DNA of 64,000 nucleotides, taken from NCBI RefSeq assembly GCF_007625075.1, contig NZ_QMIE01000001.1:1-64000 (forward strand), in the 5' to 3' direction. The notes beneath the pieces were generated by a model. That model did no database searches, had not been told where the DNA came from, and worked only from the letters and a program-made list of their open reading frames with translations. This document shows positions 1 to 64,000 of the stretch, one piece after another (positions within the stretch are counted from its first letter, which is position 1; every line of letters begins with the position of its first letter). The translations under genes were made by a program, and so were the position numbers. The stretch comes from Oceanidesulfovibrio indonesiensis. GTDB taxonomy: Bacteria > Desulfobacterota > Desulfovibrionia > Desulfovibrionales > Desulfovibrionaceae.

Positions 1-46
1 ATCCTTCCCATCCGCCCAGGAGCCGCGTAATATCCTGTTTCGACAA
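1..46 (-). CDS. 5' end of a leftward gene, TTG start, product unknown
   Basis: The only part in the window is the first 15 codons of a minus-strand reading frame, reading (M)SKQDITRLLGGWEG. The start is inferred from an AAAGGAGG ribosome-binding site (complement of 53-60) six bases before TTG at 46-44. The frame stays open to the window edge. The start codon lies in one arm of a long inverted repeat (42-113), so initiation may be hidden in mRNA structure. A translation-limited start next to a tRNA would fit a transposase, and the LLG..W pattern is compatible with one, but 15 residues cannot establish that. The product should be treated as unknown. Confidence 0.5.
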   Translation of the reverse strand, partial: MSKQDITRLLGGWEG

Positions 47-113
47 CGGTAGCCTCCTTTGGTGATCTCTATAGCCTCGATAACTATCGAGATACCGGAT
101 GGTTACCGTTGTC
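42..113. repeat. Long imperfect inverted repeat over a start region
   Basis: A perfect 10-bp outer arm pair (GACAACGGTA at 42-51 and TACCGTTGTC at 104-113) encloses a second pair of about 13 bp at 61-74 and 84-96, with one mismatch and one bulged base. Read as leftward mRNA, the outer stem includes the TTG start codon and the ribosome-binding site sits in the internal loop between the two stems. It could act as an RNA switch on translation, a DNA operator, or an element end. Confidence 0.6.
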
Positions 114-150
114 TCAACTCAAATCATCCTTCCCGGAATTCTCGGAAGAA

Positions 151-190
151 CCAAAAAAGAAGGGGTTGCGGATATCTATCCACAACCCCT
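151..190 (-). terminator. Rho-independent terminator of tRNA-Arg
   Basis: On the minus strand, just after the tRNA, an AGGGGTTG/CAACCCCT stem (161-190) is followed by TTCTTTTTTGG. This is a hairpin plus U-tract placed to end the tRNA transcript. Confidence 0.75.
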
Positions 191-198
191 GCGAAATA

Positions 199-275
<77 letters not shown>

Positions 276-504
276 GGAATCGAATTATCTACGCGGCACT
301 CGCGGCGTTCGTCAAGCACTTTCCGTGATTCGGACCAAAGCACTCGGTTTTCCGCGGCAACGCTTCGCTTTTTCCTTGCGTCCTGGCGCACGCCGCCGTA
401 TCCCTTCCATTCCTGCATCTGTCGAAGCCCGGCGAGCCTGGAGTCCTGCGTGTCTTGCTCCACGGCGTGCTCTCGTGTAGTCAAGTATGGTTGGAGGAAT
501 ACCC

Positions 505-1995
505 ATGGCCTACAAGGATCTTCAAGATTTCATCAAGGACCTCGAAAAGAAAAAAGAGCTCAAGCGCGTTGGCGCGTTGCTCGATCCCTACCTGGAAATC
601 GCGGAAGTAACCGACCGCGCATCCAAGGGCTATGGTCCGGCCCTCTTGTTCACCAACGTCCAGGGCAAGAAGTTCCCCGTGCTGACCAATGCCTTCGGCT
701 CGTACGAGCGGATGCACATGGCCCTGGAGGTGGACAGCCTGGACGACGTGGCCCAGCAGATCACCGACTTCATCGAGATCGAGAAGCCCGAGGGCATCGT
801 CAAGAAGCTCAAGCTGCTGCCCAAGCTCTCACGAATGGCGAACATCTTCCCCAAGGTCGTGACATCCAAAGCGCCCTGCCAGGATGTGGTGCTCACCGGC
901 GACGATGTCGACCTCTCCATCCTGCCCGTGCTCACCACCTGGCCGGAGGACGCCGGGCCGTTCATCACCCTGCCTCTGGTGGTGACCAAGAATCCCGAAA
1001 CCGGCATGCGCAACGTGGGCATGTACCGTATGCAGGTGTTCGACAGGAACACCACCGGCATGCACTGGCACCGCCACAAAGGCGGAGCCTACCACTACCA
1101 CCTGGCCGAGCAGAAGGGCCAGCGCCTGGAGGTGGCCGTTGCCCTGGGGCCGGACCCGGCCGTGACCTACGCCGCCACCGCCCCTATCCCCGATGAAGTG
1201 GACGAGTTCATGTTCGCCGGCTTCCTGCGGCAGTCGCCCGTGGAGTTGGTCAAATGCAAGACCGTTGACATCGAGGTGCCGGCCAACAGCCAGTTCGTGC
1301 TGGAAGGCTATGTGGAGCCGCACGAGCGCCGGCGCGAAGGTCCCTTCGGCGACCACACCGGCTACTACTCATTGGCCGACGAATACCCCGTGTTCCACGT
1401 CACGGCCATCACCCACAGGAAAGACGCCGTGTATCCGGCCACCCTGGTGGGCCCGCCGCCCATGGAAGACTGCTACATGGGCAAGGCCACGGAGCGCATC
1501 TTCCTGCCCATCATCAAGAAGCAGCTCCCCGAAGTGGTGGACATGAACCTGCCCCTCGAAGGCGTGTTCCACAACTACTGCTTTGTCTCCATAGACAAGC
1601 GCTACCCCGGCCAGGTCCGCAAGGTGATGTACGCCCTGTGGGGCCTGGGGCAGATGATGTTCACCAAGATCATCATTATCGTGGACAAGAACGTGAACGT
1701 GCAGAACGTTTCCGAGGTGCTGTGGCGCGTAGGCAACAACGTGGACCCCCGCCGCGACCTTGTCATACTCGAAGGCCCGCTGGACGCCCTGGACCACGCC
1801 TCGCCCACGGCCTACTACGGCGGCAAGCTCGGCATCGACGCCACCAAGAAGGGCCCGGACGAGAACCATTTCCGCGAGTGGCCCAGCGCCCTGCGCATGG
1901 ACTCGGAGGTGAAGGCGCGCGTGGACTCGCTCTGGGACAAGCTGGATATACCGCTGCCCGGGGTGCCCAAAGTCCCGCCGAAAGGGAGGCCGTAA
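505..1995 (+). CDS. ubiD: UbiD-family decarboxylase
   Basis: The 496-residue protein has the length and sequence of the UbiD family of prenylated-FMN-dependent (de)carboxylases. Family features seen include the stretch around VDLSILPVLTTWPEDAG, the MYRMQVFD region, and the QSPVELVKCKTVD and GPFGDHTGYYS segments, the last being part of the cofactor/metal site. The start at 505 is preferred over an earlier in-frame GTG-type start because GGAGG (493-497) is well spaced from ATG at 505. The stop codon directly abuts ubiX, which makes the UbiD cofactor, so the two form a translationally coupled pair. In organisms using the futalosine route to menaquinone such a pair is thought to decarboxylate the naphthoate intermediate. 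That role is inference; other aromatic acids are possible substrates. Confidence 0.93.
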   Translation: MAYKDLQDFIKDLEKKKELKRVGALLDPYLEIAEVTDRASKGYGPALLFTNVQGKKFPVLTNAFGSYERMHMALEVDSLDDVAQQITDFIEIEKPEGIVKKLKLLPKLSRMANIFPKVVTSKAPCQDVVLTGDDVDLSILPVLTTWPEDAGPFITLPLVVTKNPETGMRNVGMYRMQVFDRNTTGMHWHRHKGGAYHYHLAEQKGQRLEVAVALGPDPAVTYAATAPIPDEVDEFMFAGFLRQSPVELVKCKTVDIEVPANSQFVLEGYVEPHERRREGPFGDHTGYYSLADEYPVFHVTAITHRKDAVYPATLVGPPPMEDCYMGKATERIFLPIIKKQLPEVVDMNLPLEGVFHNYCFVSIDKRYPGQVRKVMYALWGLGQMMFTKIIIIVDKNVNVQNVSEVLWRVGNNVDPRRDLVILEGPLDALDHASPTAYYGGKLGIDATKKGPDENHFREWPSALRMDSEVKARVDSLWDKLDIPLPGVPKVPPKGRP

Positions 1996-2574
1996 ATGAC
2001 TGCGCCGCGCCGCATCGTTCTGGGCATATCCGGTGCCAGCGGCATGCCGTATGCGCTTCGACTGCTTGAAGTCCTCTCTGGCGTCGAGGGACTCGAAACT
2101 CATGTCGTCGTCTCCGACGGCGCCAAGGAAGTCTTGCGGGCCGAGACCAAGCTCACTCCCGAGGACCTGGAAACCCGGCTGGCCCGCGCCACACGCGTGT
2201 ACTCTGAAAAGGAGATCGGCGGCCCTCCGGCCTCGGGTTCCTGGCAGCACCAGGGCATGGTCGTGTGCCCGTGCTCCATGGCGAGCCTCGGGGCCATCGC
2301 CAACGGCCTCGGTTCCAATCTGCTCCACCGCTCGGCCGACGTCACGCTCAAAGAAAAACGGCCGCTCGTGCTCGTTGTGCGGGAAACGCCGCTCAATCTC
2401 GTGCATCTGCGCAACATGACCGCCGCGGTCGAGGCCGGCGCCACCATCATGCCGGCCATGCCCGGCTTCTACACCCGCCCCACAACTATCTCCCAACTCG
2501 TCGACCACCTCGTTGCCCGCATCCTCGATCAACTCGGAGTGGACCATACCCTCTCCACCCGTTGGGAGGGGTAG
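1996..2574 (+). CDS. ubiX: UbiX-family flavin prenyltransferase
   Basis: This 192-residue protein starts at the base after the ubiD stop codon. The N-terminal GISGASGMPYALRLLE segment is the FMN-binding loop of UbiX/Pad1 proteins, and the central VCPCSMASLGAIANG and VLVVRETPLN stretches are diagnostic of the family. UbiX attaches dimethylallyl to FMN, giving the prenylated flavin that UbiD needs. Length and motifs are typical and nothing is missing. The zero-base spacing to ubiD points to one transcript and one pathway. Confidence 0.95.
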   Translation: MTAPRRIVLGISGASGMPYALRLLEVLSGVEGLETHVVVSDGAKEVLRAETKLTPEDLETRLARATRVYSEKEIGGPPASGSWQHQGMVVCPCSMASLGAIANGLGSNLLHRSADVTLKEKRPLVLVVRETPLNLVHLRNMTAAVEAGATIMPAMPGFYTRPTTISQLVDHLVARILDQLGVDHTLSTRWEG

Positions 2575-2588
2575 CGGCTCTTTTTCGC

Positions 2589-2744
2589 GGGGGGAAAACC
2601 TTTCTGAAGAAAGGTTCTTCCCCCGACCCCTTTCCAAAGGCTTTTCATTGGAAAGGTTGCGTTCAAACGCTCTGAACCATTATGATAAGTTTAGGAAGGG
2701 AGAGCGCGAGAGGGAGAACCTTTTTTAAAAGGTGTCCCTCTCGC
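2589..2744. repeat. Triple-hairpin intergenic element
   Basis: Three hairpins follow each other between ubiX and the next gene: about 17 bp with two mismatches at 2589-2624 (loop around TGAA), a perfect 9-bp CCTTTCCAA/TTGGAAAGG stem at 2629-2655, and a long stem at 2706-2744 joining GCGAGAGGGA with TCCCTCTCGC. CCTTT/AAAGG cores occur in all three. It may be a repeated element, a terminator array or a processing site; only one copy is in this window. Confidence 0.6.
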
Positions 2745-2795
2745 ACTATTCCTGTCTCTTCAAACAGTTAGTTCTGCACCAAAAGGAGCCTTGGC

Positions 2796-3521
2796 ATGAA
2801 CCATACGATCACCTGGCACGGCCATTCGAATTTCCAGATCACCTCCGGAGATGTCGCGGTGATCATCGATCCGTTTTTCGAGGGCAACGCCTTCGCCACG
2901 GTGGAGCCCGGCTCCATCGAAAAGCTGGATTGCATTCTGGTGACGCATGACCACGGGGATCACGTAGGCCAGGCCGTGGAGTTGGCCAGCCGCACCGGCG
3001 CCATGGTCGGCGCGGTGGTGGGGACGGCCGGCAAGCTCATGGACCAGGGCGTACCGCAAGAGCAGATCATCAACGGCATCGGCTTCAACATCGGCGGCTC
3101 GGTTACTGTGAAAAGCGTGACGGTGACGATGACCCAGGCCTTCCATTCGTCTGAATCGGGCGTGGCCGTGGGCTACATCCTCACGTTTCCGGACGGCTAC
3201 ACGGTGTACCACGCGGGTGACACAGGCATTTTCTCCAGCATGGAGCTGTGGGGCCGGCTTTATTCCATCGACCTGGCCCTGCTGCCCATCGGCGGCGTGT
3301 TCACCATGGACCCGCGACAGGCGGCCATGGCCTGCCGGATGCTCGACTGCGCCGCTGTGGCGCCCATGCACTGGGGTACGTTCCCTGTGCTGGAGCAGTC
3401 CACCAGGGAGTTCGAGCGCCTCCTCCAGAAGGAAGCCCCGGATTGCGAGATGCTTCTGCTGGAGCCCGGCGAATCAACAGAACTGAGGAGCGGCAGCGGG
3501 GATACTTGCGGGTGCGATTAG
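2796..3521 (+). CDS. UPF0173-type metal-dependent hydrolase
   Basis: This 241-residue protein belongs to the metallo-beta-lactamase superfamily. The metal motif HDHGDH is at residues 51-56, with further ligands expected at H117 (TQAFHSS), D142 (YHAGDTG) and the histidine of APMHWGTF near residue 195. The compact length and order of motifs match the UPF0173 (YtkL-like) group rather than lactamases or glyoxalase II. The natural substrate of this group is not settled. The C-terminus ends in a short Gly/Ser/Cys tail (GSGDTCGCD) beyond the usual fold. AAAGGAG lies upstream of the ATG at 2796. The triple-hairpin element separates it from ubiX, so it may be transcribed on its own. Confidence 0.88.
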
Positions 3522-3823
3522 ATTGCCGCGTGCGCAGCGTGCTCGACGACTGGCTGCCTCAGCTTGATTGTGCGGCCGGAACCCGACCTGTTTGCGTTGG
3601 TCGACCCAGCCGCCAGTATGGATGCTGAAGTTGGTGGCGGATCGCCAAAAAGCGACATGCCCCCGTCAAGGCAGGGGCATGTCAGGAGGGAGGGGGGATG
3701 TTGAATCCAGCTGGCTGTTCCGCTGAATCGATGATTCCCTTGTATAAAACGAAGATGAAGCCGAGATGTACCCGGGGTTAACAATACGTAAGGAAATCGA
3801 GTTGGTATTTCCGATTGCGGTGT
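3522..3823. other. Convergent intergenic region
   Basis: This gap lies between the ends of the UPF0173 hydrolase (plus) and the dynamin-like GTPase (minus). It contains the terminator at 3644-3683 and no reading frame with a ribosome-binding site. I see nothing else in it. Confidence 0.5.
3644..3683 (-). terminator. Terminator of the dynamin-like GTPase gene
   Basis: A perfect 10-bp stem, GACATGCCCC/GGGGCATGTC (3654-3683), is followed on the minus strand by GCTTTTTGG. It lies about 140 bases after the stop codon of the leftward GTPase gene. Confidence 0.65.
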
Positions 3824-5386
3824 TTATCCGCAACGCTTTTCCCCGGTTTGTTGTTCGCTCTGGCGTTCGTTCTCCCGAGCGCGTTCCCCCGTGGGATCGG
3901 CGTAGGTGTCGTTGAGTTTCTGAACCAGTCCCTCCGCCTCCTCGATTACCCGGTTCATCGTATCCATGACTTTGGGCGTGAGACCGGCCGGCGCGGGCGG
4001 CAGGGCGCTGTGTCGGATTTTCATGTTGTGGCGCAGCGCCGTGAGCATGCGGTGCCGGCGCTCGGGATTCTTTTCCTCGTTCGTCAACCGCGCGGCCACG
4101 GCGCTTCCGGCCATGGCCCGCGCCTTGAAGTGCAACCACCCGCCGAGTCCTGCGACAATGCCGGTAACGATGACCGGCTTCCAAAGACCGCTCCATATCC
4201 AGCTCCACCAGCGTGCCGAACCGCCGTCCGCTCCGGATGTGGCGCCCCAGATGGAGATGACGATGACGGCCAGAGCCAGTGCGCCGAGGAAGACGCCGTC
4301 GCGGAGGAAAACGCCTCGCCGCCACGCAGCCCTGAGCGAAGTGAGCTTTGCGATCTCCGAGTCTCGGAGCTCCAGGGCGATTTTCTTGACCGCGCCCACG
4401 ATGCGGTAGGCGCGCTCCACGCGGACCTGGGTCATGCGGTCGGTGATGTCGGCCAGGTCGCGGTCGCGTTTGCGCTGGAATCGCTCGCGCAGGGCGGAGT
4501 TCTCGATGGGCGCCGCGCAATCCTCGTTGTAGATGCGGTAGAAGCGGCCGGCGGTGAGGCCCGCCTGGGCTATGGCCCGCTGCCAGGCTCCCACCACTTC
4601 CTCGGGGTTGTCCTCGCGCGCAGTGAGGTCTATCTGGTTGAGGATGTACAGGAATTTTGCCGCGTCCTTGCGCTTCACGGTTCGCTTGACCAGGTGCTCC
4701 AGGGTGTCGCGCATGGCGCCGGGTTCGGGGCGGCGTGCGTCGAACAACACGAGCACGAGGTCAGACAGGTCGATGATGTAGTCGGTGATGCGCAGGGTGG
4801 ACGTACGCTGGGCGTCGGCGTCGAACCCAGGTGAGTCGATGAGGATCATGCCCCGGAGCTTTTCCGAGGGGCAGGTCTTGAGCTGCAGATAGGTGTCCAC
4901 GCGCATGCCCTCGCCTGGTTCCACCTTTTCGAGCTCTTCGCTCATCTTGTAGAAGGGGAAGCGGGGATCGGCGTCCAGCGCGGAACCGGGCAGGCTGCGC
5001 GCCTTGCCGTCGGAGGCGTAGCAGATGACGGTGAACTTGTCGTCCACGGCCTGGGAGCCGGTTTCCTGCAGTGAATAGCCGAGATACTGGTTCAGGAAGC
5101 TGGATTTACCGGCGGAGTACGGGCCGAGCACGGAGATGAGCGGCCACCATGCGATATAGCGGGCGTAGGTCTCGTCCGGTCCGAGCAGGCCGATCTTGCG
5201 GGCGGCCGAATCCAGCGATTGCAGGCTTTCCAGCGCTTCCACGAGCAGGGGGTTCTCGCGCTTCAGATGCTCCTTGAGGCGTTTGAGGTCCTTGCGTGGG
5301 CTGGTTTTTCGTTCTTCCAGCGGGGTTCCGGACAACTCGTCCGTTTCATCGAGCCGTTTGGTTTTCCCTACCCTCAGCAGTGCCAT
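3824..5386 (-). CDS. Membrane-anchored dynamin-like GTPase
   Basis: This 520-residue protein has a GTPase core with P-loop GPYSAGKSS (residues 88-96), G3 motif DSPG (184-187) and G4-type NQID (250-253). The G1 loop with Ser-Ala-Gly-Lys-Ser-Ser and the long insert before G3 resemble EHD/dynamin-superfamily GTPases. Two hydrophobic segments at about 364-382 and 402-420 form a hairpin anchor, followed by a basic C-terminal region of about 100 residues. ATG at 5386 is chosen because CAGGAGGTG precedes it; an earlier in-frame start lacks such a site. It follows the deoxyribosyltransferase gene by 96 bases on the same strand. The role is unknown; bacterial relatives act in membrane remodelling, lipid transfer or phage tolerance. 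Confidence 0.85.
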   Translation of the reverse strand: MALLRVGKTKRLDETDELSGTPLEERKTSPRKDLKRLKEHLKRENPLLVEALESLQSLDSAARKIGLLGPDETYARYIAWWPLISVLGPYSAGKSSFLNQYLGYSLQETGSQAVDDKFTVICYASDGKARSLPGSALDADPRFPFYKMSEELEKVEPGEGMRVDTYLQLKTCPSEKLRGMILIDSPGFDADAQRTSTLRITDYIIDLSDLVLVLFDARRPEPGAMRDTLEHLVKRTVKRKDAAKFLYILNQIDLTAREDNPEEVVGAWQRAIAQAGLTAGRFYRIYNEDCAAPIENSALRERFQRKRDRDLADITDRMTQVRVERAYRIVGAVKKIALELRDSEIAKLTSLRAAWRRGVFLRDGVFLGALALAVIVISIWGATSGADGGSARWWSWIWSGLWKPVIVTGIVAGLGGWLHFKARAMAGSAVAARLTNEEKNPERRHRMLTALRHNMKIRHSALPPAPAGLTPKVMDTMNRVIEEAEGLVQKLNDTYADPTGERARENERQSEQQTGEKRCG

Positions 5387-5482
5387 GTGCCACCTCCTGG
5401 AGCGCAACTTGCCGCAGAAGTCGCGTCAAGACAAGCGGCCTTCGCACGCATCGGCGGAAAAAGCGCAGCAAGAACAGGCGAA

Positions 5483-5938
5483 TCACAGGCCGCGGATGGT
5501 TTTCACGAGCCCTGCAGCGAGGTCGTCCAGGGAGCGGTAGACCGCTTTGCATGAGCATTCGAGCATGGCGTTGACGCAGGAATCGTCCGTGTCCCCGGCG
5601 TTGCGGAAGTCGGTGCGCACGCCCAGGATGGGGCCCTGCCCCAGGGCGTAAAAGGCTCCCATCTCGAAGGCGGTGCCGTCGTCCACCTGCACGCCGTCCA
5701 GCAGAGCGACCACGATCTGCGCGCTGCGCAGATCCTTCATGCAGCGATTGAAGATGTGGTGCCTGGCCATGGGGCCCAAGGCGCGAATCTCTTCGGCCGA
5801 GAAGAACTCCCCGGGCCAGGAGACGCGGGCGATGATGGAGGCGGCGGCCAGAGATTCTTCCATGGCCGCCTTGGCCTTGCGATGCCAGTCCTGTTCCGCC
5901 TCGGTGAACAGGGGGCCGGCCTGGTAGATGTTCAGCAT
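5483..5938 (-). CDS. Nucleoside 2-deoxyribosyltransferase family protein
   Basis: This 151-residue protein has the Rossmann-like fold pattern of nucleoside 2-deoxyribosyltransferases: IYQAGPLF at the N-terminus, VVALLDG in the middle, and DDGTAFEMGAFYALG holding the catalytic glutamate. Known members swap bases between deoxynucleosides or hydrolyse the glycosidic bond; related proteins hydrolyse modified nucleoside 5'-monophosphates. The upstream site is only GGCAGG, so the start is moderately certain. It sits between the PP2C phosphatase (gap about 95 bases) and the dynamin-like GTPase, all leftward. Whether it serves salvage, nucleotide clean-up or stress signalling cannot be told from the sequence. 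Confidence 0.87.
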   Translation of the reverse strand: MLNIYQAGPLFTEAEQDWHRKAKAAMEESLAAASIIARVSWPGEFFSAEEIRALGPMARHHIFNRCMKDLRSAQIVVALLDGVQVDDGTAFEMGAFYALGQGPILGVRTDFRNAGDTDDSCVNAMLECSCKAVYRSLDDLAAGLVKTIRGL

Positions 5939-6033
5939 GATGGACCTGCCGTTCTCATTGGTTCACAGCGTCGGCGGGGGAAGGCGCCGTTCCGGATGAA
6001 CGGTAGGCGAGGCGCATGCCGGTGGTCAAGCAG

Positions 6034-8637
6034 TCAGCTTGCGTCAAGCCGCAGCACGGCCAGGGTCATATCGTCTTCCAGGGGTAAGCCGTGGGTGAAG
6101 AGGTAAACCTCGTTGAACACGTTTTTGATGATGGCTTCGGGCCCATCCTGAGCGTACTGTCGGACGACGGTGCGAAGCCGTTCTTTGCCGAACATCTCGC
6201 CATCCTGTTTCACCGCTTCCCATATGCCGTCGGACCCGATGATGATGAATCGTCCGGCCGGCACGCTTTCGAGCGTATTTTCCTGGTATTCGAAATCCGC
6301 ATCCACGCCCAGAGGCAAACCTTCTCCCATAAGCTCATCGAACTCCCCGGTCTCCGGATCGTAGACCATGGCCGGATCGTGACCGGCGCGAACCCAGGTG
6401 AGTCTGCGGGTCTGCGGGTCCACTGCCAGAAAGAACAGTGTCATGAAACGTCCGGAACCGCTCATGTCCTCGACGAGTGAGTGGTTCAGGTCGGCGACGA
6501 TTTCCTTTGGCGATCCACCGCGGGCGGCGCGCATGCGCATGAAGGCCCGGGCCGATGTCATGAGCAGAGCGGAATCCACACCGTGGCCGGAAATATCGCC
6601 AACCACGATGCCAACGCATGGATTGTCCCGGCCGAGGTCCGTGAGGACGTCCAGGTAGTCGCCGCCCACGCTCTGGCTGGCCACGGAGTTGCCGGCGATG
6701 ACGAGCCCGGGCAGGGCGATGGGGCTGTCCGGCTGGAGGCTCTTCTGGACCTCCTCGGCCAGGGCGAGGGCTTTTTTCTGCTCCGTAAGGTCGGTGACGA
6801 AGGCGAAGTTGCCGAGAATACGGCCCTCTTCGTCCCGCAGAGTGTTGCCGTGCACGAGGATGGGCACCTCCCGGCCGTCCCTGGCGACCATCGATCCTTC
6901 GAAAGTGCGGTAGTCCTGGGAAAGAATCGCCTCGCGGTTGGCGTTCATGTACGCGGCGAATCTATCCGTTGCCAGATCGATGGGCGAGAGCCCCACAAGC
7001 TCCGCGCGCGTGTAGCCGAGCATATGGCAGTAAGCGGCGTTCACGTCCACGATGATCAGGTCATGGTTCATGAGAATGAACCCTTCGCCGGCCGTCTCCA
7101 CGATGCGGCGGAATTTGTATTCGCTCTTGCGCAGCTCTTTCTGGATGATGGCCTGCTCGGTGACGTCGTTGAGAACGCCTTGATAGAACACGGGCGAGCC
7201 GTCCTCGCCGCGTTCCACGGTGGTCTGGTCGTCGATGTAACGGATTTCGCCGTCCCTGGTGACGATGCGGTACGAGAGCTGGTACTGATCCAGCTTTTCG
7301 GCAGCTGCTTTCTCCACGTCGCGGGCGAGTCGTTCGCTGTCGTCTGGGTAGACGACATCGCGGAATGCGATATTGCCGGTCATGAAATCCGCAGCGCTGT
7401 AGCCGAACCGGGAGACGTTTTCCGATACGTAAAGCAGCCTGCCGCCGTCGCCGGCGCTGCGCCGGAACAAAACCACCGGGCTGCGCTCCACGATGGTCTT
7501 GGCCATGGCCAGGGCCTGCTCGGCCTTCTTGCGATCGGTGATGTCCACCACGATTCCCTGGTAGTGGAGGATTGCGCCGTCCGAGTCCCGCTCCGCGTGC
7601 GTTTCGTCGTGGACCCAGCGCACGTCGCCCTGCGGCGTGAGTATGCGGTACTCCTGGGTGTACTCCAGCGTGCCGTCGGCGGCATGGCGCTGTATTTCGC
7701 TGCGCAGGCGGTCCATGTCCTCCGGGTGGATAAGGTTGGAAAAATGCACGCGCCCCCGGAGCATGTCTTCGGCGGTCACGCCGAAGCGGCTGACGTTGCT
7801 GGACACGTAGAGAAGACGCCGTTCCTCGTCGGCGGTGCGGCGGAAAAGAATGACCGGACTCTTCTCCACGATGAGGAATGCGAGCCGCAATTCTTCCTCG
7901 GCTTTTCGGCGTACCAGAATTTCCTGCTGAAGAGACCGGGTGCGCTCGGCAACGCGGTATTCGAGCTCTGCGTGGGATTGCTCCAGGGCAAGCTCGGCTC
8001 GCACCCGTTCGGTGATGTTCAGGCCATACACCTGCACCTCGTCCAGGCCGGCCACAGGCAAGCACGAGAGCAGGTAGTACGCATCGTCGACCTGCATTTC
8101 CAGGTCCAGACGTTCTCCGGTGCGCCGGGCGTCCCGGAGTGCGGGCAGGAGCGATTCTGGTGCGTGCGTGGAACGTCCGCCGTCCTTGGTCCGCAAAGCC
8201 TCGATCAGGGATTCCGCTGGCGGATTGGCAAAAAGGATTGTCCCCTCGCCGCCAGTCCGAAACACCGGGTGCGGGTTGTTCAGGTGCCAGCTCGCCATGG
8301 CGGCGTCGCATTCCGACGCCGGAGGCTGCGGTCGCAGCAGGGCGAGGAATCCGTCATCGTGGCGTCGCAGATCCAGGACGTATCTGGAATTGTCGTGCGC
8401 AAAAACAAACCGGAGGCCGTGGACAGCCTTCCCGGCGCTTACGAGGTCGCGCAACGAACGGGCGGTTTCGGCGTCGCCGAGTTCGGCCAACGGAACCCCT
8501 GTAAGCGCATCGGAATCTCTGCCCGGCGACAACCCATGGGCTGCCCGGATCGTACCGTGCCCATCGAGCAGCAAAGCAACGACGCCGGCCGACTCGGCAA
8601 CGAAGCCGAGCAGAGCATCCGGTGGATCGTAGTTCAT
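6034..8637 (-). CDS. Multi-PAS sensor with SpoIIE-type PP2C phosphatase
   Basis: This protein of about 867 residues lacks obvious membrane segments. An N-terminal degenerate sensory region (to about residue 200) is followed by a short coiled coil and three clear PAS/PAC units (about 245-365, 370-490 and 495-615). The PAS2 and PAS3 segments are close relatives of each other (ILFRRTADEERRLLYVSSNV and VLFRRSAGDGGRLLYVSENV). The C-terminus is a SpoIIE/RsbU-type phosphatase (about 620-865) with the metal motifs VVGDISGHGVDSALLM and GSDGIWEAV. It should dephosphorylate an STAS-domain antagonist in response to a PAS signal. No STAS gene is adjacent; the nearest is at 21617. ATG at 8637 lacks a clear ribosome-binding site, so the start is tentative. 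Confidence 0.9.
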   Translation of the reverse strand: MNYDPPDALLGFVAESAGVVALLLDGHGTIRAAHGLSPGRDSDALTGVPLAELGDAETARSLRDLVSAGKAVHGLRFVFAHDNSRYVLDLRRHDDGFLALLRPQPPASECDAAMASWHLNNPHPVFRTGGEGTILFANPPAESLIEALRTKDGGRSTHAPESLLPALRDARRTGERLDLEMQVDDAYYLLSCLPVAGLDEVQVYGLNITERVRAELALEQSHAELEYRVAERTRSLQQEILVRRKAEEELRLAFLIVEKSPVILFRRTADEERRLLYVSSNVSRFGVTAEDMLRGRVHFSNLIHPEDMDRLRSEIQRHAADGTLEYTQEYRILTPQGDVRWVHDETHAERDSDGAILHYQGIVVDITDRKKAEQALAMAKTIVERSPVVLFRRSAGDGGRLLYVSENVSRFGYSAADFMTGNIAFRDVVYPDDSERLARDVEKAAAEKLDQYQLSYRIVTRDGEIRYIDDQTTVERGEDGSPVFYQGVLNDVTEQAIIQKELRKSEYKFRRIVETAGEGFILMNHDLIIVDVNAAYCHMLGYTRAELVGLSPIDLATDRFAAYMNANREAILSQDYRTFEGSMVARDGREVPILVHGNTLRDEEGRILGNFAFVTDLTEQKKALALAEEVQKSLQPDSPIALPGLVIAGNSVASQSVGGDYLDVLTDLGRDNPCVGIVVGDISGHGVDSALLMTSARAFMRMRAARGGSPKEIVADLNHSLVEDMSGSGRFMTLFFLAVDPQTRRLTWVRAGHDPAMVYDPETGEFDELMGEGLPLGVDADFEYQENTLESVPAGRFIIIGSDGIWEAVKQDGEMFGKERLRTVVRQYAQDGPEAIIKNVFNEVYLFTHGLPLEDDMTLAVLRLDAS

Positions 8638-8708
8638 CAATGCGAAGCACCCGGGCGACGACTTTGCCCGATATGCCGCAAGGCATCAGGCCATAGCAGC
8701 CGTCGCAA

Positions 8709-9284
8709 CTATTCTCCGTTTCGCATGCAGATCCGGCCCGAGGAGAACGCCTGACCGATTTCCTTGCCGATGGCGTAATACCGCCGGGACCCCGGGGCGA
8801 AGAGGACGGGATTCACCTTGGCCATGTCGGCGTGGTGGCCGTCCACGAACTCTTCCTTGACCTTCACGTCCTTGATCTCGCCGATGAACACGGTGTGCAG
8901 ACCGATCTCCACGTGCTTGATCAGCGAGCATTCGAGGACCATCGGGAACTCCTGCACGTACGGCGCGTCCACTATGTCGCTCTTGACCGGAGTGAGGCCC
9001 GTGGCTGCGAACTTGTCCGTATCCTTGCCGGAGACCATGCCCGCGTAGTCGCTCTTCTCCATGAATTCCGGGTTGGGCACGTTCACGGTGAAGGCCTTGG
9101 AATGCATGATGTTGTGGTAGGTTGCCGTGGCTTTTCGCAGGGATATTTGCAGGCATGGCGGATCGGAGCAGCAGATGCCGCCCCACGCCGCCGTCATGAT
9201 GTTGGGCCGTTCGTCCTGAAAGTAGGTGCCGATGACCCACACCGGAGCGGGCTGGGCCAGTGGCTTGGCGCCGAGAGAACGCAT
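8709..9284 (-). CDS. Flavin reductase-like protein (flavoredoxin type)
   Basis: This 191-residue protein matches the FMN-binding split-barrel flavin reductase family: PVWVIGTYF, NIMTAAWGGICCSDPP and KAFTVNVP are typical FMN-site segments. Size and sequence resemble Desulfovibrio flavoredoxin, an FMN protein reported to take part in electron transfer during sulfur-oxyanion reduction. ATG at 9284 is chosen because AAGGAG lies seven bases upstream; the longer frame from 9353 lacks this. The cysteine pair GGICCSDPPC is intact. It precedes the PAS-PP2C gene by about 70 bases on the same strand, with no functional link evident. Confidence 0.88.
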   Translation of the reverse strand: MRSLGAKPLAQPAPVWVIGTYFQDERPNIMTAAWGGICCSDPPCLQISLRKATATYHNIMHSKAFTVNVPNPEFMEKSDYAGMVSGKDTDKFAATGLTPVKSDIVDAPYVQEFPMVLECSLIKHVEIGLHTVFIGEIKDVKVKEEFVDGHHADMAKVNPVLFAPGSRRYYAIGKEIGQAFSSGRICMRNGE

Positions 9285-9424
9285 GGCGGTACTCCTTCGC
9301 ACAGTTTGAGTGTTCCTGGTAGACGATCCACTATTACCTGTTTTTCGCAACAATCACCAGCGGTCGCAAAAAACAACCCGATCAGCACGAAGGCCCGGAC
9401 GTGGGAAAGATGCGGGGATCTTCG

Positions 9425-10597
9425 TCAACGCCCGGGAGAGGTGGCGGCCAGCGCAGGAAATCGCACCACGTAGAAGGGAGGGGCAGCGTTGCCGCTGCCG
9501 CCGGAAAGCGGGGCGGAGCGGTGGAGCTTGTTCACCGTTCCGTAGATGTAGCCGTCCGGACCGTTGGCCAGCCCGTCCACCCAGTCCAGAAGCGCGGGAT
9601 CCCGATACAGGGTGCGGTACTGGCCGTTTGTGTCCATTACTCCCACGGCGGCGTTGCCGATGTCCGTGATGTAGATGTTGCCGTCGGCGTCCATGGAGAT
9701 GCCGTCGCAAGGCGGCCTGGAGCCGAACGCCTCGATACGGTCGCCGAGGGACTCCTCGCTGCGGCGACCGGCAAAGACATCGGCGAGATCTTTGGTTCTG
9801 ACGCGGTACAGGGTGGTTCCGTGCATAGGGCCGTAGTAGAGCCACTCGTAGTCGGCGTCTATGGTGATGGGGTTCAGCGGAACCTTCCACTCTTCCTTGC
9901 CGCCCTGAGGGCCGATGCGCGTAACCGTGCGGCCTGTCTCGAACTCAATGGTCACGGACTGGTCGGCAAGCACGGACACGTGCCCGGTGAGAACGCGTTT
10001 TGCCGCGCCGCTCTTCATGTCCACGATGAGGATGGAGGACTGTCTTCCCGCAGTATCGGTGACGTACGCGAGGCCGTGCTTGGGATCGAGCGCCAGATCG
10101 CTGAGAATGGAGAACTCGACGTCGTCCGGCGGAGGCAGTTCGTGAACGTGGAGGAGCTTTTCGCGCACTGTGTCCCAGGCCACGAGCCTGGGCTCGGCCT
10201 TGCCCAGACCGCCGTTGTCCATAATCCAGAGCACGCCGTCCGGGTCGCTCTGGATGCCGAGTACGGCTTCCAGGCCCACGCCGTCTTCGTTCGGCGCCGA
10301 AGACCAGGCAGGGCTGGGATACGGAGTGAGTCGTCCGTTAACCAATTCCATAACGCGCATGCGCGGCCCGTAGAACTGATGCATGGACAGGAAGATGCGT
10401 CCCTGCGGCGTGATGGCTATGTTGCCGGGACCCTCGTTCAGCATGGCGACGATTTCCAGCGAAGACGGGCTGGGCAGCTGCGGGGTTGTGATGCTCGCCA
10501 CATCCGCCGGGGCCTTGTCGCGCGTAGAGAACACCGTAAATGCGAAGAGAGCCAGGAGCAGGATGATGCCGATTGAGACGCCGCGTACCGAGCGCAT
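9425..10597 (-). CDS. Secreted royal-jelly/gluconolactonase-like beta-propeller protein
   Basis: This 390-residue protein has an N-terminal hydrophobic segment (about residues 8-24, GIILLLALFAFTV) that acts as signal or anchor. The rest carries propeller-type repeats: GNIAITPQGRIFLSMH, VLWIMDNGG, LALDPKHGLAYVTDT, PLNPITIDADYEWLYYG and CDGISMDADGNIYITDIGN. This pattern fits the major-royal-jelly-protein/YvrE family of six-bladed propellers related to SMP-30 lactonases. The start is supported by GGAGGAATGCATCC before ATG at 10597. Substrate is unknown; a periplasmic lactonase or ligand-binding role is plausible. Confidence 0.8.
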   Translation of the reverse strand: MRSVRGVSIGIILLLALFAFTVFSTRDKAPADVASITTPQLPSPSSLEIVAMLNEGPGNIAITPQGRIFLSMHQFYGPRMRVMELVNGRLTPYPSPAWSSAPNEDGVGLEAVLGIQSDPDGVLWIMDNGGLGKAEPRLVAWDTVREKLLHVHELPPPDDVEFSILSDLALDPKHGLAYVTDTAGRQSSILIVDMKSGAAKRVLTGHVSVLADQSVTIEFETGRTVTRIGPQGGKEEWKVPLNPITIDADYEWLYYGPMHGTTLYRVRTKDLADVFAGRRSEESLGDRIEAFGSRPPCDGISMDADGNIYITDIGNAAVGVMDTNGQYRTLYRDPALLDWVDGLANGPDGYIYGTVNKLHRSAPLSGGSGNAAPPFYVVRFPALAATSPGR

Positions 10598-10755
10598 GGA
10601 TGCATTCCTCCACAGAAGCCTTGCGGCCGGACGAGTATGGTCCAGCCCAGGTCATGTGACTGAACATACACATGGTGTGCCTGAAAAGAAATGCGGTTAC
10701 GGAAGTTTAACAATACTTTGACGCGGAGGCGATCAATCCGGTTATCATGCAAAGA

Positions 10756-10784
10756 CGGCCGGCGAATCGATGATCCACCGGCCG
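10756..10784 (-). terminator. Possible terminator after hyuB
   Basis: A GGCCGG/CCGGCC stem lies about 25 bases past the hyuB stop codon on the minus strand and is followed by GTCTTTG. The U-tract is weak, so the call is tentative. Confidence 0.4.
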
Positions 10785-10809
10785 CTCAAAGTGCAATCCA
10801 ATACCGCTA

Positions 10810-12387
10810 CTATTCCCCCCAGCCGCCGCCGCCCGGGGTTTCCATGCGGATGCGGTCCCCGGCGTTCAGACGGGCGTTGAACTTGCCGGGCTTTTCCTCG
10901 CGCTCTTCCTTGCCGCCGCAAGTGCGGACTATGATGTTGGCGCCCTTGATGCCGGCCTCGCCACCCTGAAGGCCATACGGGCCGATGCGCCGGCGCTCCG
11001 ACAGCACGGTGACCTCGGCGTTCGCCGTGAGCTCGATCTCCCGCACCATGCCGCAGCCGCCAGCGTGCGTGCCCGAACCGCCCGAGCCGCGGCGGACAGA
11101 GTATTCCCGCACCAGGAAGGGGTAGGCGTACTCCATGGCCTCCACTGGTGTGTTCAGCGTGTTGGTCATGTGCGAGTGCACGGCGGATTCGCCGTGCGCA
11201 TGCACGGATGCGCCCATGCCGCCTCCCAGCGTCTCGTAATAGGCGAAGGGGCGATTTTTGTGCGGATCGAAACCGCCGATGGTGATGTTGTTCATGGTGC
11301 CCTGGCTGGCCGCTGGAACGGCTTCGGGCATGGCCTGGGCCAGCGCGCCCAGAATCACGTCCACAATGCGCTGGGAGGTCTCCACGTTGCCGCCGGCCAC
11401 GGCCGCCGGGAATTGCGCGTCCACGATGGTGCCGGGTCTGGTGACCACGGTGAGGGGCCGCAGGCAGCCGGCGTTGGTGGAGATGTTCTCCGTGATGAGC
11501 GCCCGGAAGACATAGAGCACGGCCGAGAGCGTGATGGCGCGAACGGCGTTCACGCTGCCCTGGACCTGCTCGCCCGAGGCGGAGAAATCCAACTCGGCGG
11601 TTTCGCCGTCCACGGTGAGCACACAGCGGATGGGCACGAGCTCGTCCGTGATGCCGTCGTTGTCCAGGAAATCCTCAAATTCGTACTCGCCGTCCGGGAT
11701 GCGCGCGATGGCCGCGCGGGTTACGGTCTCGGCGTAGTCCATGAGCACGTCGGAGTACTGCTGCACCACGTCCAGCCCGTATTTGGCGATGAGCTCCTGA
11801 GCCCGTTTGACGCCGGTGACGTTGGCCATGACCTGCGCAGCAAAATCGCCTTCGCGCTCCTGTGGGGTTCGCAGGTTGTTCAGGAAGAATGTGAGCAGCG
11901 GTTCCACGATCTCACCGCCCTTAACGAAAGTGAGCGGCGGGATGATGATGCCTTCCTGGAAGATGGAGGTGGACAGGGGCATGGAGCCGGCCGAGATGCC
12001 GCCCACATCAGCGTGGTGGGCGCGGTTTGCCACATAGAAGGAAGGTTCCGGGGCCGCGTCGTCCGCGAACACAGGCGCCACCAGGGTGATGTCCGGCAGA
12101 TGCGTGCCGCCCTTGAAGGGGTCGTTCAGGATCACCATGTCGCCCCGCTCCATGGGTCGGGCGGCGATGGCCGCCTGCACGGAAAGCGGCATGGAGCCGA
12201 GATGCACCGGAATGTGCGCGGCCTGGGCGATCATCTCGCCCTGGGCGTCGAACAGGGCGCAGGAAAAGTCCCGCCGCTCCTTGATGTTCGGCGAAAATCC
12301 GGTGCGCATGAGGGTCATGCCCATCTCTTCGCAGATGGAAGCGAAGCGGTTCTTGAAGACTTCGATGAGTATGGGATTCACGTCCAT
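10810..12387 (-). CDS. hyuB: Hydantoinase B/oxoprolinase-family subunit
   Basis: This 525-residue protein has the HyuB signature: an N-terminal segment with SICEEMGMTLMRTGFSPNI and RRDFSCALFD, then HIPVHLGSMP, LNDPFKGGTHLPDITLV, and a glycine-rich C-terminus ending ETPGGGGWG. HyuB partners with HyuA in ATP-dependent hydantoinases, 5-oxoprolinases and acetophenone/acetone carboxylase-like enzymes. It follows hyuA by 18 bases, so the pair is certainly co-transcribed. The substrate cannot be read from sequence. CGGAGCAGCC precedes the ATG. Confidence 0.93.
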   Translation of the reverse strand: MDVNPILIEVFKNRFASICEEMGMTLMRTGFSPNIKERRDFSCALFDAQGEMIAQAAHIPVHLGSMPLSVQAAIAARPMERGDMVILNDPFKGGTHLPDITLVAPVFADDAAPEPSFYVANRAHHADVGGISAGSMPLSTSIFQEGIIIPPLTFVKGGEIVEPLLTFFLNNLRTPQEREGDFAAQVMANVTGVKRAQELIAKYGLDVVQQYSDVLMDYAETVTRAAIARIPDGEYEFEDFLDNDGITDELVPIRCVLTVDGETAELDFSASGEQVQGSVNAVRAITLSAVLYVFRALITENISTNAGCLRPLTVVTRPGTIVDAQFPAAVAGGNVETSQRIVDVILGALAQAMPEAVPAASQGTMNNITIGGFDPHKNRPFAYYETLGGGMGASVHAHGESAVHSHMTNTLNTPVEAMEYAYPFLVREYSVRRGSGGSGTHAGGCGMVREIELTANAEVTVLSERRRIGPYGLQGGEAGIKGANIIVRTCGGKEEREEKPGKFNARLNAGDRIRMETPGGGGWGE

Positions 12388-12405
12388 TGGCTGCTCCGAC
12401 GTTCG

Positions 12406-14397
12406 TTAGGAGATGGTCAGGATGAGGTTCTCGTACTCGTCCACCACGGCCGTGGCATACGGCGGTACAAGAAGGGTGGAGGTGTATTCCACGAGCACGG
12501 CCGGGCCGGGGATAACGTTGCCGGCCCTGAGTTCTTCGCGGCGGTATACGCGGGTGGGCTTGGCCTCGCCGTCGAAGATCACCTCGCGGACGCCGAGGTT
12601 TGCAGCTTCCGGAGGCGTTTCTCCGGCGGGCTCCGATCTGGCGAAGGTGGGCTTGGTGGGCATGCCGCGGGCGCGAAGCCGCACATTGACCACCTGCACG
12701 GGCTTGGTCTGGTTACGGTAGCCGTAGGTGCGCTCATGCAACTCGTGGAAGACCTCGACAACGGCGTCCATGTCTTTCGCATCCGGATCGAACGGGGTGA
12801 GAATCTCGTAGGACTGGCCTTCGTAGCGCATGTCCAGGTAGCGCTCGAAAGCCGTGCGCTCCGGGCCGATACCCTCGGCGGCCAGATCATCAACGCCGCG
12901 CGCCTCCAGCGGAGCAAGGGCCTCGGCGATGGATGCGGGCGTGGAGGCGGCCGCCTCCACCATGACCGTGTGCGAGTAGTCCTTCACGATGTCGGCCAAT
13001 AGCATGCCCACGGCCGACAGAATGCCGGGATTCCTGGGGATGAAGACCTTTTCCATGTTGAGGAGCCGGGCCAGGGCCGCGGCGTGCAGGCCGCCGGCGC
13101 CGCCGAAGGAGAAGAGCGTGAACTCGCGAGGATCGAAGCCGCGTTCCACGCTGATGACGCGGATGGCCCGCTCCATGTTCGCGTTGGCCACTGCCAGGAT
13201 GCCTTCAGCCAACTCCACGGGGGTGAGGCCGAGTTGCGCGGACATGTCGGCAAAGGGTTTTTCCAGGGCGTCCAGGTCCAGGGCCATGTTTCCGCCCAGG
13301 AAATGCTCCGGAATGAGCCGGCCCAGGTAGAGGTTGGCGTCCGTCACCGTGATGCTGGAGCCCTTGCCGTAGCAGATGGGGCCGGGATCGGCGCCTGCTG
13401 ATTCCGGCCCAACCGTCAGTGAACCGCCGGCGTCCACGGCGGCTATGGAGCCGCCCCCCGCCCCAACGGTGTGGATGTCGATCATGGGCGTCTTCACCGG
13501 ATAGCCGGAGATGGAGGACTCCATGGTCAGCGAGAGAGCGCCGTCCATGAGCGCCACGTCCGAGGATGTGCCGCCCATATCGAAGGTGATGAGTTTGGGG
13601 TGGCCGGCAAGAGTGCCGATCTCCAACGCGCCAACCACGCCGCCTGCCGGGCCGGAAAGGATGGTGCGCACGGATTCGTGCATGGCCGTGGCCGCGGAGA
13701 TGGACCCGCCGTTGGACTGCATGATGCGCAGAGAGTCGCCCTCGAACAGCCTGTCTTCGAGAAAGGAGAGGTAGCGATGCATCTTTGGCGAGACGTAAGC
13801 GTTGACCACGGTGGTGGACATACGCTCGAACTCGCGGAATTCGCTGACGATCTCGTGAGAGAGAGAGACCGGAACGCCCAGTTCGGCCAGGGCGGAGCCA
13901 AGGCGCTGCTCATGCTCCGGCCTGGCGAAGGAGAAGAGCAGGCAGACCGCCACGGATTCGGCGCCGGACTGGCGCACCAGGTCGGCCACATGCGCGGCGT
14001 CGTCTTTCGAAAGCGGTTCGAGCTCCTCGCCTGCGGAATTTACACGCCCGGGAGCGCCGAAGCGCAGATCCTCCGGCACGATGGGCGATTCGTGGTTGTA
14101 GGCCAGATCGTACAGCCGGGAGCGGTTCTGCCGGCCGATGACGATGACGTCCGTGAAACGGTCGTTGGTGACCAGGGCGGTGCGCACGCCCTTGCGTTCG
14201 AGAATAGCGTTCGTGGCCACCGTGGAGCCGTGCACGACCATGCGGCCCGTCTCAGGGGCTACGGTCGCAAGCCCGGCGAGCACGGCCTCTGCCGGGTTGG
14301 ACGGGGTGGAAAGCAGCTTGTGGACCTTCCACTCGTCGCCATCCTTATAAATCAGGTCGGTAAAAGTACCACCTGTATCGACGCCAATGATGCGCAT
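12406..14397 (-). CDS. hyuA: Hydantoinase A/oxoprolinase-family subunit
   Basis: This 663-residue protein begins MRIIGVDTGGTFTDLIY, the phosphate-1 loop of the ASKHA-fold HyuA family. Later come FDMGGTSSDVALMDG, the second phosphate-type loop, and GAGGGSIAAVDAGG and FSFGGAGGLHAAALA. It supplies the ATP-dependent half of the HyuAB enzyme. ATG at 14397 is chosen because AAGGAGG lies just upstream; an in-frame extension to 14778 reaches into non-coding sequence. A perfect 14-bp palindrome at 14535-14548 lies about 140 bases before the start and could be an operator. No transporter or regulator sits beside the pair, leaving the substrate open. Confidence 0.93.
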   Translation of the reverse strand: MRIIGVDTGGTFTDLIYKDGDEWKVHKLLSTPSNPAEAVLAGLATVAPETGRMVVHGSTVATNAILERKGVRTALVTNDRFTDVIVIGRQNRSRLYDLAYNHESPIVPEDLRFGAPGRVNSAGEELEPLSKDDAAHVADLVRQSGAESVAVCLLFSFARPEHEQRLGSALAELGVPVSLSHEIVSEFREFERMSTTVVNAYVSPKMHRYLSFLEDRLFEGDSLRIMQSNGGSISAATAMHESVRTILSGPAGGVVGALEIGTLAGHPKLITFDMGGTSSDVALMDGALSLTMESSISGYPVKTPMIDIHTVGAGGGSIAAVDAGGSLTVGPESAGADPGPICYGKGSSITVTDANLYLGRLIPEHFLGGNMALDLDALEKPFADMSAQLGLTPVELAEGILAVANANMERAIRVISVERGFDPREFTLFSFGGAGGLHAAALARLLNMEKVFIPRNPGILSAVGMLLADIVKDYSHTVMVEAAASTPASIAEALAPLEARGVDDLAAEGIGPERTAFERYLDMRYEGQSYEILTPFDPDAKDMDAVVEVFHELHERTYGYRNQTKPVQVVNVRLRARGMPTKPTFARSEPAGETPPEAANLGVREVIFDGEAKPTRVYRREELRAGNVIPGPAVLVEYTSTLLVPPYATAVVDEYENLILTIS

Positions 14398-15037
14398 GGG
14401 GCCTCCTTGCGAACAAAATCGGAAAAAACAAGTTGGTTCTGAAGCGTAGCGGAGGATGGAAGATTGCAGAATGGCGGCCGGAGGGCAAGTGCGTTTGCGA
14501 CAGAATCGCGGAAATCGGCCGGTGTCGCGGGTTGTCCCGACGTCGGGATTTTGTCCGTGTGTTGCAATGTTGTTCAGTTCATGCCATGAATGCGGCGCAT
14601 TTTCAGCGCCATCCCGGCTGGTTGTGTGCAGCATCAACTGTGCAGCACGAAGATTGCATGATTGCCTGACCAACCGTCGGAGCCCACCGAGTTGCCCAAT
14701 TTTAACGTGACAGCGGAATCCGGCTTGTGTAGGGATTCGCCGCGAAATTGCCCGAAACCCGACTGAATTGATGTTCAAAAATGCACAGTTCGGGTATCCG
14801 GATTCTCGCGAGTCTTTTCTCGTGAATTATTCCGGGAGGATGACGGGAGCAAATCGACGGTGGATCGGGTATTTCCGGAGCGCACATTTTCTAGGAAAAG
14901 ACTTGAGAATTTCGAGTTTTTCTTTAACCACCCTGGACTTTTTTGTAAAATTGTCGTAAAGCGAAGGCTGTCATTACAAAGGTCTACAGGGGTGTCGCAA
15001 CAAAAACATAGGCCTTCGCAACGACCGAGGCGATTTC
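14398..15037. other. Long divergent intergenic region
   Basis: These 640 bases separate hyuA (leftward) from the M23 peptidase (rightward). No reading frame here has both a ribosome-binding site and family resemblance. The region is more AT-rich towards 14900-15000. It holds the palindrome at 14535-14548 and must contain both promoters, but I could not pick convincing -35/-10 pairs. Confidence 0.5.
14535..14548. promoter_or_regulatory. 14-bp perfect palindrome, possible operator of hyuAB
   Basis: TCCCGACGTCGGGA is a perfect palindrome in otherwise non-coding DNA about 140 bases upstream of hyuA. It could bind a dimeric repressor. On the plus strand it is followed by TTTTG, so a short hairpin is an alternative. 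Confidence 0.35.
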
Positions 15038-16495
15038 ATGGTTTTGAAAAAGCGTAAAGGCAAGTCCGTCTATATTTCTCGCAATCGGTACGCATCTTCG
15101 AAAAAAACACGAGGCGCAGTCCTCTTCATTCCTTGTCTTTCGGCTCTGCTGCTCGGAGCATTTTTTCTTGACCCGTTTTCATGGTTCTCCCATGTGGAAA
15201 GCCGCTCTTCCCGGAGCGTCTCCGCTTCTGCTTCTTCCGCTCCTGTGCGCCATATATCCAAGCAGGAAAACTCCCGGAACCATGGTATTGTATTCGCTTC
15301 GACCTCCATGCTTGCCACGGAGGAGAAGTTCACTGCGTTTGATGACGATATACTCGCGGAACTCGAAGCAGAGGAGGCGGGGTCGGAATGCATTACCGAA
15401 GTTATTCAGAAAGGCGATACGGCATCGACCATTCTCGCTGACTACCTGGCCTATCCTGAGATTATTGCCATGGCCGATTCCTGCGAGCCCTTTTTTTCTC
15501 TCTCCAGCTTGCGCGTGGGCCGGCCTTTCACCGTGACTGTCGAGAACGGGCAGTTCAGGGCCTTCGAGTATGAGATCGACAGTGAAAGCAAGCTCGTTGT
15601 CACCAGGGACGAAAACGGGTTCCAGGCGAAGAACGAGAAGCTGGAGTTCCAGTATAAGACGCACCTTGTGGAAGGCGTCATCAACTCCAGCCTGTTCAAG
15701 TCGCTGACGGATATAGGTGAAACGCCGGAACTGGCCATCCGGCTCGCCGAGATATTCGCCTGGGAGATTGATTTTATTCGCGATGTCAGAAAAGGAGATT
15801 CATTCCGGGCTCTTGTGGAAAAGCGCTACCGCGACGGCCAGGAAATGGGCTACGGCCGCATCTACGCCGCCCATTTTTCCAACCAGGGGGAGCTGTACGA
15901 AGGATACCTTTATGAGGATGCGGACGGCCAGGTCGGCTACTATAACGCGGATGGCGGCAACCTGCAGAAGGCGTTTCTCAAAGCGCCCCTGTCGTTCCGC
16001 CGTATCTCTTCCGGCTTCAATATGCGGCGCAAGCACCCTATTCTCAACGTCGTGCGACCGCATCCAGCCATTGACTACGCCGCTCCGACCGGAACGCCGG
16101 TCATGGCCATCGGCGATGGTACTGTGATCGAAAAAGCCTATGGCCGAGGAGCGGGAAATTACGTGAAGATCCGCCACCCTAACGGGTACGAGTCCACATA
16201 CATGCACCTCTCAAAATTCGGCAAGAGCCTGGAAAAGGGCAAAAAGGTCCGACAGAGCGACGTCATCGGCTATGTTGGCTCGACAGGGCTGTCCACAGGG
16301 CCGCATCTTGACTTCCGGATGAAGCGGCACGGCAAGTGGGTCAACCCCGAAAAAATCGAGAACGTCCGGGCAGAAGGCATTGCAAAAGACAAATTGGACT
16401 CGTTCCAACAGGTGATGGCGCGTCATCACGCCGCGCTGACCGGCCAGCTGGCCGCGGCAGACGATATCCAACCCGAGCCCGCGTCGCTGCAATAA
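15038..16495 (+). CDS. Membrane-anchored M23-family murein endopeptidase
   Basis: This 485-residue protein has a basic cytoplasmic start, one membrane segment (about 27-48), a periplasmic LysM/OapA-like domain (about 115-165, VIQKGDTASTIL), a second domain (about 200-310) and a C-terminal M23/LytM domain (about 325-437). It resembles MepM/Csd3-type DD-endopeptidases that cut peptide crosslinks. Zinc motif HPAID gives H342 and D346; the histidine of TYMHLS is near 390. The usual HxH motif is HLD here (H423, D425), so the third ligand would be aspartate. GAGG lies upstream of ATG at 15038. A strong terminator follows. Confidence 0.92.
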   Translation: MVLKKRKGKSVYISRNRYASSKKTRGAVLFIPCLSALLLGAFFLDPFSWFSHVESRSSRSVSASASSAPVRHISKQENSRNHGIVFASTSMLATEEKFTAFDDDILAELEAEEAGSECITEVIQKGDTASTILADYLAYPEIIAMADSCEPFFSLSSLRVGRPFTVTVENGQFRAFEYEIDSESKLVVTRDENGFQAKNEKLEFQYKTHLVEGVINSSLFKSLTDIGETPELAIRLAEIFAWEIDFIRDVRKGDSFRALVEKRYRDGQEMGYGRIYAAHFSNQGELYEGYLYEDADGQVGYYNADGGNLQKAFLKAPLSFRRISSGFNMRRKHPILNVVRPHPAIDYAAPTGTPVMAIGDGTVIEKAYGRGAGNYVKIRHPNGYESTYMHLSKFGKSLEKGKKVRQSDVIGYVGSTGLSTGPHLDFRMKRHGKWVNPEKIENVRAEGIAKDKLDSFQQVMARHHAALTGQLAAADDIQPEPASLQ

Positions 16496-16518
16496 CCGAA
16501 CCTGCATACTGATCCAAA

Positions 16519-16557
16519 TAACCGGCGGACGAGCATGCTCCTCTGCCGGTTTTTTTG
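16519..16557 (+). terminator. Terminator of the M23 peptidase gene
   Basis: An AACCGGC/GCCGGTT stem with an inner GAGCATGCTC palindrome is followed by seven T residues, 24 bases after the stop codon. Confidence 0.85.
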
Positions 16558-16775
16558 AATCATCCGATCAAGACGCATTCGCCCCATGAATGCCCCCTAG
16601 CAGGTCAGGGCGTTTGTCGCATGCTCAGGATTGCAACGTGATTCAGAGCTGCGGCACTGGAATACAGGTGCGCGGGAAATGCTCTACCAATGGTCGTGCA
16701 ATGGCTGACGTCTACTGCGGTCCAAAAAATCAGACGCTGTGCGTTCCATGCGCATACTCTCCGGGAGGAAGGTCC

Positions 16776-17462
16776 ATGACGATTCAAAGTCGCGTTTCGG
16801 TCTTGAGCTGCATTGCGCTGCTGCTGGTTGCGGTCGGCGCTGCCGCGAGCGAGTTGCCCGAGGGCTTCGTTCACCTCGACGAGGCGGCCCCGGGCGTTGC
16901 GCAGGAGGTGCGCTACTACGGGGAGGACAATTTCGTGGGCGCTCAGGTGGACGGCTATCTCGCCCCGCGCATCATCGCCACGCGTCAGGTGGCCGAGGCG
17001 CTGCAGAAAGTGCAGGAGCGTCTGGAGCCGTTCGGCCTGGGGCTCAAGGTGTTCGACGCCTACAGGCCGCAGCGGGCTGTGGACCACTTCGTGCGCTGGG
17101 CCGAGGACCTGGAAGACACCGCGACCAAAGCCAGGTATTACCCGGACGTGCCCAAGGACGAGCTCTTCGAGCAGGACTACATAGCATCGCGTTCCGGACA
17201 CAGCCGCGGCTCGGCTGTGGACCTGACAATCATCTCGCTGGACGATGGCGTGGAGCTGGACATGGGGTCGGGCTTCGATTTTTTCGGACCGATCTCCTGG
17301 CCTGATTCACGGGAGGTGGGAACGCAGCAACGCGCCAACCGCCTGCTTCTGCGCACCCTGATGCTGGAGCACGGCTTCAACCCGTACCCTCGCGAGTGGT
17401 GGCACTTCAGCCTGGCCGATGAACCGTTCCCAAACACGTATTTCGACTTTCCTGTGCAGTAG
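16776..17462 (+). CDS. VanX-type D-alanyl-D-alanine dipeptidase
   Basis: This 228-residue protein has a signal peptide (about 1-24, cleavage after AAA) and the M15D dipeptidase fold. The zinc motif SGHSRGSAVDLT places ligands at H142 and D149; REWWHF supplies catalytic E207 and third ligand H210. The YRP arginine (R98) that stabilises the transition state is present. Periplasmic relatives (DdpX) cleave D-Ala-D-Ala released from murein for reuse rather than giving glycopeptide resistance. ATG at 16776 is chosen for its GGGAGGAAGG site and signal peptide; an open extension to 16590 lacks both. No vanA/vanH-like genes are nearby. Confidence 0.93.
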   Translation: MTIQSRVSVLSCIALLLVAVGAAASELPEGFVHLDEAAPGVAQEVRYYGEDNFVGAQVDGYLAPRIIATRQVAEALQKVQERLEPFGLGLKVFDAYRPQRAVDHFVRWAEDLEDTATKARYYPDVPKDELFEQDYIASRSGHSRGSAVDLTIISLDDGVELDMGSGFDFFGPISWPDSREVGTQQRANRLLLRTLMLEHGFNPYPREWWHFSLADEPFPNTYFDFPVQ

Positions 17463-17604
17463 GTCCGCCCAGCCACATATATAGTTGCTCTGTCCAGTTT
17501 TGTGGACAAAGATGTTCTGCACGGCCGCTCCAGTCGGGGCGGCTTATTCTTTGCCTGCGCGGAGATGGTGTGGTCCGTTTGTGCGGGACAGGATGCGGAC
17601 TATG

Positions 17605-17877
17605 CTATTTTCTGAAGAAGTAGAGGATGATGCTGATGATGAGGCTGATGACGATGCACGAGGCGATGGGAATGTAGATGCGCGTTCCGGGGCGTTCGAT
17701 CCGGATATCTCCCGGCAGACGTCCCAGGGGGAACTTCTCCCAGATCGCGCGCAGAAACGGCACGGAATCCCACAGAAGCATCAGGCCGCCTATGGCGGCG
17801 AGGGCGATGCCGATGTACAAGAGCAGCCGGCCGGGATTGAAGTTGTCCATGGTTACGAGGTGTTGCGGGGAATTCAT
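17605..17877 (-). CDS. DUF2905-type small membrane protein
   Basis: This protein of up to 90 residues has two membrane segments (LLLYIGIALAAIGGLMLLW and IPIASCIVISLIISIILYFF) flanking FPLGRLPGDIRIERPG, the conserved loop of the DUF2905 family. ATG at 17877 directly follows the TAG of the upstream gene, allowing termination-reinitiation; an internal ATG at 17850 would start nearer the first membrane segment and is equally possible. Function of the family is unknown. Confidence 0.85.
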   Translation of the reverse strand: MNSPQHLVTMDNFNPGRLLLYIGIALAAIGGLMLLWDSVPFLRAIWEKFPLGRLPGDIRIERPGTRIYIPIASCIVISLIISIILYFFRK

Positions 17878-18498
17878 CTACTGTGGACAGACCGCGCGGA
17901 ATGGGCTGCATCCACGGCCGCCGCGGTCCTTGCATGCCTGTCTGGCTGCTTGGTTTGCTGCGCGGGCGTCCTTTCCGGAACCGAACCCGGCCTTGCCGGC
18001 CGAGCCGAGAGCCATGGCCACGCATCCACCCTCCGAATTCACCACAACCCGGCAGTCCTGCCGGCCGCAGGCATTGAGGGCGGCGTTCCAGGCATTGTCC
18101 AGGGTGAACTGATTGTAGGACGTGCCGAGCGTGCCCGCGGCGTAGGAATAAGCCATGGCCTGCCAGCGGTTGTCCGTGGGACGCCTGGGCGGCGCAGGAA
18201 CGGTGAGCACGCCGAGGGGCTTGATGTACAGGCGATGAATGTAGCCGAACCCGCCCGTGATGAGCGGTACTTCGTAGAAATCGCCGACACGTGCGGTGAC
18301 TTTCATGGTCTGGCCGCGAACGACAGAACCCAGGATGTCGGCGCCCAGGTTCGGGGCCTGGCGGATGTTCGCCGCCTCGTCCGCGCGGAAATCCCGCGGC
18401 GGGTCGTACTCCCAGCGCTGCTCGGCGAGAGCTTCGATTGCGAGCAGGGTGAGCGCGAAGAAAATTGCGAAAAGGACGCGGTACCGATGCATCTTCAT
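17878..18498 (-). CDS. Secreted SH3-like / DUF4189 protein
   Basis: This protein of about 206 residues has an N-terminal signal segment (VLFAIFFALTLLAIEALA), then an SH3b-like region (about 38-95, with ANIRQAPNLGADILGSV and GDFYEVPL) and a C-terminal DUF4189-like domain (WQAMAYSYAAG, DCRVVV, GCVAMALG, final RAVC). Regularly spaced cysteines suggest disulphides in the periplasm. SH3b domains often bind murein, in keeping with the cell-wall enzymes upstream. No ribosome-binding site stands out; 18498 is chosen so that the signal segment is at the N-terminus. The next gene begins at the following base. Confidence 0.75.
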   Translation of the reverse strand: MKMHRYRVLFAIFFALTLLAIEALAEQRWEYDPPRDFRADEAANIRQAPNLGADILGSVVRGQTMKVTARVGDFYEVPLITGGFGYIHRLYIKPLGVLTVPAPPRRPTDNRWQAMAYSYAAGTLGTSYNQFTLDNAWNAALNACGRQDCRVVVNSEGGCVAMALGSAGKAGFGSGKDARAANQAARQACKDRGGRGCSPFRAVCPQ

Positions 18499-18708
18499 GT
18501 GGCGGCAAGGTGATGTCTGCATGGCATTGCTGTAGCACGTTGCTGGTTCAGTGTCGTGGGCCAAGGGTGCGCACTCCTAGAGTCTGTGGCGGGTCAGACA
18601 TTTCATTCCGCAGGGAAAATGCACAAAAATTGCCTGTCAAATTGACTATAGCACATTGCCGGATCGTGTCCATGTGAGCAGTGGACGGAATGAATGGGTG
18701 TAACGCGA

Positions 18709-21174
18709 TCAGACGGCCTCAGGATGTGCGTCCAGCACAGCCGGCAAGGTAACGACCACCCTCGTGCCGCCATCCTCGGGCTGCTCCAACACCAGGGCGC
18801 CGCGATGCTCGCTGACGATGGAGTTACAGATGGACAGGCCCAGGCCGGTTCCCTCGCCTTCCGGCTTCGTGGTGAAGAACGGGTCGAATATATCGTCGAG
18901 AAGGGCTGGATCGATTCCGCTGCCGCGGTCCTCCACCACGATGGCGACGGCAGGTTGCTGGCTGAGCGTGGTCATGGACGCCGAAATGCAGAGTCGTTTT
19001 TCCGGATCGGCGTAGGGGTGCCTTTCGTTCAGGGCGAACCGGGCGTTGGAGATGAGATTCATAAGAATCTGCTGCAATTCCCAGGTAATGCAGTCGGCGG
19101 ACGGAAGGTCGTCCGGGATGTCCAGCGCCAGGGTGATGCCCTCGCGAATCAGCCGCGGTTCCACGAGTTCGATGACGGAACGAACCGCTCCGAGCACTGA
19201 GCAGGGGGCCTTTTCCGAAGCGTGGCTGCGGGCGAACCCGAGCACGCCATGCGCAAGCCGGGCGATGCGTTCGCCTTCTGTGATGATCTTGTCGAGGAAT
19301 TGCGAGCCAGCCCCGTCCAGGCCGCCGTTGTCGTCGATCATGTCCAGCAGGACTTGCGCGTAGTTGATGATGCCGTTGACCGGGTTGTTAATCTCGTGGG
19401 CGAGGCCGGCTGCGAGTTCTCCGAGAGAGGCAAGCTGGCCGGTGCGTACGAGTTCTGCCTTGAGCTGCTTTTCACCGGTCAGGTCGATGCCCACGCCCAG
19501 CACGGCCGTGACCTGTCCCTCTGCGTCGCGCAAGGGAACGCGTATGATCCGCATCCAGCGCGTCTCTCCCTGGCAGTTCTGGAGCTTGTACTCGCCATCC
19601 GCACGATCGAGCGTTCCGGCATACAGGTCGTCCTCCGCGGCTCTGTAGGATTCGTCCTCGTAGACCATGGGCGCGAGTTCTCCGGGGGATCGTCCGAGCA
19701 ACTCCTCCTCGGTCCGTCCATGGAACCTGCAGGCGGCGGCATTTGCCAGCATAATCAGTCTGTTGCGGTCTCGGACGGTGATCATGTTGGGAACCGCTTC
19801 AATGACTTCCTTCAGAAACAGCCCCTGGGCCTTGATGGCCTGCTGCGCGCGGAGGCGCTCGCCGATGTCCCGCACGGCGGCGAGGCGCACGTCCTTTCCC
19901 TGCCAGGAGATGCGGCGCATGGATATTTCCACGGGAATGGGCGAACCGTCGCAATGGGTGTGGGTCTGGAAGAGCATGGCGGGCTCTTTGCCACGAGGCT
20001 TTCTATTGTACGGGAGCAGTGCAGACTGATGCACGAGATCCCCGAATTTCATGCCGAGGAGAAAGTCGCGCGAGTAGCCGTACATTTCCTCCGTGGCGGC
20101 GTTGGCCTCGAGTATGGTGTCTTCTGTATCATCGATAACGAAGATGGCGTCCGTTTCCAGCTCGAACAGTTGCTTGTACTTCTGCTCGGTTTCGCGGCGG
20201 TTGAGCTCCGCGCGTCGAAGCTCGCCCACATCCACGATGGTCCCCAGCATGCGCTTGGGGTCGGCGCCTTGCCATGAAACCACCATGGCGCGGCAGAAGA
20301 GGCGACGCCACTCGCCGTTCGGCAGGGCTATGCGCAACTCCGCTTCGAAACGATGATTTTTTCCCTCGATATGTTCCCGGTAGCTTTTCGCGAGGCGGTC
20401 GACGTCTTCGGGATGGATGCGGTTCCATAGCGTCGCAGTGTCGTCGATGCGCGTGGTCTCCCATCCGATCATGCGCGCAGCCGAATCGGACAGCAGCACG
20501 GTGCGGTTGATGATGTCGTAGTCCCACACGCCGTCCGTGGTGGCCTCCAGGGTTAGCCGCAGACGCTCTTCGCTCTCCTGCAGTACGTTCATGTCCTCGA
20601 AACGAACGATGGCGTTGGCCATCATTTCGGCCACTATCTGCAAGAGTTCCGTATCCGCCGGCTCCCATTCCCGCCGGCGGTGGACCATGTCGAACCCGAA
20701 AAAACCGACAAGCGCGCCGCGTCCGACCATGGGCACGAGCAGAAGCGACAGGATGTTCTGTTGCTCGAGTTCGTTGCGTTCCGCTTTCGCTTCCTCGGGC
20801 AGCTCCCGGACATACGGAACGAGCACAGGTTGCAGATTGAAAAGTTTCTCCTGAATCCAGGGAAACAGGCCGAAGGGGACATTCTGGAGCCTGTCTTTGA
20901 CTGGAGATATCCCGGCAGCGACCCATTCGTGGGTGTTCGTGAAGGTCTCGCATCGGGCATCGAGCAGCATGACGTATCCGCGATCCGCTTCCAGGAATTC
21001 ACCTGTTTCACGGATTGTCGCATTCAGGAGGCCATCCAGCGTCGCCCTGCGTTCGGCCGGGTCGCCCTGCGGCGTTGCGCCGGCGAAACGCCGCGAAATG
21101 AACGCAACGAGCGCTTCGAAGCCTATGCGATAGTCAATTCCGCGCCGTTTTTCGGAAACGAATTTGTCGTACAT
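18709..21174 (-). CDS. GAF/PAS sensor histidine kinase, orphan
   Basis: This 821-residue cytoplasmic kinase has a GAF-like domain (about 40-205), three PAS/PAC units (about 210-335, 340-455 and 465-580), a HisKA dimerisation domain with LAAGLAHEINNPVNGI, and an HATPase domain with N-box LMNLISNARFAL, G1 DRGSGIDP and G2 GEGTGLGLSIC. It should autophosphorylate on the HEINNP histidine. No response regulator is adjacent, so the partner is elsewhere. The ribosome-binding site before ATG at 21174 is poor. It diverges from the STAS gene at 21617. Confidence 0.93.
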   Translation of the reverse strand: MYDKFVSEKRRGIDYRIGFEALVAFISRRFAGATPQGDPAERRATLDGLLNATIRETGEFLEADRGYVMLLDARCETFTNTHEWVAAGISPVKDRLQNVPFGLFPWIQEKLFNLQPVLVPYVRELPEEAKAERNELEQQNILSLLLVPMVGRGALVGFFGFDMVHRRREWEPADTELLQIVAEMMANAIVRFEDMNVLQESEERLRLTLEATTDGVWDYDIINRTVLLSDSAARMIGWETTRIDDTATLWNRIHPEDVDRLAKSYREHIEGKNHRFEAELRIALPNGEWRRLFCRAMVVSWQGADPKRMLGTIVDVGELRRAELNRRETEQKYKQLFELETDAIFVIDDTEDTILEANAATEEMYGYSRDFLLGMKFGDLVHQSALLPYNRKPRGKEPAMLFQTHTHCDGSPIPVEISMRRISWQGKDVRLAAVRDIGERLRAQQAIKAQGLFLKEVIEAVPNMITVRDRNRLIMLANAAACRFHGRTEEELLGRSPGELAPMVYEDESYRAAEDDLYAGTLDRADGEYKLQNCQGETRWMRIIRVPLRDAEGQVTAVLGVGIDLTGEKQLKAELVRTGQLASLGELAAGLAHEINNPVNGIINYAQVLLDMIDDNGGLDGAGSQFLDKIITEGERIARLAHGVLGFARSHASEKAPCSVLGAVRSVIELVEPRLIREGITLALDIPDDLPSADCITWELQQILMNLISNARFALNERHPYADPEKRLCISASMTTLSQQPAVAIVVEDRGSGIDPALLDDIFDPFFTTKPEGEGTGLGLSICNSIVSEHRGALVLEQPEDGGTRVVVTLPAVLDAHPEAV

Positions 21175-21616
21175 TATGGCACTTCGATTGAGACTGGTTT
21201 ACGATTCGCACACATGATGCGCAGGCGGGATGTATAGCAGAGAGGGAATCGCCTTGAAAGGACTTTGGATATAGCGTTCCGGTTGACTTTCACGGCGCCT
21301 TCTCGCCATTGTAGGTTTTCGGATCGAGGGTCGTCCTGGTGTTGCTGTTTCGGATATTGCTTGGACCATGGAGGGTTTCGTCCTATGATCCACCCGGATC
21401 GGGCGCGGCTGCCCGAGCACGGGGAAGCGAAAACATTTCGTGGAGCGCATTGTTGTTCAGGCTGTGCTCCCGTGGCGTTTGCCGCGCGGCTTCGACGCGA
21501 AGGTGGCGATAACCATAACAGAGAAGCGGAACTGCAAGTAGTCTTTGCTTCCGGCAATAATGACAACCATTCCGGATTTTCCGCAATAGAACGCGATGTC
21601 CATGGAGGATATCGAG
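21175..21616. other. Divergent regulatory region
   Basis: These 440 bases separate the orphan kinase from the STAS/HATPase pair. No supported gene lies here. Promoters in both directions are expected; I found no pair of hexamers convincing enough to list. Confidence 0.45.
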
Positions 21617-22096
21617 ATGGCTTTTCTGGATAAGTTGCTTGGCAAAAAGCAGGACACGGTGTCTCCGCAAAGTTCCAGCGGAGTGCAGCAGACAACTTCT
21701 GGCGCGAGCGCCGTCTCGTCGGACGCTTCGTCGGAAGGCGCCTCGGCGTACACGCTGCGCGCCAAACGCGGACAGGACGGACAGGTCCTGCTTCTCGTTG
21801 TGGCCGGCAGGCTGGACGCTTTATCCTCGCCTGCGTTCGAAACCGAATGCGCGCGGTACCTGGCGCCCGGCGTCCAATACTGTATCATGGAATGCCAGGG
21901 GCTTACGTATCTTTCCAGTGCAGGGCTGCGTAGTCTGATGACGCTTTCCATGAGGCTCCGCTCCATGAACGCCGCCCTGGTCTTCAGCGGCCTGAACGAG
22001 AACGTGCGAGGCATTTTCCATTCGGCCGGCCTGCTCAAAATGTTCCCTGTCTACGTTTCCGTTGAAAAGGCTGTGCGCAGCATCCGGAAAGGGTAG
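21617..22096 (+). CDS. STAS-domain anti-sigma antagonist-like protein
   Basis: This 159-residue protein has a charged and Ser/Gln/Ala-rich leader of about 50 residues followed by an STAS domain. The domain shows VVAGRLDALSSPAFETE and CQGLTYLSSAGLRSLM; the serine pair in LSSAGLR is the expected phosphorylation site of RsbV/SpoIIAA-type antagonists. ATG at 21617 follows GGAGG (21604-21608) with good spacing and is preferred to the ATG at 21596. The HATPase gene starts three bases after the stop codon. Together with the PP2C phosphatase facing it from 25767, this makes a complete partner-switching set. Confidence 0.9.
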   Translation: MAFLDKLLGKKQDTVSPQSSSGVQQTTSGASAVSSDASSEGASAYTLRAKRGQDGQVLLLVVAGRLDALSSPAFETECARYLAPGVQYCIMECQGLTYLSSAGLRSLMTLSMRLRSMNAALVFSGLNENVRGIFHSAGLLKMFPVYVSVEKAVRSIRKG

Positions 22097-22099
22097 GCC

Positions 22100-22645
22100 A
22101 TGGTTCGGCGGCGCCGTTTTCCGGCAAAGCTGGAGAGCCTCCCCGAGGTGCGCGATTTCGTGTTGGGCGAGGCGTCCCGGGTCGGGCTCTCTGATGCCAG
22201 GATAATTGTTCTGGAACTCGTGCTCGAAGAGCTCGTCGTGAACATCGTGTCCTATGCGTACGCCTGTCCCGTGAACGGGCCGGATAACGCGTCGGAGCCA
22301 GCATGCGCGCCGATGGTGGTGCCTGTGGAGCAAACGCCGAACGACGCGCACCTGGATGTGCAATGCGGATCGTGCGCGGACGCACAGAAAATGCACGCGC
22401 CCATGGCCGACGCCATAGCCCGTTCCGGCATCGAGCCCGCCGATCTTTTCTGCGTGGTGCTGGAAGATTCCGGCATTGCATTCGACCCCCTGGCGGCGTC
22501 GCCGCCGAACCATCTGGATGAGGACCTGGAAACAAGACAATGCGGCGGGCTGGGCATCCACTTCGCCAAAGAGCGCTCCGCCGTGATGGCGTATGAGCGC
22601 GATGGCGGAAAGAACCGCCTCGGATTCGGCATACTGCGGCAATAG
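22100..22645 (+). CDS. RsbW/SpoIIAB-like HATPase with an insertion
   Basis: This 181-residue protein is a GHKL ATPase of the serine-kinase/anti-sigma type: N-box VLEELVVNIVSYAY (E43, E44, N48), G1 EDSGIAFDP (122-130) and G2 GGLGIHF (149-155). Between N-box and G1 lies an insertion of about 60 residues (57-116) holding four cysteines, twice what the fold needs. In family terms it should bind and phosphorylate the STAS protein and hold a target sigma factor or other partner. No sigma factor gene is adjacent, so the output is unknown. It is translationally close to the STAS gene and convergent with the phosphatase. Confidence 0.88.
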   Translation: MVRRRRFPAKLESLPEVRDFVLGEASRVGLSDARIIVLELVLEELVVNIVSYAYACPVNGPDNASEPACAPMVVPVEQTPNDAHLDVQCGSCADAQKMHAPMADAIARSGIEPADLFCVVLEDSGIAFDPLAASPPNHLDEDLETRQCGGLGIHFAKERSAVMAYERDGGKNRLGFGILRQ

Positions 22646-22677
22646 CGCGTGATGCGCTGGACGGAAACGGCGGGGGG

Positions 22678-25600
22678 TCAGGACCTGCGATCGTCCTCGG
22701 CGTCTATGCCTCCAATCGCACTTTCATCAAGGTAGAGGTCATTGTACTCATCGCCTTCGGCGCCGATTTCCAGCTCGAAGTATCCGCTCTCGTCGGCGTC
22801 GTCGAGGGCGAACTCCACATCGGAATCCGGATACTGAGGATACACCGTCACGTCCGAATGGATGGAGATGAAGCTGCCCGGGTCATCGTGGGGTGCGAGC
22901 GACTGATCCTGAAGGTCGGGGTTCTGGGCGTACATATCGCCGGGGAGCGAAGGTATGAGCTCGAATCCACCTTCTTGCAGCGGTTCTTCCGAGTAACCGT
23001 CCGGAGCCGTGGGGCCGGGAGGCGGCAGGTCCTCGTCGAGCACCTCGTATTCATCCAGGTCGAGAGACAGCAGCGCCATGTCGTCGTCTGGTTCGAGCAT
23101 ATCTTCAGGATCGGCGGTCAACCGGAAATCGTCCAGGTTGGGCGGCTCCGGGATGCTGTCCTCGAACTCCCTGTCCGCAAGTGCGGCATCCGCGGAAAAG
23201 ATCGACTCGGGCAGATCCAGCGGCAGATCCTCGTCGACCTCCAGGTCTTCGAGCTCGTCGCCCAGGTACAGGGCGGATGTGACGTCGTCCGCTTCCGGAA
23301 TGTCGATGGTCCACTCCGGAGCGAGGTCCAGGAGTTCCTCTTCCTCCTCGATTTGCGCGTATGTCGTATCCGGCGATTCAAACATCGCGCCGTCGTTGTG
23401 CTCATTCGCGGGGATGAGAGCGATCGCCTCGTCGTCGGGTCCACGGGCGTAGCCATTCTCATCGATAGCCAGCTCGGGGGGGTGATCGGGAATGGGGAGT
23501 TTCGCGTACGCCCCTGTTGGTTCTTCGCGGATGTCGGCAGCGTCTGGCCCGGCTTCCCGTCTGCTGAAATCCGACGTCGTGTTCTGTGATGCATCGTCAT
23601 CCGAGAGTCCTGCCAGGGCTTGCGGCAGTGGATCTGATAGAGCCTGGCCGGGTTGCGAGTCGTCGCCCTCGTACTCGTGCGGCAGGAAAGGCGGCGCCGC
23701 ATGCGCCTGCGGACCATCTCCGGCTGATGCGACATGATCTTTGGCCTGATCCGGGCGCCTGAGCACAAGCAGCGTAATGTCGTCCGACTGCTCCGCCTCT
23801 TTCTCGTGGAGCTCAACCGCTTTGACGATGATCCTGCTCAGCAGTCTCGAAGTTTTTTCGAAATACCTGCCGGACACGAGTTCGAGCCTGCGCTCGCCGA
23901 ACAGGATGCGCGAGGGGCTCATGGCCTCGGTCACGCCGTCCGAATAGGCGATGATCGTATCGCCGGGTCCAATGGCGTGAACGTGCGTGCTGAACGAAGC
24001 TTCGGGCAGGATGCCGAGCATGGGGTCCTCGGTTATCGGCAGGTACTCTGTAGAGCCGTCGGCCCTGACCACGAGAGGCGGATTGTGGCCGCCGGCGGCA
24101 AACCGCAGATCGCCGTCATCGGTGTTCAGGATGCCCACGAACAGCGTGACGAACATTTGCGAGGCGTTGCCACGGCAGAGTTCTTCGTTGATTTCGAGCA
24201 GCATGCGTCCCGGGTCGGCCACCTGTCGCGTCTTGGATCTGAGAAGCGACATGGTGAGGGCCATGAAAAGCGCGGCGGGCACGCCTTTGCCGGACACGTC
24301 GCCCACGGCGAACAGGATGCGGCCGGGCCCGAGGCGTTCGTAATAGAAGAGGTCGCCACCGACCTCGCGCGCAGGGATGAGCAGGGCGTGCAGTTCGATG
24401 TCGTCATCGTCCAGGTGCGCCTCCGGCGCATTCGGCAGCATGTCCATCTGTATCGCGCGTGCAAGTTCCAGCTCATGATCGATGCGTTCGCGCTCCTTGG
24501 TGGCCTGGAGCAGGTTTGCGACATTCTCGCGCAGACTGGATTCCATGGTGCGCAGAGCCAGAGCCACGAGCCCCACTTCATCCCGGCGCTTTCTGGAAAG
24601 CTTGTGCAACTCGTTGCCGATATGAGTTTCCGGAGCGTTGAAATCCGAGGAGCCTATCTGCACGGCAAGGCCGGCGAGGCGTCTGAGCGGCTTGGCGATG
24701 CGGTCCACAAGGAAGGCCGTAAGGATGAAGGCGACCAGAAACACGACGCCGATGACGAGCGACTGGCGCAGGACGAGATGCTGGGCCGGAGCGGCCACCT
24801 CGGCCTGAAACGAGGCAACGCCGACGTACCAGTCCAGCGGAGCGTAGTGGAACACCCGTATGTCCACGGCGTGTTCCGCACCCTGGCCGTCCTTGACGCT
24901 CATGGTGAGCGGGTTGGATTTGTTTCCCACCGCGGCGATGATGGATGCGAGGGAGCCAGTGGACACCACGTCGGCCACGGCATCGTCCATGGGAAAGGGG
25001 CGTTCCGGCGGCGCTACGAGCAGGTGGCCTGCGCCGTCGAAGACAAATGCAAAACCCGAGTCGGCGATGCGCACTTCGCGCAGGCTCTGGCCGAGGATCG
25101 TCAAGGCGTTCTCAAGGCGGCGGGCCTCTTCGCGCTCCACATCCGCTATGTCCACGCCCGTGGACAGCACCCAGTCGAACCCGGGCACCTCCGCGAAATA
25201 GCCGATCAGGCGCGCCTGCGCATCGGAGTTGGTACGCGGCGCGTGGAAGACGCTGTATGCGCTGCCGTAGGTTCTGGCCTCGTCGCGCATGCTGGCCAGC
25301 AGGGGCCGGCCCTTGATGTCCTCCACGCCGGAGAGACTGCCGAGGCCGGGGCCGAAGTTTCGGGCCAGTGGCCGCAAGCGTGCATCATAAAGGAGGAAGT
25401 ACGCCTTTTCGCCGAGTTTCAACCCGCGTATCCAGTCGAGAGCCTGCTGCTGCGCTTCAGCTGGTGACAGCACGCCGCGTTCGGCAAGGGTCGCGAACTC
25501 CGTCAGCCCGTCCATGGCCATGTCGGCAGATTCGGCAAGGCGCTGCTTGTGGTCGGTAACGGTCTCCACCCGGTTGGAGAGGAGGTTGCGGTAAGTGGTT

Positions 25601-25767
25601 TCGACCGTGTGGCGGACGAGTTGAAGCACGTTGTCCGCGGAACGGGACTCGGCGCGCTCCGAGAGAGTACGGACGTCCTGCATGCCGATGAGAATGACGC
25701 AGGCCGCCGTGGCGGCGAGGATCGCGACAAGCAGCGCGAGAAGTTTGCCTTTGAGAGATCTGGTCAT
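22678..25767 (-). CDS. Cache-HAMP-PP2C phosphatase with long acidic tail
   Basis: This protein of about 1029 residues has an N-terminal membrane segment (about 10-30), a periplasmic Cache sensor (to about 325, including KAYFLLYDARLRPLARNF and FDWVLSTGVDIADV), a second membrane segment (about 335-360), a HAMP-like linker, and a SpoIIE/RsbU phosphatase (about 450-670) with FAVGDVSGKGVPAALFM and YSDGVTEA. Past LLVLRRPDQ there are about 355 further residues that hold, by hand count, 58 Asp and 42 Glu against 10 Lys/Arg, with no recognisable domain. The convergent STAS/HATPase pair ends 32 bases away. The start is inferred from the membrane segment; no strong ribosome-binding site is seen. Confidence 0.92.
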   Translation of the reverse strand: MTRSLKGKLLALLVAILAATAACVILIGMQDVRTLSERAESRSADNVLQLVRHTVETTYRNLLSNRVETVTDHKQRLAESADMAMDGLTEFATLAERGVLSPAEAQQQALDWIRGLKLGEKAYFLLYDARLRPLARNFGPGLGSLSGVEDIKGRPLLASMRDEARTYGSAYSVFHAPRTNSDAQARLIGYFAEVPGFDWVLSTGVDIADVEREEARRLENALTILGQSLREVRIADSGFAFVFDGAGHLLVAPPERPFPMDDAVADVVSTGSLASIIAAVGNKSNPLTMSVKDGQGAEHAVDIRVFHYAPLDWYVGVASFQAEVAAPAQHLVLRQSLVIGVVFLVAFILTAFLVDRIAKPLRRLAGLAVQIGSSDFNAPETHIGNELHKLSRKRRDEVGLVALALRTMESSLRENVANLLQATKERERIDHELELARAIQMDMLPNAPEAHLDDDDIELHALLIPAREVGGDLFYYERLGPGRILFAVGDVSGKGVPAALFMALTMSLLRSKTRQVADPGRMLLEINEELCRGNASQMFVTLFVGILNTDDGDLRFAAGGHNPPLVVRADGSTEYLPITEDPMLGILPEASFSTHVHAIGPGDTIIAYSDGVTEAMSPSRILFGERRLELVSGRYFEKTSRLLSRIIVKAVELHEKEAEQSDDITLLVLRRPDQAKDHVASAGDGPQAHAAPPFLPHEYEGDDSQPGQALSDPLPQALAGLSDDDASQNTTSDFSRREAGPDAADIREEPTGAYAKLPIPDHPPELAIDENGYARGPDDEAIALIPANEHNDGAMFESPDTTYAQIEEEEELLDLAPEWTIDIPEADDVTSALYLGDELEDLEVDEDLPLDLPESIFSADAALADREFEDSIPEPPNLDDFRLTADPEDMLEPDDDMALLSLDLDEYEVLDEDLPPPGPTAPDGYSEEPLQEGGFELIPSLPGDMYAQNPDLQDQSLAPHDDPGSFISIHSDVTVYPQYPDSDVEFALDDADESGYFELEIGAEGDEYNDLYLDESAIGGIDAEDDRRS

Positions 25768-26095
25768 TCGTTTGCGGCGGCTGTACCGAACTCCGTGTGC
25801 AAAAATGCGCATCCCCGCGTCAAACCGAAAGAAAGTCGATATCTCTTTAGCATCCGGGCGTTACTCTTGACAATCGTTAAAATGCAAGACGCGATGCTTC
25901 GTGGTATGTGCATCGAGAAAGCGGCTTCGGGCGTTTCGGCGAACCTGCGCCACGGCACCCGCGCTGAGAGAATGGGATCGCGTCCGGCCGATCCGCAGCC
26001 GTGTTGACAGGCTTCATCGTCGGGACATACATCCGCGTGGTGGCAACGCGTCTGGTAGACGGCGTTTTCTATTTGCGAGATACATTTTAGGAGAC
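25768..26095. other. Divergent intergenic region
   Basis: These 328 bases lie between the acidic-tail phosphatase and a small membrane protein gene. TTGACA occurs near 25867 on the plus strand but lacks a fitting -10 hexamer. No gene is supported here. Confidence 0.4.
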
Positions 26096-26269
26096 ATGAT
26101 GGCGGAAGAGAAGAACTACATTGTGCGAGGCATTATCATAGGAGCCTCCGCCGGCATCCTTCTGAGCTTCACCGGCTATGTCGAGATGGGGCGGGGAGCC
26201 GCGCTGGGCATGATCGGCGGGTTCATCGCCGGCCTGACCCTGGCCAAACGGCGGCAGGGCAAGGACTAG
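26096..26269 (+). CDS. Small two-helix membrane protein
   Basis: This 57-residue protein starts at ATG 26096 after TAGGAGAC, an excellent ribosome-binding site. A short acidic head (MMAEEKNY) is followed by two hydrophobic, glycine-rich segments (GIIIGASAGILLSFTGYV and GAALGMIGGFIAGLTLA) and a basic tail (KRRQGKD). The layout suggests a positive-inside hairpin with GxxxG-type packing. I do not recognise a family. The VanZ-like gene begins 17 bases on, so they are likely co-expressed. Confidence 0.75.
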   Translation: MMAEEKNYIVRGIIIGASAGILLSFTGYVEMGRGAALGMIGGFIAGLTLAKRRQGKD

Positions 26270-26286
26270 CAAGGGGCTGTCGGACC

Positions 26287-26769
26287 ATGGCCGGTCAGCC
26301 TCGATCATCGCAACGCCGGAACGATCCAGGCACGGCAGACTCCGGCGAACAACATGCGGACCGGCGGGCCTGGCGCCTGTTCACGGTTGTGTGGCTCTCG
26401 GGCATTGCGCTGTACGCCGTGCTCTCGTTGCTGCCCATACGCATCCCTTTCCAGCAATCTGTGCTTTGGGGCGCCGCCAGCATGGATGAAGCGTTGCATT
26501 TCGCTGCATTCGCCATCCTTGCGGTGAACCTTGCTTTCGTTTTCCATTCTCGAATCGATCTTTTTCTCGCTTACCTGTTGCTTCTGCTGTTGGGCACGGC
26601 CACCGAGCTTTCGCACCTGCTGATTCCGAATCGCATGTTCTCCTTCCGCGATCTCGGCGCGAACCTGCTCGGCTGCATGGCAGGGTCGCTGCCCGGGCTA
26701 TCCTGGCGATTCGCAAGACGCATACGCGGCAAAGGACCGCTCAGGGACAGAGCGCGGCAGGGCTATTGA
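26287..26769 (+). CDS. VanZ-like membrane protein
   Basis: This 160-residue protein has a hydrophilic head of about 30 residues and four predicted membrane segments. MDEALHFAAFAIL, GTATELSHLLIPNR and SFRDLGANLLGCMAG follow the VanZ-family pattern with conserved Asp, His, Glu and Asn. VanZ proteins have poorly defined roles; one gives low-level teicoplanin resistance. The start is less certain because the upstream site (AAGGGG) is moderate. Two unusual hairpins follow. Confidence 0.8.
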   Translation: MAGQPRSSQRRNDPGTADSGEQHADRRAWRLFTVVWLSGIALYAVLSLLPIRIPFQQSVLWGAASMDEALHFAAFAILAVNLAFVFHSRIDLFLAYLLLLLLGTATELSHLLIPNRMFSFRDLGANLLGCMAGSLPGLSWRFARRIRGKGPLRDRARQGY

Positions 26770-26828
26770 AGGGGCTTGTGCGGGAACACTCTCCATTCCA
26801 CACTGCCCGAGCAGCAACGCGACGCCGA

Positions 26829-26926
26829 CTGAAAAGGATACATCTCCTTATCCTTTTTCAGCTCCAGCTCTCGAATCCTGATATTACTGGGAGCAAGAAG
26901 TTTAAAATTTCTTGCTCCCAGTAATA
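26829..26926. repeat. Two tandem long hairpins
   Basis: The first hairpin pairs CTGAAAAGGATA (26829-26840) with TATCCTTTTTCAG (26849-26861). The second is a perfect 18-bp stem from 26882 to 26926 with a nine-base loop, joining TATTACTGGGAGCAAGAA to its complement. Neither has a T-run, so simple termination is not the best reading. The 280-base gap from 26770 to 27049 holds no gene. Confidence 0.6.
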
Positions 26927-26975
26927 GCGAAGCGCTGCAGACTCATTCACTCTGCCGTACATCGGCACGGCCCTT

Positions 26976-27020
26976 CAAAAAACGGCGGCATGCACGGAAA
27001 AAAAACCGTACACGCCGCCG
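26976..27020 (-). terminator. Terminator of the DsbA-like gene
   Basis: On the minus strand a CGGCGGCGTGTACGG stem with an eight-T loop pairs with CCGTGCATGCCGCCG and is followed by six T residues. It lies 30 bases beyond the DsbA-like stop codon. Confidence 0.88.
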
Positions 27021-27049
27021 TCTTCAGTGCGTGCGAATAAAGAGCGGAG

Positions 27050-27901
27050 CTACTGGGCGCCTTCGCCCTCGTCGGTCTTTTGGGCGGGCTCTGCCTGCGG
27101 CGCCGGCTGCTGGGCGCGGTGTTCCTTCACCAGTTCGATGACGCTGGTGAATTCTTCAAGGGGTTGCGCGCCGGCCAGGAGCACTCCGCCCACGATGAAG
27201 TGGGGCGTTCCGGAGATGCCGAGGCGCTTGGCTTCGCGCAGGTCGTCCTTGATCCTGTTGTTGACGACGGAGCCGGCGGCGTCCTTTTCGAGTTGCTCCA
27301 CATCGAGCCCCAGGTCGGCCGCCTGCTGCTTCATCCACTCCTCGCCGCCTTGCTTCAGGGCGTCCTGCTCCTGGAAGAATGTGTCGTAGAGCGACCACGC
27401 CTTTTCTTCGTCCTGGAGGGAGGCGGCCTCGAAGTACCGGGCTGCCGGCAACGCCATAGGATGCGAGGACAAAGGCATGTGCTTGAAGTGGAGCTTCACT
27501 TCGCCCCGGTGCTTTTGCAGGAGCAATTCCACGGTGCGCGCAGCATCGCTGCAATAGGGACACTGGAAGTCCGAGTACTCGACGATGGTGATCGGCGCGT
27601 CTTCGGGACCGCGCACCGGCCTGTCCATATCAAGCTCGGGCTGGAGGGGATTCTTCACCATGTCCATGCGTTGCTCGCGCATGGCTCGCTGTTGAGCCAC
27701 GGCCATGCCCTGCTCGGCAATGCGGAACACGGTCTCGTTGTTCTCGCGCAGGACGTCGAGCACGAGTTCAGGGTCCTCACGAAGTACCTCGGAGATGCGT
27801 TTCTTGAGATCGGATTTGTCGAAGCCGGACTCTCCGGAACACCCGGCAGCGACGAAGCAGCACAAGATTGCCACAAGGCAAAGCGCCAGGATTCTGCGCA
27901 T
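27050..27901 (-). CDS. DsbA-like thiol oxidoreductase, lipoprotein
   Basis: This 283-residue protein begins with a lipoprotein signal ending VAAGC (C21 as lipidation site). After a charged helical region (to about 95) comes a thioredoxin-fold DsbA domain with active site CPYC (C114-C117, in YSDFQCPYCSDA) and a cis-proline loop GTPHFIVGG. A Glu/Gln/Ala-rich tail ends the protein. It should handle disulphides at the membrane face of the periplasm. ATG at 27901 follows GGAGG; the longer open frame does not begin with a signal. No DsbB or DsbD partner is nearby. Confidence 0.92.
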   Translation of the reverse strand: MRRILALCLVAILCCFVAAGCSGESGFDKSDLKKRISEVLREDPELVLDVLRENNETVFRIAEQGMAVAQQRAMREQRMDMVKNPLQPELDMDRPVRGPEDAPITIVEYSDFQCPYCSDAARTVELLLQKHRGEVKLHFKHMPLSSHPMALPAARYFEAASLQDEEKAWSLYDTFFQEQDALKQGGEEWMKQQAADLGLDVEQLEKDAAGSVVNNRIKDDLREAKRLGISGTPHFIVGGVLLAGAQPLEEFTSVIELVKEHRAQQPAPQAEPAQKTDEGEGAQ

Positions 27902-28485
27902 GTTGTATCCTCCATTTGTTCGATCGACGGCATGTGGGCCGTCCATGGGATCAAAGCGAAAGGTCATCTGTAGCCGCGAGAGCCAGTCCTGGCAAGGGGT
28001 TGTGGCCTCGCATAAAGATTACCGTTTTTCAACTTTACACCCTGCCGGGGGGTGTGGGATAGCTGGATCATGGGCAAATCTCCCACGTGCGTCGGGAGAC
28101 AAGGATCATACGGCAGAGAGTTTCCGACTAAGTCGGTCGTTCCGCCGGACTCCGCTCCGGTGCAGGGCGATGGCCGCCACCAGGCGCAGCGGTCGGCGAG
28201 CCGGTTTTGTCGGGCACTCGAAGACTGGAAGCCTGCCGGCAGACGGTTCTCGATTCATGCTCTTCCATGTGCTTGCTCTCCGGTGACTGTTCTTCATGCA
28301 TGATAGCGGTCCATTTCCTCCTCGATTTCGCCGCACCTTTGAGAACGACTGTCTTCCTTAATAAAGCGCATCCCAGGGCTTCCTTGTCTGGAACGGCTCC
28401 ACCATGTCTCAAATGGGAGCCCAACCCCAAAAAGCGGGCCGGTTCAACCTCCATATCTGGGGGCCGGCCGAACAAGGAGGAACAG
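27902..28485. other. Long intergenic region without a supported gene
   Basis: These 584 bases lie between the leftward DsbA-like gene and a rightward unknown gene. Short frames occur but none has a correctly spaced ribosome-binding site. A G/C-rich stretch near 28430-28470 could pair GGCCGG with CCGGCC. Otherwise I see nothing. Confidence 0.45.
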
Positions 28486-28818
28486 ATGAGCACCATCAGG
28501 CTTAAACGGGAAGGCCGTAACGATCTGATCCTCGAAGGCGAGCATCTGGCCAACGTGACGGAGCTCGAATTTCTCAATAGCACGCCGAGCGGCGATTGGT
28601 GGGAACTGAGTCTCGTCCGCTCAAAGAACGGCGAGTATATCCTTTCCTCGATCCAGCATACGCAGGCGGGCGGCACAGTGCGGCATGCTACCTTTGCTTT
28701 TCCCTCCATGCAGTCTGCCTGGCAAGTGCTCTCCTGCAATACAGGACGTCAGGCGCGGCTGGCGAGAACCCTGCTGGAGCGAGCCGGCCTGAGCGAAAGG
28801 CGGCGTAAGAGCGTGTAG
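28486..28818 (+). CDS. Unrecognised 110-residue protein
   Basis: ATG at 28486 follows AAGGAGG with ideal spacing, so translation is well supported. The protein is soluble, opens MSTIRLKREGRNDLILEG, has a beta-rich middle with several aromatic residues (DWWELSLVRS, YILSSIQHT), and ends in a basic helix (ARLARTLLERAGLSERRRK). No signal peptide, membrane segment or metal motif is seen. It stands alone between a long leader and a terminator. I do not recognise the family. Confidence 0.75.
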   Translation: MSTIRLKREGRNDLILEGEHLANVTELEFLNSTPSGDWWELSLVRSKNGEYILSSIQHTQAGGTVRHATFAFPSMQSAWQVLSCNTGRQARLARTLLERAGLSERRRKSV

Positions 28819-28847
28819 CGGGTTGCCGGGTTCAGGTGCGAACAATG

Positions 28848-28883
28848 CAAAACGGCCGCCTTCCTTGCGAGGGCGGCCGTTTT
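28848..28883. terminator. Bidirectional terminator
   Basis: A perfect stem, AAAACGGCCGCC with GGCGGCCGTTTT, lies between the convergent ends of the 110-residue protein gene and the TolC-like gene. The A and T flanks let it work in both directions. Confidence 0.85.
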
Positions 28884-28905
28884 GGTATGCGATGGTACAG
28901 CGGGA

Positions 28906-30447
28906 TTACTCTTCGACGAATTCGAGGTCTACGTTCTTGGCGCCGATAGCCACGTAGAGGTTGGCCACGGCGATCTGATAATCCACAAGGGCTTCGGTCA
29001 GGGTGGATTCCGCACTGGTGAGCCGCGACTGCGCGTCCAGCACGTCGTTGTTGGTGCCGACCTGGGCCTGGTAGCGGGCCACGGCCATGCGATAGCCTTC
29101 CTTGCCCTGTTCCACGCGCTTCTGGGCAACGGCGATCCGCTTGGCCGTCTCGTCGATCTGAAGCCGGCGGGACTTCACGTCGTAGGTAGCCTCCAGGTAC
29201 TGGCCCGCCACGTCGGCCTGCGCTTCCTTTTCGGACTCGCGGGCCTGCCGCCAGGTGAAGAGGTTCTCGCCGAAGTCAAAAAGCTCCCAGGTCAGCCCTA
29301 TCTCCAGACTCCACTGGTCGTAGCGGTTCAGGTCGGTGTAAGGGCTGCCCTGCAGCGCGGGGGTATCGCCGAACTGGGACCAGTTGAACTCGCCCTGGAT
29401 CTGTGGGTAGAGGGCGCTGGCCGCCACGCGGGAGTCCTGACGGGCGATGTCCACCGCTTTTTTGAAGATGAGCAGGTCCGGCCGGTTTCTGTAAGCGCGC
29501 TCCAGGCACGTTTCCAGAGACAAAGGAAAGGGCTCATACTTCAGCTCGCCCACATACTGCACGTCGTCGCCCAGGTTGAGCGGCAGCAGGGTGTTGAGCC
29601 GGGCAAGCTGGACGGCCACGTTATTCTCAGCCTGCAGAAGGGTGTCCTCGGCTTCTGCGAGGTCGACCTCGGCCTGAAGTACATCCAGACGCGGGCTCAG
29701 GCCGACGTCGTAAAAGGCGCGCGTGACCTTGAGCTGGGACTCCAGACGGGTCACGGAGTCCTGCGCGCTGCGTACGTCCTCGCGGGCGCGCAGCAGGTTC
29801 AGAAAGTTCTCCTGCACGTCCAGAAGCAACGACAATTCCTCATTGTAGCGGTTCAGCTTGGCTTGCTCTTCGGCGAATTTCGCCCGCACCAGGTTGGAAA
29901 TGTTGCGGAAGCCCACGAACAGATCCTGCTGAATGTTGAAGAAAAGGGTGTAATTTCTGTTGGCGGACGAAGGTGGCGACCCTTTGGCGCGGGGCGCTTC
30001 CGAGTACGAATACGAGTACCCGCCGGTCACCGACGGCAACATGGCGCCGATACGGGAATATTTTCCGTAGGTCGCAGCACGCTTCCGGTGTATGGCGCTT
30101 GTGATGGCCGGGTTGTTTTCCAGCGCGATGCGCACGGCATCGCCGATGGCGATTGTTTTCGTGGTGGCGTTGGACGCATCGAGCTGCGCTCTGGCCGAGG
30201 GCAGGGGCTTGTCCCACTCCTCCACGCCGTGAGGGGCGAGATTTTCCTCACGGATTGCCGGGTCTTCCCTGGCGAGGTTCATCACGTCTTCGGCGATGGT
30301 TTCCTCGTGAACAGGGTTGATGGCGTATTCTTTGCCTTCGTCGGCCTGGCCCTGTCGCAACAGGCCCAGGCCCAGCATCGCAGCCAGGAGGAATGGAAAA
30401 ACGAAACGTCGGATCTGGGACGAAATGGATGCGGATGTCGAAACCAT
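28906..30447 (-). CDS. TolC-family outer membrane efflux protein
   Basis: This 513-residue protein has a signal peptide (about 1-36, LLAAMLGLGLLRQGQA) and two internally similar halves of long amphipathic helices with beta segments, the OEP/TolC layout. AVRIALENNPAITSAI marks the first repeat and LERAYRNRPDLLIFKKAV the second. It should form the outer-membrane duct for the RND pump encoded divergently. ATG at 30447 follows AGGAGAGG. A good sigma-70-type promoter is seen at 30529-30557. Confidence 0.93.
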   Translation of the reverse strand: MVSTSASISSQIRRFVFPFLLAAMLGLGLLRQGQADEGKEYAINPVHEETIAEDVMNLAREDPAIREENLAPHGVEEWDKPLPSARAQLDASNATTKTIAIGDAVRIALENNPAITSAIHRKRAATYGKYSRIGAMLPSVTGGYSYSYSEAPRAKGSPPSSANRNYTLFFNIQQDLFVGFRNISNLVRAKFAEEQAKLNRYNEELSLLLDVQENFLNLLRAREDVRSAQDSVTRLESQLKVTRAFYDVGLSPRLDVLQAEVDLAEAEDTLLQAENNVAVQLARLNTLLPLNLGDDVQYVGELKYEPFPLSLETCLERAYRNRPDLLIFKKAVDIARQDSRVAASALYPQIQGEFNWSQFGDTPALQGSPYTDLNRYDQWSLEIGLTWELFDFGENLFTWRQARESEKEAQADVAGQYLEATYDVKSRRLQIDETAKRIAVAQKRVEQGKEGYRMAVARYQAQVGTNNDVLDAQSRLTSAESTLTEALVDYQIAVANLYVAIGAKNVDLEFVEE

Positions 30448-30800
30448 GTTCCTCTCCTGGGTGACGATCCCGGCAGCGGCGCCGGGTCGTCCCGTCAGAG
30501 CTTCATGCTGAAGGTGCATGCATGCAGATTAATAGTCGCTTTGGCGGGCGAGTTCAACTCAATTAAACGGCGACGGGCGCGGTCAGGTGTATTCAAATAC
30601 GGCCCGGTGCACAACGGATGTGCGCCGGCTGTCGCCCGAGGACATTACTCCGGATGTTCGCGCAGATCGCTTGCCAGAGCGCGAGAACATGCGTACAAGA
30701 TTTCACTTCGAGACGGAACCCCTTTCGTTGCCTCTTTCAAAAATAGCTTCGAGCTGGGCGTGTCCTCCTCAGTAATACGGAACATTCAGCGAGGTTCAGT
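30448..30800. other. Divergent promoter region of the efflux locus
   Basis: These 353 bases separate the TolC-like gene from the adaptor gene. They hold the leftward promoter at 30529-30557 and a 12-bp palindrome, GTATTCAAATAC (30589-30600), that could be a repressor site. No regulator gene is adjacent. Confidence 0.5.
30529..30557 (-). promoter_or_regulatory. Sigma-70-type promoter of the TolC-like gene
   Basis: On the minus strand TTGAAC (30557-30552) and TATTAA (30534-30529) are separated by 17 bases. The start codon lies about 80 bases downstream, so the leader is short. Confidence 0.55.
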
Positions 30801-31937
30801 ATGGATACCCAAAGCGCGCGGCATGCCGCCGTGCGGATTTTGATACTGGTGGTTTGTTTTCTTGTTGTGCCGGCCGGCCATGGCTTCGCCCAGGAACAGG
30901 AGGGCGAAGAGAATGCGCAGAGCCAGCAACAGCCGCCTTCGCCTGTTGTGACCGCCACATCGCGCGCTGGCGAGGTCGTGCCGCAGAATCGCCTCATCGG
31001 GACGGTCTACTATCCGGAGATATCCGAGGTGGCGGCCGAAGTGAGCGGCCGCGTGGACTCGATCAGGTTCGAGGAAGGCGATCGTCTGCAGGCAGGCGCT
31101 ATGCTCGTGACCCTGTCCAAGGACATTGCGAGCATGGAACTGGAAGCCGCGGTATCCGACTACCAGGAGGTCTTGTCCGAGCTGGAGAATGCCCGGCTGG
31201 AACTGGATCGCTACCGCACGCTCATCAAGCAGGGGACCATCTCCCAGAGCGATTTCGACGACACACAGTCCCAGGTCCAGATACTGGAGCGCCGGGCCCG
31301 TTCTCTGGAGTCTCGCGCCGAACTCTGGCGCATCCGGCTTTCCAAGGCCGGCGTACCCGCGCCCTATGAGGGCGTGGTCCTTGAAAAACACGTCGGCCGC
31401 GGAGAGTGGGTGCAGGCCGGCACGCCCATCGCCACCATGGCGCGCGACGACTATCTCGAAGTGGTGGTGGACATCCCAGGCGAGCTTGTAGGGTTTGTCA
31501 GTCCCGGGCGCGAGGTGGATGTTCTCGTGGCCGGGCAGAGGATTACCGGCGAGATCCTGTCGCTCATACCGCGCGGTGACCTGGCGACGCGGACCTTTCC
31601 TCTCAAGATCAAGATCGAGAACACGAAAGGATTCGCACAGGGCATGGAGGCCGTGGCCTGGGTGCCGGCCGGAGAGCCCATGGAGGCCGTGCTCGTCCCC
31701 CGCGACGCAGTGGTTCTGCAACGCGGTGCGCAGATGATGTGGGCCGTGAAGGATGGCGCCGCTGCGCCCGTGCCTGTGGAAGTGGAAGCCTACGAGGGCC
31801 TGGAGGTCGCGGTTCGCGGCCCGGGCGTGGAGCCGGGCATGGTCGTGGTGGTCAAGGGCAACGAACGGCTCAGCCCCGGGCAGCCCGTGGCGCCGCAACC
31901 CCTGGCCGGCAACGGCGCACAAGAAAACGCGAGCTGA
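30801..31937 (+). CDS. RND efflux periplasmic adaptor (HlyD/AcrA type)
   Basis: This 378-residue protein has a signal segment (about 13-31), a barrel/lipoyl part with GRVDSIRFEEGDRLQAGAML, a coiled-coil hairpin (about 113-178), the returning lipoyl half with VPAPYEGVVLEKHVGRGEWV, and a C-terminal membrane-proximal domain. It should bridge the inner-membrane pump to the TolC-like channel. The pump gene starts six bases after its stop codon, giving a tight operon. GAGG precedes the ATG. Confidence 0.93.
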   Translation: MDTQSARHAAVRILILVVCFLVVPAGHGFAQEQEGEENAQSQQQPPSPVVTATSRAGEVVPQNRLIGTVYYPEISEVAAEVSGRVDSIRFEEGDRLQAGAMLVTLSKDIASMELEAAVSDYQEVLSELENARLELDRYRTLIKQGTISQSDFDDTQSQVQILERRARSLESRAELWRIRLSKAGVPAPYEGVVLEKHVGRGEWVQAGTPIATMARDDYLEVVVDIPGELVGFVSPGREVDVLVAGQRITGEILSLIPRGDLATRTFPLKIKIENTKGFAQGMEAVAWVPAGEPMEAVLVPRDAVVLQRGAQMMWAVKDGAAAPVPVEVEAYEGLEVAVRGPGVEPGMVVVVKGNERLSPGQPVAPQPLAGNGAQENAS

Positions 31938-31943
31938 TCGGCC

Positions 31944-34900
31944 ATGGATATCGTCCGCTTTTCCATCAAGAACCCCGTCACGGTGCTGGTCGGGGTCATA
32001 CTCGTTCTGCTTTTCGGCATCATCGGGCTGTACTCCCTTCCGTATCAGCTCTCGCCCACGGTAACGGAGCCGCAGATCAGCGTCACGACCACATGGCCGG
32101 GTGCTACGCCATACGACATCGAACGCGAGATCATCGAAGAGCAGGAGAAGGTCCTCAAGGGCATTCCCAAGCTCGTGTCCATGGAGTCGAGCTCTTTCAA
32201 CAGCCAGGGCGAGATAACGCTCAAGTTCCAGATCGGCACTGATGTGGACTCGGCCCTGCTGCGCGTCTCCAACAAGCTCAACGAGGTGCCGCAGTATCCG
32301 GAGAACGTGGACCGCCCGATCATCAATGCGTCCGGTGCGGATACGTCGCCCATCATCTGGCTGGTTCTCAAAACTACCGAGGACAACCCGCGGAGTATCG
32401 ACGAGTACAAGACGTTCTTCGAAGACGAGGTGCGCCAGTACCTGGAGCGCGTGCCCGGAGTCGCCGACCTGTTCGTTTTCGGCGGCACCGAGAGCGAGAT
32501 GCACATCGTGGTGGACCCGGAGCGTCTGGCCGCGCACAAGCTGACCATGGACGACTTCGTCAATATCATTGCTCAGGAAAATACCAACGTTTCCGCGGGC
32601 AACATGCAGGTCAGCCGGCGGGAGTACCGCATTCGCACGCTGGGAGAGTATCAGTCCCCCGAGGAGATAGAGGAGGTCGTGCTCACCTCCACGGGACAGC
32701 GCCGCATCAAGGTCAAGGATGTCGCCAAGGTCCAGTTCGACTATGAGACCAACGATGTGGCAATGCTCCATAACGGTGAAAAGGGCATCGTCTGCGGCAT
32801 CAAGCCCGAGCCGGACGCCAACGTGCTCGAAGTCACGGATGCCATGGAGCAGGTGATCATCGGCCTCAATGAAGGCCTGCTCGCCGAGAACGGACTGTAC
32901 TACGACTGGACCTACGACCAGCGGCCTTACATCAACGGCGCCATCCAGCTCGTGCAGCAGAACATCCTGCTCGGAGGCACGCTTGCCGTCATCGTGCTGT
33001 TCATCTTCCTGCGCCGCGTTTCCTCCACCGTCATCGTGACAATGGCGATCCCCATATCCATCGTGGGCACCTTCATGTTCATGAGCTTTCTGGGCCGCAA
33101 TCTGAACGTCATCAGCCTCGCGGGCATCTCGTTCTCCGTGGGCATGCTGGTGGACGCGGCCATTGTGGTTCTGGAAAACATCGACCGACACCGATCCATG
33201 GGCAAAGGCTCCTTGGCGGCCGCCTACGACGGCGCCAAGGAAGTGTGGGGCGCAGTGCTCGCCTCCACGCTGACCACCGTTGCGGTCTTCCTGCCCGTGG
33301 TTTTCATGGAAGAGGAGGCGGGCCAGCTGTTCAAGGATATCGCCATCGCGATCACCAGCGCCATCCTGCTTTCTCTGTTCGTATCCGTGTCGGTCATCCC
33401 CATGCTGTCCAACCAGTTTTTCAAATATTCGGACAGGCGCAAGCTGGCCAAGGGAAAGAAGCTGCACCAGAAACGCGAGGCCACCGGCCCGGCCGCCCGG
33501 TTAGGCGGCGTGTTCGCAGGCGGCATGATGCGCCTGGTCCAGTTCGCACTGAAGAACTGGGCGACCCGCCTGGCGACCATCGGCGCTGTGCTCGGCTTCG
33601 CGGTGCTGGTCGTGACGATTCTCTGGCCCAAGATGGAATACCTGCCCACGGGCAACCGCAACCTGCTCATCAACATTCTCATCCCGCCCCCCGGGCTTTC
33701 CTACGAGGAGCGGATGGAAATTGGCGAGTACATCTACTCGGAGCTTGAGCCGTTCATGGGCAAGGATTATGTGGGCGACATCCCGGGGATCGCGAATACC
33801 TTTTACGTGGGCGCGCCGCAGATCATGCTCTTCGGTGTGATTTCCACGCAGGAGCAGGAAGCGGCGAAGCTCATAAATCCGCTCATGGGCATCATCCACT
33901 CCATTCCCGGAATGTACGGCGTGAGCCTGCAGGCCGGCATCTTCGAGGACCGCATCGGCGGCGGCCGTTCCATCGACGTGGACCTCACAGGTCCGGAGAT
34001 CGAGGGGCTCATTGCGGCCGGCGGCGCCATGTACGGCGCCATCAGCCAGGCCGTGCCCGGCAGCAGGATACGGCCTGTGCCATCCCTGGAACTTCTTTTC
34101 CCTGAGATCAAGATCATCCCGGACCGCGAGCGCCTGCGCGCTGCGGGGCTCACGACAAGCGCCCTGGGCGTGGCCATGGACATTATCATGGACGGACGCA
34201 AGGTCAGCGAATTCAAGGAGGAAGGCTCCAAGAAGATCGACCTTGTGGTGCGCGCCGGACGAGACGACATCAAAACGCCCGAGCAGTTGTACGAAGCGCT
34301 CGTTGTCACACCGGAAGGCAGATCCCTGCCTGTTTCGTCGCTGGCTGCTCTGGAACGGACCACGGGCATCACCGAAATCCGCCATCTGGAACGCCATCGG
34401 ACAGTGACGCTGCAGGTGACGCCGCCGGAAACAATATCCCTGCAGGAGGCCATGGAGACGATCGAGAACGGCGTGGTGCCCAACATGCGCGAGCAGGGTC
34501 TTTTCGAGGGCGTGAACTTCAGCATGTCCGGCGCAGCCGACAAGCTTGTGGAAACGCGCAAAGCCATGGAAGGCAACTTCCTGCTGGCGGTGTTCATCAC
34601 CTACCTGCTCATGGCTGCGTTGTTCGGTAACTTCGTCTATCCGCTGATCGTCTTGTTCACCGTGCCGCTGGCCGCCGTTGGCGGTGTGCTGGGCCTGTCG
34701 CTGCAATCGATCTTCATCGCGTTGCAGAACCTGGACGTGCTTACCATGCTGGGCTTCGTCATCCTCATTGGCGTGGTGGTGAACAACGCGATCCTCGTGG
34801 TGCACCAGTCACTCAACAACATCCGCTATGCCGGCATGGAGCACAAGGAGGCTGTGCTCGAGGCGGTGCGCACGCGAATCCGCCCCATTTACATGAGCGC

Positions 34901-35123
34901 CACCACCTCCGTGTTCGGCATGCTGCCGCTGGCCGTCATGCCGGGTCCCGGGTCCGAGCTGTACCGCGGCCTCGGCAGCGTGGTGCTGGGCGGTCTGGCC
35001 CTGTCCACGGTGTTCACCGTGTTCCTGGTGCCGTCCCTGCTCATGTTCTGCATCCGCATGGAGAAGGTCGGCAGCGGCAAAAGCAATGGCGTGGATTACA
35101 GCGAGACGGAGGCCGCTTCTTAG
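31944..35123 (+). CDS. RND-family efflux pump
   Basis: This 1059-residue inner-membrane pump has the twelve-helix, two-repeat RND layout with large periplasmic loops after helices 1 and 7. It begins MDIVRFSIKNPVTVLVGV, typical of the HAE group. In helix 4 the motif reads GMLVDAAIVVLENI, so the first proton-relay aspartate (AcrB D407) is kept and the second (D408) is alanine. In helix 10 the AcrB lysine 940 position reads N in VVVNNAILVVH. Such changes occur in many non-AcrB pumps. Substrate range cannot be read. It works with the adaptor and the divergent TolC-like protein. Confidence 0.94.
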   Translation: MDIVRFSIKNPVTVLVGVILVLLFGIIGLYSLPYQLSPTVTEPQISVTTTWPGATPYDIEREIIEEQEKVLKGIPKLVSMESSSFNSQGEITLKFQIGTDVDSALLRVSNKLNEVPQYPENVDRPIINASGADTSPIIWLVLKTTEDNPRSIDEYKTFFEDEVRQYLERVPGVADLFVFGGTESEMHIVVDPERLAAHKLTMDDFVNIIAQENTNVSAGNMQVSRREYRIRTLGEYQSPEEIEEVVLTSTGQRRIKVKDVAKVQFDYETNDVAMLHNGEKGIVCGIKPEPDANVLEVTDAMEQVIIGLNEGLLAENGLYYDWTYDQRPYINGAIQLVQQNILLGGTLAVIVLFIFLRRVSSTVIVTMAIPISIVGTFMFMSFLGRNLNVISLAGISFSVGMLVDAAIVVLENIDRHRSMGKGSLAAAYDGAKEVWGAVLASTLTTVAVFLPVVFMEEEAGQLFKDIAIAITSAILLSLFVSVSVIPMLSNQFFKYSDRRKLAKGKKLHQKREATGPAARLGGVFAGGMMRLVQFALKNWATRLATIGAVLGFAVLVVTILWPKMEYLPTGNRNLLINILIPPPGLSYEERMEIGEYIYSELEPFMGKDYVGDIPGIANTFYVGAPQIMLFGVISTQEQEAAKLINPLMGIIHSIPGMYGVSLQAGIFEDRIGGGRSIDVDLTGPEIEGLIAAGGAMYGAISQAVPGSRIRPVPSLELLFPEIKIIPDRERLRAAGLTTSALGVAMDIIMDGRKVSEFKEEGSKKIDLVVRAGRDDIKTPEQLYEALVVTPEGRSLPVSSLAALERTTGITEIRHLERHRTVTLQVTPPETISLQEAMETIENGVVPNMREQGLFEGVNFSMSGAADKLVETRKAMEGNFLLAVFITYLLMAALFGNFVYPLIVLFTVPLAAVGGVLGLSLQSIFIALQNLDVLTMLGFVILIGVVVNNAILVVHQSLNNIRYAGMEHKEAVLEAVRTRIRPIYMSATTSVFGMLPLAVMPGPGSELYRGLGSVVLGGLALSTVFTVFLVPSLLMFCIRMEKVGSGKSNGVDYSETEAAS

Positions 35124-35170
35124 TAGGGTCTTCCGCAAAAGCATGGCTGTTTCACTCTGCATCTGCGGAA

Positions 35171-35212
35171 GCAACGCGTCGCCGAAAACAGCGTTTTTCG
35201 GCGACGCGTTGC
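35171..35212. repeat. Perfect 18-bp hairpin after the RND pump gene
   Basis: GCAACGCGTCGCCGAAAA pairs perfectly with its complement across a six-base loop (CAGCGT). It begins 48 bases after the pump stop codon. There is no T-run, so it may be a 3'-end stabiliser, a repeated element or an intrinsic pause site. Confidence 0.6.
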
Positions 35213-35390
35213 CGTCTCTGCGGGCGCTCTCCGTGGCGGATTTGTGTCGCAATGGAGTAGCTGCCTGTAGAGAACGACACTGGTGGCAGGACAGGTCGAG
35301 ACTAAAGATTCCCTCCTCGCTGTCGATAAGAGGTGTATGTCAGCGGCGCCGGTGAGTTTCACGCGCCGCAAAACAAGGGGAATCATCGCC

Positions 35391-35804
35391 ATGCTCGACT
35401 ACTACCGCTTCAAGGAGGTCCACGATCTCTTTACGAAGGGCAAGTGCGACGAGGCCAGGAAGGTGCTCGCCGAGCTTCAGGAAAAATATATCGAAGTGCA
35501 CGACGAAAACGAAATGCTCCGGACCCAGCTGCAGGAGTTCGAGGATGTCCTGTATCTGGCCAAGAACCTGGAATACGACGGCCACAGTTACTGGCTGAAG
35601 ACCGGGACCATAAAACAGGGGCCGTTCTGCCAGAACTGTTTCGACCGCGATGGTCTGCTTATCCGTCTGGGGGAATCCGGCGACAAGTGGCGCTGCCTTT
35701 CCTGCGGCGTTGTTTACGCCAGAGACGAGGCGGGGTTGGCGTCCCCGGCGCGGGACAACGGCGAGCGCCGAGAACCCGGCAAAGTTATCCATCTGTACAA
35801 ATAG
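35391..35804 (+). CDS. Coiled-coil zinc-ribbon protein of unknown role
   Basis: This 137-residue protein has a helical N-terminal half (about 5-60, with EARKVLAELQEKYIEVHDENEMLRTQ as a likely coiled coil) and a zinc ribbon from two CxxC pairs, C80/C83 (FCQNC) and C102/C105 (CLSC). Between them sits LLIRLGESGDKWR. AAGGGG about ten bases upstream supports ATG at 35391. The layout suggests a small adaptor binding nucleic acid or protein. I do not recognise a named family. Confidence 0.75.
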   Translation: MLDYYRFKEVHDLFTKGKCDEARKVLAELQEKYIEVHDENEMLRTQLQEFEDVLYLAKNLEYDGHSYWLKTGTIKQGPFCQNCFDRDGLLIRLGESGDKWRCLSCGVVYARDEAGLASPARDNGERREPGKVIHLYK

Positions 35805-35828
35805 CGCAAGCGCGTTTACCAAATGTAC

Positions 35829-35866
35829 AAAGCCCCCGGGCCGTGTGACGGCCGGGGGCTTTCTGT
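35829..35866. terminator. Terminator between convergent genes
   Basis: An AAAGCCCCCGG/CCGGGGGCTTT stem follows the zinc-ribbon gene and is followed by TCTGTTTTC on the plus strand. It also lies just past the LamG gene on the minus strand. Confidence 0.85.
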
Positions 35867-35897
35867 TTTCATCCGGATGCGCAGTGCTGCAGAGAGC

Positions 35898-36638
35898 TTA
35901 TTGGCAGGGGCGCGCAGCCAGGGCCTGGATGTCGTATTTCTCCAGGGCGCGCGTGTAGATGCGCAGCTCGTCGATCTTGCCGTTGAAAAAGCCGTCCAGA
36001 CCGTAGCCGTTGCCGCCCACCTGCAGCTTGGCGTTGGCTTCGTAGATCGGCCAGTCCTCAGTGGCCTTGGAGGCGATCTCCTTGCCGTTGACGAAAAGCC
36101 GCGCCTTGCCTCGCTGGTAGCTGGCGGCCACATGGTGCCATTGCCCGGGCTCCAGCGTTTTGTTTCCTTCAATGATGTCGAATCCGTCATGGGCGCCGTC
36201 CCTGTCCACGGTGGCCCATATGAAGCGCAACTGGCCGTCCTGGAGGGCGAAGCGGAACTCGCGGTCCTGGCTGGTGGGATTGAACTTGTCCACGATGATG
36301 CGAGTGTCGTCCAGGCGGGTGGGAAAGATCCACGCCGCGAGGGTGAGGGCTTCGATCTCGCCCGGAATGGGCGAGAGGGGCTTTGTCGCCGCGATCATAT
36401 AGGAGTGGCCCTGGGTGTAGAATTGCAGGGCGGAGTCGGGGCGCGCGCACATGTTCATGCCCCAGACCGGTCCTACGAGGTCGGCGTGGTTGCTGTTGCC
36501 GCTTTGATCCTCAGTCGAACCGTTCAGTGGATAATACGCGGCCAGGTCGTTGGTAATGTCGATGGACCTGGTGGCCACAGGCGATACAAAAAGCCCAAGC
36601 ACGAAGATGCAGACAAGGAGGCAAATATGGGATTTCAT
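35898..36638 (-). CDS. Secreted LamG-domain protein
   Basis: This 246-residue protein has a signal peptide (about 1-23) and one concanavalin-A-like LamG domain: LAAYYPLNGSTEDQSGNSNHA, TLAAWIFPTR, GQWHHVAASYQRGKARLFVNG and GKIDELRIYTRAL are the standard strands. Such domains bind sugars or proteins, usually outside the cell, and here there is no catalytic domain attached. AGGAGAGG precedes the ATG. The role is unknown; export and binding are all that can be inferred. Confidence 0.88.
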   Translation of the reverse strand: MKSHICLLVCIFVLGLFVSPVATRSIDITNDLAAYYPLNGSTEDQSGNSNHADLVGPVWGMNMCARPDSALQFYTQGHSYMIAATKPLSPIPGEIEALTLAAWIFPTRLDDTRIIVDKFNPTSQDREFRFALQDGQLRFIWATVDRDGAHDGFDIIEGNKTLEPGQWHHVAASYQRGKARLFVNGKEIASKATEDWPIYEANAKLQVGGNGYGLDGFFNGKIDELRIYTRALEKYDIQALAARPCQ

Positions 36639-36801
36639 GACGCGCCTCTCCTTGAAGAAAGTGTGGAATGACTGAATATTGAGACAGCAAAAGCCTTATG
36701 GCGCAAGGATTCTAAGGAAAATCTAGAGAATATCTACACCATCTGGAAGGGGAATACAAGCCCCCTGAGATGATTTTGTGAATTATGACAAAACATACAG
36801 G

Positions 36802-36837
36802 AAAAATGCCCTGGGATTCGGCTCCGAGGGCATTTTT
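36802..36837. terminator. Terminator of pyruvate kinase gene
   Basis: AAAAATGCCCT pairs with AGGGCATTTTT about 12 bases past the pyruvate kinase stop codon, leaving a loop of about 14 bases. A/T flanks on both sides allow termination either way. Confidence 0.85.
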
Positions 36838-36848
36838 CGTGGCGTTCG

Positions 36849-38312
36849 CTACTTCACGTATATTTTCAATTCGTTGGTGGTAGCCGGCGGATTTTCTGGC
36901 GAGTCGGCGCACGGCCGCAGCAGCCCGGGGGTGGGCTGGCCCGAGGTGATGACTACGGTTTCTCCTTCGCCTATGGCGTCGCATTGCTCGATGAACCGTT
37001 CGGCCCGTTCCACATGGCGCTCAACGCTCGTGTCCGCCAGGGTGGGCGAAACGCCGGCGTAGAAACTGAGCAGATGGGTCACGTGCTCGTGCGGGGTGAC
37101 GGCATAGATAGGCGTGGAGGGTCGGCGGCTGGACATGCGCCGCGCGGTGGCGCCGCTGGAGGTATGGCATACCAGGGCCGAGCCCTGCGCGGTGTCCACA
37201 AGCAGCGCTGCGGCGTAGGCGAGGTATTCGGACGGATCCTTCCTGGCCATCCGTGCTTCCAGGTGGGGGCGAGTCCGCTCGTGGTAGTAGGATTCCGCCT
37301 CCTGGGCGATGCCGCCGAGGATGCGAACCGCCTCCACGGGGTGTTCGCCTATGGCTGTTTCTTCGGAGAGCATCACGCAATCGGCGCCGTCCAGCACGGC
37401 GTTGGCCACATCGGTGGTTTCGGCGCGCGTGGGGATGGGATTCCTGACCATGGAAAGCAGCATCTGCGTGGCCACTATTGCAGCTTTGGAATGGCGGCGG
37501 CAGGCCTGCAGGATACGCTTCTGGTGCACGGGCAGCGATATGATGGGCATCTCCAGGCCCAGGTCCCCCCGCGCCACCATCACGGCGTCGCTGCGCTCCA
37601 GGATATCATCGAGACGCTCCAGGGCCTGGCGTCGCTCCAGCTTGGCGATAATGGGCACCTGAACGCCGAGTGAGTCAAGCTCTGCGCGGATGTCGTCCAG
37701 GTCGTCGGGGCCCTGCACGAACGAGAGGGCGAAGGCGTCCAGCCCCACTTCGACGCCTTCACGCAGGTCGCGGCGGTCCTTGTCCGTGAAGGCGGCCACC
37801 GGAATGACCTTGCCCGGGAAGGTTATGCCCTTGTTGGAACTCAGCAGTCCGGCGTTTTCGGCGTGCAGCAGGAAGCGCCGGTCCGGTTCGATCACCTCGT
37901 CCACATGGAACCGCAACATGCCGTCGGAGAGGGACACGGGCATGCCGGCCTCCAGACCGGCAAGCGGCGCCGGGTCATCCAGAGTGATGACGGGCATGTC
38001 GTCATGTGGTGCAGCGCTTTCGCCTTCCAGGGCCAGGAGGATGCGATCTTCGGCGTGAATGGTCAGCGGCGACCCGGGGACCTCGCCGATACGCAGTTTG
38101 GGGCCTGAGAGGTCGCCCATCACAGTGAGGCGGACACCGAGTTCCTGTTCCAGCGAGCGCGCCCATCGAACAACGGGCTCGAAAGCCTCGGCGCGGTCGT
38201 GGGAGAAGTTGCAGCGGAAGATGCGCGCCCCGTGCCGCGCCATGTCCCGCATGGACGACTCATTCATGGAAGCAGGGCCCAGCGTGGCCACGATTTTCGT
38301 TCGCATGCTCAT
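36849..38312 (-). CDS. pyk: Pyruvate kinase
   Basis: This 487-residue enzyme converts phosphoenolpyruvate and ADP to pyruvate and ATP. It begins MSMRTKIVATLGPAS, then has CNFSHD in the substrate site (the usual RLNFSHG is changed to RCNFSHD), DLSGPKLRIG, and the active-site signature IIAKLERRQAL followed by VMVARGDLGLEMP. Further on come ATQMLLSMVRNPIPTRAE and DGADCVMLSEETAIG. The C-terminal regulatory domain is present. ATG at 38312 follows GAGGAG. It is transcribed alone. Confidence 0.95.
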   Translation of the reverse strand: MSMRTKIVATLGPASMNESSMRDMARHGARIFRCNFSHDRAEAFEPVVRWARSLEQELGVRLTVMGDLSGPKLRIGEVPGSPLTIHAEDRILLALEGESAAPHDDMPVITLDDPAPLAGLEAGMPVSLSDGMLRFHVDEVIEPDRRFLLHAENAGLLSSNKGITFPGKVIPVAAFTDKDRRDLREGVEVGLDAFALSFVQGPDDLDDIRAELDSLGVQVPIIAKLERRQALERLDDILERSDAVMVARGDLGLEMPIISLPVHQKRILQACRRHSKAAIVATQMLLSMVRNPIPTRAETTDVANAVLDGADCVMLSEETAIGEHPVEAVRILGGIAQEAESYYHERTRPHLEARMARKDPSEYLAYAAALLVDTAQGSALVCHTSSGATARRMSSRRPSTPIYAVTPHEHVTHLLSFYAGVSPTLADTSVERHVERAERFIEQCDAIGEGETVVITSGQPTPGLLRPCADSPENPPATTNELKIYVK

Positions 38313-38595
38313 GTATCGACTCCTCGTCATCGGTGCGCATTGAACAACGCTATGAGCATACATCGAAATCAATGGCGGGGCCATGGCCGATTCGTCGCGA
38401 TTGCGAGTCGGCCAGCATCGGGGCGTTCTCAATCCGAAAGGCCGGTGTGCAGCTGGAACGCGTTGTCCGGTAAACACAGGGGGGCAGTGCTGTCGTTGCA
38501 GAAAAAGCTTGCCAGCGATGAGAGGCGTTTCTTGAGCTTCGGGGCAGCTTCAGTGCATCCTGGCGTTGTCCGACGCCTGAGCCAGGGGAATTTGA

Positions 38596-41208
38596 TCAGC
38601 CTTGAGCCGGAAGCCGTTCCGAAATTTTGAGCGAGCGCACCATGAGCGCCTTCGCTTCTTTCACTGTCAGGGGCTGGTCGTAAAGAAAACCCTGTGCGTA
38701 TTCGCAGCCGAGGGCCCGCAGCGTCTGCTCCTGCGCCTCGCTCTCCACGCCCTCGGCGACCACCTCCAGCCCCAGCGTGTGCGCCAGGCTCACTATCGCC
38801 TTGACGATCTCCTTGTTCTCCGGGCTCACTTCCATGAGACGCACGAAGCTCAGATCGATCTTCAGGTTGTCCAGCGGGAACTGTTGCAGGTAGCTCATGG
38901 AGGAGTAGCCGGTTCCGAAGTCGTCTATGGAGATGGTGATGCCCAGGTTCTTGAGCCGCCGCAGTTTCTCCACGGCGTGCTCCGCATCCTCCATGATAGT
39001 GGTTTCGGTGATCTCGAGCTTGATCTGCGTTGCCGGAACGCCGGTTTCGTGGAGGATGGAGCGGACTTGTTCGAGAAGCTCGTGGTTGGAAAACTGCTTG
39101 CCCGAAAGGTTCACGGAAACGAAGAATCGTTCGGATTCCGGGAGCTCGGAGCGCCATGCCGCCAGGGTCTTGCAGGCTGCGTGCAGCATGCGGCTTCCCA
39201 GGTCGAAGATGAGCCCGGTTTCCTCGGCCAGGGCGATGAACTCGTACGGGGAGAGCACCCCCCGCTCCGGGTGCTGCCAGCGCGCCAGGGCTTCGAACCC
39301 CACGAGAGAGCGGTCCCGCATGTCGATGACGGGCTGGTAGACGAGGAAGAATTCGTCGTTGTCAATGCCCAGGCGCATATCCCGTTCCAGGGACATCTTG
39401 TGCAGAGCCTGATCCAGCATGCGGTCCGTGAATACCTTGAAGCGATCGCCGCCAAGTTCCTTGGCCCTGTGCAGGGCTATGTTCGCGTTGCGCAGGACAT
39501 GCTCGGCCAGGGCGTCGGCTACAGGGCCGAGGACGATGCCGATGGAGACGGTGAGGCGGATCTCATGCCTGCCGAAATGAAACGGCATGCTGATGGAGCG
39601 GCGTATCCGCTTGACCATGGCGATGGCTTCGCGCTGAGAGTCCAGGTCGTCCAGGAACAGCACGAACTCGTCGCTGCCGAAGCGGGAGACCGTATCCATG
39701 CCGCGGACCTGGCTTCTCAGGCGTTCGGCCATCTGCATGAGCACCTGGTCGCCGTAGCTGTGGCCCAGGCTTTCGTTGACGACCTTGAAGCGGTCCAGGT
39801 CTATGAAAACCACGGCGAAGAAGTAGCTGGATCGGCGTTTGGCGCGTCGCAGGCCCCGTTGGATGCGATCCAGGCAAAGGGTGCGGTTGGCCAGTCCGGT
39901 AAGGGCGTCGTGCAGGGATTTGTGCCGCAGCTCGATTTCCATGTTCTTGCGGTCCGTGATGTCCCGCAGGGAGGAACGCGTGCCCAGGAACCTTCCGCTG
40001 TCGTCATGCACGCGCCGGCTGGACAGGCAGACCCAGCGGATCTCGCCGCCGCGTTTTATCAGGCGGAAATCCAGCGGGTGGGAAGCTTCCAGCATGCCCT
40101 CGTGCAGATATGTCCGCCACGCCTCCCTGTCGTCCTCCGGCACCAGGGAATCGAGCAGCGCCGGATTTCGCAGAAAATCCTCGGAAGGATAGCCGGATAT
40201 CCGTTCGCAGGAGGGGCTCGTGTACTGGACTGTGCCGTCCGGGCTTATCCACAACTCCCAGTCGTACGTGAAGTCGGCGACCATGCGGTAGCGTTGCTCG
40301 GACTCCCGCAGGGCCTTCTCCGCGCCGATACGACGGGAGATGTCTCGCAGGGACACGATGAAGCACTCCTCGCCGTCCCAGGATATGTCGCTGACCCACA
40401 TTTCGGCTGTCTTGTGTCCATACGCGCCGAGGATGCAGATTTCGAAAGGAATGTCTCCAGCGATCGGCACCCCGAACCGGATATCCCGGATATCCTCGGC
40501 CGCGCTCTCGAAAAGTTGCTCGGATGCCGGGTTGGCGAACAGGATGCGTCCGTCCGCGCCGACCACAAGCAACGCATCCGACTGGTCGTTGATGAGCTTG
40601 CGGAACCGTATTTCCTGCTCGCGCAGCCTGGCTTCGCTGTGTTTGTACCAGGTGATGTCCCGCATCACGTGCACGTAGCCGTCGCGGCCGTCCTTTTCAC
40701 GGTGCAGGCGCGTGGTGAGGATCTCCACCCAGATCTCGGGGCCTTCCTTTGTTTGCATGCGGCCGGAATACCTGATCTGGGATGATGTCTCGGCCAGGCC
40801 GAGGACATGATCGGCGAAGCCGCCGGGGAAACGCCGTTCCAGCGGCAGGGCGCAGTATTCGCTGCCGTCATATCCCAGCACGCGCGCCACGGAATCGCTG
40901 ACGAATGAATGGTCCAGCGACGCGTCCGTAATGCCGAGCACATCGGCGGAGTGTTCGCTGAGGTGGCGGCATCGTTCTTCGATCTCCCGCAACGTCTTGC
41001 CGTTCTTGCGATTACAGAATGCCCAGCCCGCTGCAAAGACGAGAGCCAGCAAGGCGATGGCCACCCCCGCGCCCAAAGGCATGGCCCGGCTCATGACGAT
41101 ACCTTCCTGAAACGGTGCGGCCTCGGCCGGAAAGGCAATCATTGCGAACACCGCTGCACACAGCAGCATGGCTCCGACTCGTGCGGGGCAACGAGGTATG
41201 GAGGTCAT
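38596..41208 (-). CDS. PAS-GGDEF-EAL cyclic-di-GMP protein
   Basis: This 870-residue protein has two N-terminal hydrophobic segments (about 12-30 and 45-64), three PAS/PAC units (about 75-190, 200-310 and 315-430), a GGDEF domain (about 440-600) and an EAL domain (about 610-860). The cyclase motif reads RFGSDEF, GSDEF instead of GGDEF, so cyclase activity is uncertain. The phosphodiesterase site looks intact: FEALARW, ETTIMEDAE and DDFGTGYSSMSY. It is more likely to degrade than make c-di-GMP. It follows the chemoreceptor gene by 38 bases, suggesting joint control of motility. Confidence 0.93.
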   Translation of the reverse strand: MTSIPRCPARVGAMLLCAAVFAMIAFPAEAAPFQEGIVMSRAMPLGAGVAIALLALVFAAGWAFCNRKNGKTLREIEERCRHLSEHSADVLGITDASLDHSFVSDSVARVLGYDGSEYCALPLERRFPGGFADHVLGLAETSSQIRYSGRMQTKEGPEIWVEILTTRLHREKDGRDGYVHVMRDITWYKHSEARLREQEIRFRKLINDQSDALLVVGADGRILFANPASEQLFESAAEDIRDIRFGVPIAGDIPFEICILGAYGHKTAEMWVSDISWDGEECFIVSLRDISRRIGAEKALRESEQRYRMVADFTYDWELWISPDGTVQYTSPSCERISGYPSEDFLRNPALLDSLVPEDDREAWRTYLHEGMLEASHPLDFRLIKRGGEIRWVCLSSRRVHDDSGRFLGTRSSLRDITDRKNMEIELRHKSLHDALTGLANRTLCLDRIQRGLRRAKRRSSYFFAVVFIDLDRFKVVNESLGHSYGDQVLMQMAERLRSQVRGMDTVSRFGSDEFVLFLDDLDSQREAIAMVKRIRRSISMPFHFGRHEIRLTVSIGIVLGPVADALAEHVLRNANIALHRAKELGGDRFKVFTDRMLDQALHKMSLERDMRLGIDNDEFFLVYQPVIDMRDRSLVGFEALARWQHPERGVLSPYEFIALAEETGLIFDLGSRMLHAACKTLAAWRSELPESERFFVSVNLSGKQFSNHELLEQVRSILHETGVPATQIKLEITETTIMEDAEHAVEKLRRLKNLGITISIDDFGTGYSSMSYLQQFPLDNLKIDLSFVRLMEVSPENKEIVKAIVSLAHTLGLEVVAEGVESEAQEQTLRALGCEYAQGFLYDQPLTVKEAKALMVRSLKISERLPAQG

Positions 41209-41246
41209 GGCGAAAGATTGGCGACGGTTGGAATCTGCACGGTAAC

Positions 41247-42989
41247 CTAGAATCGATAGCGGCTGAGCAACTGTTCGAGCCGTTCGTTGAGTTCGTCCAG
41301 AGATTTGGACTCCTTGGCGAGCTTTTCCGAGACCTCTGAGCTTTGTCTGCTGGCTGTCCGAATGGCCTCCATGGCCTCGCCGATCTGTTGCATGCCGGAA
41401 TATTCCTGCTCCTGCGTGGCGGCGATCTCCGAGGACGCCTGCGCCGCCTTGGCGAGATTTTCCGCCAGGTTGGTGATGGCGTTCTCCGCCTTGACGAGTT
41501 CGTCGGAAGCGGTCTCCACCACAGTGGCGCTTTCGCGCGTGGCGCTGGTGGTCTCCTTCACCGAGTCCTGGATATCCAGAAGAATGCGCCGCGTGCGCAC
41601 GGTGGCGTCCTTGGACTCCGTGGCCAGACGCCGCATCTCGCGGGCCACCTCTTCGAATCCGGCGCCTGCCTCGCCTGCCTTGGCCGCCTCGATGGCTGCG
41701 TTTACGGCAAGGATCTGAGAGCGGTCGGAAATATCGGCCACAAATTCGATGATCTGCTCGATGAGGGAGGCCTTGTCGGAAAGCGCCTCGGTCTTGGCGC
41801 GAACGGCGCCTATCTGTTCGAGAATGCTGTCCATGTCTCGGCGGTTCTGCCTGGTGGCGTCCATGCCGGCCTGCGATGTGGCCAGGGTGGTCTTGGCTGC
41901 GTCCGCAAGTAGCCTTGCATTGTCGCGGCCGATGCGTGTGGCGCTCTTCACCTCGGCCACGGATGTCGTTGTCTCGTTTATGGATGTTGCGGTCTGATGG
42001 GTAGAGGATGCAAGCATGTGCACCGAACCGCCAAGGCTGGCGGCGGTTCGGGAAATGACCTCCATGGTATGCACGACCTCGCCGAGCTGCTTGCGAAGCG
42101 ACTCTGCAAGATTGGCCAGCGCCTTGCCCAGGACGTCCTGCTCCGACTTCGGGACAACTGCGGCGCTCAGGTCGCCGTCGGCGAGCCTGGCGGCGTGTTC
42201 GGCCAGGACGCGGTGCGCATCGATCATTTCGCGCATGGAGGCCATCATCATGCCTGCTTCATCTTTGCCCTGGTAGGAAACATCCACGTCCACGTGGCCC
42301 TGGGCGAGCTTGTCCATGGCGCGCTGCGCCTCGCCGAGTGGGCGCACCAGGCGTCGCGTCAGGAGTTGGCTGGCGACGAAAAGCAGGGCGATGGCCACCA
42401 CGAGCACGACAAGAGTCTGTTCTGTGATGGTCGCGATATGGTCTGTGATGTCATCAATATACAAGCCGGTGGCGATCACCCATCCCCAGGGCTCGTAGTG
42501 CAAGACGAAGGAAATTTTGTCCACCGGCTCGTCGCTGCCGGGCTTGGGCCAGCGATAACTGACAAAGCCCGAGCCCCGGGTGCGCGCTTTGTCCAGAAGC
42601 TCTTCGAGAAAAGCGGTGTCGAAGGGCGCCTGGGTGATATGCCGGCCCTCAAGCTCCGGCAAAGCCGGATGCATGAGCATGACGCCCTGAAGATCGTTGA
42701 TCCAGAAGTAGTTGTTGTCATCGTAGCTCATCTCACGCACGAACTCCATGGCTCGGGCTCGGGCGGCGGATTCCGAAAGCCCTTGGGCGAGCGCCTCCTT
42801 GCGCACGGAGTCGACCAGGCTCTCGGCAGATTGCACGAGGTTGCGCGTAGAGGCCACACGCGATTCGACAAGGGCGTCCTGGAACAGCGGCAGCCCATAA
42901 AAAAGGAAAATGGCGACAAAGACGATGGTCGCAACAAGCGGAAGGAGGAGGACCTTCCTCGCAAAAGACAATCTGTCCAGAAGTTTCAT
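41247..42989 (-). CDS. Methyl-accepting chemotaxis protein with sCache sensor
   Basis: This 580-residue receptor has two membrane segments (about 14-34 and 190-210), a periplasmic single Cache domain between them (NNYFWINDLQG, MLMHPALPELEG and WGWVIATGLYIDDI), a HAMP domain (about 210-265) and a long signalling coiled coil whose tip holds AVNAAIEAAKAGEAGAGF. Cache domains of this type often sense small carboxylates. There is no C-terminal CheR-docking pentapeptide. GAGGGG precedes the ATG. The c-di-GMP gene downstream is probably in the same operon. Confidence 0.94.
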   Translation of the reverse strand: MKLLDRLSFARKVLLLPLVATIVFVAIFLFYGLPLFQDALVESRVASTRNLVQSAESLVDSVRKEALAQGLSESAARARAMEFVREMSYDDNNYFWINDLQGVMLMHPALPELEGRHITQAPFDTAFLEELLDKARTRGSGFVSYRWPKPGSDEPVDKISFVLHYEPWGWVIATGLYIDDITDHIATITEQTLVVLVVAIALLFVASQLLTRRLVRPLGEAQRAMDKLAQGHVDVDVSYQGKDEAGMMMASMREMIDAHRVLAEHAARLADGDLSAAVVPKSEQDVLGKALANLAESLRKQLGEVVHTMEVISRTAASLGGSVHMLASSTHQTATSINETTTSVAEVKSATRIGRDNARLLADAAKTTLATSQAGMDATRQNRRDMDSILEQIGAVRAKTEALSDKASLIEQIIEFVADISDRSQILAVNAAIEAAKAGEAGAGFEEVAREMRRLATESKDATVRTRRILLDIQDSVKETTSATRESATVVETASDELVKAENAITNLAENLAKAAQASSEIAATQEQEYSGMQQIGEAMEAIRTASRQSSEVSEKLAKESKSLDELNERLEQLLSRYRF

Positions 42990-43362
42990 CCAACCCCTCG
43001 GAAAAAAAGATTCACATGATCTGAGCTAGTGGTTTTCCATAGACCGACGGGGCCTGCTTTGGCAAGGAGCGGCCACGCTTTCGGCTATGCTGGCCGGATG
43101 ATTTCAGCGGAATGGTTGCGGCTTGTTCGCGCCTCGAACGACTCCTGGACGACCGAGCGCCGGAAGACGTGAGCGGAAAAGTGAAGGCACGAGGAGCAGG
43201 CCGGTGATCTGTTTTGGGCCGTGTGATGCGGGACGGGAAAATGAAAACGGCCCCGCCGTGAAGGCCGGGGCCGGGTTAGAGGGTTTGGCTCGTGCAATGT
43301 GGGTTCGGCGACCCGGGCGCACGACGCCGGGAGGAAGCGCCGTGCGGTGCGGATGGTCGAAC
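42990..43362. other. Intergenic region between two leftward genes
   Basis: These 373 bases hold the terminator at 43243-43273 and presumably the promoter of the chemoreceptor gene. No supported gene is present. Confidence 0.45.
43243..43273 (-). terminator. Terminator of the 113-residue protein gene
   Basis: On the minus strand CGGCCCCG pairs with CGGGGCCG and is followed by TTTTCATTTTCC. It lies about 90 bases past the stop codon. Confidence 0.7.
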
Positions 43363-43704
43363 TCAGTTTTCGAGCTGTGCCCTGAGCCAGTTCTTGATCG
43401 GCTCTGTCGGTTCGAAGACGCCCCTCAGATTGCCATATTCGTTGAGAAAGTTTTCCTTGAGCGCCTTGGGCAACGGGAACTCGGCAAGCTCCCTGGCTTC
43501 CTCGGAATTACGCCTGATGAGGCGGACGACAGGTTCGTCGCCCCAGGTGTCCACGAGGAAATAATTCGAGAAGTCAGCCTTGGACCGGACAGGCAAATGG
43601 TCCGCGCGCCAACTGTTGTTGCCCCATTCCAGGTAGAGGGTCACGGCTTCCGCCGGGGAAAGGTTCCAGTCGATGACGAGGTCCTTGTAGTGTTCGAGAG
43701 TCAT
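43363..43704 (-). CDS. Conserved small soluble protein, function unknown
   Basis: This 113-residue protein starts MTLEHYKDLVIDWNLSPAEA after a TGGAGGCGCAC site, so ATG at 43704 is preferred to the longer frame. It has no signal peptide or membrane segment and is rich in Trp/Tyr and acidic residues, with LYLEWGNNSWRADH and VRLIRRNSEEARELAEF as notable stretches. It recalls a small protein conserved in Desulfovibrio (I believe the DVU0772 group, from memory and unchecked). An AT-rich imperfect palindrome lies upstream. Confidence 0.75.
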   Translation of the reverse strand: MTLEHYKDLVIDWNLSPAEAVTLYLEWGNNSWRADHLPVRSKADFSNYFLVDTWGDEPVVRLIRRNSEEARELAEFPLPKALKENFLNEYGNLRGVFEPTEPIKNWLRAQLEN

Positions 43705-44036
43705 GTGCGCCTCCATGTAAGAGGTCGTTCGCTCAATCGAAAGCGTCCTGGTTCGTACTCCTTGATACAATGATATCAATTTTCATTCTCATGTAAAGAG
43801 GGTGGGTGAAATTTTCTCGACAAAAAAACTCGGAAATGTGCGTGAGGAGGTTCAAATGCAAAATGTACAGACTGCTGCCATACTCCTGCAGCCTTTTGGC
43901 AACTGGAGTCGACTGGTTGGAAGCGCCATTCAGGGAGGTCGAACCGAAAACGTGGTCCCTGGGCGCTGCCCGCTGCATTCTGTCATTCAGTCGTCGGCGC
44001 GGGCAAAATCCGCATCGGACGTTTCCCAGCTGCCTG
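43705..44036. other. Intergenic region with AT-rich operator-like site
   Basis: These 332 bases include an AT-rich imperfect palindrome near 43763-43796, placed 60-90 bases upstream of the leftward 113-residue protein gene. A short rightward frame starting at 43856 is listed separately. Confidence 0.4.
43763..43796. promoter_or_regulatory. AT-rich imperfect palindrome, possible Fur-type site
   Basis: ATGATATCAATTTTCATT and its neighbours resemble overlapping Fur-type hexamers, but only about two thirds of positions are symmetric. It sits in the promoter region of the 113-residue protein gene and stands out from its GC-rich surroundings. Confidence 0.25.
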
Positions 44037-44116
44037 CTAGACGGCGTAACGGGCCGGCTGCCGTTCCAGCGTGCTCTGGCAGTCCACGCAGAGCGTGGTG
44101 GTGGGCCGTGCCTTGA
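43856..44116 (+). CDS. Possible small protein overlapping the dksA-like gene
   Basis: ATG at 43856 follows GAGGAGG with five-base spacing, the best ribosome-binding site in the region. The 86-codon frame has no recognisable domain and its last third overlaps the 3' end of the dksA-like gene on the other strand. The residue make-up (many Arg, Ser, Pro) looks like a non-coding frame. Only the first 60 codons lie in free DNA. Confidence 0.2.
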   Translation: MQNVQTAAILLQPFGNWSRLVGSAIQGGRTENVVPGRCPLHSVIQSSARAKSASDVSQLPARRRNGPAAVPACSGSPRRAWWWAVP

Positions 44117-44381
44117 GCCGCGCCGGGCCGATATCTCCGCCGCACTCGTCACAGACGCCGTAGTCTGCCGCGTCGATGCGTTTGAGGGCGGTTTCGATCT
44201 CCTTTATCTGGGCCCAGGAGCGTTCGCGCATGGCAATCTTGAGATGCCTGTCGCTCACGATGGAGGCGAACTCGTTCTCGTCGGCGCAGTACTCTACCTG
44301 GAAGTCGAGGTTCTCGGTTTCGAGATCGGCGAGTTCGGCTTGCAGATGCTTCCTGATTTCACTGAGCTGGTCGGGGGTCAT
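44037..44381 (-). CDS. TraR/DksA-type zinc-finger protein
   Basis: This 114-residue protein has an N-terminal helical coiled-coil region (about 1-70) and a C4 zinc finger from C77/C80 (CDECGG) and C98/C101 (CVDCQ), the DksA/TraR plan. Such proteins enter the RNA polymerase secondary channel and change initiation, often with ppGpp. The coiled-coil tip lacks the classic DksA DxxDxA motif as far as I can see, so activity may differ. AGGAGG precedes the ATG. Confidence 0.9.
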   Translation of the reverse strand: MTPDQLSEIRKHLQAELADLETENLDFQVEYCADENEFASIVSDRHLKIAMRERSWAQIKEIETALKRIDAADYGVCDECGGDIGPARLKARPTTTLCVDCQSTLERQPARYAV

Positions 44382-44533
44382 GGGGGCTCCTCCTATGATT
44401 CTGATTGTCCCCGACTCTATAGATGATGTGTTACGGTTTCACGGCAGGCACGTAACCGGACCTGTCACAGAACTTTTTTCCAGGAAGCTTGTGCAGAACT
44501 AAAGCCCGGACGCTTCCGGACGATAGGTGGGGT

Positions 44534-45793
44534 ATGGAACACGCACGCACAGCCCCAGCCCTCGGCCGCGAACAGTCCGGCGTCGCCCCTTCCCGCAACT
44601 CCAAGGCGCGGTGGAGCGCTTCCTGCGCTAACGACCTCCCCGCCTGCGATCTTGCGGAGATGCGTATTCTGGTGCTTTCTACGTCCCATCACCATGCAAG
44701 GACGGACCGCAAGTTGCTGCTGCGGCTGGGCGCGGCGGATGTGCGCCATGAAAGCTCCGGAGTGCGCGCTGCCCGTCAGCTCGTTACCGGCAAGGCGGAT
44801 TGCGTCATTCTTGATGGCCGTCTCGATGACATGAGCGGGCTGGAATTCGTCCGGCTCATCCGTCTTCATCCCCGCACGGCGCTCATGCCGGTAGTTCTGG
44901 CCTCGGTGGAAAACGGCCGCGCCGCCGTGCTGGAAGCTCTGGCTTCCGGAATCAGCGGCTACCTGATCCGGCCGTACTCCATGGTTGGGCTTGCGCGGCA
45001 GATCGGCAGGGTGCTGGAGCAGCCGGCGCGGACCATCGAGGAGGGCATGGGCGTGAGCCGCGAGGCTTTCGAGGAAAAGATGGCCGAGTACGAGGCGCCT
45101 TCCGCAATCGAGGCGCCCCCGGAGGATCGCGTGGCCGCGCTGCTCGCCGAGGTGGACGAGTTGTTGCGAGTCAATGCCCTGGACGCGGCATGCGAAGCCG
45201 TCGTTCCGCTCGCCAGAACGTCTGACCCGGCAGTGCGGGCCGAGGCGCATGTGCGTCTGGCCGAGGTGCACCTGCGCAGGGCCAACCCCGGCATGCGTCT
45301 GGATGCCCTGGCCGAGGCCGGATCGAGCTTTCAGGACGCCGGCGAGTTCGAACGCGCCGCCGAATGCTTCGCCATGTTGCAGGCGCTTAATCCCTCGGCT
45401 CCCGGGCCGGATGAACAGGCCGCCAGGACGGCCCTGAAACGTCGCGATCATGCGGAGGCCGCCCGGATATATTCGCGGATGCTCAATGTGCGCGAGCCCG
45501 AAGCCGTGTGCCGGAGCATCAGCCGGGCCTGCATGTTCACGAGCGACCCTGTGACTAATGCGCGCCTGCTGTGCACCGAGTTGGGAAACCTGCGTGGCGC
45601 GGAGGAGGCCCAGGCCATATACGAACGGGTCGTGGGGCCGCCGCCCAAACCAGCGGAGGAGCCGGTGGAGCGCGAGGACCGCGCCCGGGGCAGGCTGGCC
45701 GAAGTCCTGGCCGTGGCTCGTTACACCGTGCGCGCCTACCGCGCCATGAAGCACCAGCCCGGCGAGCCGGCAATTCTGCAGCCCGGGGCCTGA
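44534..45793 (+). CDS. Degenerate receiver-domain protein with helical repeat region
   Basis: This protein of about 419 residues has a receiver-like domain (about 43-160) and a C-terminal alpha-helical, TPR-like region (about 205-410). The phosphoacceptor position is D94 (VILDGRLDD), but the acidic pair after strand 1 is absent (LVLSTSHHH) and the usual lysine is R146 (YLIRPYS). Phosphorylation is therefore doubtful. The start is uncertain: candidates at 44534 and 44660 both have badly spaced Shine-Dalgarno sites. No kinase is adjacent. Confidence 0.82.
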   Translation: MEHARTAPALGREQSGVAPSRNSKARWSASCANDLPACDLAEMRILVLSTSHHHARTDRKLLLRLGAADVRHESSGVRAARQLVTGKADCVILDGRLDDMSGLEFVRLIRLHPRTALMPVVLASVENGRAAVLEALASGISGYLIRPYSMVGLARQIGRVLEQPARTIEEGMGVSREAFEEKMAEYEAPSAIEAPPEDRVAALLAEVDELLRVNALDAACEAVVPLARTSDPAVRAEAHVRLAEVHLRRANPGMRLDALAEAGSSFQDAGEFERAAECFAMLQALNPSAPGPDEQAARTALKRRDHAEAARIYSRMLNVREPEAVCRSISRACMFTSDPVTNARLLCTELGNLRGAEEAQAIYERVVGPPPKPAEEPVEREDRARGRLAEVLAVARYTVRAYRAMKHQPGEPAILQPGA

Positions 45794-45921
45794 TTTCATC
45801 TGCCGCAGGAAGTTTGCCGCTGGCAGTTGTGCGAACACGTTCGCCGGGTAGAGCACTCATCGCGCGCTTTGTCGAACTCCGTCCTTGCGACCCGTGAACG
45901 GCCCGGGTATACCCCCTGTCC

Positions 45922-46776
45922 ATGGGTGCCATAGCCAAAACCGGATCGTTGTTGCGTATGGTGAAGATCGAGCATTCGGTCTTCGCCCTGCCGTTCGCCT
46001 ACCTCGGCGCGTTCGTCTCTGCAGGCGGCTGGCCGGGTTGGCGCGTGTTCATCCTGCTCACCGTGGCCATGGTCGCGGTGCGTTCCTTCGCCATGGCCTG
46101 GAACCGCCTGGTGGATCTGCCGTTCGACTCGCAAAATCCGCGCACGGCAACGCGTCCTCTGGTGACGGGCGAAATCACCGTGCGCGAGACAAAAATATTC
46201 CTCGCCGCCACGGCCGCCGTGTTCGTTCTGGCTGCCGCCGGGCTCAACTGGCTGTGCCTGGTCCTTTCGCCCCTGGCGCTCATCTGGTCCGCGTTCTACA
46301 GCTATACCAAGCGCTTCACGCCCATGTGCCATTTCGCACTGGGCTCGGTGCTGGGGCTTGCGCCCATCGCCGGGTGGATTGCTCCGCATGTCTCCTTTTC
46401 TCTGCCGCCCGTGCTCTTCTTTCTCGGAGTCACCTTCTGGGTGGCCGGGTTCGACATCCTTTACGCTACGCAGGATGTGGAATTCGACCGGGAACAGGGG
46501 CTCAATTCCCTGCCCGCCGCCCTGGGGATCGAGGGGGCCCTGACCATCGCCGCGTTTTCCCATCTCAACGCCGCTATCTTTTTCCTGCTCGGCGGGTGGG
46601 CGGCCTGGCTTTCCTGGCCGTACTACATCACCTGGGCAGTGGTTGCCGGCGTGCTGTTCTGGGAGCATCGGATCATCAAGCCGGGCGACCTCTCGCGGGT
46701 CAACATGGCCTTCTTCACCCTGAACGGCGTGGTCTCCATCCTGTTGTTCCTGGGCGCTCTGGCTTCCCTGGCCTGA
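45922..46776 (+). CDS. mqnP: UbiA-family prenyltransferase (mqnP-like)
   Basis: This 284-residue membrane protein has about eight helices and both UbiA prenyl-diphosphate motifs: NRLVDLPFDSQNPRTATRP and DILYATQDVEFDREQGLNSLP. It most resembles the short UbiA group placed in the futalosine menaquinone pathway, where it attaches the prenyl chain to the naphthoate ring. Together with ubiD-ubiX at the left end it suggests a split menaquinone gene set; this link is inference. The ribosome-binding site is poor. Confidence 0.88.
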   Translation: MGAIAKTGSLLRMVKIEHSVFALPFAYLGAFVSAGGWPGWRVFILLTVAMVAVRSFAMAWNRLVDLPFDSQNPRTATRPLVTGEITVRETKIFLAATAAVFVLAAAGLNWLCLVLSPLALIWSAFYSYTKRFTPMCHFALGSVLGLAPIAGWIAPHVSFSLPPVLFFLGVTFWVAGFDILYATQDVEFDREQGLNSLPAALGIEGALTIAAFSHLNAAIFFLLGGWAAWLSWPYYITWAVVAGVLFWEHRIIKPGDLSRVNMAFFTLNGVVSILLFLGALASLA

Positions 46777-46816
46777 CGAGTTGGCGCAGAGGCCGTTTAC
46801 GGGTAGTATTATTCAC

Positions 46817-47317
46817 ATGCGACGTTTTTTCATAGGCTGCGCGGCCATTCTCGTGGTCGCCGTTCTCACCGTGGGCTGGAATTCGATCTGGCGTGCCGTG
46901 GGTGTTGCCCAGCTGGAGCCGGAAACACTGAAGATGTGGCTCACCACCCGGCCCCCGGACGGCGCCGAGGCGCCGTTGCTGGTGGATGTGCGCACCAGGC
47001 TGGAATACAACTGGTTTCGCATCCCGGGCGCTGTGCACGCTCCCGGCGTCATCTGGGGCGATACCGCGGCGGTGGAAGGGCAGCTCGATGACCGCAGCGT
47101 GGTCCTCATCTGCATGACGGGGCACCGCTCGCAGCTCGCGGCCCTTGCCCTGATGCGCGGCGGCGCTGCCGACGTGCGCAACCTGGAATGGGGCATGGCT
47201 GGCTGGCTGCTCGATGGCGGACCCATAACTTCCTCCGGTAGCGACTCCGGAACCTCGGGCCCATCCGGCAAGTCGACCGAACCAATCGACCCCAAAGGCG
47301 AAAACGACAATGGCTAA
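46817..47317 (+). CDS. Membrane-anchored rhodanese-like protein
   Basis: This 166-residue protein has an N-terminal membrane segment (about 4-25), one rhodanese domain (about 50-150) with LLVDVRTRLEY and the active-site loop CMTGHRS (C99), and a Ser/Gly-rich tail. It should handle sulfane sulfur in the periplasm. Its stop codon overlaps the darP start by eight bases. ATG at 46817 is chosen for the membrane segment. Confidence 0.88.
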   Translation: MRRFFIGCAAILVVAVLTVGWNSIWRAVGVAQLEPETLKMWLTTRPPDGAEAPLLVDVRTRLEYNWFRIPGAVHAPGVIWGDTAAVEGQLDDRSVVLICMTGHRSQLAALALMRGGAADVRNLEWGMAGWLLDGGPITSSGSDSGTSGPSGKSTEPIDPKGENDNG

Positions 47318-47900
47318 GAAACGCCGCCCGTCCTGGTACAGTGACAAGAACGAAGACCGTCCCGTCAGCAGGTCGCAGAAAAAGCGCGAGATGACGGCGC
47401 TGCAGGAAAAGGGCGAAAAGCTCGCGAACCTGCCTGATGCGCAGTTCGCCAGGCTCATGGAGCTCGATCTGCCGGAAGAGCTCAAGGAGGCGCTCGGCGA
47501 GTACCGCCGCCTGTCGAAACACGAGGCGATACGTCGCCAGGCGCAATACATCGGCAAGCTCATGCGGCACGCAGACGAGACCCGGCTGAACATCTTCCTC
47601 GACGGCGTGGAGGCCATCCAGCGCCAGGAGAACGCGCTGCACAAAGCCGTGGAGAATGAGCGCAACGCCCTGTTGCTGGGAGGTGAAACGGCCGAGGCCG
47701 TGCTCAACGCGCTCCGGGACCGCTACGGTGATGAAGCTGCGGACGAGGCGGCGCGGCTGGCCGAGCTGGCGCGGAACGAGCAGCAGGACGGCGGCAAGCC
47801 CCACAACTCCCGCAAGTTGTACCGCCACCTGCGTGACATCGCTTTGTCTGGGCCGTCCGGCACTTCCGAACAGCAGGCCCCAGCCCGCGACGCATCATAA
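47310..47900 (+). CDS. darP: DarP/YjgA ribosome-associated protein (DUF615)
   Basis: This 196-residue protein is basic at the N-terminus and all-helical. SRSQKKREMTALQEKGEKL and LSKHEAIRRQAQYIGKLMR are typical of the YjgA/DarP family, which helps late 50S subunit assembly. Length slightly exceeds the E. coli protein because of an Ala/Ser-rich end. AAGGCG lies upstream. It overlaps the rhodanese gene, and a terminator follows at once. Confidence 0.92.
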   Translation: MAKKRRPSWYSDKNEDRPVSRSQKKREMTALQEKGEKLANLPDAQFARLMELDLPEELKEALGEYRRLSKHEAIRRQAQYIGKLMRHADETRLNIFLDGVEAIQRQENALHKAVENERNALLLGGETAEAVLNALRDRYGDEAADEAARLAELARNEQQDGGKPHNSRKLYRHLRDIALSGPSGTSEQQAPARDAS

Positions 47901-47903
47901 AGA

Positions 47904-47932
47904 AAGCCCGCACGAAGCGGGCTTCATTGCTT
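47904..47932. terminator. Terminator between darP and the MogA-like gene
   Basis: AAGCCCG pairs with CGGGCTT just after darP, with T-rich flanks on both strands, so it can serve both convergent genes. Confidence 0.8.
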
Positions 47933-47954
47933 TCAAACGCAAGCACGGTTCTGT

Positions 47955-48782
47955 TCAGGGAGTGGCGCACGGCGTTGCGTCGCCGTGCAGTTTGTCCAGG
48001 CCGTGGCCCAGGGCGGGGAGCACGGCGTCCAGATTCTCGCGCACGGCCTTGGGGCTTCCCGGCAGGCTGAGCACGATGGACCGGCCAAGCGTGCCGGCTA
48101 CGGAACGGGTCAAGGCGCCGTGGGGCGTTTTGGCCAGACTGGAGGCTATCATGGCCTGAACCATGCCGGGCAGGCGCTTCTCCAGGATGGGATTGAGCGC
48201 TTCCGGCGTGCGATCCGTTGGCGCGAGACCGGTGCCGCCGGTGGTGACGATGACGTCGAACCGCTGCGACAATGCAAGGTCCATAACGAGAGCGCGCAGC
48301 CGTGTCTCGTCGTCCGGCAGCAGAAAGCCCTCGGCGTGTCCCACGGGCAGGGTCCCGCGGACGAGGTCCTCGATAACCGGACCGCTCGCGTCTTCCTTGC
48401 GACCGGCGGCGCAGGAATCGCTCAGGGTTATCCAGGCCAGGGACCAGCCGGCCTTGCGGGCCACGAGGTCCAGTCGGCCTGGGGGTACGGCTCGCAGCAC
48501 CTTGGCGAAGACGCCAGGCACGGCGTGCACGTTGGGAGCCAGGTCCATGGCCGGAAGCCAGCCGGAACGCACCGTAATGAGCACGGCGTCATCCGGGGTG
48601 GACGCAGGAGCGAGCCGCACGCCCACAGGCAGGCCGCTCCGGGGCAACTCGGCGTGGAGCCAGGGGCCGGCGCACTGGACGCCGGCAAGGAACACGATCT
48701 CGCCTATGGCCAGAGACTCGGCCGGGTCGACGGCGACGGTCACCCCTTCGAATCCCGCGGAAAACATGGTCGGGCTTGTCAT
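47955..48782 (-). CDS. MogA/MoaB-like protein with extra N-terminal region
   Basis: This 275-residue protein ends in a MogA/MoaB fold (about 114-270) with [32 protein letters not shown] and [14 protein letters not shown], expected to bind molybdopterin and prepare it for adenylation or metal insertion. The first 110 residues, beta-rich with [18 protein letters not shown], are not part of the standard enzyme. ATG at 48782 has AAGGTG at fair spacing; a GTG at 48791 is the alternative. The MOT1 transporter at 54577 may feed the same pathway. Confidence 0.88.
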
Positions 48783-48842
48783 GCGCAGCACCTTAGCGTA
48801 TCAGGCTCTCCACGCGCAACCGAAGACCACAAGGAGGCCCCT

Positions 48843-49730
48843 GTGAAAGGCATCATTCTGGCGGGCGGTTCGGGCACGAGGCTTTACCCGCTCACCCGCG
48901 GCGTCTGCAAACAGCTCCTTCCCATATACGACAAGCCGATGATCTACTACCCGCTCTCCGTGCTCATGCTCGCGGGGATCCGGGAAATATGCATCATTTC
49001 AACCCCGCTGGACCTGCCCCGGTTCAAGACCATGTTCGGCGACGGCTCGCAATACGGCCTTTCGCTGACGTACATCGTCCAGCCGGAGCCCGAGGGACTG
49101 GCCCAGGCGTTCATCCTGGCCGAAGATTTCCTGGACGGCCAGCCGTCCTGTCTGGTTCTGGGCGACAACATTTTCTACGGCGGCGGGCTCTCCAAGCTGC
49201 TGCAACGCGCCGCACAGACCACCGATGGCGGAGTGGTGTTCGGCTACAAGGTGCACGATCCGGAACGCTACGGCGTGGTCGAATTCGACGACAATTGCAA
49301 GGTGCTCTCCATTGAGGAGAAGCCCAAGAATCCCAAGTCCAAGTTCGCCGTCACGGGCCTGTATTTCTACGATTCCGAGGCTCCTGCCATAGCCAAGACC
49401 CTCAAGCCGTCCGAGCGTGGCGAGCTGGAGATCACGGACCTGAACAACGTGTACCTGCAGCGGGGCAAACTTTCCGTGGAGTTTCTGGGGCGCGGATACG
49501 CCTGGCTGGATACGGGAACGCACGAATCGCTCCATCAGGCGGCGTCCTTCGTGCAGGTTGTGCAGTCCCGCCAGGGCACGCGCATCTCGTCAGTGGAGGA
49601 GATCGCCTACCGCATGGGCTACATCGATGCCGAGCAGCTCAAGGTGCTGGCGCAGGAGATGATCAAGAACGAATACGGGCAGTACCTCATGCGCGTGGCC
49701 GTCGAGGGTCTCGACATGTGCCTGCGCTGA
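48843..49730 (+). CDS. rfbA: Glucose-1-phosphate thymidylyltransferase
   Basis: This 295-residue enzyme makes dTDP-glucose from dTTP and glucose-1-phosphate, the first step to dTDP-rhamnose. [11 protein letters not shown] is the nucleotide loop; [26 protein letters not shown] and [12 protein letters not shown] are family-defining. The start is GTG, with AAGGAGG at good spacing. The rfbB, rfbC and rfbD genes are not here, so rfbA stands alone, and a strong terminator follows. Confidence 0.96.
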
Positions 49731-49756
49731 GCCGCCTGCATTGTATTGAGAGCACG

Positions 49757-49799
49757 AAAAAAGCCCCGGGCTGGTGATGATGCCGGCCCGGGGCTTTGA
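49757..49799 (+). terminator. Terminator of rfbA
   Basis: AAAGCCCCGGGC pairs with GCCCGGGGCTTT about 26 bases past the stop codon, followed by TGATGTT. The U-tract is moderate. Confidence 0.8.
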
Positions 49800-49922
49800 T
49801 GTTATGCTGATTCAGACGGGGCACTGCGTGCCCGTGAAAGACGTACCGGACGAAATGCGGACAACGAATGTCCGGAACAAGAGTGCGAAAAAGGGATGCG
49901 CCGCACGACAGCGGCGGTTGCC

Positions 49923-50072
49923 CTAGTGATGCTCTAGGTGGTCGCCTTTGAAGATGCGGTAGACGGCGGTGACCACGATGACGGCCATGTAGGTGAAGAT
50001 GCCGGCAACGCCGATAAGGCCGTACGTGGTGGACTGGGCGGTGTTGTGCAAGAGTTCGCTGATGATTTCCAT
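49923..50072 (-). CDS. 49-residue membrane peptide
   Basis: ATG at 50072 follows GGGAGACGACCC on the minus strand. The peptide has one hydrophobic segment (YGLIGVAGIFTYMAVIVVTAVY, about 17-38) between an acidic head (MEIISELLHN) and a basic-to-histidine tail (RIFKGDHLEHH). This is the make-up of a small membrane-protein subunit. It is divergent from rlmD. No family is recognised. Confidence 0.65.
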   Translation of the reverse strand: MEIISELLHNTAQSTTYGLIGVAGIFTYMAVIVVTAVYRIFKGDHLEHH

Positions 50073-50186
50073 GGGTCGTCTCCCGATTTCGTTCAGTATT
50101 TCACAGGAAGCGTCGAACTGTTTTTTTCCCTGAATACGCGCGATTGTCAAGTTGCGTTGAAAAGCACGCCGCATCGGAGGGTGCAT

Positions 50187-51614
50187 ATGAGTGATATAGA
50201 ACACGCGGAAACCACGGCCCCGGAGTCCATTGCGGAAGGCGTCGAAGTCGAATTGACGGTGGAAAAGCTGGCCCATGGCGGGCAGGGACTCGGGCGCATG
50301 GGTGGCATGGTTGTATTCGTGGACAGGGGGCTGCCGGGCCAGCGCGTGCGTGCCGTCGTCGAGCGCCGCAAAAAACGTCACGCCGAGGCGCGCACTGTGG
50401 CGTTGCTGAGCGAACCGGACAGCCCGGCCGAGCCGTTCTGCGCCCACTTCGGCGCGTGCGGAGGCTGTCTCTGGCAGGATCTGGACATGGCCGCGCAACG
50501 CGCCTGGAAAAAGCGTTTCGTGGAGGAGAGCTACGCGAAGATCGGCGGCCTGGAGGATGTGCTGGTCGAGGAGTGCGTGGCCTCGCCTGAATCCACCTTC
50601 TACCGCAACAAGATGGAGTTCGCGTTCGGCACGCATCCGGACGAAGGCATCGCCCTGGGACTGTTTCGCCGCGGCTCGCACGAGGTTCTCTCCATCGTGG
50701 AATGCCACCTCCAGTCGCCGAGAACAGCCGAGATCGTAGGCTTCGTGCGCGATTTCTGCCGCCGCGGCACCGTGGAAGTGTATGATTCGGAAACAAACCG
50801 CGGATACTGGCGTTTCTGCAACCTGCGGGTCAACGAGCGCGGCGAGTTTCAGGTAAACATTATCACGGCGGACAACAAAAGCTATGCCAGCGTGGTGCGC
50901 AAGCTCGCAGAATCGCTCATGAAGGCTTTCCCCGAGGCGGCCTCCGTGGTCCACTCCATCCGCCGACATAAAAGCGCCGTGGCCCTGGGCGAGAAGGTAG
51001 TTGCGGAGTATGGCGCGCTCAAACTGCCCATGCAACTCGGACCTCTGGAGCTGGAAGTGTCCCCCAACGGATTTTTCCAGCCCAACACGCACGGCGCCAT
51101 CGTGCTGTACGACATCGTGGCCGGCATGGCCGGGCTCACGGGCAAAGAGCTTGTGTGGGACGTGTTCTGCGGCTCAGGCGGGCTGGGGCTGGCAATCGCC
51201 TCCGGGCCAGAATCCGCTCCGGCGCGGCGGCTCGTGGGATTCGAAATGTCGCGTGAAGCAGTGAGGGACGCGCGCAGCAACGCCGAACGGCTGGAACGCA
51301 GTCCGGACTGGGCCATGCCCAAGGACGGCGCCGAATTCCGCGCCGGCGACGTGCGCAAGATGTTGTTCAAGGAACGGGAGCTTGCCGACATCGCCGTGGT
51401 GGATCCGCCCCGCGCCGGCCTGCCGAGGGAGATAGCCGAGGCCCTGGCCGAGTCCGGCCCGGACCGCATCGTGTATGTTTCATGCAATCCGGCCACCCAG
51501 GCGCGGGATCTGGGTCTGATGCAGATGAACTACCGCGTGGAGCGAGCCGTTCCGGTGGATTTGTTCCCCCACACGCCGCACGTGGAGTGCGCTGCGCTGC
51601 TGGTTCGGCGATGA
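50187..51614 (+). CDS. rlmD: 23S rRNA (uracil-5-)-methyltransferase RlmD-like
   Basis: This 475-residue enzyme has an N-terminal TRAM domain (about 14-73), an iron-sulfur site from C85, C91, C94 and C173 (FCAHFGACGGC and VECHLQ), and a SAM methyltransferase domain with VWDVFCGSGGLGL, DPPRAGL and the nucleophile loop YVSCNPATQARDL. This is the RumA/TrmA plan for 5-methyluridine in rRNA. CGGAGG precedes ATG at 50187. A terminator overlaps the end of the next, convergent gene. Confidence 0.92.
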   Translation: MSDIEHAETTAPESIAEGVEVELTVEKLAHGGQGLGRMGGMVVFVDRGLPGQRVRAVVERRKKRHAEARTVALLSEPDSPAEPFCAHFGACGGCLWQDLDMAAQRAWKKRFVEESYAKIGGLEDVLVEECVASPESTFYRNKMEFAFGTHPDEGIALGLFRRGSHEVLSIVECHLQSPRTAEIVGFVRDFCRRGTVEVYDSETNRGYWRFCNLRVNERGEFQVNIITADNKSYASVVRKLAESLMKAFPEAASVVHSIRRHKSAVALGEKVVAEYGALKLPMQLGPLELEVSPNGFFQPNTHGAIVLYDIVAGMAGLTGKELVWDVFCGSGGLGLAIASGPESAPARRLVGFEMSREAVRDARSNAERLERSPDWAMPKDGAEFRAGDVRKMLFKERELADIAVVDPPRAGLPREIAEALAESGPDRIVYVSCNPATQARDLGLMQMNYRVERAVPVDLFPHTPHVECAALLVRR

Positions 51615-51660
51615 TCGCGCGATAGCCGATGATCGGTAATCTCTGCGGCAATGAGAGAAT

Positions 51661-51695
51661 GAGGCGGGCGTTCAGGTGGCGCTCGCCTCTTTTTG
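51661..51695 (+). terminator. Terminator of rlmD
   Basis: GAGGCGGGCG pairs with CGCTCGCCTC (one G-U pair) and is followed by TTTTTG. It lies within the last codons and stop of the convergent kinase gene. Confidence 0.7.
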
Positions 51696-53747
51696 CGGGG
51701 CGACAGGGATGGTGAAGGTGAAAACGCTGCCCGCGCCTGGGCTGGAGCGCACCCAGATGCGGCCGCCGTATCGCTCCACGATGTCCTTGCAGATGGCCAG
51801 GCCCAGCCCGGAGCCTGATTCTGTCCGACAGAGCGTATCGCCCGCGTGGCACTGGTGGAACTTGTCGAACACCCGTTCCAGTTCATCGGCTTTGATGCCC
51901 GCGCCCGTGTCGCTGACGAACACGGCTATCTCCTCCTCGATCTGGCGGGCGCGGATGCGCACGACGCCGCGTGACGTGAATTTGGCTGCGTTGCCCAGGA
52001 GGTTGACGACGACCTGGACGATGCGGTCCGGATCGGCGATCACGTCGGGAAGCCCCCGGGGCACGTCCGCTTCCAACTGCAGGTCGTCCTTCTCGAAGAA
52101 CTGGCTGGATACGGAGAGCACCGCTTCATATATGCAGTCGGCTATCTGAATCCTGGAGTCCCGCCAGGCCATGCGGCCGGATTCGATGCGTGTGAGGTCG
52201 AGCACGTCGTTGATGAGGCGGGTGAGGCGGGAACCTTCGTGCTCGATGACGGCAAGGTTATCGAGCACGCGGTCGAGCCGGTTCAGGGAGCAGGTGTCCT
52301 CGCTGGCGGCAATCAGCGGTCTCAGATGTTTGTCCAGGTCTCTGCTGATGAGCTTGGTGAATCCGAAAATGGAGGTCAGAGGCGTACGTAACTCGTGGGA
52401 AACCGCGGACAGGAAGGACGATTTGAGTTCGTCCAGTCTCTTGAACTTCCGGTTGGCCTCCTCCAGTTCCCGGGCCTGGCGTTCCAACTCTGCGGTTCGT
52501 TCGGCCACGAGGTTTTCCAGATTGGCGTTGAGTTCCGCCAGGGCGTTCTCGGCCTCCTTGCGCCTCGTGATGTCGTGGGAGACGACCATGCCGCCGGTGA
52601 TCTCGTTGTGCGGATCGCGAAGCGGCACAATGCGGACTTCGTAATGCCGGTCTTTGTACGACATCTCGAACAGGCTTTTTTTTCCCTGCAATGCGGCGCC
52701 GTAGCGTTCCGCCAGAAATTCCGCAATCTCAGGCGCAAATGCTTCCCAGACGGTCAGGCCGACCAGCTTCTGCCTGCTGAGCTCCACGAACTTGAGACCG
52801 CGTCCCTCCGCCAGGGTGAAGCGCAGGTCCGTGTCGAACAGCACCACAGAGCCGTTCGGAAAGTTTTCGGCCAGGGTGCGATAGCGCGCCTCGCTGGCCG
52901 CAAGGGCCTGGGCGGCTTCGTACCGGGCCGTGACATCCAGCAGGAGACTCTCCCGGAAGCGCGGAATTCCTTCGCTATCGCGTTCGATGAACACGTAATC
53001 TTCGATCCGGCGGACCATGCCTGCGTCGGTGCGTATGCGGTACTCCTGGACAAAGCTGTCCCGCGCCTCGCTGATGCGGCGTTTCGATTCCTCCAAGACC
53101 TCGGCGAGGTCTTCTTCATCTATCAGCGATTCGAAACTGACCGCATGGGAGATCAGCTCGTCCGGGTCAAGGCCGAAACGCTCGATGCTCGGCGAAATAT
53201 AGTCGACGGGCAGGCCGGGCTCCATCCGGCAGCGGACCAGAACGGCGGGGCCGTTTGCCACGATATCGAGTATGGTCTGGTGCTCTCGCTCTATGCGGCG
53301 TTGCGAGGAGACGTCCATGATGAAGCCGAGTATGTACCGGCGGTTCGAGTGCGGATCGATCCAGATGCTCTTGTAGGAGGAAAGGTGTCGCGGCGTGCCG
53401 TCCAGATCCACGACATGGGCCTCGGACTGCATCGGCTGCCCGGTCTTTAGAACAGCAGTGTCATGTTCCCGGACCCAGGCTGCGATGTGGGGAGGCAAAA
53501 TATCGGTATCGACCATGCCAAGCAGTTCTTCGGCAGGAAGACCGCTCGATTGTCGGAAGCGTTCGTTGAAAAAGACCCAGCGTTGTTGCTCGTCCTTGGC
53601 GTAGGCCAGGGCGGGGATATGGTCGAGAAGCGCCCGAAGCAGCGCGGGGCATGCGGTGTCGTCAAGCATCGACTTTCCGCCGCTGCCGAGAGCGCACGGA
53701 GAAGGCCGACTGTGGCGCGCCTTGGACGTATTGGAAGAGTCCGCCAT
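51672..53747 (-). CDS. PAS sensor histidine kinase, orphan
   Basis: This 691-residue soluble kinase has three PAS units (about 30-140, 155-275 and 285-400), a coiled coil (about 395-440), a HisKA domain with SAVSHELRTPLTSIFG, and an HATPase domain with NLLGNAAKF, DTGAGIKADELERVFDKF and GSGLGLAICKD. It should autophosphorylate at the HELRTP histidine. ACGAGGCTTC precedes ATG at 53747. The SGNH hydrolase gene is about 95 bases upstream on the same strand. No response regulator is next to it. Confidence 0.93.
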   Translation of the reverse strand: MADSSNTSKARHSRPSPCALGSGGKSMLDDTACPALLRALLDHIPALAYAKDEQQRWVFFNERFRQSSGLPAEELLGMVDTDILPPHIAAWVREHDTAVLKTGQPMQSEAHVVDLDGTPRHLSSYKSIWIDPHSNRRYILGFIMDVSSQRRIEREHQTILDIVANGPAVLVRCRMEPGLPVDYISPSIERFGLDPDELISHAVSFESLIDEEDLAEVLEESKRRISEARDSFVQEYRIRTDAGMVRRIEDYVFIERDSEGIPRFRESLLLDVTARYEAAQALAASEARYRTLAENFPNGSVVLFDTDLRFTLAEGRGLKFVELSRQKLVGLTVWEAFAPEIAEFLAERYGAALQGKKSLFEMSYKDRHYEVRIVPLRDPHNEITGGMVVSHDITRRKEAENALAELNANLENLVAERTAELERQARELEEANRKFKRLDELKSSFLSAVSHELRTPLTSIFGFTKLISRDLDKHLRPLIAASEDTCSLNRLDRVLDNLAVIEHEGSRLTRLINDVLDLTRIESGRMAWRDSRIQIADCIYEAVLSVSSQFFEKDDLQLEADVPRGLPDVIADPDRIVQVVVNLLGNAAKFTSRGVVRIRARQIEEEIAVFVSDTGAGIKADELERVFDKFHQCHAGDTLCRTESGSGLGLAICKDIVERYGGRIWVRSSPGAGSVFTFTIPVAPQKEASAT

Positions 53748-53841
53748 GAAGCCTCGTAGGGGTTATGGTCGAACGTCGAATGTGCGGTTTTCATATCAGT
53801 TGCGCCGCGTATCAGGCAAGTTTGCTGAACGCCCTGCGGCG

Positions 53842-54453
53842 TCAGGATCCCTGGATGGGGGCTTCGAGCCAGCCTCGCCAGGCGGGCCAGGCGTTGACCA
53901 GCCTGAAAATGTGCGCGTAGCCCGCAGCGCCGGGGTGGACGCCGTCGCCGCTGACCAACTCTTCGAAGTAGATCTCGGAGTTCCGCAGGTCTTCGATAAT
54001 GTGCAGATAGGGTATGCCGAACTCAGCGCACAGCCCGGCGTATCGTTTATCCAGTGTCGTCAGCCGGCGGGTGAAGGAAGGGTCGGCCATGGGCGGCGGA
54101 CCGACCATGATGACGGGGTAGAGTTCGTTCGCCCGGGTGAGGATCGCGCGCGCATTGGCGATGGATTCCTCCATGGTCAGCCTGCTTTCGCGGTCCGGCG
54201 CAGGGGCCATGTCCGCGGCGCCGAACGAGAATACGAGCCGCATTGGCGCATCGCCCAATAGCCGCCGCTGCACCTCGTCTTCCCATCGGACCAGGATATC
54301 TGCGCTGGAGTTGCGCCGTATGCCCAGGTTGTACGCGGCCTCGATTGATTCCTGGCCGCCGCGGATGTCCGCAAGGAGCCTGCCGACCCACCCGCGGGCG
54401 TCGGGGTCGCTCACTCCGTTCACAAGGGAATCGCCGATGAAGCAGATGATCAT
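53842..54453 (-). CDS. SGNH/GDSL-family hydrolase
   Basis: This 203-residue protein has block I CFIGDSLVNG with nucleophile S9, block II glycine in YNLGIRR, and block V GDGVHPGAAGY giving D170 and H173. Block III, normally GxND, reads GAAD (78-81): the oxyanion-hole asparagine is alanine. It may still act on esters or acylated sugars, perhaps less efficiently. There is no signal peptide. Substrate is unknown. Confidence 0.85.
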   Translation of the reverse strand: MIICFIGDSLVNGVSDPDARGWVGRLLADIRGGQESIEAAYNLGIRRNSSADILVRWEDEVQRRLLGDAPMRLVFSFGAADMAPAPDRESRLTMEESIANARAILTRANELYPVIMVGPPPMADPSFTRRLTTLDKRYAGLCAEFGIPYLHIIEDLRNSEIYFEELVSGDGVHPGAAGYAHIFRLVNAWPAWRGWLEAPIQGS

Positions 54454-54576
54454 GCGCGTGTCCTCAAATTGTGCATGGAAGGGAGCGGAACAGGCGCTCC
54501 TCGGAGATCATTCGCGATATGCGATTGTAAAGTATATCGGAACCATCATGGCGGTGTAAATCACCTCGCGGCGTCG

Positions 54577-55818
54577 TCAGATCGAGAACTTCTCGGACTT
54601 GAGCAGGTGCGACAACGCGAAGCCGACGATGAACGCCACGGCGAGGTTGCTCGCCAGCGTAATGGCCAACATGGCGAACACGGTGAACATGCCCCGCCGG
54701 CCCTGGATGTCCATGACCTGCAAACAAAGCTGCATCCCGGCGAACACGAGCAGCACGCCGAGCACTGATAGGGGCAGCAGCTGCACGATCTGGAGCACAG
54801 ACGGCCCGACAAGTACAGCCAGACCGAGAAATATGGCTCCGATGATCAGATTCGAGCCGGCTGTGCGCGCTCCGAAGCGATAATGAGCTGCCAACCCGCC
54901 GGCGCCGTGGCACATGGGCATGCCGCCCACGAGAAAGGCCAGGAAGTTCGCCGCCGACATGGATATGCACAAGGCGCGCGGCGTGACACGCTCGCCTTCC
55001 GGGTAGTACTCCCGTGAAAGATCCGCGTTGGCCAGCACGGCGTTGCCGATGGTCATTGGCGTTTGCGGCAGGGCCATGGCCAGCAGGGCCAGGGAGAACG
55101 CCTCCCAGCCGGGGAAGCCGAAGGGCAAAAGCTCCGGCAGATGCAGCCCCAGGGAAACGCCGGTCAGGGGCGCGCCGCCGCTGAAGAGCAGGCCCAGAAT
55201 CATGCCGCCGCCCACCACCGCGATGCCGGCCGGCAGTCGCTTCGAATCGATGAGCACGAGTGTGACCACGAGAAAGGCGATGCCCAGCCAGATGCCCACA
55301 GGAAGCCACAGGAAGGTGTCCACTCCGAGAAATGGTTCGGCCATGCCGCCGGATTGCTGCAAGGCAGATGTCCCCAGTATGAAGGCCACGCCCTTGGTGG
55401 CGAGCACCACCCCTGTGGAGACCTGAACGCCGCGGATTACGGGTTTGGTGATGATGCAGGACACCGCGTTCATCAGCCGTGTGGCGCCGATGACGAGCAG
55501 GAAGAGCGCCATGAGCAGGCCTGCTGCCTGCACCGTGGCAGCATCCAGAGACTGGGCGATGGCGTATGCGCCCACCACCTTCATGGGCTGCACGGCAATG
55601 GGCACCCGATAGTACAGGCCGCCCACGATGTAGAAAAGACCCACTGCGAAGAAGAGACCGGTGGCCGAGATGCCGTTGACCAGGAGCATGCCTATGGCGA
55701 TGGGCAGGAGAGTGCCCAGATCGCCAAGGGAGCCAGCCAGCTCCATGCGGTCGAACCGGCAGCCGTTCAGTGGGAAAAGCGGTTTCTTCGGGGGAGGCGG
55801 GGTGGAGAGGTCGGCCAT
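54577..55818 (-). CDS. MOT1-type molybdate/sulfate transporter
   Basis: This 413-residue membrane protein has about ten helices and the MOT1 signatures GSLGDLGTLLPIAIGM and VPIAVQPMKVVGAYAI, each with conserved Gly/Asp or Gln/Pro. These belong to the molybdate/sulfate transporter group near the SulP family; it lacks an STAS domain. In a sulfate reducer either oxyanion makes sense, and the MogA-like gene at 47955 slightly favours molybdate. The N-terminus is Pro-rich (PPPPKKP). The start is supported only by sequence context. Confidence 0.88.
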   Translation of the reverse strand: MADLSTPPPPKKPLFPLNGCRFDRMELAGSLGDLGTLLPIAIGMLLVNGISATGLFFAVGLFYIVGGLYYRVPIAVQPMKVVGAYAIAQSLDAATVQAAGLLMALFLLVIGATRLMNAVSCIITKPVIRGVQVSTGVVLATKGVAFILGTSALQQSGGMAEPFLGVDTFLWLPVGIWLGIAFLVVTLVLIDSKRLPAGIAVVGGGMILGLLFSGGAPLTGVSLGLHLPELLPFGFPGWEAFSLALLAMALPQTPMTIGNAVLANADLSREYYPEGERVTPRALCISMSAANFLAFLVGGMPMCHGAGGLAAHYRFGARTAGSNLIIGAIFLGLAVLVGPSVLQIVQLLPLSVLGVLLVFAGMQLCLQVMDIQGRRGMFTVFAMLAITLASNLAVAFIVGFALSHLLKSEKFSI

Positions 55819-55911
55819 GGTGTAACCTTGCGTGAATGAATGTTCACGAATCTGGTTGTGAAAATATACACAAGCGTCGGGCCGATGACAATAGCCCCTT
55901 ACGCAGCCGGG

Positions 55912-56826
55912 CTACTCTCCTCCAGGCTCGTACGGCTCCACATGGATAATGACGTCGTGGATGCAGTGGTCGGAACTCTGGAGCTTCTTTCTGGCTTCGT
56001 GGGCTATGGCGTGGCCCGCGCGCACCGTGATGTCCGGGTCCACAAGCAGGTGCAGGTCCACCTGGAGCAGCGAGCCCAGGTACCGCGAACGCACCGCGTG
56101 GCAATCCCGAACCCCGGGCGTGGCCATGCATATCTCGTGGATGGCGAGCACCTTCCGTTCAGGCGCGCCCTTGTCCGTCAACTCTGCCAGAGCAGGCGCG
56201 GTGATGTTCCACGCAGCCTTGAGCACGAAGGCGGCCACGAGCAGGGCGGCGATCGAGTCGATCATGGCGAGGCTGGGAAACGCTGCGGCAACCGCCACGG
56301 CCAGAGCGGGGGGCACGGAGCTCAAGGCGTCGCTGCGATGGTGCCAGGCGTTGGCGATCACGGCAGGGGAGTCCATGGCTTCGCCGCGCACACGGGTCCA
56401 GCGGAATAACCACTCCTTGGATGCTATGGAGACAATGGCGGCGAAAAAGGCGATCCAGCCCGGTTTGCGCTGCCCGCCCTCCAGGAGCGACGATACGGCC
56501 TCCCAGCCGATGGACACGGCTGCTAGGGCCACCACGATGCCGATGCCGGCGGTGACCAGGGTTTCCACCCGGCGGTGGCCATGGGGGTGGTCCTCGTCCG
56601 GCGGTGCGCACCAGAACGCCGCGCCCACCACGAGCGCCACGTCCGTGACCATGTCGGACAGCGAATGGACCGCATCGGCCATGACGGCGTTGGACCCGCC
56701 AAGATAGCCGGCCACAGCCTTGACGAGTGCCAGACAGAAATTCACGCCGAGCCCGATCCAGCCGATGCGTCTGATGGCGCGCACATTGCCGGGGTGGCCG
56801 CTTGAGTTCTGGAGGAGCTTTTTCAT
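55912..56826 (-). CDS. Cation diffusion facilitator (CDF) metal exporter
   Basis: This 304-residue protein has six membrane segments and both metal-site motifs of zinc/iron/manganese CDFs: HSLSD in helix 2 (MADAVHSLSDMVTDVAL) and HHRSD in helix 5 (NAWHHRSDALSSV). HPHGHRRVETL is the family's cytoplasmic loop. The C-terminal domain, about 90 residues, has a ferredoxin-like fold (LLQVDLHLLVDPDI). It exports a divalent metal in exchange for protons. Metal choice cannot be fixed from sequence. Confidence 0.93.
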   Translation of the reverse strand: MKKLLQNSSGHPGNVRAIRRIGWIGLGVNFCLALVKAVAGYLGGSNAVMADAVHSLSDMVTDVALVVGAAFWCAPPDEDHPHGHRRVETLVTAGIGIVVALAAVSIGWEAVSSLLEGGQRKPGWIAFFAAIVSIASKEWLFRWTRVRGEAMDSPAVIANAWHHRSDALSSVPPALAVAVAAAFPSLAMIDSIAALLVAAFVLKAAWNITAPALAELTDKGAPERKVLAIHEICMATPGVRDCHAVRSRYLGSLLQVDLHLLVDPDITVRAGHAIAHEARKKLQSSDHCIHDVIIHVEPYEPGGE

Positions 56827-56917
56827 GAAAAGAGATGACCCGTTGAAGAATTGCCTCAGGATACCGCGACTTGCAAGGGTTCAGCAAGTCATGTTGTTCG
56901 CGGTCTTACACCTGTGC

Positions 56918-56945
56918 TTGACATCCCACGCCGACGGGGTGAAAT
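56918..56945 (+). promoter_or_regulatory. Candidate promoter of gpt
   Basis: TTGACA (56918-56923) and TGAAAT (56940-56945) are 16 bases apart, about 75 bases before the gpt start. The -35 is perfect and the -10 matches four of six. Confidence 0.4.
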
Positions 56946-57021
56946 GTGCCGCACGGCGGACGCGGAGGGGGAGCCGTTTTCCGCTGCGCACGGAATCACC
57001 TCAATAAATATGCAAGTTATG

Positions 57022-57510
57022 ATGAATAAAGCGGATAGATATACGAAAACGTTTCCAATTTCCTGGGAACAGCTGCACCGGGACGCCAAGGCCCTGGCCT
57101 GGCGGCTGCTGGAGAAGGGGCCATTCGACGGCATCGTGGCCGTCACCCGCGGCGGTCTGGTCCCGGCCGCAATCATCGCACGGGAACTCGAACTCCGGCT
57201 CATCGATACCATCTGTGTCGTAAGCTACGACTACATGGAGCAGGGCGCAGCCAAGGTGATCAAGGCGCCGGAAGGCGACGGCGAAGGCCTGCTTATCGTG
57301 GAAGACCTTACGGATACCGGCAAAACGGCGCGGCTGGTGCGCGAAAAGCTACCCAAGGCGACGTTCGCCACGGTGTACGCCAAGCCGGAGGGCCGCCCCC
57401 TTGTAGACCTCTTCGTCACCGAGGTGAGCCAGGATACCTGGATACTTTTCCCCTGGGATACGGAATCCCAGTTCGTGCAGCCCATCGTAAACGGCAGGAA
57501 AACCTGCTGA
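57022..57510 (+). CDS. gpt: Xanthine-guanine phosphoribosyltransferase-like
   Basis: This 162-residue protein is a purine phosphoribosyltransferase. [18 protein letters not shown] binds pyrophosphate, and [14 protein letters not shown] (90-103) is the PRPP loop. Size and the C-terminal WILFPWDTE stretch match Gpt-type xanthine-guanine enzymes. The start is uncertain among 57010, 57019 and 57022, as no strong ribosome-binding site is seen. The BMP binding protein gene follows by about 65 bases; together with the permeases they make a purine salvage locus. Confidence 0.9.
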
Positions 57511-57577
57511 TCTCCATCTGTTTTACAGCTGTACCGACATACACAACCGATACTGATACACAATCAGGAGGAAGGGC

Positions 57578-58648
57578 ATGAAAAAGACGGTATTCCTGTT
57601 TCTCGCGGCAGCGGCCATGCTGCTCACGGGGCCTCTGGCTGGCAATCTGCGCGCCGAGGAGCTCAAGGTGGGCTTCATCTACGTGTCCCCGGTGGGCGAC
57701 GCCGGCTGGTCGTACTCCCACGATCTCGGCCGCCAGGCCATCGAGGAGATGGACGGCGTGACCACCTCGTTCGTGGAAAGCGTGCCTGAAGGCCCGGATG
57801 CCGAACGCGTCATCGCCAACATGGCGCGCAAGAATTTCGGCCTGGTCTTCACCACCAGCTTTGGCTACATGGACCCCACCCTCAAAGTCGCCAAGCAGAA
57901 CCCGGACACCGTGTTCATGCACTGCTCCGGCTTCAAGTCGGCAGAAAACATGGGCAACTATTTCGGCCGCATGTACCAGGCACGCTACCTGAGCGGCATG
58001 GTGGCCGGCGCCATGACCAAGTCCAACATCCTGGGCTACGTGGCCGCTTTCCCCATTCCCGAGGTCATTCGCGGCATCAACGCCTTTACTCTGGGCGTGC
58101 GTGAAATGAACCCCGACGCCCAGGTCCGCGTGGTCTGGACCAAGACCTGGTACGATCCGGCTCGTGAAAAGGATGCCGGCAAGAGCCTTCTCGACGTGGG
58201 CGCGGACGTCATCGCCCAGCACCAGGATTCCCCTGGCCCGCAGGAGGCCGCCCAGGAAGTTGGCGCCTACAGCGTGGGCTACAACACCGACATGAGCGGG
58301 TTCGCCCCCAAGGCGCACCTGACTGCTCCCATCTGGAACTGGAGCGTGCTCTACAAGGATATCGTCACCCAGGTGCAGGAAGGGACCTGGAAGAGCGAGT
58401 CCCTGTGGTGGGGCATGGATAAGGGCATCGTGGACCTGGCTCCCTACGGCCCCATGGTCCCCGAGGACGTGAAGGCCAAGGTGGACGAAGCCAAGGAAGC
58501 CATCATCGCCGGCGATCTCGTGGTCTTCTCCGGTCCGGTCAAGGATCAGAAGGGCAACGTGAAAATCGCAGAAGGCGAAGTCCCCGCGGACGAGGACCTG
58601 CTCGGCATGACCTGGTTCGTGGAAGGCGTTGTCGGCACTGTCGAGTAA
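57578..58648 (+). CDS. BMP-family nucleoside/purine-binding protein
   Basis: This 356-residue protein has a signal peptide (about 1-25) and the fold of the Bmp/PnrA/Med family of ABC binding proteins: KVGFIYVSPVGDAGWSYSHD, NFGLVFTTSFGYMDP, GRMYQARYLSGMVAG and WWGMDKGIVDLAPYG. Relatives bind nucleosides or purine bases. AGGAGGAAGGGC precedes the ATG. A strong hairpin terminator follows, before the permease genes. That fits higher expression of the binding protein than of the membrane parts. Confidence 0.93.
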   Translation: MKKTVFLFLAAAAMLLTGPLAGNLRAEELKVGFIYVSPVGDAGWSYSHDLGRQAIEEMDGVTTSFVESVPEGPDAERVIANMARKNFGLVFTTSFGYMDPTLKVAKQNPDTVFMHCSGFKSAENMGNYFGRMYQARYLSGMVAGAMTKSNILGYVAAFPIPEVIRGINAFTLGVREMNPDAQVRVVWTKTWYDPAREKDAGKSLLDVGADVIAQHQDSPGPQEAAQEVGAYSVGYNTDMSGFAPKAHLTAPIWNWSVLYKDIVTQVQEGTWKSESLWWGMDKGIVDLAPYGPMVPEDVKAKVDEAKEAIIAGDLVVFSGPVKDQKGNVKIAEGEVPADEDLLGMTWFVEGVVGTVE

Positions 58649-58672
58649 CGCCGACGATATTGTGATCGACTC

Positions 58673-58710
58673 ACGGCGGGAGACCGGCTCATCGGCCTCC
58701 CGCCGTTTTC
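58673..58710 (+). terminator. Terminator between binding protein and permeases
   Basis: CGGCGGGAG pairs with CTCCCGCCG and is followed by TTTTC. It lies between the binding-protein stop codon and the first permease, so it probably attenuates rather than fully splits the operon. Confidence 0.8.
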
Positions 58711-58818
58711 ATACATGACGCGTCGACGTCGGGTGTGTAGGATGGCGGAGCCCGACGTTTTTCAACTGGCCGTTGAACAGACTGCTGGACTCGCAAATCA
58801 ACCGAAGGCCCGGATCGA

Positions 58819-59892
58819 ATGCTCGGCTTCAAACCTGTCAGACGGCGCGACCCCTTGCCCTGGGGCTCGTTTCTGGTGTTCGCGGGAGCCCTGGCGCTGT
58901 GTCTCGCCATCAGCGAGTTGCTGCTCGTGCTTCAAGGGAAGCCCCTGTTCCAGGGACTCTACCTTCTCTGGGACGGTGGGTTTGCGCACGGCTACTCGCT
59001 GGAAGACACGGTCATCAAGGCCATGCCCATCTATCTGTGCGCGCTGGGCGTGGCGGTTTCCTTCCGCATGCAGATATGGAACATCGGCGCCGAAGGCCAG
59101 TTCGCCATGGGCGCTATCGGGGCCACCTGGGCCGCTCTCAATTTTTCCGGTCTGCCGGCCTGGATGCTTCTGCCGCTCATGCTATGCGGCGCCGCGCTCA
59201 CGGGCGGTTTGTGGGCCTTGTTCCCGGCCTTGTTGCGAGTTCGCTACGGGGTGAACGAGATCATCGTCACACTCATGGGCAACTACATCGCGATCCTCGT
59301 TCTGGATTACCTCGTGTACGGCCCGTGGAAGGACCCGGTCAGCTTCGGTTTCCCCATGACGCCCGAATTCACGGATGCGGCCATCATCGGTTTGTTGCCC
59401 GGCACGCGCATCCACTGGGGCATCGCGATCTGTCTCGGCGTCAGTTTCCTGCTCTGGGTTTTTCTGCGCCGCACCCGGCTCGGATACGAGCTCAAGGCCA
59501 GCGGCGAAGGGGTGAAGCCCGCGCTGTACGCGCACATGCCCTATGCCGGGCTGGTGATGCTGGTAATGACGCTGTGCGGCGTCCTGGCCGGCTGGGCCGG
59601 CGCCATGGAAGCCTCAGCCACGGTGAACCGGCTGCAACCGTCCATCATGGTGGGCTACGGCTACACAGCTGTGGTGGTGGCATGGCTCGCGCGGCTGCGC
59701 ATCAGTTCCATCGCATTTTACTCCTTCCTTCTCGCGGGACTGCGCGTGGGCGTGGAGAACCTCCAGCTGGAGCTGCAGGTGCCTGCTGCGTTCGGCGGCA
59801 TTCTGGAAGGCTCGCTGCTGCTCACCGTGCTCGCCGGCCAGTTCTTTGAAAAATACAAGCTCGTTCCGGCCAGGGGAGGTAAGAACGCATGA
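58819..59892 (+). CDS. ABC transporter permease, nucleoside/purine (YufP-like)
   Basis: This 357-residue permease has about nine membrane segments. FRMQIWNIGAEGQFAMGA and GVNEIIVTLMGNYI are typical of the BMP-linked permease group (YufP/NupP). The next gene overlaps by four bases (ATGA type), so they are coupled. The ribosome-binding site is weak. With the second permease it forms the channel for the purine or nucleoside bound by the BMP protein. Confidence 0.92.
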   Translation: MLGFKPVRRRDPLPWGSFLVFAGALALCLAISELLLVLQGKPLFQGLYLLWDGGFAHGYSLEDTVIKAMPIYLCALGVAVSFRMQIWNIGAEGQFAMGAIGATWAALNFSGLPAWMLLPLMLCGAALTGGLWALFPALLRVRYGVNEIIVTLMGNYIAILVLDYLVYGPWKDPVSFGFPMTPEFTDAAIIGLLPGTRIHWGIAICLGVSFLLWVFLRRTRLGYELKASGEGVKPALYAHMPYAGLVMLVMTLCGVLAGWAGAMEASATVNRLQPSIMVGYGYTAVVVAWLARLRISSIAFYSFLLAGLRVGVENLQLELQVPAAFGGILEGSLLLTVLAGQFFEKYKLVPARGGKNA

Positions 59893-60803
59893 GCATGGTG
59901 AGCCAACTTCTTGAAGCCACCATCCAGGCCGGCACGCCGATCCTCTACGCCACGCTGGGCGAGATCGTGGCGGAACGCTCCGGCGTACTCAACCTGGGCG
60001 TGGAAGGCATGATGATCGTGGGGGCGCTGGCCGGATTCGCAGTCAGCTACACCACGGGCAATCCCTGGCTGGGGGTGTTTGCGGCCGGGTTGGCCGGCAT
60101 GCTGCTCGCTTCGGTCCACGGCACGGTCTGTCTCGTGTTTCAGGGCAATCAGGTGGTCTCCGGCCTGGCGCTGACGATTTTCGGCGTGGGCCTGGCCAAC
60201 TTCCTGGGCGCGCCGCTCGTAGGCGTGACCACCGCCGGCTTTTCCAACGCTCCCATTCCGATCCTCGAATCCATTCCTGTGCTCGGCCGAGCACTCTTTT
60301 CACACGATGTGCTCGTGTACATTTCCTTTGCTCTGCCGCTGCTGTTGTGGCTGTTCCTGGAGCGCACCAGTCTGGGGTTGTCGCTGCGCTCCGCCGGGCA
60401 GAATCCCGAGGCCTCGGCTGCCGTGGGGCTGAACCCCGTGGCCATGCGCTGGCTCGGCACGCTCACGGGTGGGTTCCTGGCAGGCGTCGGCGGGGCGTAT
60501 CTTTCCCTTGCCGCCACCCACATGTGGACAAACTCCATGACCGCCGGCCGAGGCTGGATCGCCGTGGCGCTGGTGATCTTCGCGTTCTGGCGTCCGGGCC
60601 GGGCCATCTTCGGCGCCTACCTCTTCGGCGCGGCCATGAGCCTGCAACTGCGCCTCCAGGCAATGGGCGCCAATGTGCCTTCGTCGTTCCTGCACATGCT
60701 GCCGTACGCGCTCACGGTGCTCGTGCTTGTCGTTTCGGGAGTGCGGGGCCGCGGCCGTGCCGCGCCGGCGGCCCTGGGCGTCAACATAGAGCCTTCCGAG
60801 TAA
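59889..60803 (+). CDS. ABC transporter permease, nucleoside/purine (YufQ-like)
   Basis: This 304-residue permease has about eight membrane segments. ERSGVLNLGVEGMMIVGA and FQGNQVVSGLALTIFGVG are hallmarks of the second permease of BMP-type importers. It overlaps the first permease by four bases and the ATPase gene starts four bases after its stop codon. Codon use and spacing show one operon. GGGAGG precedes the ATG. Confidence 0.93.
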   Translation: MSMVSQLLEATIQAGTPILYATLGEIVAERSGVLNLGVEGMMIVGALAGFAVSYTTGNPWLGVFAAGLAGMLLASVHGTVCLVFQGNQVVSGLALTIFGVGLANFLGAPLVGVTTAGFSNAPIPILESIPVLGRALFSHDVLVYISFALPLLLWLFLERTSLGLSLRSAGQNPEASAAVGLNPVAMRWLGTLTGGFLAGVGGAYLSLAATHMWTNSMTAGRGWIAVALVIFAFWRPGRAIFGAYLFGAAMSLQLRLQAMGANVPSSFLHMLPYALTVLVLVVSGVRGRGRAAPAALGVNIEPSE

Positions 60804-60807
60804 ATCC

Positions 60808-62397
60808 ATGATGCCCGAGCCTGTTGCAAACACGCTGAAGAACGCCGGCGCCGAGCCGCCCCTTGTCCACCTGGAGAACATCTCCAAGTCATTCGGCAAG
60901 GTGCACGCCAACAAGGACATCACCCTGGACATCCGGCCGGGCCGCATCCTCGCGCTTCTCGGGGAGAACGGGGCCGGCAAGTCCACGCTCATGTCCATCC
61001 TGGCGGGCAAGCTCCATCCGGACTCCGGCCGCATCCTGGTGAACGGCCGACCCGCCACGTTCGATTCCCCAGGCGCGGCCATTCGCGCGGGCATCGGTAT
61101 GGTCTACCAGCACTTCATGCTCGTGGACGCCATGACCGTGGCGCAGAACGTGCTGCTGGGGCAGTCGGACAAGTTCTTTCTCTCGCCCAAGAAAATGAAC
61201 GAGCAGGTGGGCGCGCTGGCCAAAGAGTACGGACTGGCCGTGAACCCCTCGGCAAGGGTGGCGAACCTCTCCATGGGCGAGCGCCAGCGGGTGGAGATTC
61301 TGAGGCTCCTGCACCGCAAGAGCGAAGTCCTCATTTTCGACGAACCCACCACCGTGCTCACCCCGGCCGAGTCCGACCAGCTCTTCGAGGCGCTTCGCTC
61401 CATGTCCGCTTTGGGCAAGGCCGTGGTCTTCATCAGCCATAAGCTGCCAGAGGTGTTGGCCATTGCCGACGAGATAGCCATTCTCAGGCGCGGCGAGATC
61501 GTGGACCGCTTCGGCCCGAAGGACACTCCGAGCGAGGCCGAACTGGCGCGCCGCATGGTTGGGCGCGAGGTGCTGCTCACCGTGGACCGCGAACCGGTGG
61601 AGCCGGGCGAGGTGGTGCTGGAGCTGGAGCAACTCTCCGGCGACGGGCTCCAGGGGGTGGACCTCACCGTACGCCAGGGCGAGATAGTGGCCGTAGCCGG
61701 CGTGGCCGGCAACGGGCAGAAGCCCCTCGTGGAGATCATAAGCGGTTTGCGGGAACCAAAAGGCGGCACTGTGCGGCTCATGAGCCGTACATGGAAGGAG
61801 TACTACGGCTCCCGCCGCCGCGCCCGGCCCGGTCCGGACACCCGGCCGGAAGGCCCGCTCGGCCGAGGCGCCTGGAAGGGCGCGCTCTCCTATATCCCCG
61901 AGGATCGCAAGGGCATCGCCACCATGCAGAACCTCAACCTTGTGGACAACGTCCTGCTCACCACGCGGCAGGGATTCAGCCGCTGGTTCTTCCTGTCCCG
62001 GGGCCACGCCGTGGCCGCCACCGAGAACATGGTCAAGGAGTTCGACGTGCGCGGCGGCGGGCCCGAAACCCGGGCGGGCCAGCTCTCCGGCGGCAACCTG
62101 CAAAAGCTCGTGCTGGCGCGGGAATTCTACCGCGAGCCGAGGATAATCGTGGCCGAGCAGCCCACCCAGGGCCTGGACGTGGCCGCCACGGAAGAAGTCT
62201 GGGCGCAATTGCTCGCCGTGCGCGAGCGCGCCGGCGTGCTCCTGGTGACCAATGATCTCAACGAATCCATCCAGCTGGCGGACCGCATAGCGGTGATGTA
62301 CCGCGGCAGGTTCATGGATGTTCTGGAGGGGGAGGAGGCCAGGGACGTGGACCTGCTGGGCCAGCTCATGGCCGGAGTAGATCCTCGAAAGTCCTGA
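60808..62397 (+). CDS. ABC transporter ATPase with two nucleotide-binding domains
   Basis: This 529-residue protein fuses two ABC domains, like YufO and RbsA. Domain 1 (about 12-255) has GENGAGKSTL, LSMGERQRVEIL and VLIFDEPTTVL. Domain 2 (about 270-520) has a changed Walker A (GVAGNGQKPLVEII), the signature LSGGNLQKLVLARE, and VAEQPTQGLD. The second site is probably degenerate, as usual in this group. The second domain carries a basic insertion with GSRRRARPGPDTRP (about residues 332-350) of unknown purpose. It powers the two permeases just upstream. Confidence 0.94.
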   Translation: MMPEPVANTLKNAGAEPPLVHLENISKSFGKVHANKDITLDIRPGRILALLGENGAGKSTLMSILAGKLHPDSGRILVNGRPATFDSPGAAIRAGIGMVYQHFMLVDAMTVAQNVLLGQSDKFFLSPKKMNEQVGALAKEYGLAVNPSARVANLSMGERQRVEILRLLHRKSEVLIFDEPTTVLTPAESDQLFEALRSMSALGKAVVFISHKLPEVLAIADEIAILRRGEIVDRFGPKDTPSEAELARRMVGREVLLTVDREPVEPGEVVLELEQLSGDGLQGVDLTVRQGEIVAVAGVAGNGQKPLVEIISGLREPKGGTVRLMSRTWKEYYGSRRRARPGPDTRPEGPLGRGAWKGALSYIPEDRKGIATMQNLNLVDNVLLTTRQGFSRWFFLSRGHAVAATENMVKEFDVRGGGPETRAGQLSGGNLQKLVLAREFYREPRIIVAEQPTQGLDVAATEEVWAQLLAVRERAGVLLVTNDLNESIQLADRIAVMYRGRFMDVLEGEEARDVDLLGQLMAGVDPRKS

Positions 62398-62412
62398 AGC
62401 CGGCAGTGGTCG

Positions 62413-63468
62413 TCATGCCGTGGGCAGATCTACCGTGAAGGTGGTCCGGCACACGTCCCCGTTTTCCAGGTCGGGGGCTCCCTCTTCGCAGACGCTCTCG
62501 ACCCATACCGTTCCCTGCATCATTTCCGCAAACTGCGCGACGAGCGGCAGACCGAAGCCTGTTCCCTGCTCACCGCATGTGCCGGGGCGGGTGGTGCACG
62601 CCTCCGGAGAAAATATTCGATCGGCAAGGTTGTCCGGAATACAGGGACCGATGTTGGTCACGCTGAAGTAGGCGCGGCCGTTTCGCCTGGTCAGTTCGAT
62701 GCGCACCGTCCTGCCGGGCAGGGAAAACTTCACCGCGTTGGAGATGAGGTTGCCGAACACGGTGTTGCGCAACACCACGGGTTCCACCGCGCAGAAGACG
62801 TCCGCATCCGGTAAATGCACGTCCATTTCGAGGCGCTTGGCCTCGGCCTTCTCTTTGTAGAGTGCGGCGGCGCTCGTCACGATGGGCCGCAGATCCAGGC
62901 GTTCCAGCTGCATGACCATCTTGCCGCTCTGAATGGCCAGCATGCGTTTGGTGAAGTCCAGAAGCTGCTGCGCATTGGCGAGCGTTTCCTGCGCTTCGGA
63001 CGCAATTTCGACGAAGTCCGCCGAATTCCGGCAGGACATCTGCGTGGTATGGGCGCGGCGTTCCACAATGGTGAGGGCGGCCGAAGCCGAGACCATGGCG
63101 TTGGTGATGTCGTGGGAGATGATCCGCAGCAGGCTTTCCCGCTCCGTCACGGCGGCGCTCAGCTTTTCGTTCGCCTTGGCGAGCTTGCGGTTCTGCTTTT
63201 TGAGCTGGTAGCGCAGCATGCCGCCGGCAAATCCCGTCATCATTCCGATGAAAGCGAAGTAGGCGCTGAGCGACGTGCCGATGGAAGCCACGATGGTTTG
63301 CAGCGAGACATCCTGCCCGACAAGCACCATCGCTGTCGGATGGAGAACGAAGAAACCGAGCAACGCGCCGACGATGAGGTCGGTGAACGGCGGTTGGTCC
63401 AGGTTGGCGAGAAAGCCTTCATCCGAGAAATGTCGTCGATCTTTTGGCATGTTCGCTGGCCGATGCAT
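62413..63468 (-). CDS. Small membrane histidine kinase, orphan
   Basis: This protein of about 351 residues has two membrane segments (about 35-55 and 62-85) with almost no periplasmic loop, then a kinase core. The phosphoacceptor box is RIISHDITNAMVS, lacking the usual HE/D-x-R-x-P proline. N-box FGNLISNAVKFS, G1-like NIGPCIPDNLADRIF and G2 GTGFGLPLV follow. C-terminal residues include a short acidic stretch. The start is one of several options (63450, 63468, or GTG at 63477). No regulator is adjacent. Confidence 0.87.
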   Translation of the reverse strand: MHRPANMPKDRRHFSDEGFLANLDQPPFTDLIVGALLGFFVLHPTAMVLVGQDVSLQTIVASIGTSLSAYFAFIGMMTGFAGGMLRYQLKKQNRKLAKANEKLSAAVTERESLLRIISHDITNAMVSASAALTIVERRAHTTQMSCRNSADFVEIASEAQETLANAQQLLDFTKRMLAIQSGKMVMQLERLDLRPIVTSAAALYKEKAEAKRLEMDVHLPDADVFCAVEPVVLRNTVFGNLISNAVKFSLPGRTVRIELTRRNGRAYFSVTNIGPCIPDNLADRIFSPEACTTRPGTCGEQGTGFGLPLVAQFAEMMQGTVWVESVCEEGAPDLENGDVCRTTFTVDLPTA

Positions 63469-63546
63469 TCGGAACACCCGATTTGGTGTGGATATGCTTA
63501 TAGCAGCAAAACCGGGCGGATGCCAGCATGGCGCAGGAAATCCGAA

Positions 63547-64000
63547 TCAGCATGCACCCCAGGCTATACGCAAACGGTCCAGGTTGCGGGTGAGCAGATC
63601 CATGTAGGCAAGCTCCAGGTCGATCATGTCCTCGTCGCCACGACGCAGCCATTCGGAAAGCCACCCCGTACGCAGGGCGGCCACGGTTTCCGGAAGCAGA
63701 GCCAGATCCCATCCTGCTTTGTTCAAGGTCCCGATCAGCCCGTTGACGAAGTCGGCCGCCAGCGCGTCCGGTCCCTCGCTGCCCACGCATCCTACGCAGT
63801 TGGCCACGTCGTAGAGCATGGGCTTGCGGCCCATGAACTCCCAATCGATCACGCCGGTCAGGGCGTCTTCGGACCAGACCGCATTGAGCGGGTGGAAGTC
63901 GCCGTGGCTCAGGCGCAGGGGCAGGCAAGGCCAATTGTCGAAAAACGAGGCGAGACGTTTCAACGATGTGCTGAGCCGCGTATGTTCGGCCGGTCTGCGC
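63547..64000 (-). CDS. Phosphotransferase (APH family), cut by window edge
   Basis: The frame is open to the right edge, so the N-terminal part lies outside the window. About 150 residues of the C-terminal lobe are present: LSHGDFHPLNAVW holds the catalytic Asp and following Asn, and VIDWEF is the metal-binding DxE/DxD loop. The fold belongs to aminoglycoside/choline kinase-like phosphotransferases. Substrate could be a sugar, choline or antibiotic; the visible part does not decide. Confidence 0.85.
   Translation of the reverse strand, partial: RRPAEHTRLSTSLKRLASFFDNWPCLPLRLSHGDFHPLNAVWSEDALTGVIDWEFMGRKPMLYDVANCVGCVGSEGPDALAADFVNGLIGTLNKAGWDLALLPETVAALRTGWLSEWLRRGDEDMIDLELAYMDLLTRNLDRLRIAWGAC

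What the first reader, a model, noticed from the sequence alone, without database searches (positions are those of the whole stretch)
22678..23750. Acidic tail of about 355 residues on a PP2C phosphatase
After the phosphatase domain the protein runs on with 100 Asp/Glu and 10 Lys/Arg in about 355 residues, with short repeats of Asp-Leu/Glu-Leu and Pro. No domain is recognisable. It could bind a basic partner, act as a calcium/metal buffer, tether the protein, or mask the catalytic domain.
Basis: seen in the sequence. Interest (0 to 1): 0.7.

Follow-up and report, generated by a model that had tools for sequence, protein, structure and literature searches.

The report
Phosphatase with conserved acidic disordered tail
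A membrane-bound bacterial signalling phosphatase carries a long, negatively charged, probably unfolded tail whose last 215 residues are kept about as well as its sensor part in the one sister genome that could be compared, which suggests that the tail grips a partner protein, although this has not been tested.

Summary
Minus-strand ORF 22678-25812 encodes Cache, HAMP-like and SpoIIE/PPM phosphatase regions, then 358 residues with 101 D/E and 10 K/R. It is not a frameshift artefact: the syntenic gene in the one same-genus genome the searches listed has a 477-residue tail (146 D/E, 14 K/R). The tail has two parts: a spacer (687-829; 143 vs 264 residues, 32% identical) and a conserved segment (830-1044; 215 vs 213 residues, 57% identical; Cache 56%, phosphatase 74%) with an identical 19-mer. 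Pfam, NCBIfam and PDB gave no credible relative. Of 69 SpoIIE C-termini read in relatives, only these two have the tail; 64 end within 22 residues and 3 carry a fused RsbW-type kinase domain. By sequence the tail is in 2 of 288 family genomes. STAS and RsbW-like kinase genes lie next door; the STAS protein is unusually basic and has an N-terminal extension seen only in this genus. Best reading: a disordered arm that recruits a switch partner, most simply the basic STAS substrate. Partner binding is inferred, and four of 37 other STAS proteins are as basic as the sister species' one, at least one of them beside a tail-less phosphatase. New variant of a known kind.

The parts
22678..25812 (-). 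Whole phosphatase gene: Cache + HAMP-like + SpoIIE/PPM + acidic tail, 1044 aa
   Evidence: ORF and translation; Pfam
24778..25674 (-). Cache sensor region, residues 47-345
   Evidence: PF08269 dCache_2 66.0 bits over 47-338, PF17200 sCache_2 80.7 bits, PF17201 38.3 bits over 235-345
24544..24711 (-). HAMP-like segment, residues 368-423
   Evidence: PF00672 21.7 bits, below its cut-off of 25
23755..24327 (-). SpoIIE/PPM phosphatase domain, residues 496-686
   Evidence: PF07228 162.4 bits; motifs GGD, GDVSGKG, SDGVTE, QSDD present (that these are the metal-site motifs is recalled)
23326..23754 (-). Variable acidic spacer of the tail, residues 687-829
   Evidence: 43 of 134 aligned residues identical to G001; 143 vs 264 residues long
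22681..23325 (-). Conserved acidic C-terminal segment of the tail, residues 830-1044
   Evidence: 120 of 212 aligned residues identical to G001; 215 vs 213 residues long
23101..23157 (-). Identical 19-residue run SIPEPPNLDDFRLTADPED, residues 886-904
   Evidence: longest identical run in the tail between the two species
22100..22645 (+). RsbW-like kinase gene (HATPase_c_2), convergent with the phosphatase gene
   Evidence: PF13581 52.4 bits; syntenic in G001, 53% identical
21596..22096 (+). STAS gene, basic product, candidate substrate and partner
   Evidence: PF01740 57.9 bits; TIGR00377 54.1 bits, cut-off 53.45; pI 9.5 from the conserved start; syntenic in G001, 69% identical
21617..21649 (+). 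STAS N-terminal peptide MAFLDKLLGKK, identical in G001
   Evidence: translations; once in own genome; short helix in a low-confidence model

Best explanation
A SiaA/RsbU-like, membrane-anchored, Cache-sensing PPM phosphatase of a partner-switching module with a disordered acidic arm at its C-terminus. A variable spacer (687-829) carries a conserved 215-residue segment (830-1044) that acts as a recruiting arm. The most economical partner is the unusually basic STAS protein encoded next door, which would be the substrate: the arm would concentrate phospho-STAS near the catalytic domain and so raise the speed or specificity of dephosphorylation once the Cache region senses its signal. Shown: domain content, tail composition, conservation in two parts, gene neighbourhood, basic STAS. 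Inferred: disorder in the cell, partner binding (about 0.6 for some partner), STAS as the partner (about 0.3), effect on catalysis.
For: Last 215 residues conserved at the level of the Cache region (57% vs 56%), prolines 19 of 22 and F/W/Y 12 of 17 identical, a 19-residue identical run, almost equal length, while the spacer drifts in sequence and length. NG86 dN/dS about 0.29 for 830-1044, 0.21 for SpoIIE, 0.43 for Cache. Charge-hydropathy on the disordered side; single-sequence AF2 mean pLDDT 48. STAS and RsbW-like genes adjacent and syntenic. STAS net charge +4 and +3 on the aligned core, median -2 in 37 others. STAS N-extension with an invariant peptide on a variable linker, seen only in this genus among the listed matches. 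In 3 of 69 relatives the same end of the phosphatase carries a fused RsbW-type kinase domain.
Against: No binding was tested. Tail and STAS extension are known from one lineage (two genomes), so their co-occurrence is a single event. Four of 37 other STAS cores have net charge +3 (L006, L054, L064, L072); the one of G016 lies beside a phosphatase that ends 5 residues after SpoIIE. The RsbW-like neighbour is acidic, pI 4.8 and 4.6, so charge does not favour it as partner. The STAS extension as a whole is acidic. Published PPM-STAS docking uses loops of the phosphatase domain; the terms disordered, acidic and electrostatic do not occur in that paper's held text (PMC11418112). The AF2 model used no alignment.
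Confidence: 0.4

Rival explanations
1. Localisation or condensate region: the acidic, proline-containing tail places the phosphatase at a pole or in a cluster through a scaffold protein, like the proline- and acid-rich disordered regions of Caulobacter SpmX and PopZ.
For: Tail has 101 D/E and 39 P in 358 residues. [quoted passage not shown] Conserved hydrophobic and aromatic positions in 830-1044 would suit scaffold binding.
Against: No scaffold gene was looked for, and no localisation data exist here. Composition alone is a weak criterion.
Confidence: 0.2
2. Autoinhibitory or metal-binding tail: the acidic tail folds back on the phosphatase domain, or binds its metal ions or calcium, and so tunes activity.
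For: High density of D/E on a phosphatase of a metal-dependent family (recalled).
Against: No known calcium or metal domain in Pfam or NCBIfam. The 143- vs 264-residue spacer does not call for a fixed intramolecular fit, though it does not exclude one.
Confidence: 0.15
3. The conserved segment recruits another basic partner not encoded nearby, such as a sigma factor, RNA polymerase or another output protein.
For: Conservation of 830-1044 fits any specific partner; no sigma factor was identified among the neighbouring genes that I scanned (8 sequences).
Against: Nothing points to a given partner; own-genome sigma factors were not searched.
Confidence: 0.15
4. A near-neutral acidic appendage without function beyond solubility.
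For: Seen only in this genus; the spacer drifts freely in sequence and length.
Against: The last 215 residues are as conserved as the Cache region and include a 19-residue identical run.
Confidence: 0.08

Closest known systems
SiaA of Pseudomonas aeruginosa (NCBIfam NF038263)
   Same: Best-scoring NCBIfam model, matched over residues 322-685 (66.6 bits). SiaA has two membrane spans, HAMP and a PP2C domain and acts on SiaC with the kinase SiaB (PMC7647112, passages).
   Different: Score far below the cut-off of 700. The SiaA construct described ends at residue 663 with PP2C at 453-662, so there is no tail.
RsbU/SpoIIE-type PPM phosphatases with STAS substrates
   Same: SpoIIE domain PF07228 over its cut-off, STAS and RsbW-like genes adjacent.
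   Different: Described specificity comes from three loops of the phosphatase domain (PMC11418112, abstract and passages). 64 of 69 relatives' proteins that I read end within 22 residues of the domain.
SpoIIE proteins with a fused HATPase_c_2 domain (L025, L038, L089)
   Same: An extra part attached at the same C-terminal end.
   Different: Folded kinase domain (63.7 to 83.1 bits), not an acidic disordered tail.
Acidic, proline-rich disordered regions of SpmX and PopZ (Caulobacter)
   Same: Acidic and proline-containing disordered region serving signalling enzymes (PMC8849385, passages).
   Different: Different proteins; here the region is fused to the enzyme and its C-terminal part is conserved in sequence between species. 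No sequence comparison with SpmX or PopZ was made.

Membership tests
SpoIIE/PPM phosphatase (PF07228) | SpoIIE domain over the curated cut-off | tested here: met
   162.4 bits, cut-off 25
SpoIIE/PPM phosphatase (PF07228) | Metal-site motifs present (which residues bind metal is recalled) | tested here: met
   GGD at 485, GDVSGKG at 504, SDGVTE at 624, QSDD at 675
SpoIIE/PPM phosphatase (PF07228) | Dephosphorylates a protein substrate | not testable with these tools
   needs an enzyme assay
SiaA (NCBIfam NF038263 equivalog) | Score over the curated cut-off | tested here: not met
   66.6 bits, cut-off 700
Partner-switching module (RsbU-RsbV-RsbW type) | PPM phosphatase, STAS and HATPase_c_2 kinase genes together | tested here: met
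   adjacent genes, syntenic in G001
Partner-switching module (RsbU-RsbV-RsbW type) | STAS protein over the cut-off of anti-sigma factor antagonists (TIGR00377) | tested here: met
   54.1 bits, cut-off 53.45, a narrow pass
Partner-switching module (RsbU-RsbV-RsbW type) | Kinase over the cut-off of an RsbW equivalog | tested here: not met
   best RsbW model 16.5 bits, cut-off 145; RsbA_anti_sig 20.7 bits, cut-off 210
Partner-switching module (RsbU-RsbV-RsbW type) | Controls a sigma factor | not tested
   no sigma-factor search was run
Acidic, proline-rich condensate-forming IDR (SpmX/PopZ kind) | Disordered, acidic, proline-containing | tested here: inconclusive
   composition fits; disorder only from charge-hydropathy and a single-sequence model
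Acidic, proline-rich condensate-forming IDR (SpmX/PopZ kind) | Forms condensates or localises at a pole | not testable with these tools
   needs imaging or an in vitro phase-separation assay

The most novel reading that the evidence does not exclude
A PPM phosphatase that captures its STAS substrate through a long disordered acidic arm in addition to the known loop docking, the arm having co-evolved with a basic STAS core and a new STAS N-terminal peptide within one genus: a tethered, disordered counterpart of the kinase fusions that other lineages carry at the same end of the phosphatase.
Probability: 0.25. Interest if true: 0.6.

Novelty: new variant of a known kind. Interest (0 to 1): 0.4.

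Why it matters
How protein phosphatases choose their substrates is called a major outstanding question in the abstract of PMC11418112, and the answer given there lies inside the folded PPM domain. A disordered arm with a conserved recognition segment would be a second, separable way to set specificity, and it is easy to test because it can simply be cut off. The restriction to one genus, and the kinase fusions at the same place in relatives, give a clear evolutionary comparison.

Tried and rejected
Known folded domain in the tail: not found in Pfam (E<=1), NCBIfam, or the PDB by phmmer. A PDB search with the two-sequence profile gave Scone-E (E 0.0027) and Scone-R (E 0.28); the printed alignments fall apart into repeated stretches of under 3 bits each, none significant alone, so I took them as chance. 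The one hit outside the genus in the phylum sample, G554 (E 0.0014 over 51 profile positions), lies by eye in a 749-aa ORF without an acidic tail; I took it as chance. Frameshift artefact: rejected. A second copy of the conserved segment in the own genome: none (next best E 2.8). Asp-Leu/Glu-Leu repeats: not above shuffles.

STAS extension as the basic part: rejected; the extension as a whole is acidic (pI 4.7 and 5.1) and the basic charge is in the STAS core. EF-hand-like spacing near the C-terminus: considered by eye and dropped because the loop's last position does not fit the consensus that I recall. Plasmid collection: no match to the tail. The first family search, PF13672, found three other genes of the genome and not this one; the gene belongs to PF07228. 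Solved structures nearest to the phosphatase part at E<=1e-6: 3ke6 (Rv1364c), 3es2 and 3eq2; none covers the tail.

Papers: nine searches of the held PMC library. Seven asked about tails, extensions or partner switching of SpoIIE/PP2C phosphatases; two gave no paper, and no title listed by the other five is about such a tail (of the 15 papers that fit, ten were listed). Subscription literature is mostly not held, so this is no proof of absence.

Limits: one sister genome only, so conservation is a two-sequence comparison. The acidity comparison is a sample (window plus 200 kb of 4.29 Mb) with proteins predicted by a simple script. dS above 1 is near saturation; the YN00 estimate failed for four of five regions. 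The 72 SpoIIE loci are best matches from a capped list, not a random draw; 3 of the 72 (L093, L094, L098) gave no alignment reaching the end and were dropped. The STAS match list is also capped. One search dropped alignments shorter than 85 residues or with stops.

Full report
The finding is real. The minus-strand ORF 22678-25812 (1044 aa) matches Cache families over residues 47-345, a HAMP-like segment below its cut-off (368-423, 21.7 bits against 25) and the SpoIIE/PPM phosphatase domain (496-686, 162.4 bits against 25) in Pfam. The phosphatase motifs GGD, GDVSGKG, SDGVTE and QSDD are present. Residues 687-1044, 358 in all, hold 101 D/E and 10 K/R. Among proteins predicted by a simple script from the window and ten 20-kb stretches of the same genome, this one has the most acidic 200-residue stretch (148 proteins long enough) and 350-residue stretch (94); over 100 residues (184 proteins) one other protein is more acidic.

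It is not an artefact. One other genome of the genus, G001, was listed by the searches, and it has the gene in a syntenic neighbourhood. Its ORF has 1150 aa, and its tail has 477 residues with 146 D/E and 14 K/R. Aligning the two shows a tail in two parts. Residues 687-829 are a spacer: 43 of 134 aligned residues are identical, the length is 143 against 264 residues, and none of 7 aromatic residues is kept. Residues 830-1044 are conserved: 120 of 212 aligned residues are identical (57%), the length is 215 against 213, and 19 of 22 prolines and 12 of 17 F/W/Y are identical. For comparison, the Cache region is 56% identical (167 of 299) and the phosphatase domain 74% (142 of 191). A run of 19 residues, SIPEPPNLDDFRLTADPED (886-904), is identical; the longest run in residues 1-686 is 21. 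NG86 gives dN 0.33 and dS 1.14 for 830-1044, 0.18 and 0.86 for the phosphatase domain, 0.36 and 0.84 for Cache, and 0.79 and 2.40 for the spacer (dS above 1 is near saturation). So sequence, and not charge alone, is kept in the last 215 residues.

No known domain was found in the tail: 0 Pfam families at E<=1, 0 NCBIfam, 0 PDB chains by phmmer. A profile of the two C-terminal segments matched the repeat proteins Scone-E and Scone-R in the PDB, but only as sums of stretches under 3 bits. A charge-hydropathy calculation puts both tails on the disordered side (-0.23 and -0.21, against +0.16 for Cache and +0.23 for SpoIIE). A single-sequence AlphaFold2 model has mean pLDDT 48 and pTM 0.18, with one low-confidence pair of strands. 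This agrees with disorder but is weak evidence, because no alignment was used.

The tail is confined to the genus as far as seen. The tail alone was found in 2 of 288 genomes of the family. The profile of the conserved part was found in the own genome and in one chance-like match among 395 genomes drawn over the phylum, and nowhere else in the own genome (next best E 2.8). Since disordered sequence diverges fast, I also read the C-termini directly. Two have the acidic tail, 64 end within 22 residues of the domain, and 3 (L025, L038, L089) continue for 143-162 residues, which Pfam identifies as HATPase_c_2, the RsbW-type kinase domain, in all three. In a tree of 36 sequences the tailed pair sits on its own long stem in a clade of 18, with 100/100 support for both the clade and the pair. 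The other 16, which include the tail-less paralogue of each genome of the genus, have tails of 15 residues or fewer. Six of 33 inner branches of that tree are open, so the nearest relatives of the pair are unsettled.

The neighbourhood suggests the pathway. A STAS gene (21596-22096) and a HATPase_c_2 kinase gene (22100-22645) lie next to the phosphatase and convergent with it; both are syntenic in G001, 69% and 53% identical. This is the gene set of a partner-switching module, in which the PPM phosphatase dephosphorylates the STAS protein (PMC11418112, abstract). The kinase does not reach any RsbW equivalog cut-off, and the STAS protein passes the TIGR00377 cut-off narrowly (54.1 against 53.45). 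The best-scoring named phosphatase model is SiaA, at 66.6 bits against a cut-off of 700. The SiaA described ends at residue 663 with its PP2C domain at 453-662 (PMC7647112, passages), so it has no tail.

The STAS protein is the natural candidate partner. From the conserved start its calculated pI is 9.5 and 8.8 in the two species, and the charge lies in the STAS core (pI 9.8 and 9.4). On the same aligned stretch its net charge is +4 and +3, against a median of -2 in 37 other STAS proteins, none of which reaches +4. Against this reading, four of those 37 have +3 (L006, L054, L064, L072). The one of G016 (L064) lies beside a phosphatase that ends 5 residues after SpoIIE, so a basic STAS does not need an acidic tail. 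The RsbW-like protein is acidic (pI 4.8 and 4.6). The genus also has a STAS N-terminal extension: MAFLDKLLGKK, identical in both species, followed by a variable linker. Among the listed matches for 207 of 288 family genomes (a capped list), no other reaches the part of the query that holds this peptide, apart from one that begins inside it (residue 16) and contains stops. The peptide pattern occurs once in the own genome. A single-sequence model gives a short helix there, at low confidence. It could equally be a membrane-binding helix, and the extension as a whole is acidic.

Best reading: a disordered acidic arm that recruits a partner of the switch, most simply the basic STAS substrate, at the end of the protein where some relatives carry a fused kinase domain. 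The sequence shows the arm, its two parts and its conservation; binding and effect on catalysis are inferred. The work on Bacillus SpoIIE and RsbU explains specificity by three loops of the phosphatase domain (PMC11418112, abstract and passages), so an arm would be an addition and not a replacement. The rival that deserves most attention is localisation or condensate formation, as for the acidic, proline-rich regions of SpmX and PopZ (PMC8849385, passages).

Verdict: observation confirmed, interpretation partly supported, new variant of a known kind, moderate interest.

Noticed in passing
L082:8573-10021 (-), same genome (G000:C3): A second strongly acidic protein, 482 aa with no Pfam match at E<=0.1; its most acidic 200 residues (from residue 275) are 35% D/E and 4% K/R. 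It is the only sampled protein more acidic than the tail over 100 residues.
   Followed up: partly
window 21617-21649 (+): STAS N-terminal peptide MAFLDKLLGKK, identical in both species on an otherwise variable extension; most other STAS relatives read are about 109 aa and lack it.
   Followed up: partly
L025, L038, L089: SpoIIE phosphatases with a HATPase_c_2 (RsbW-type) domain fused at the C-terminus, so that phosphatase and kinase of the switch are one chain.
   Followed up: partly
window 25765-25812 (-): The phosphatase probably starts at the second ATG (residue 16, MTRSLKGK), because the listed ORF in G001 starts MRMTRSLKGK.
   Followed up: no
window 18709-21174 (-): A GAF, multi-PAS, HisKA, HATPase histidine kinase lies beside the module and is syntenic in G001.
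   Followed up: no
L042:5445-7496 (-), same genome (G000:C2): A tail-less Cache-HAMP-SpoIIE paralogue (683 aa, 36% identical) lies close to a PP2C_2 gene (G000:C2:254853-255434).
   Followed up: no
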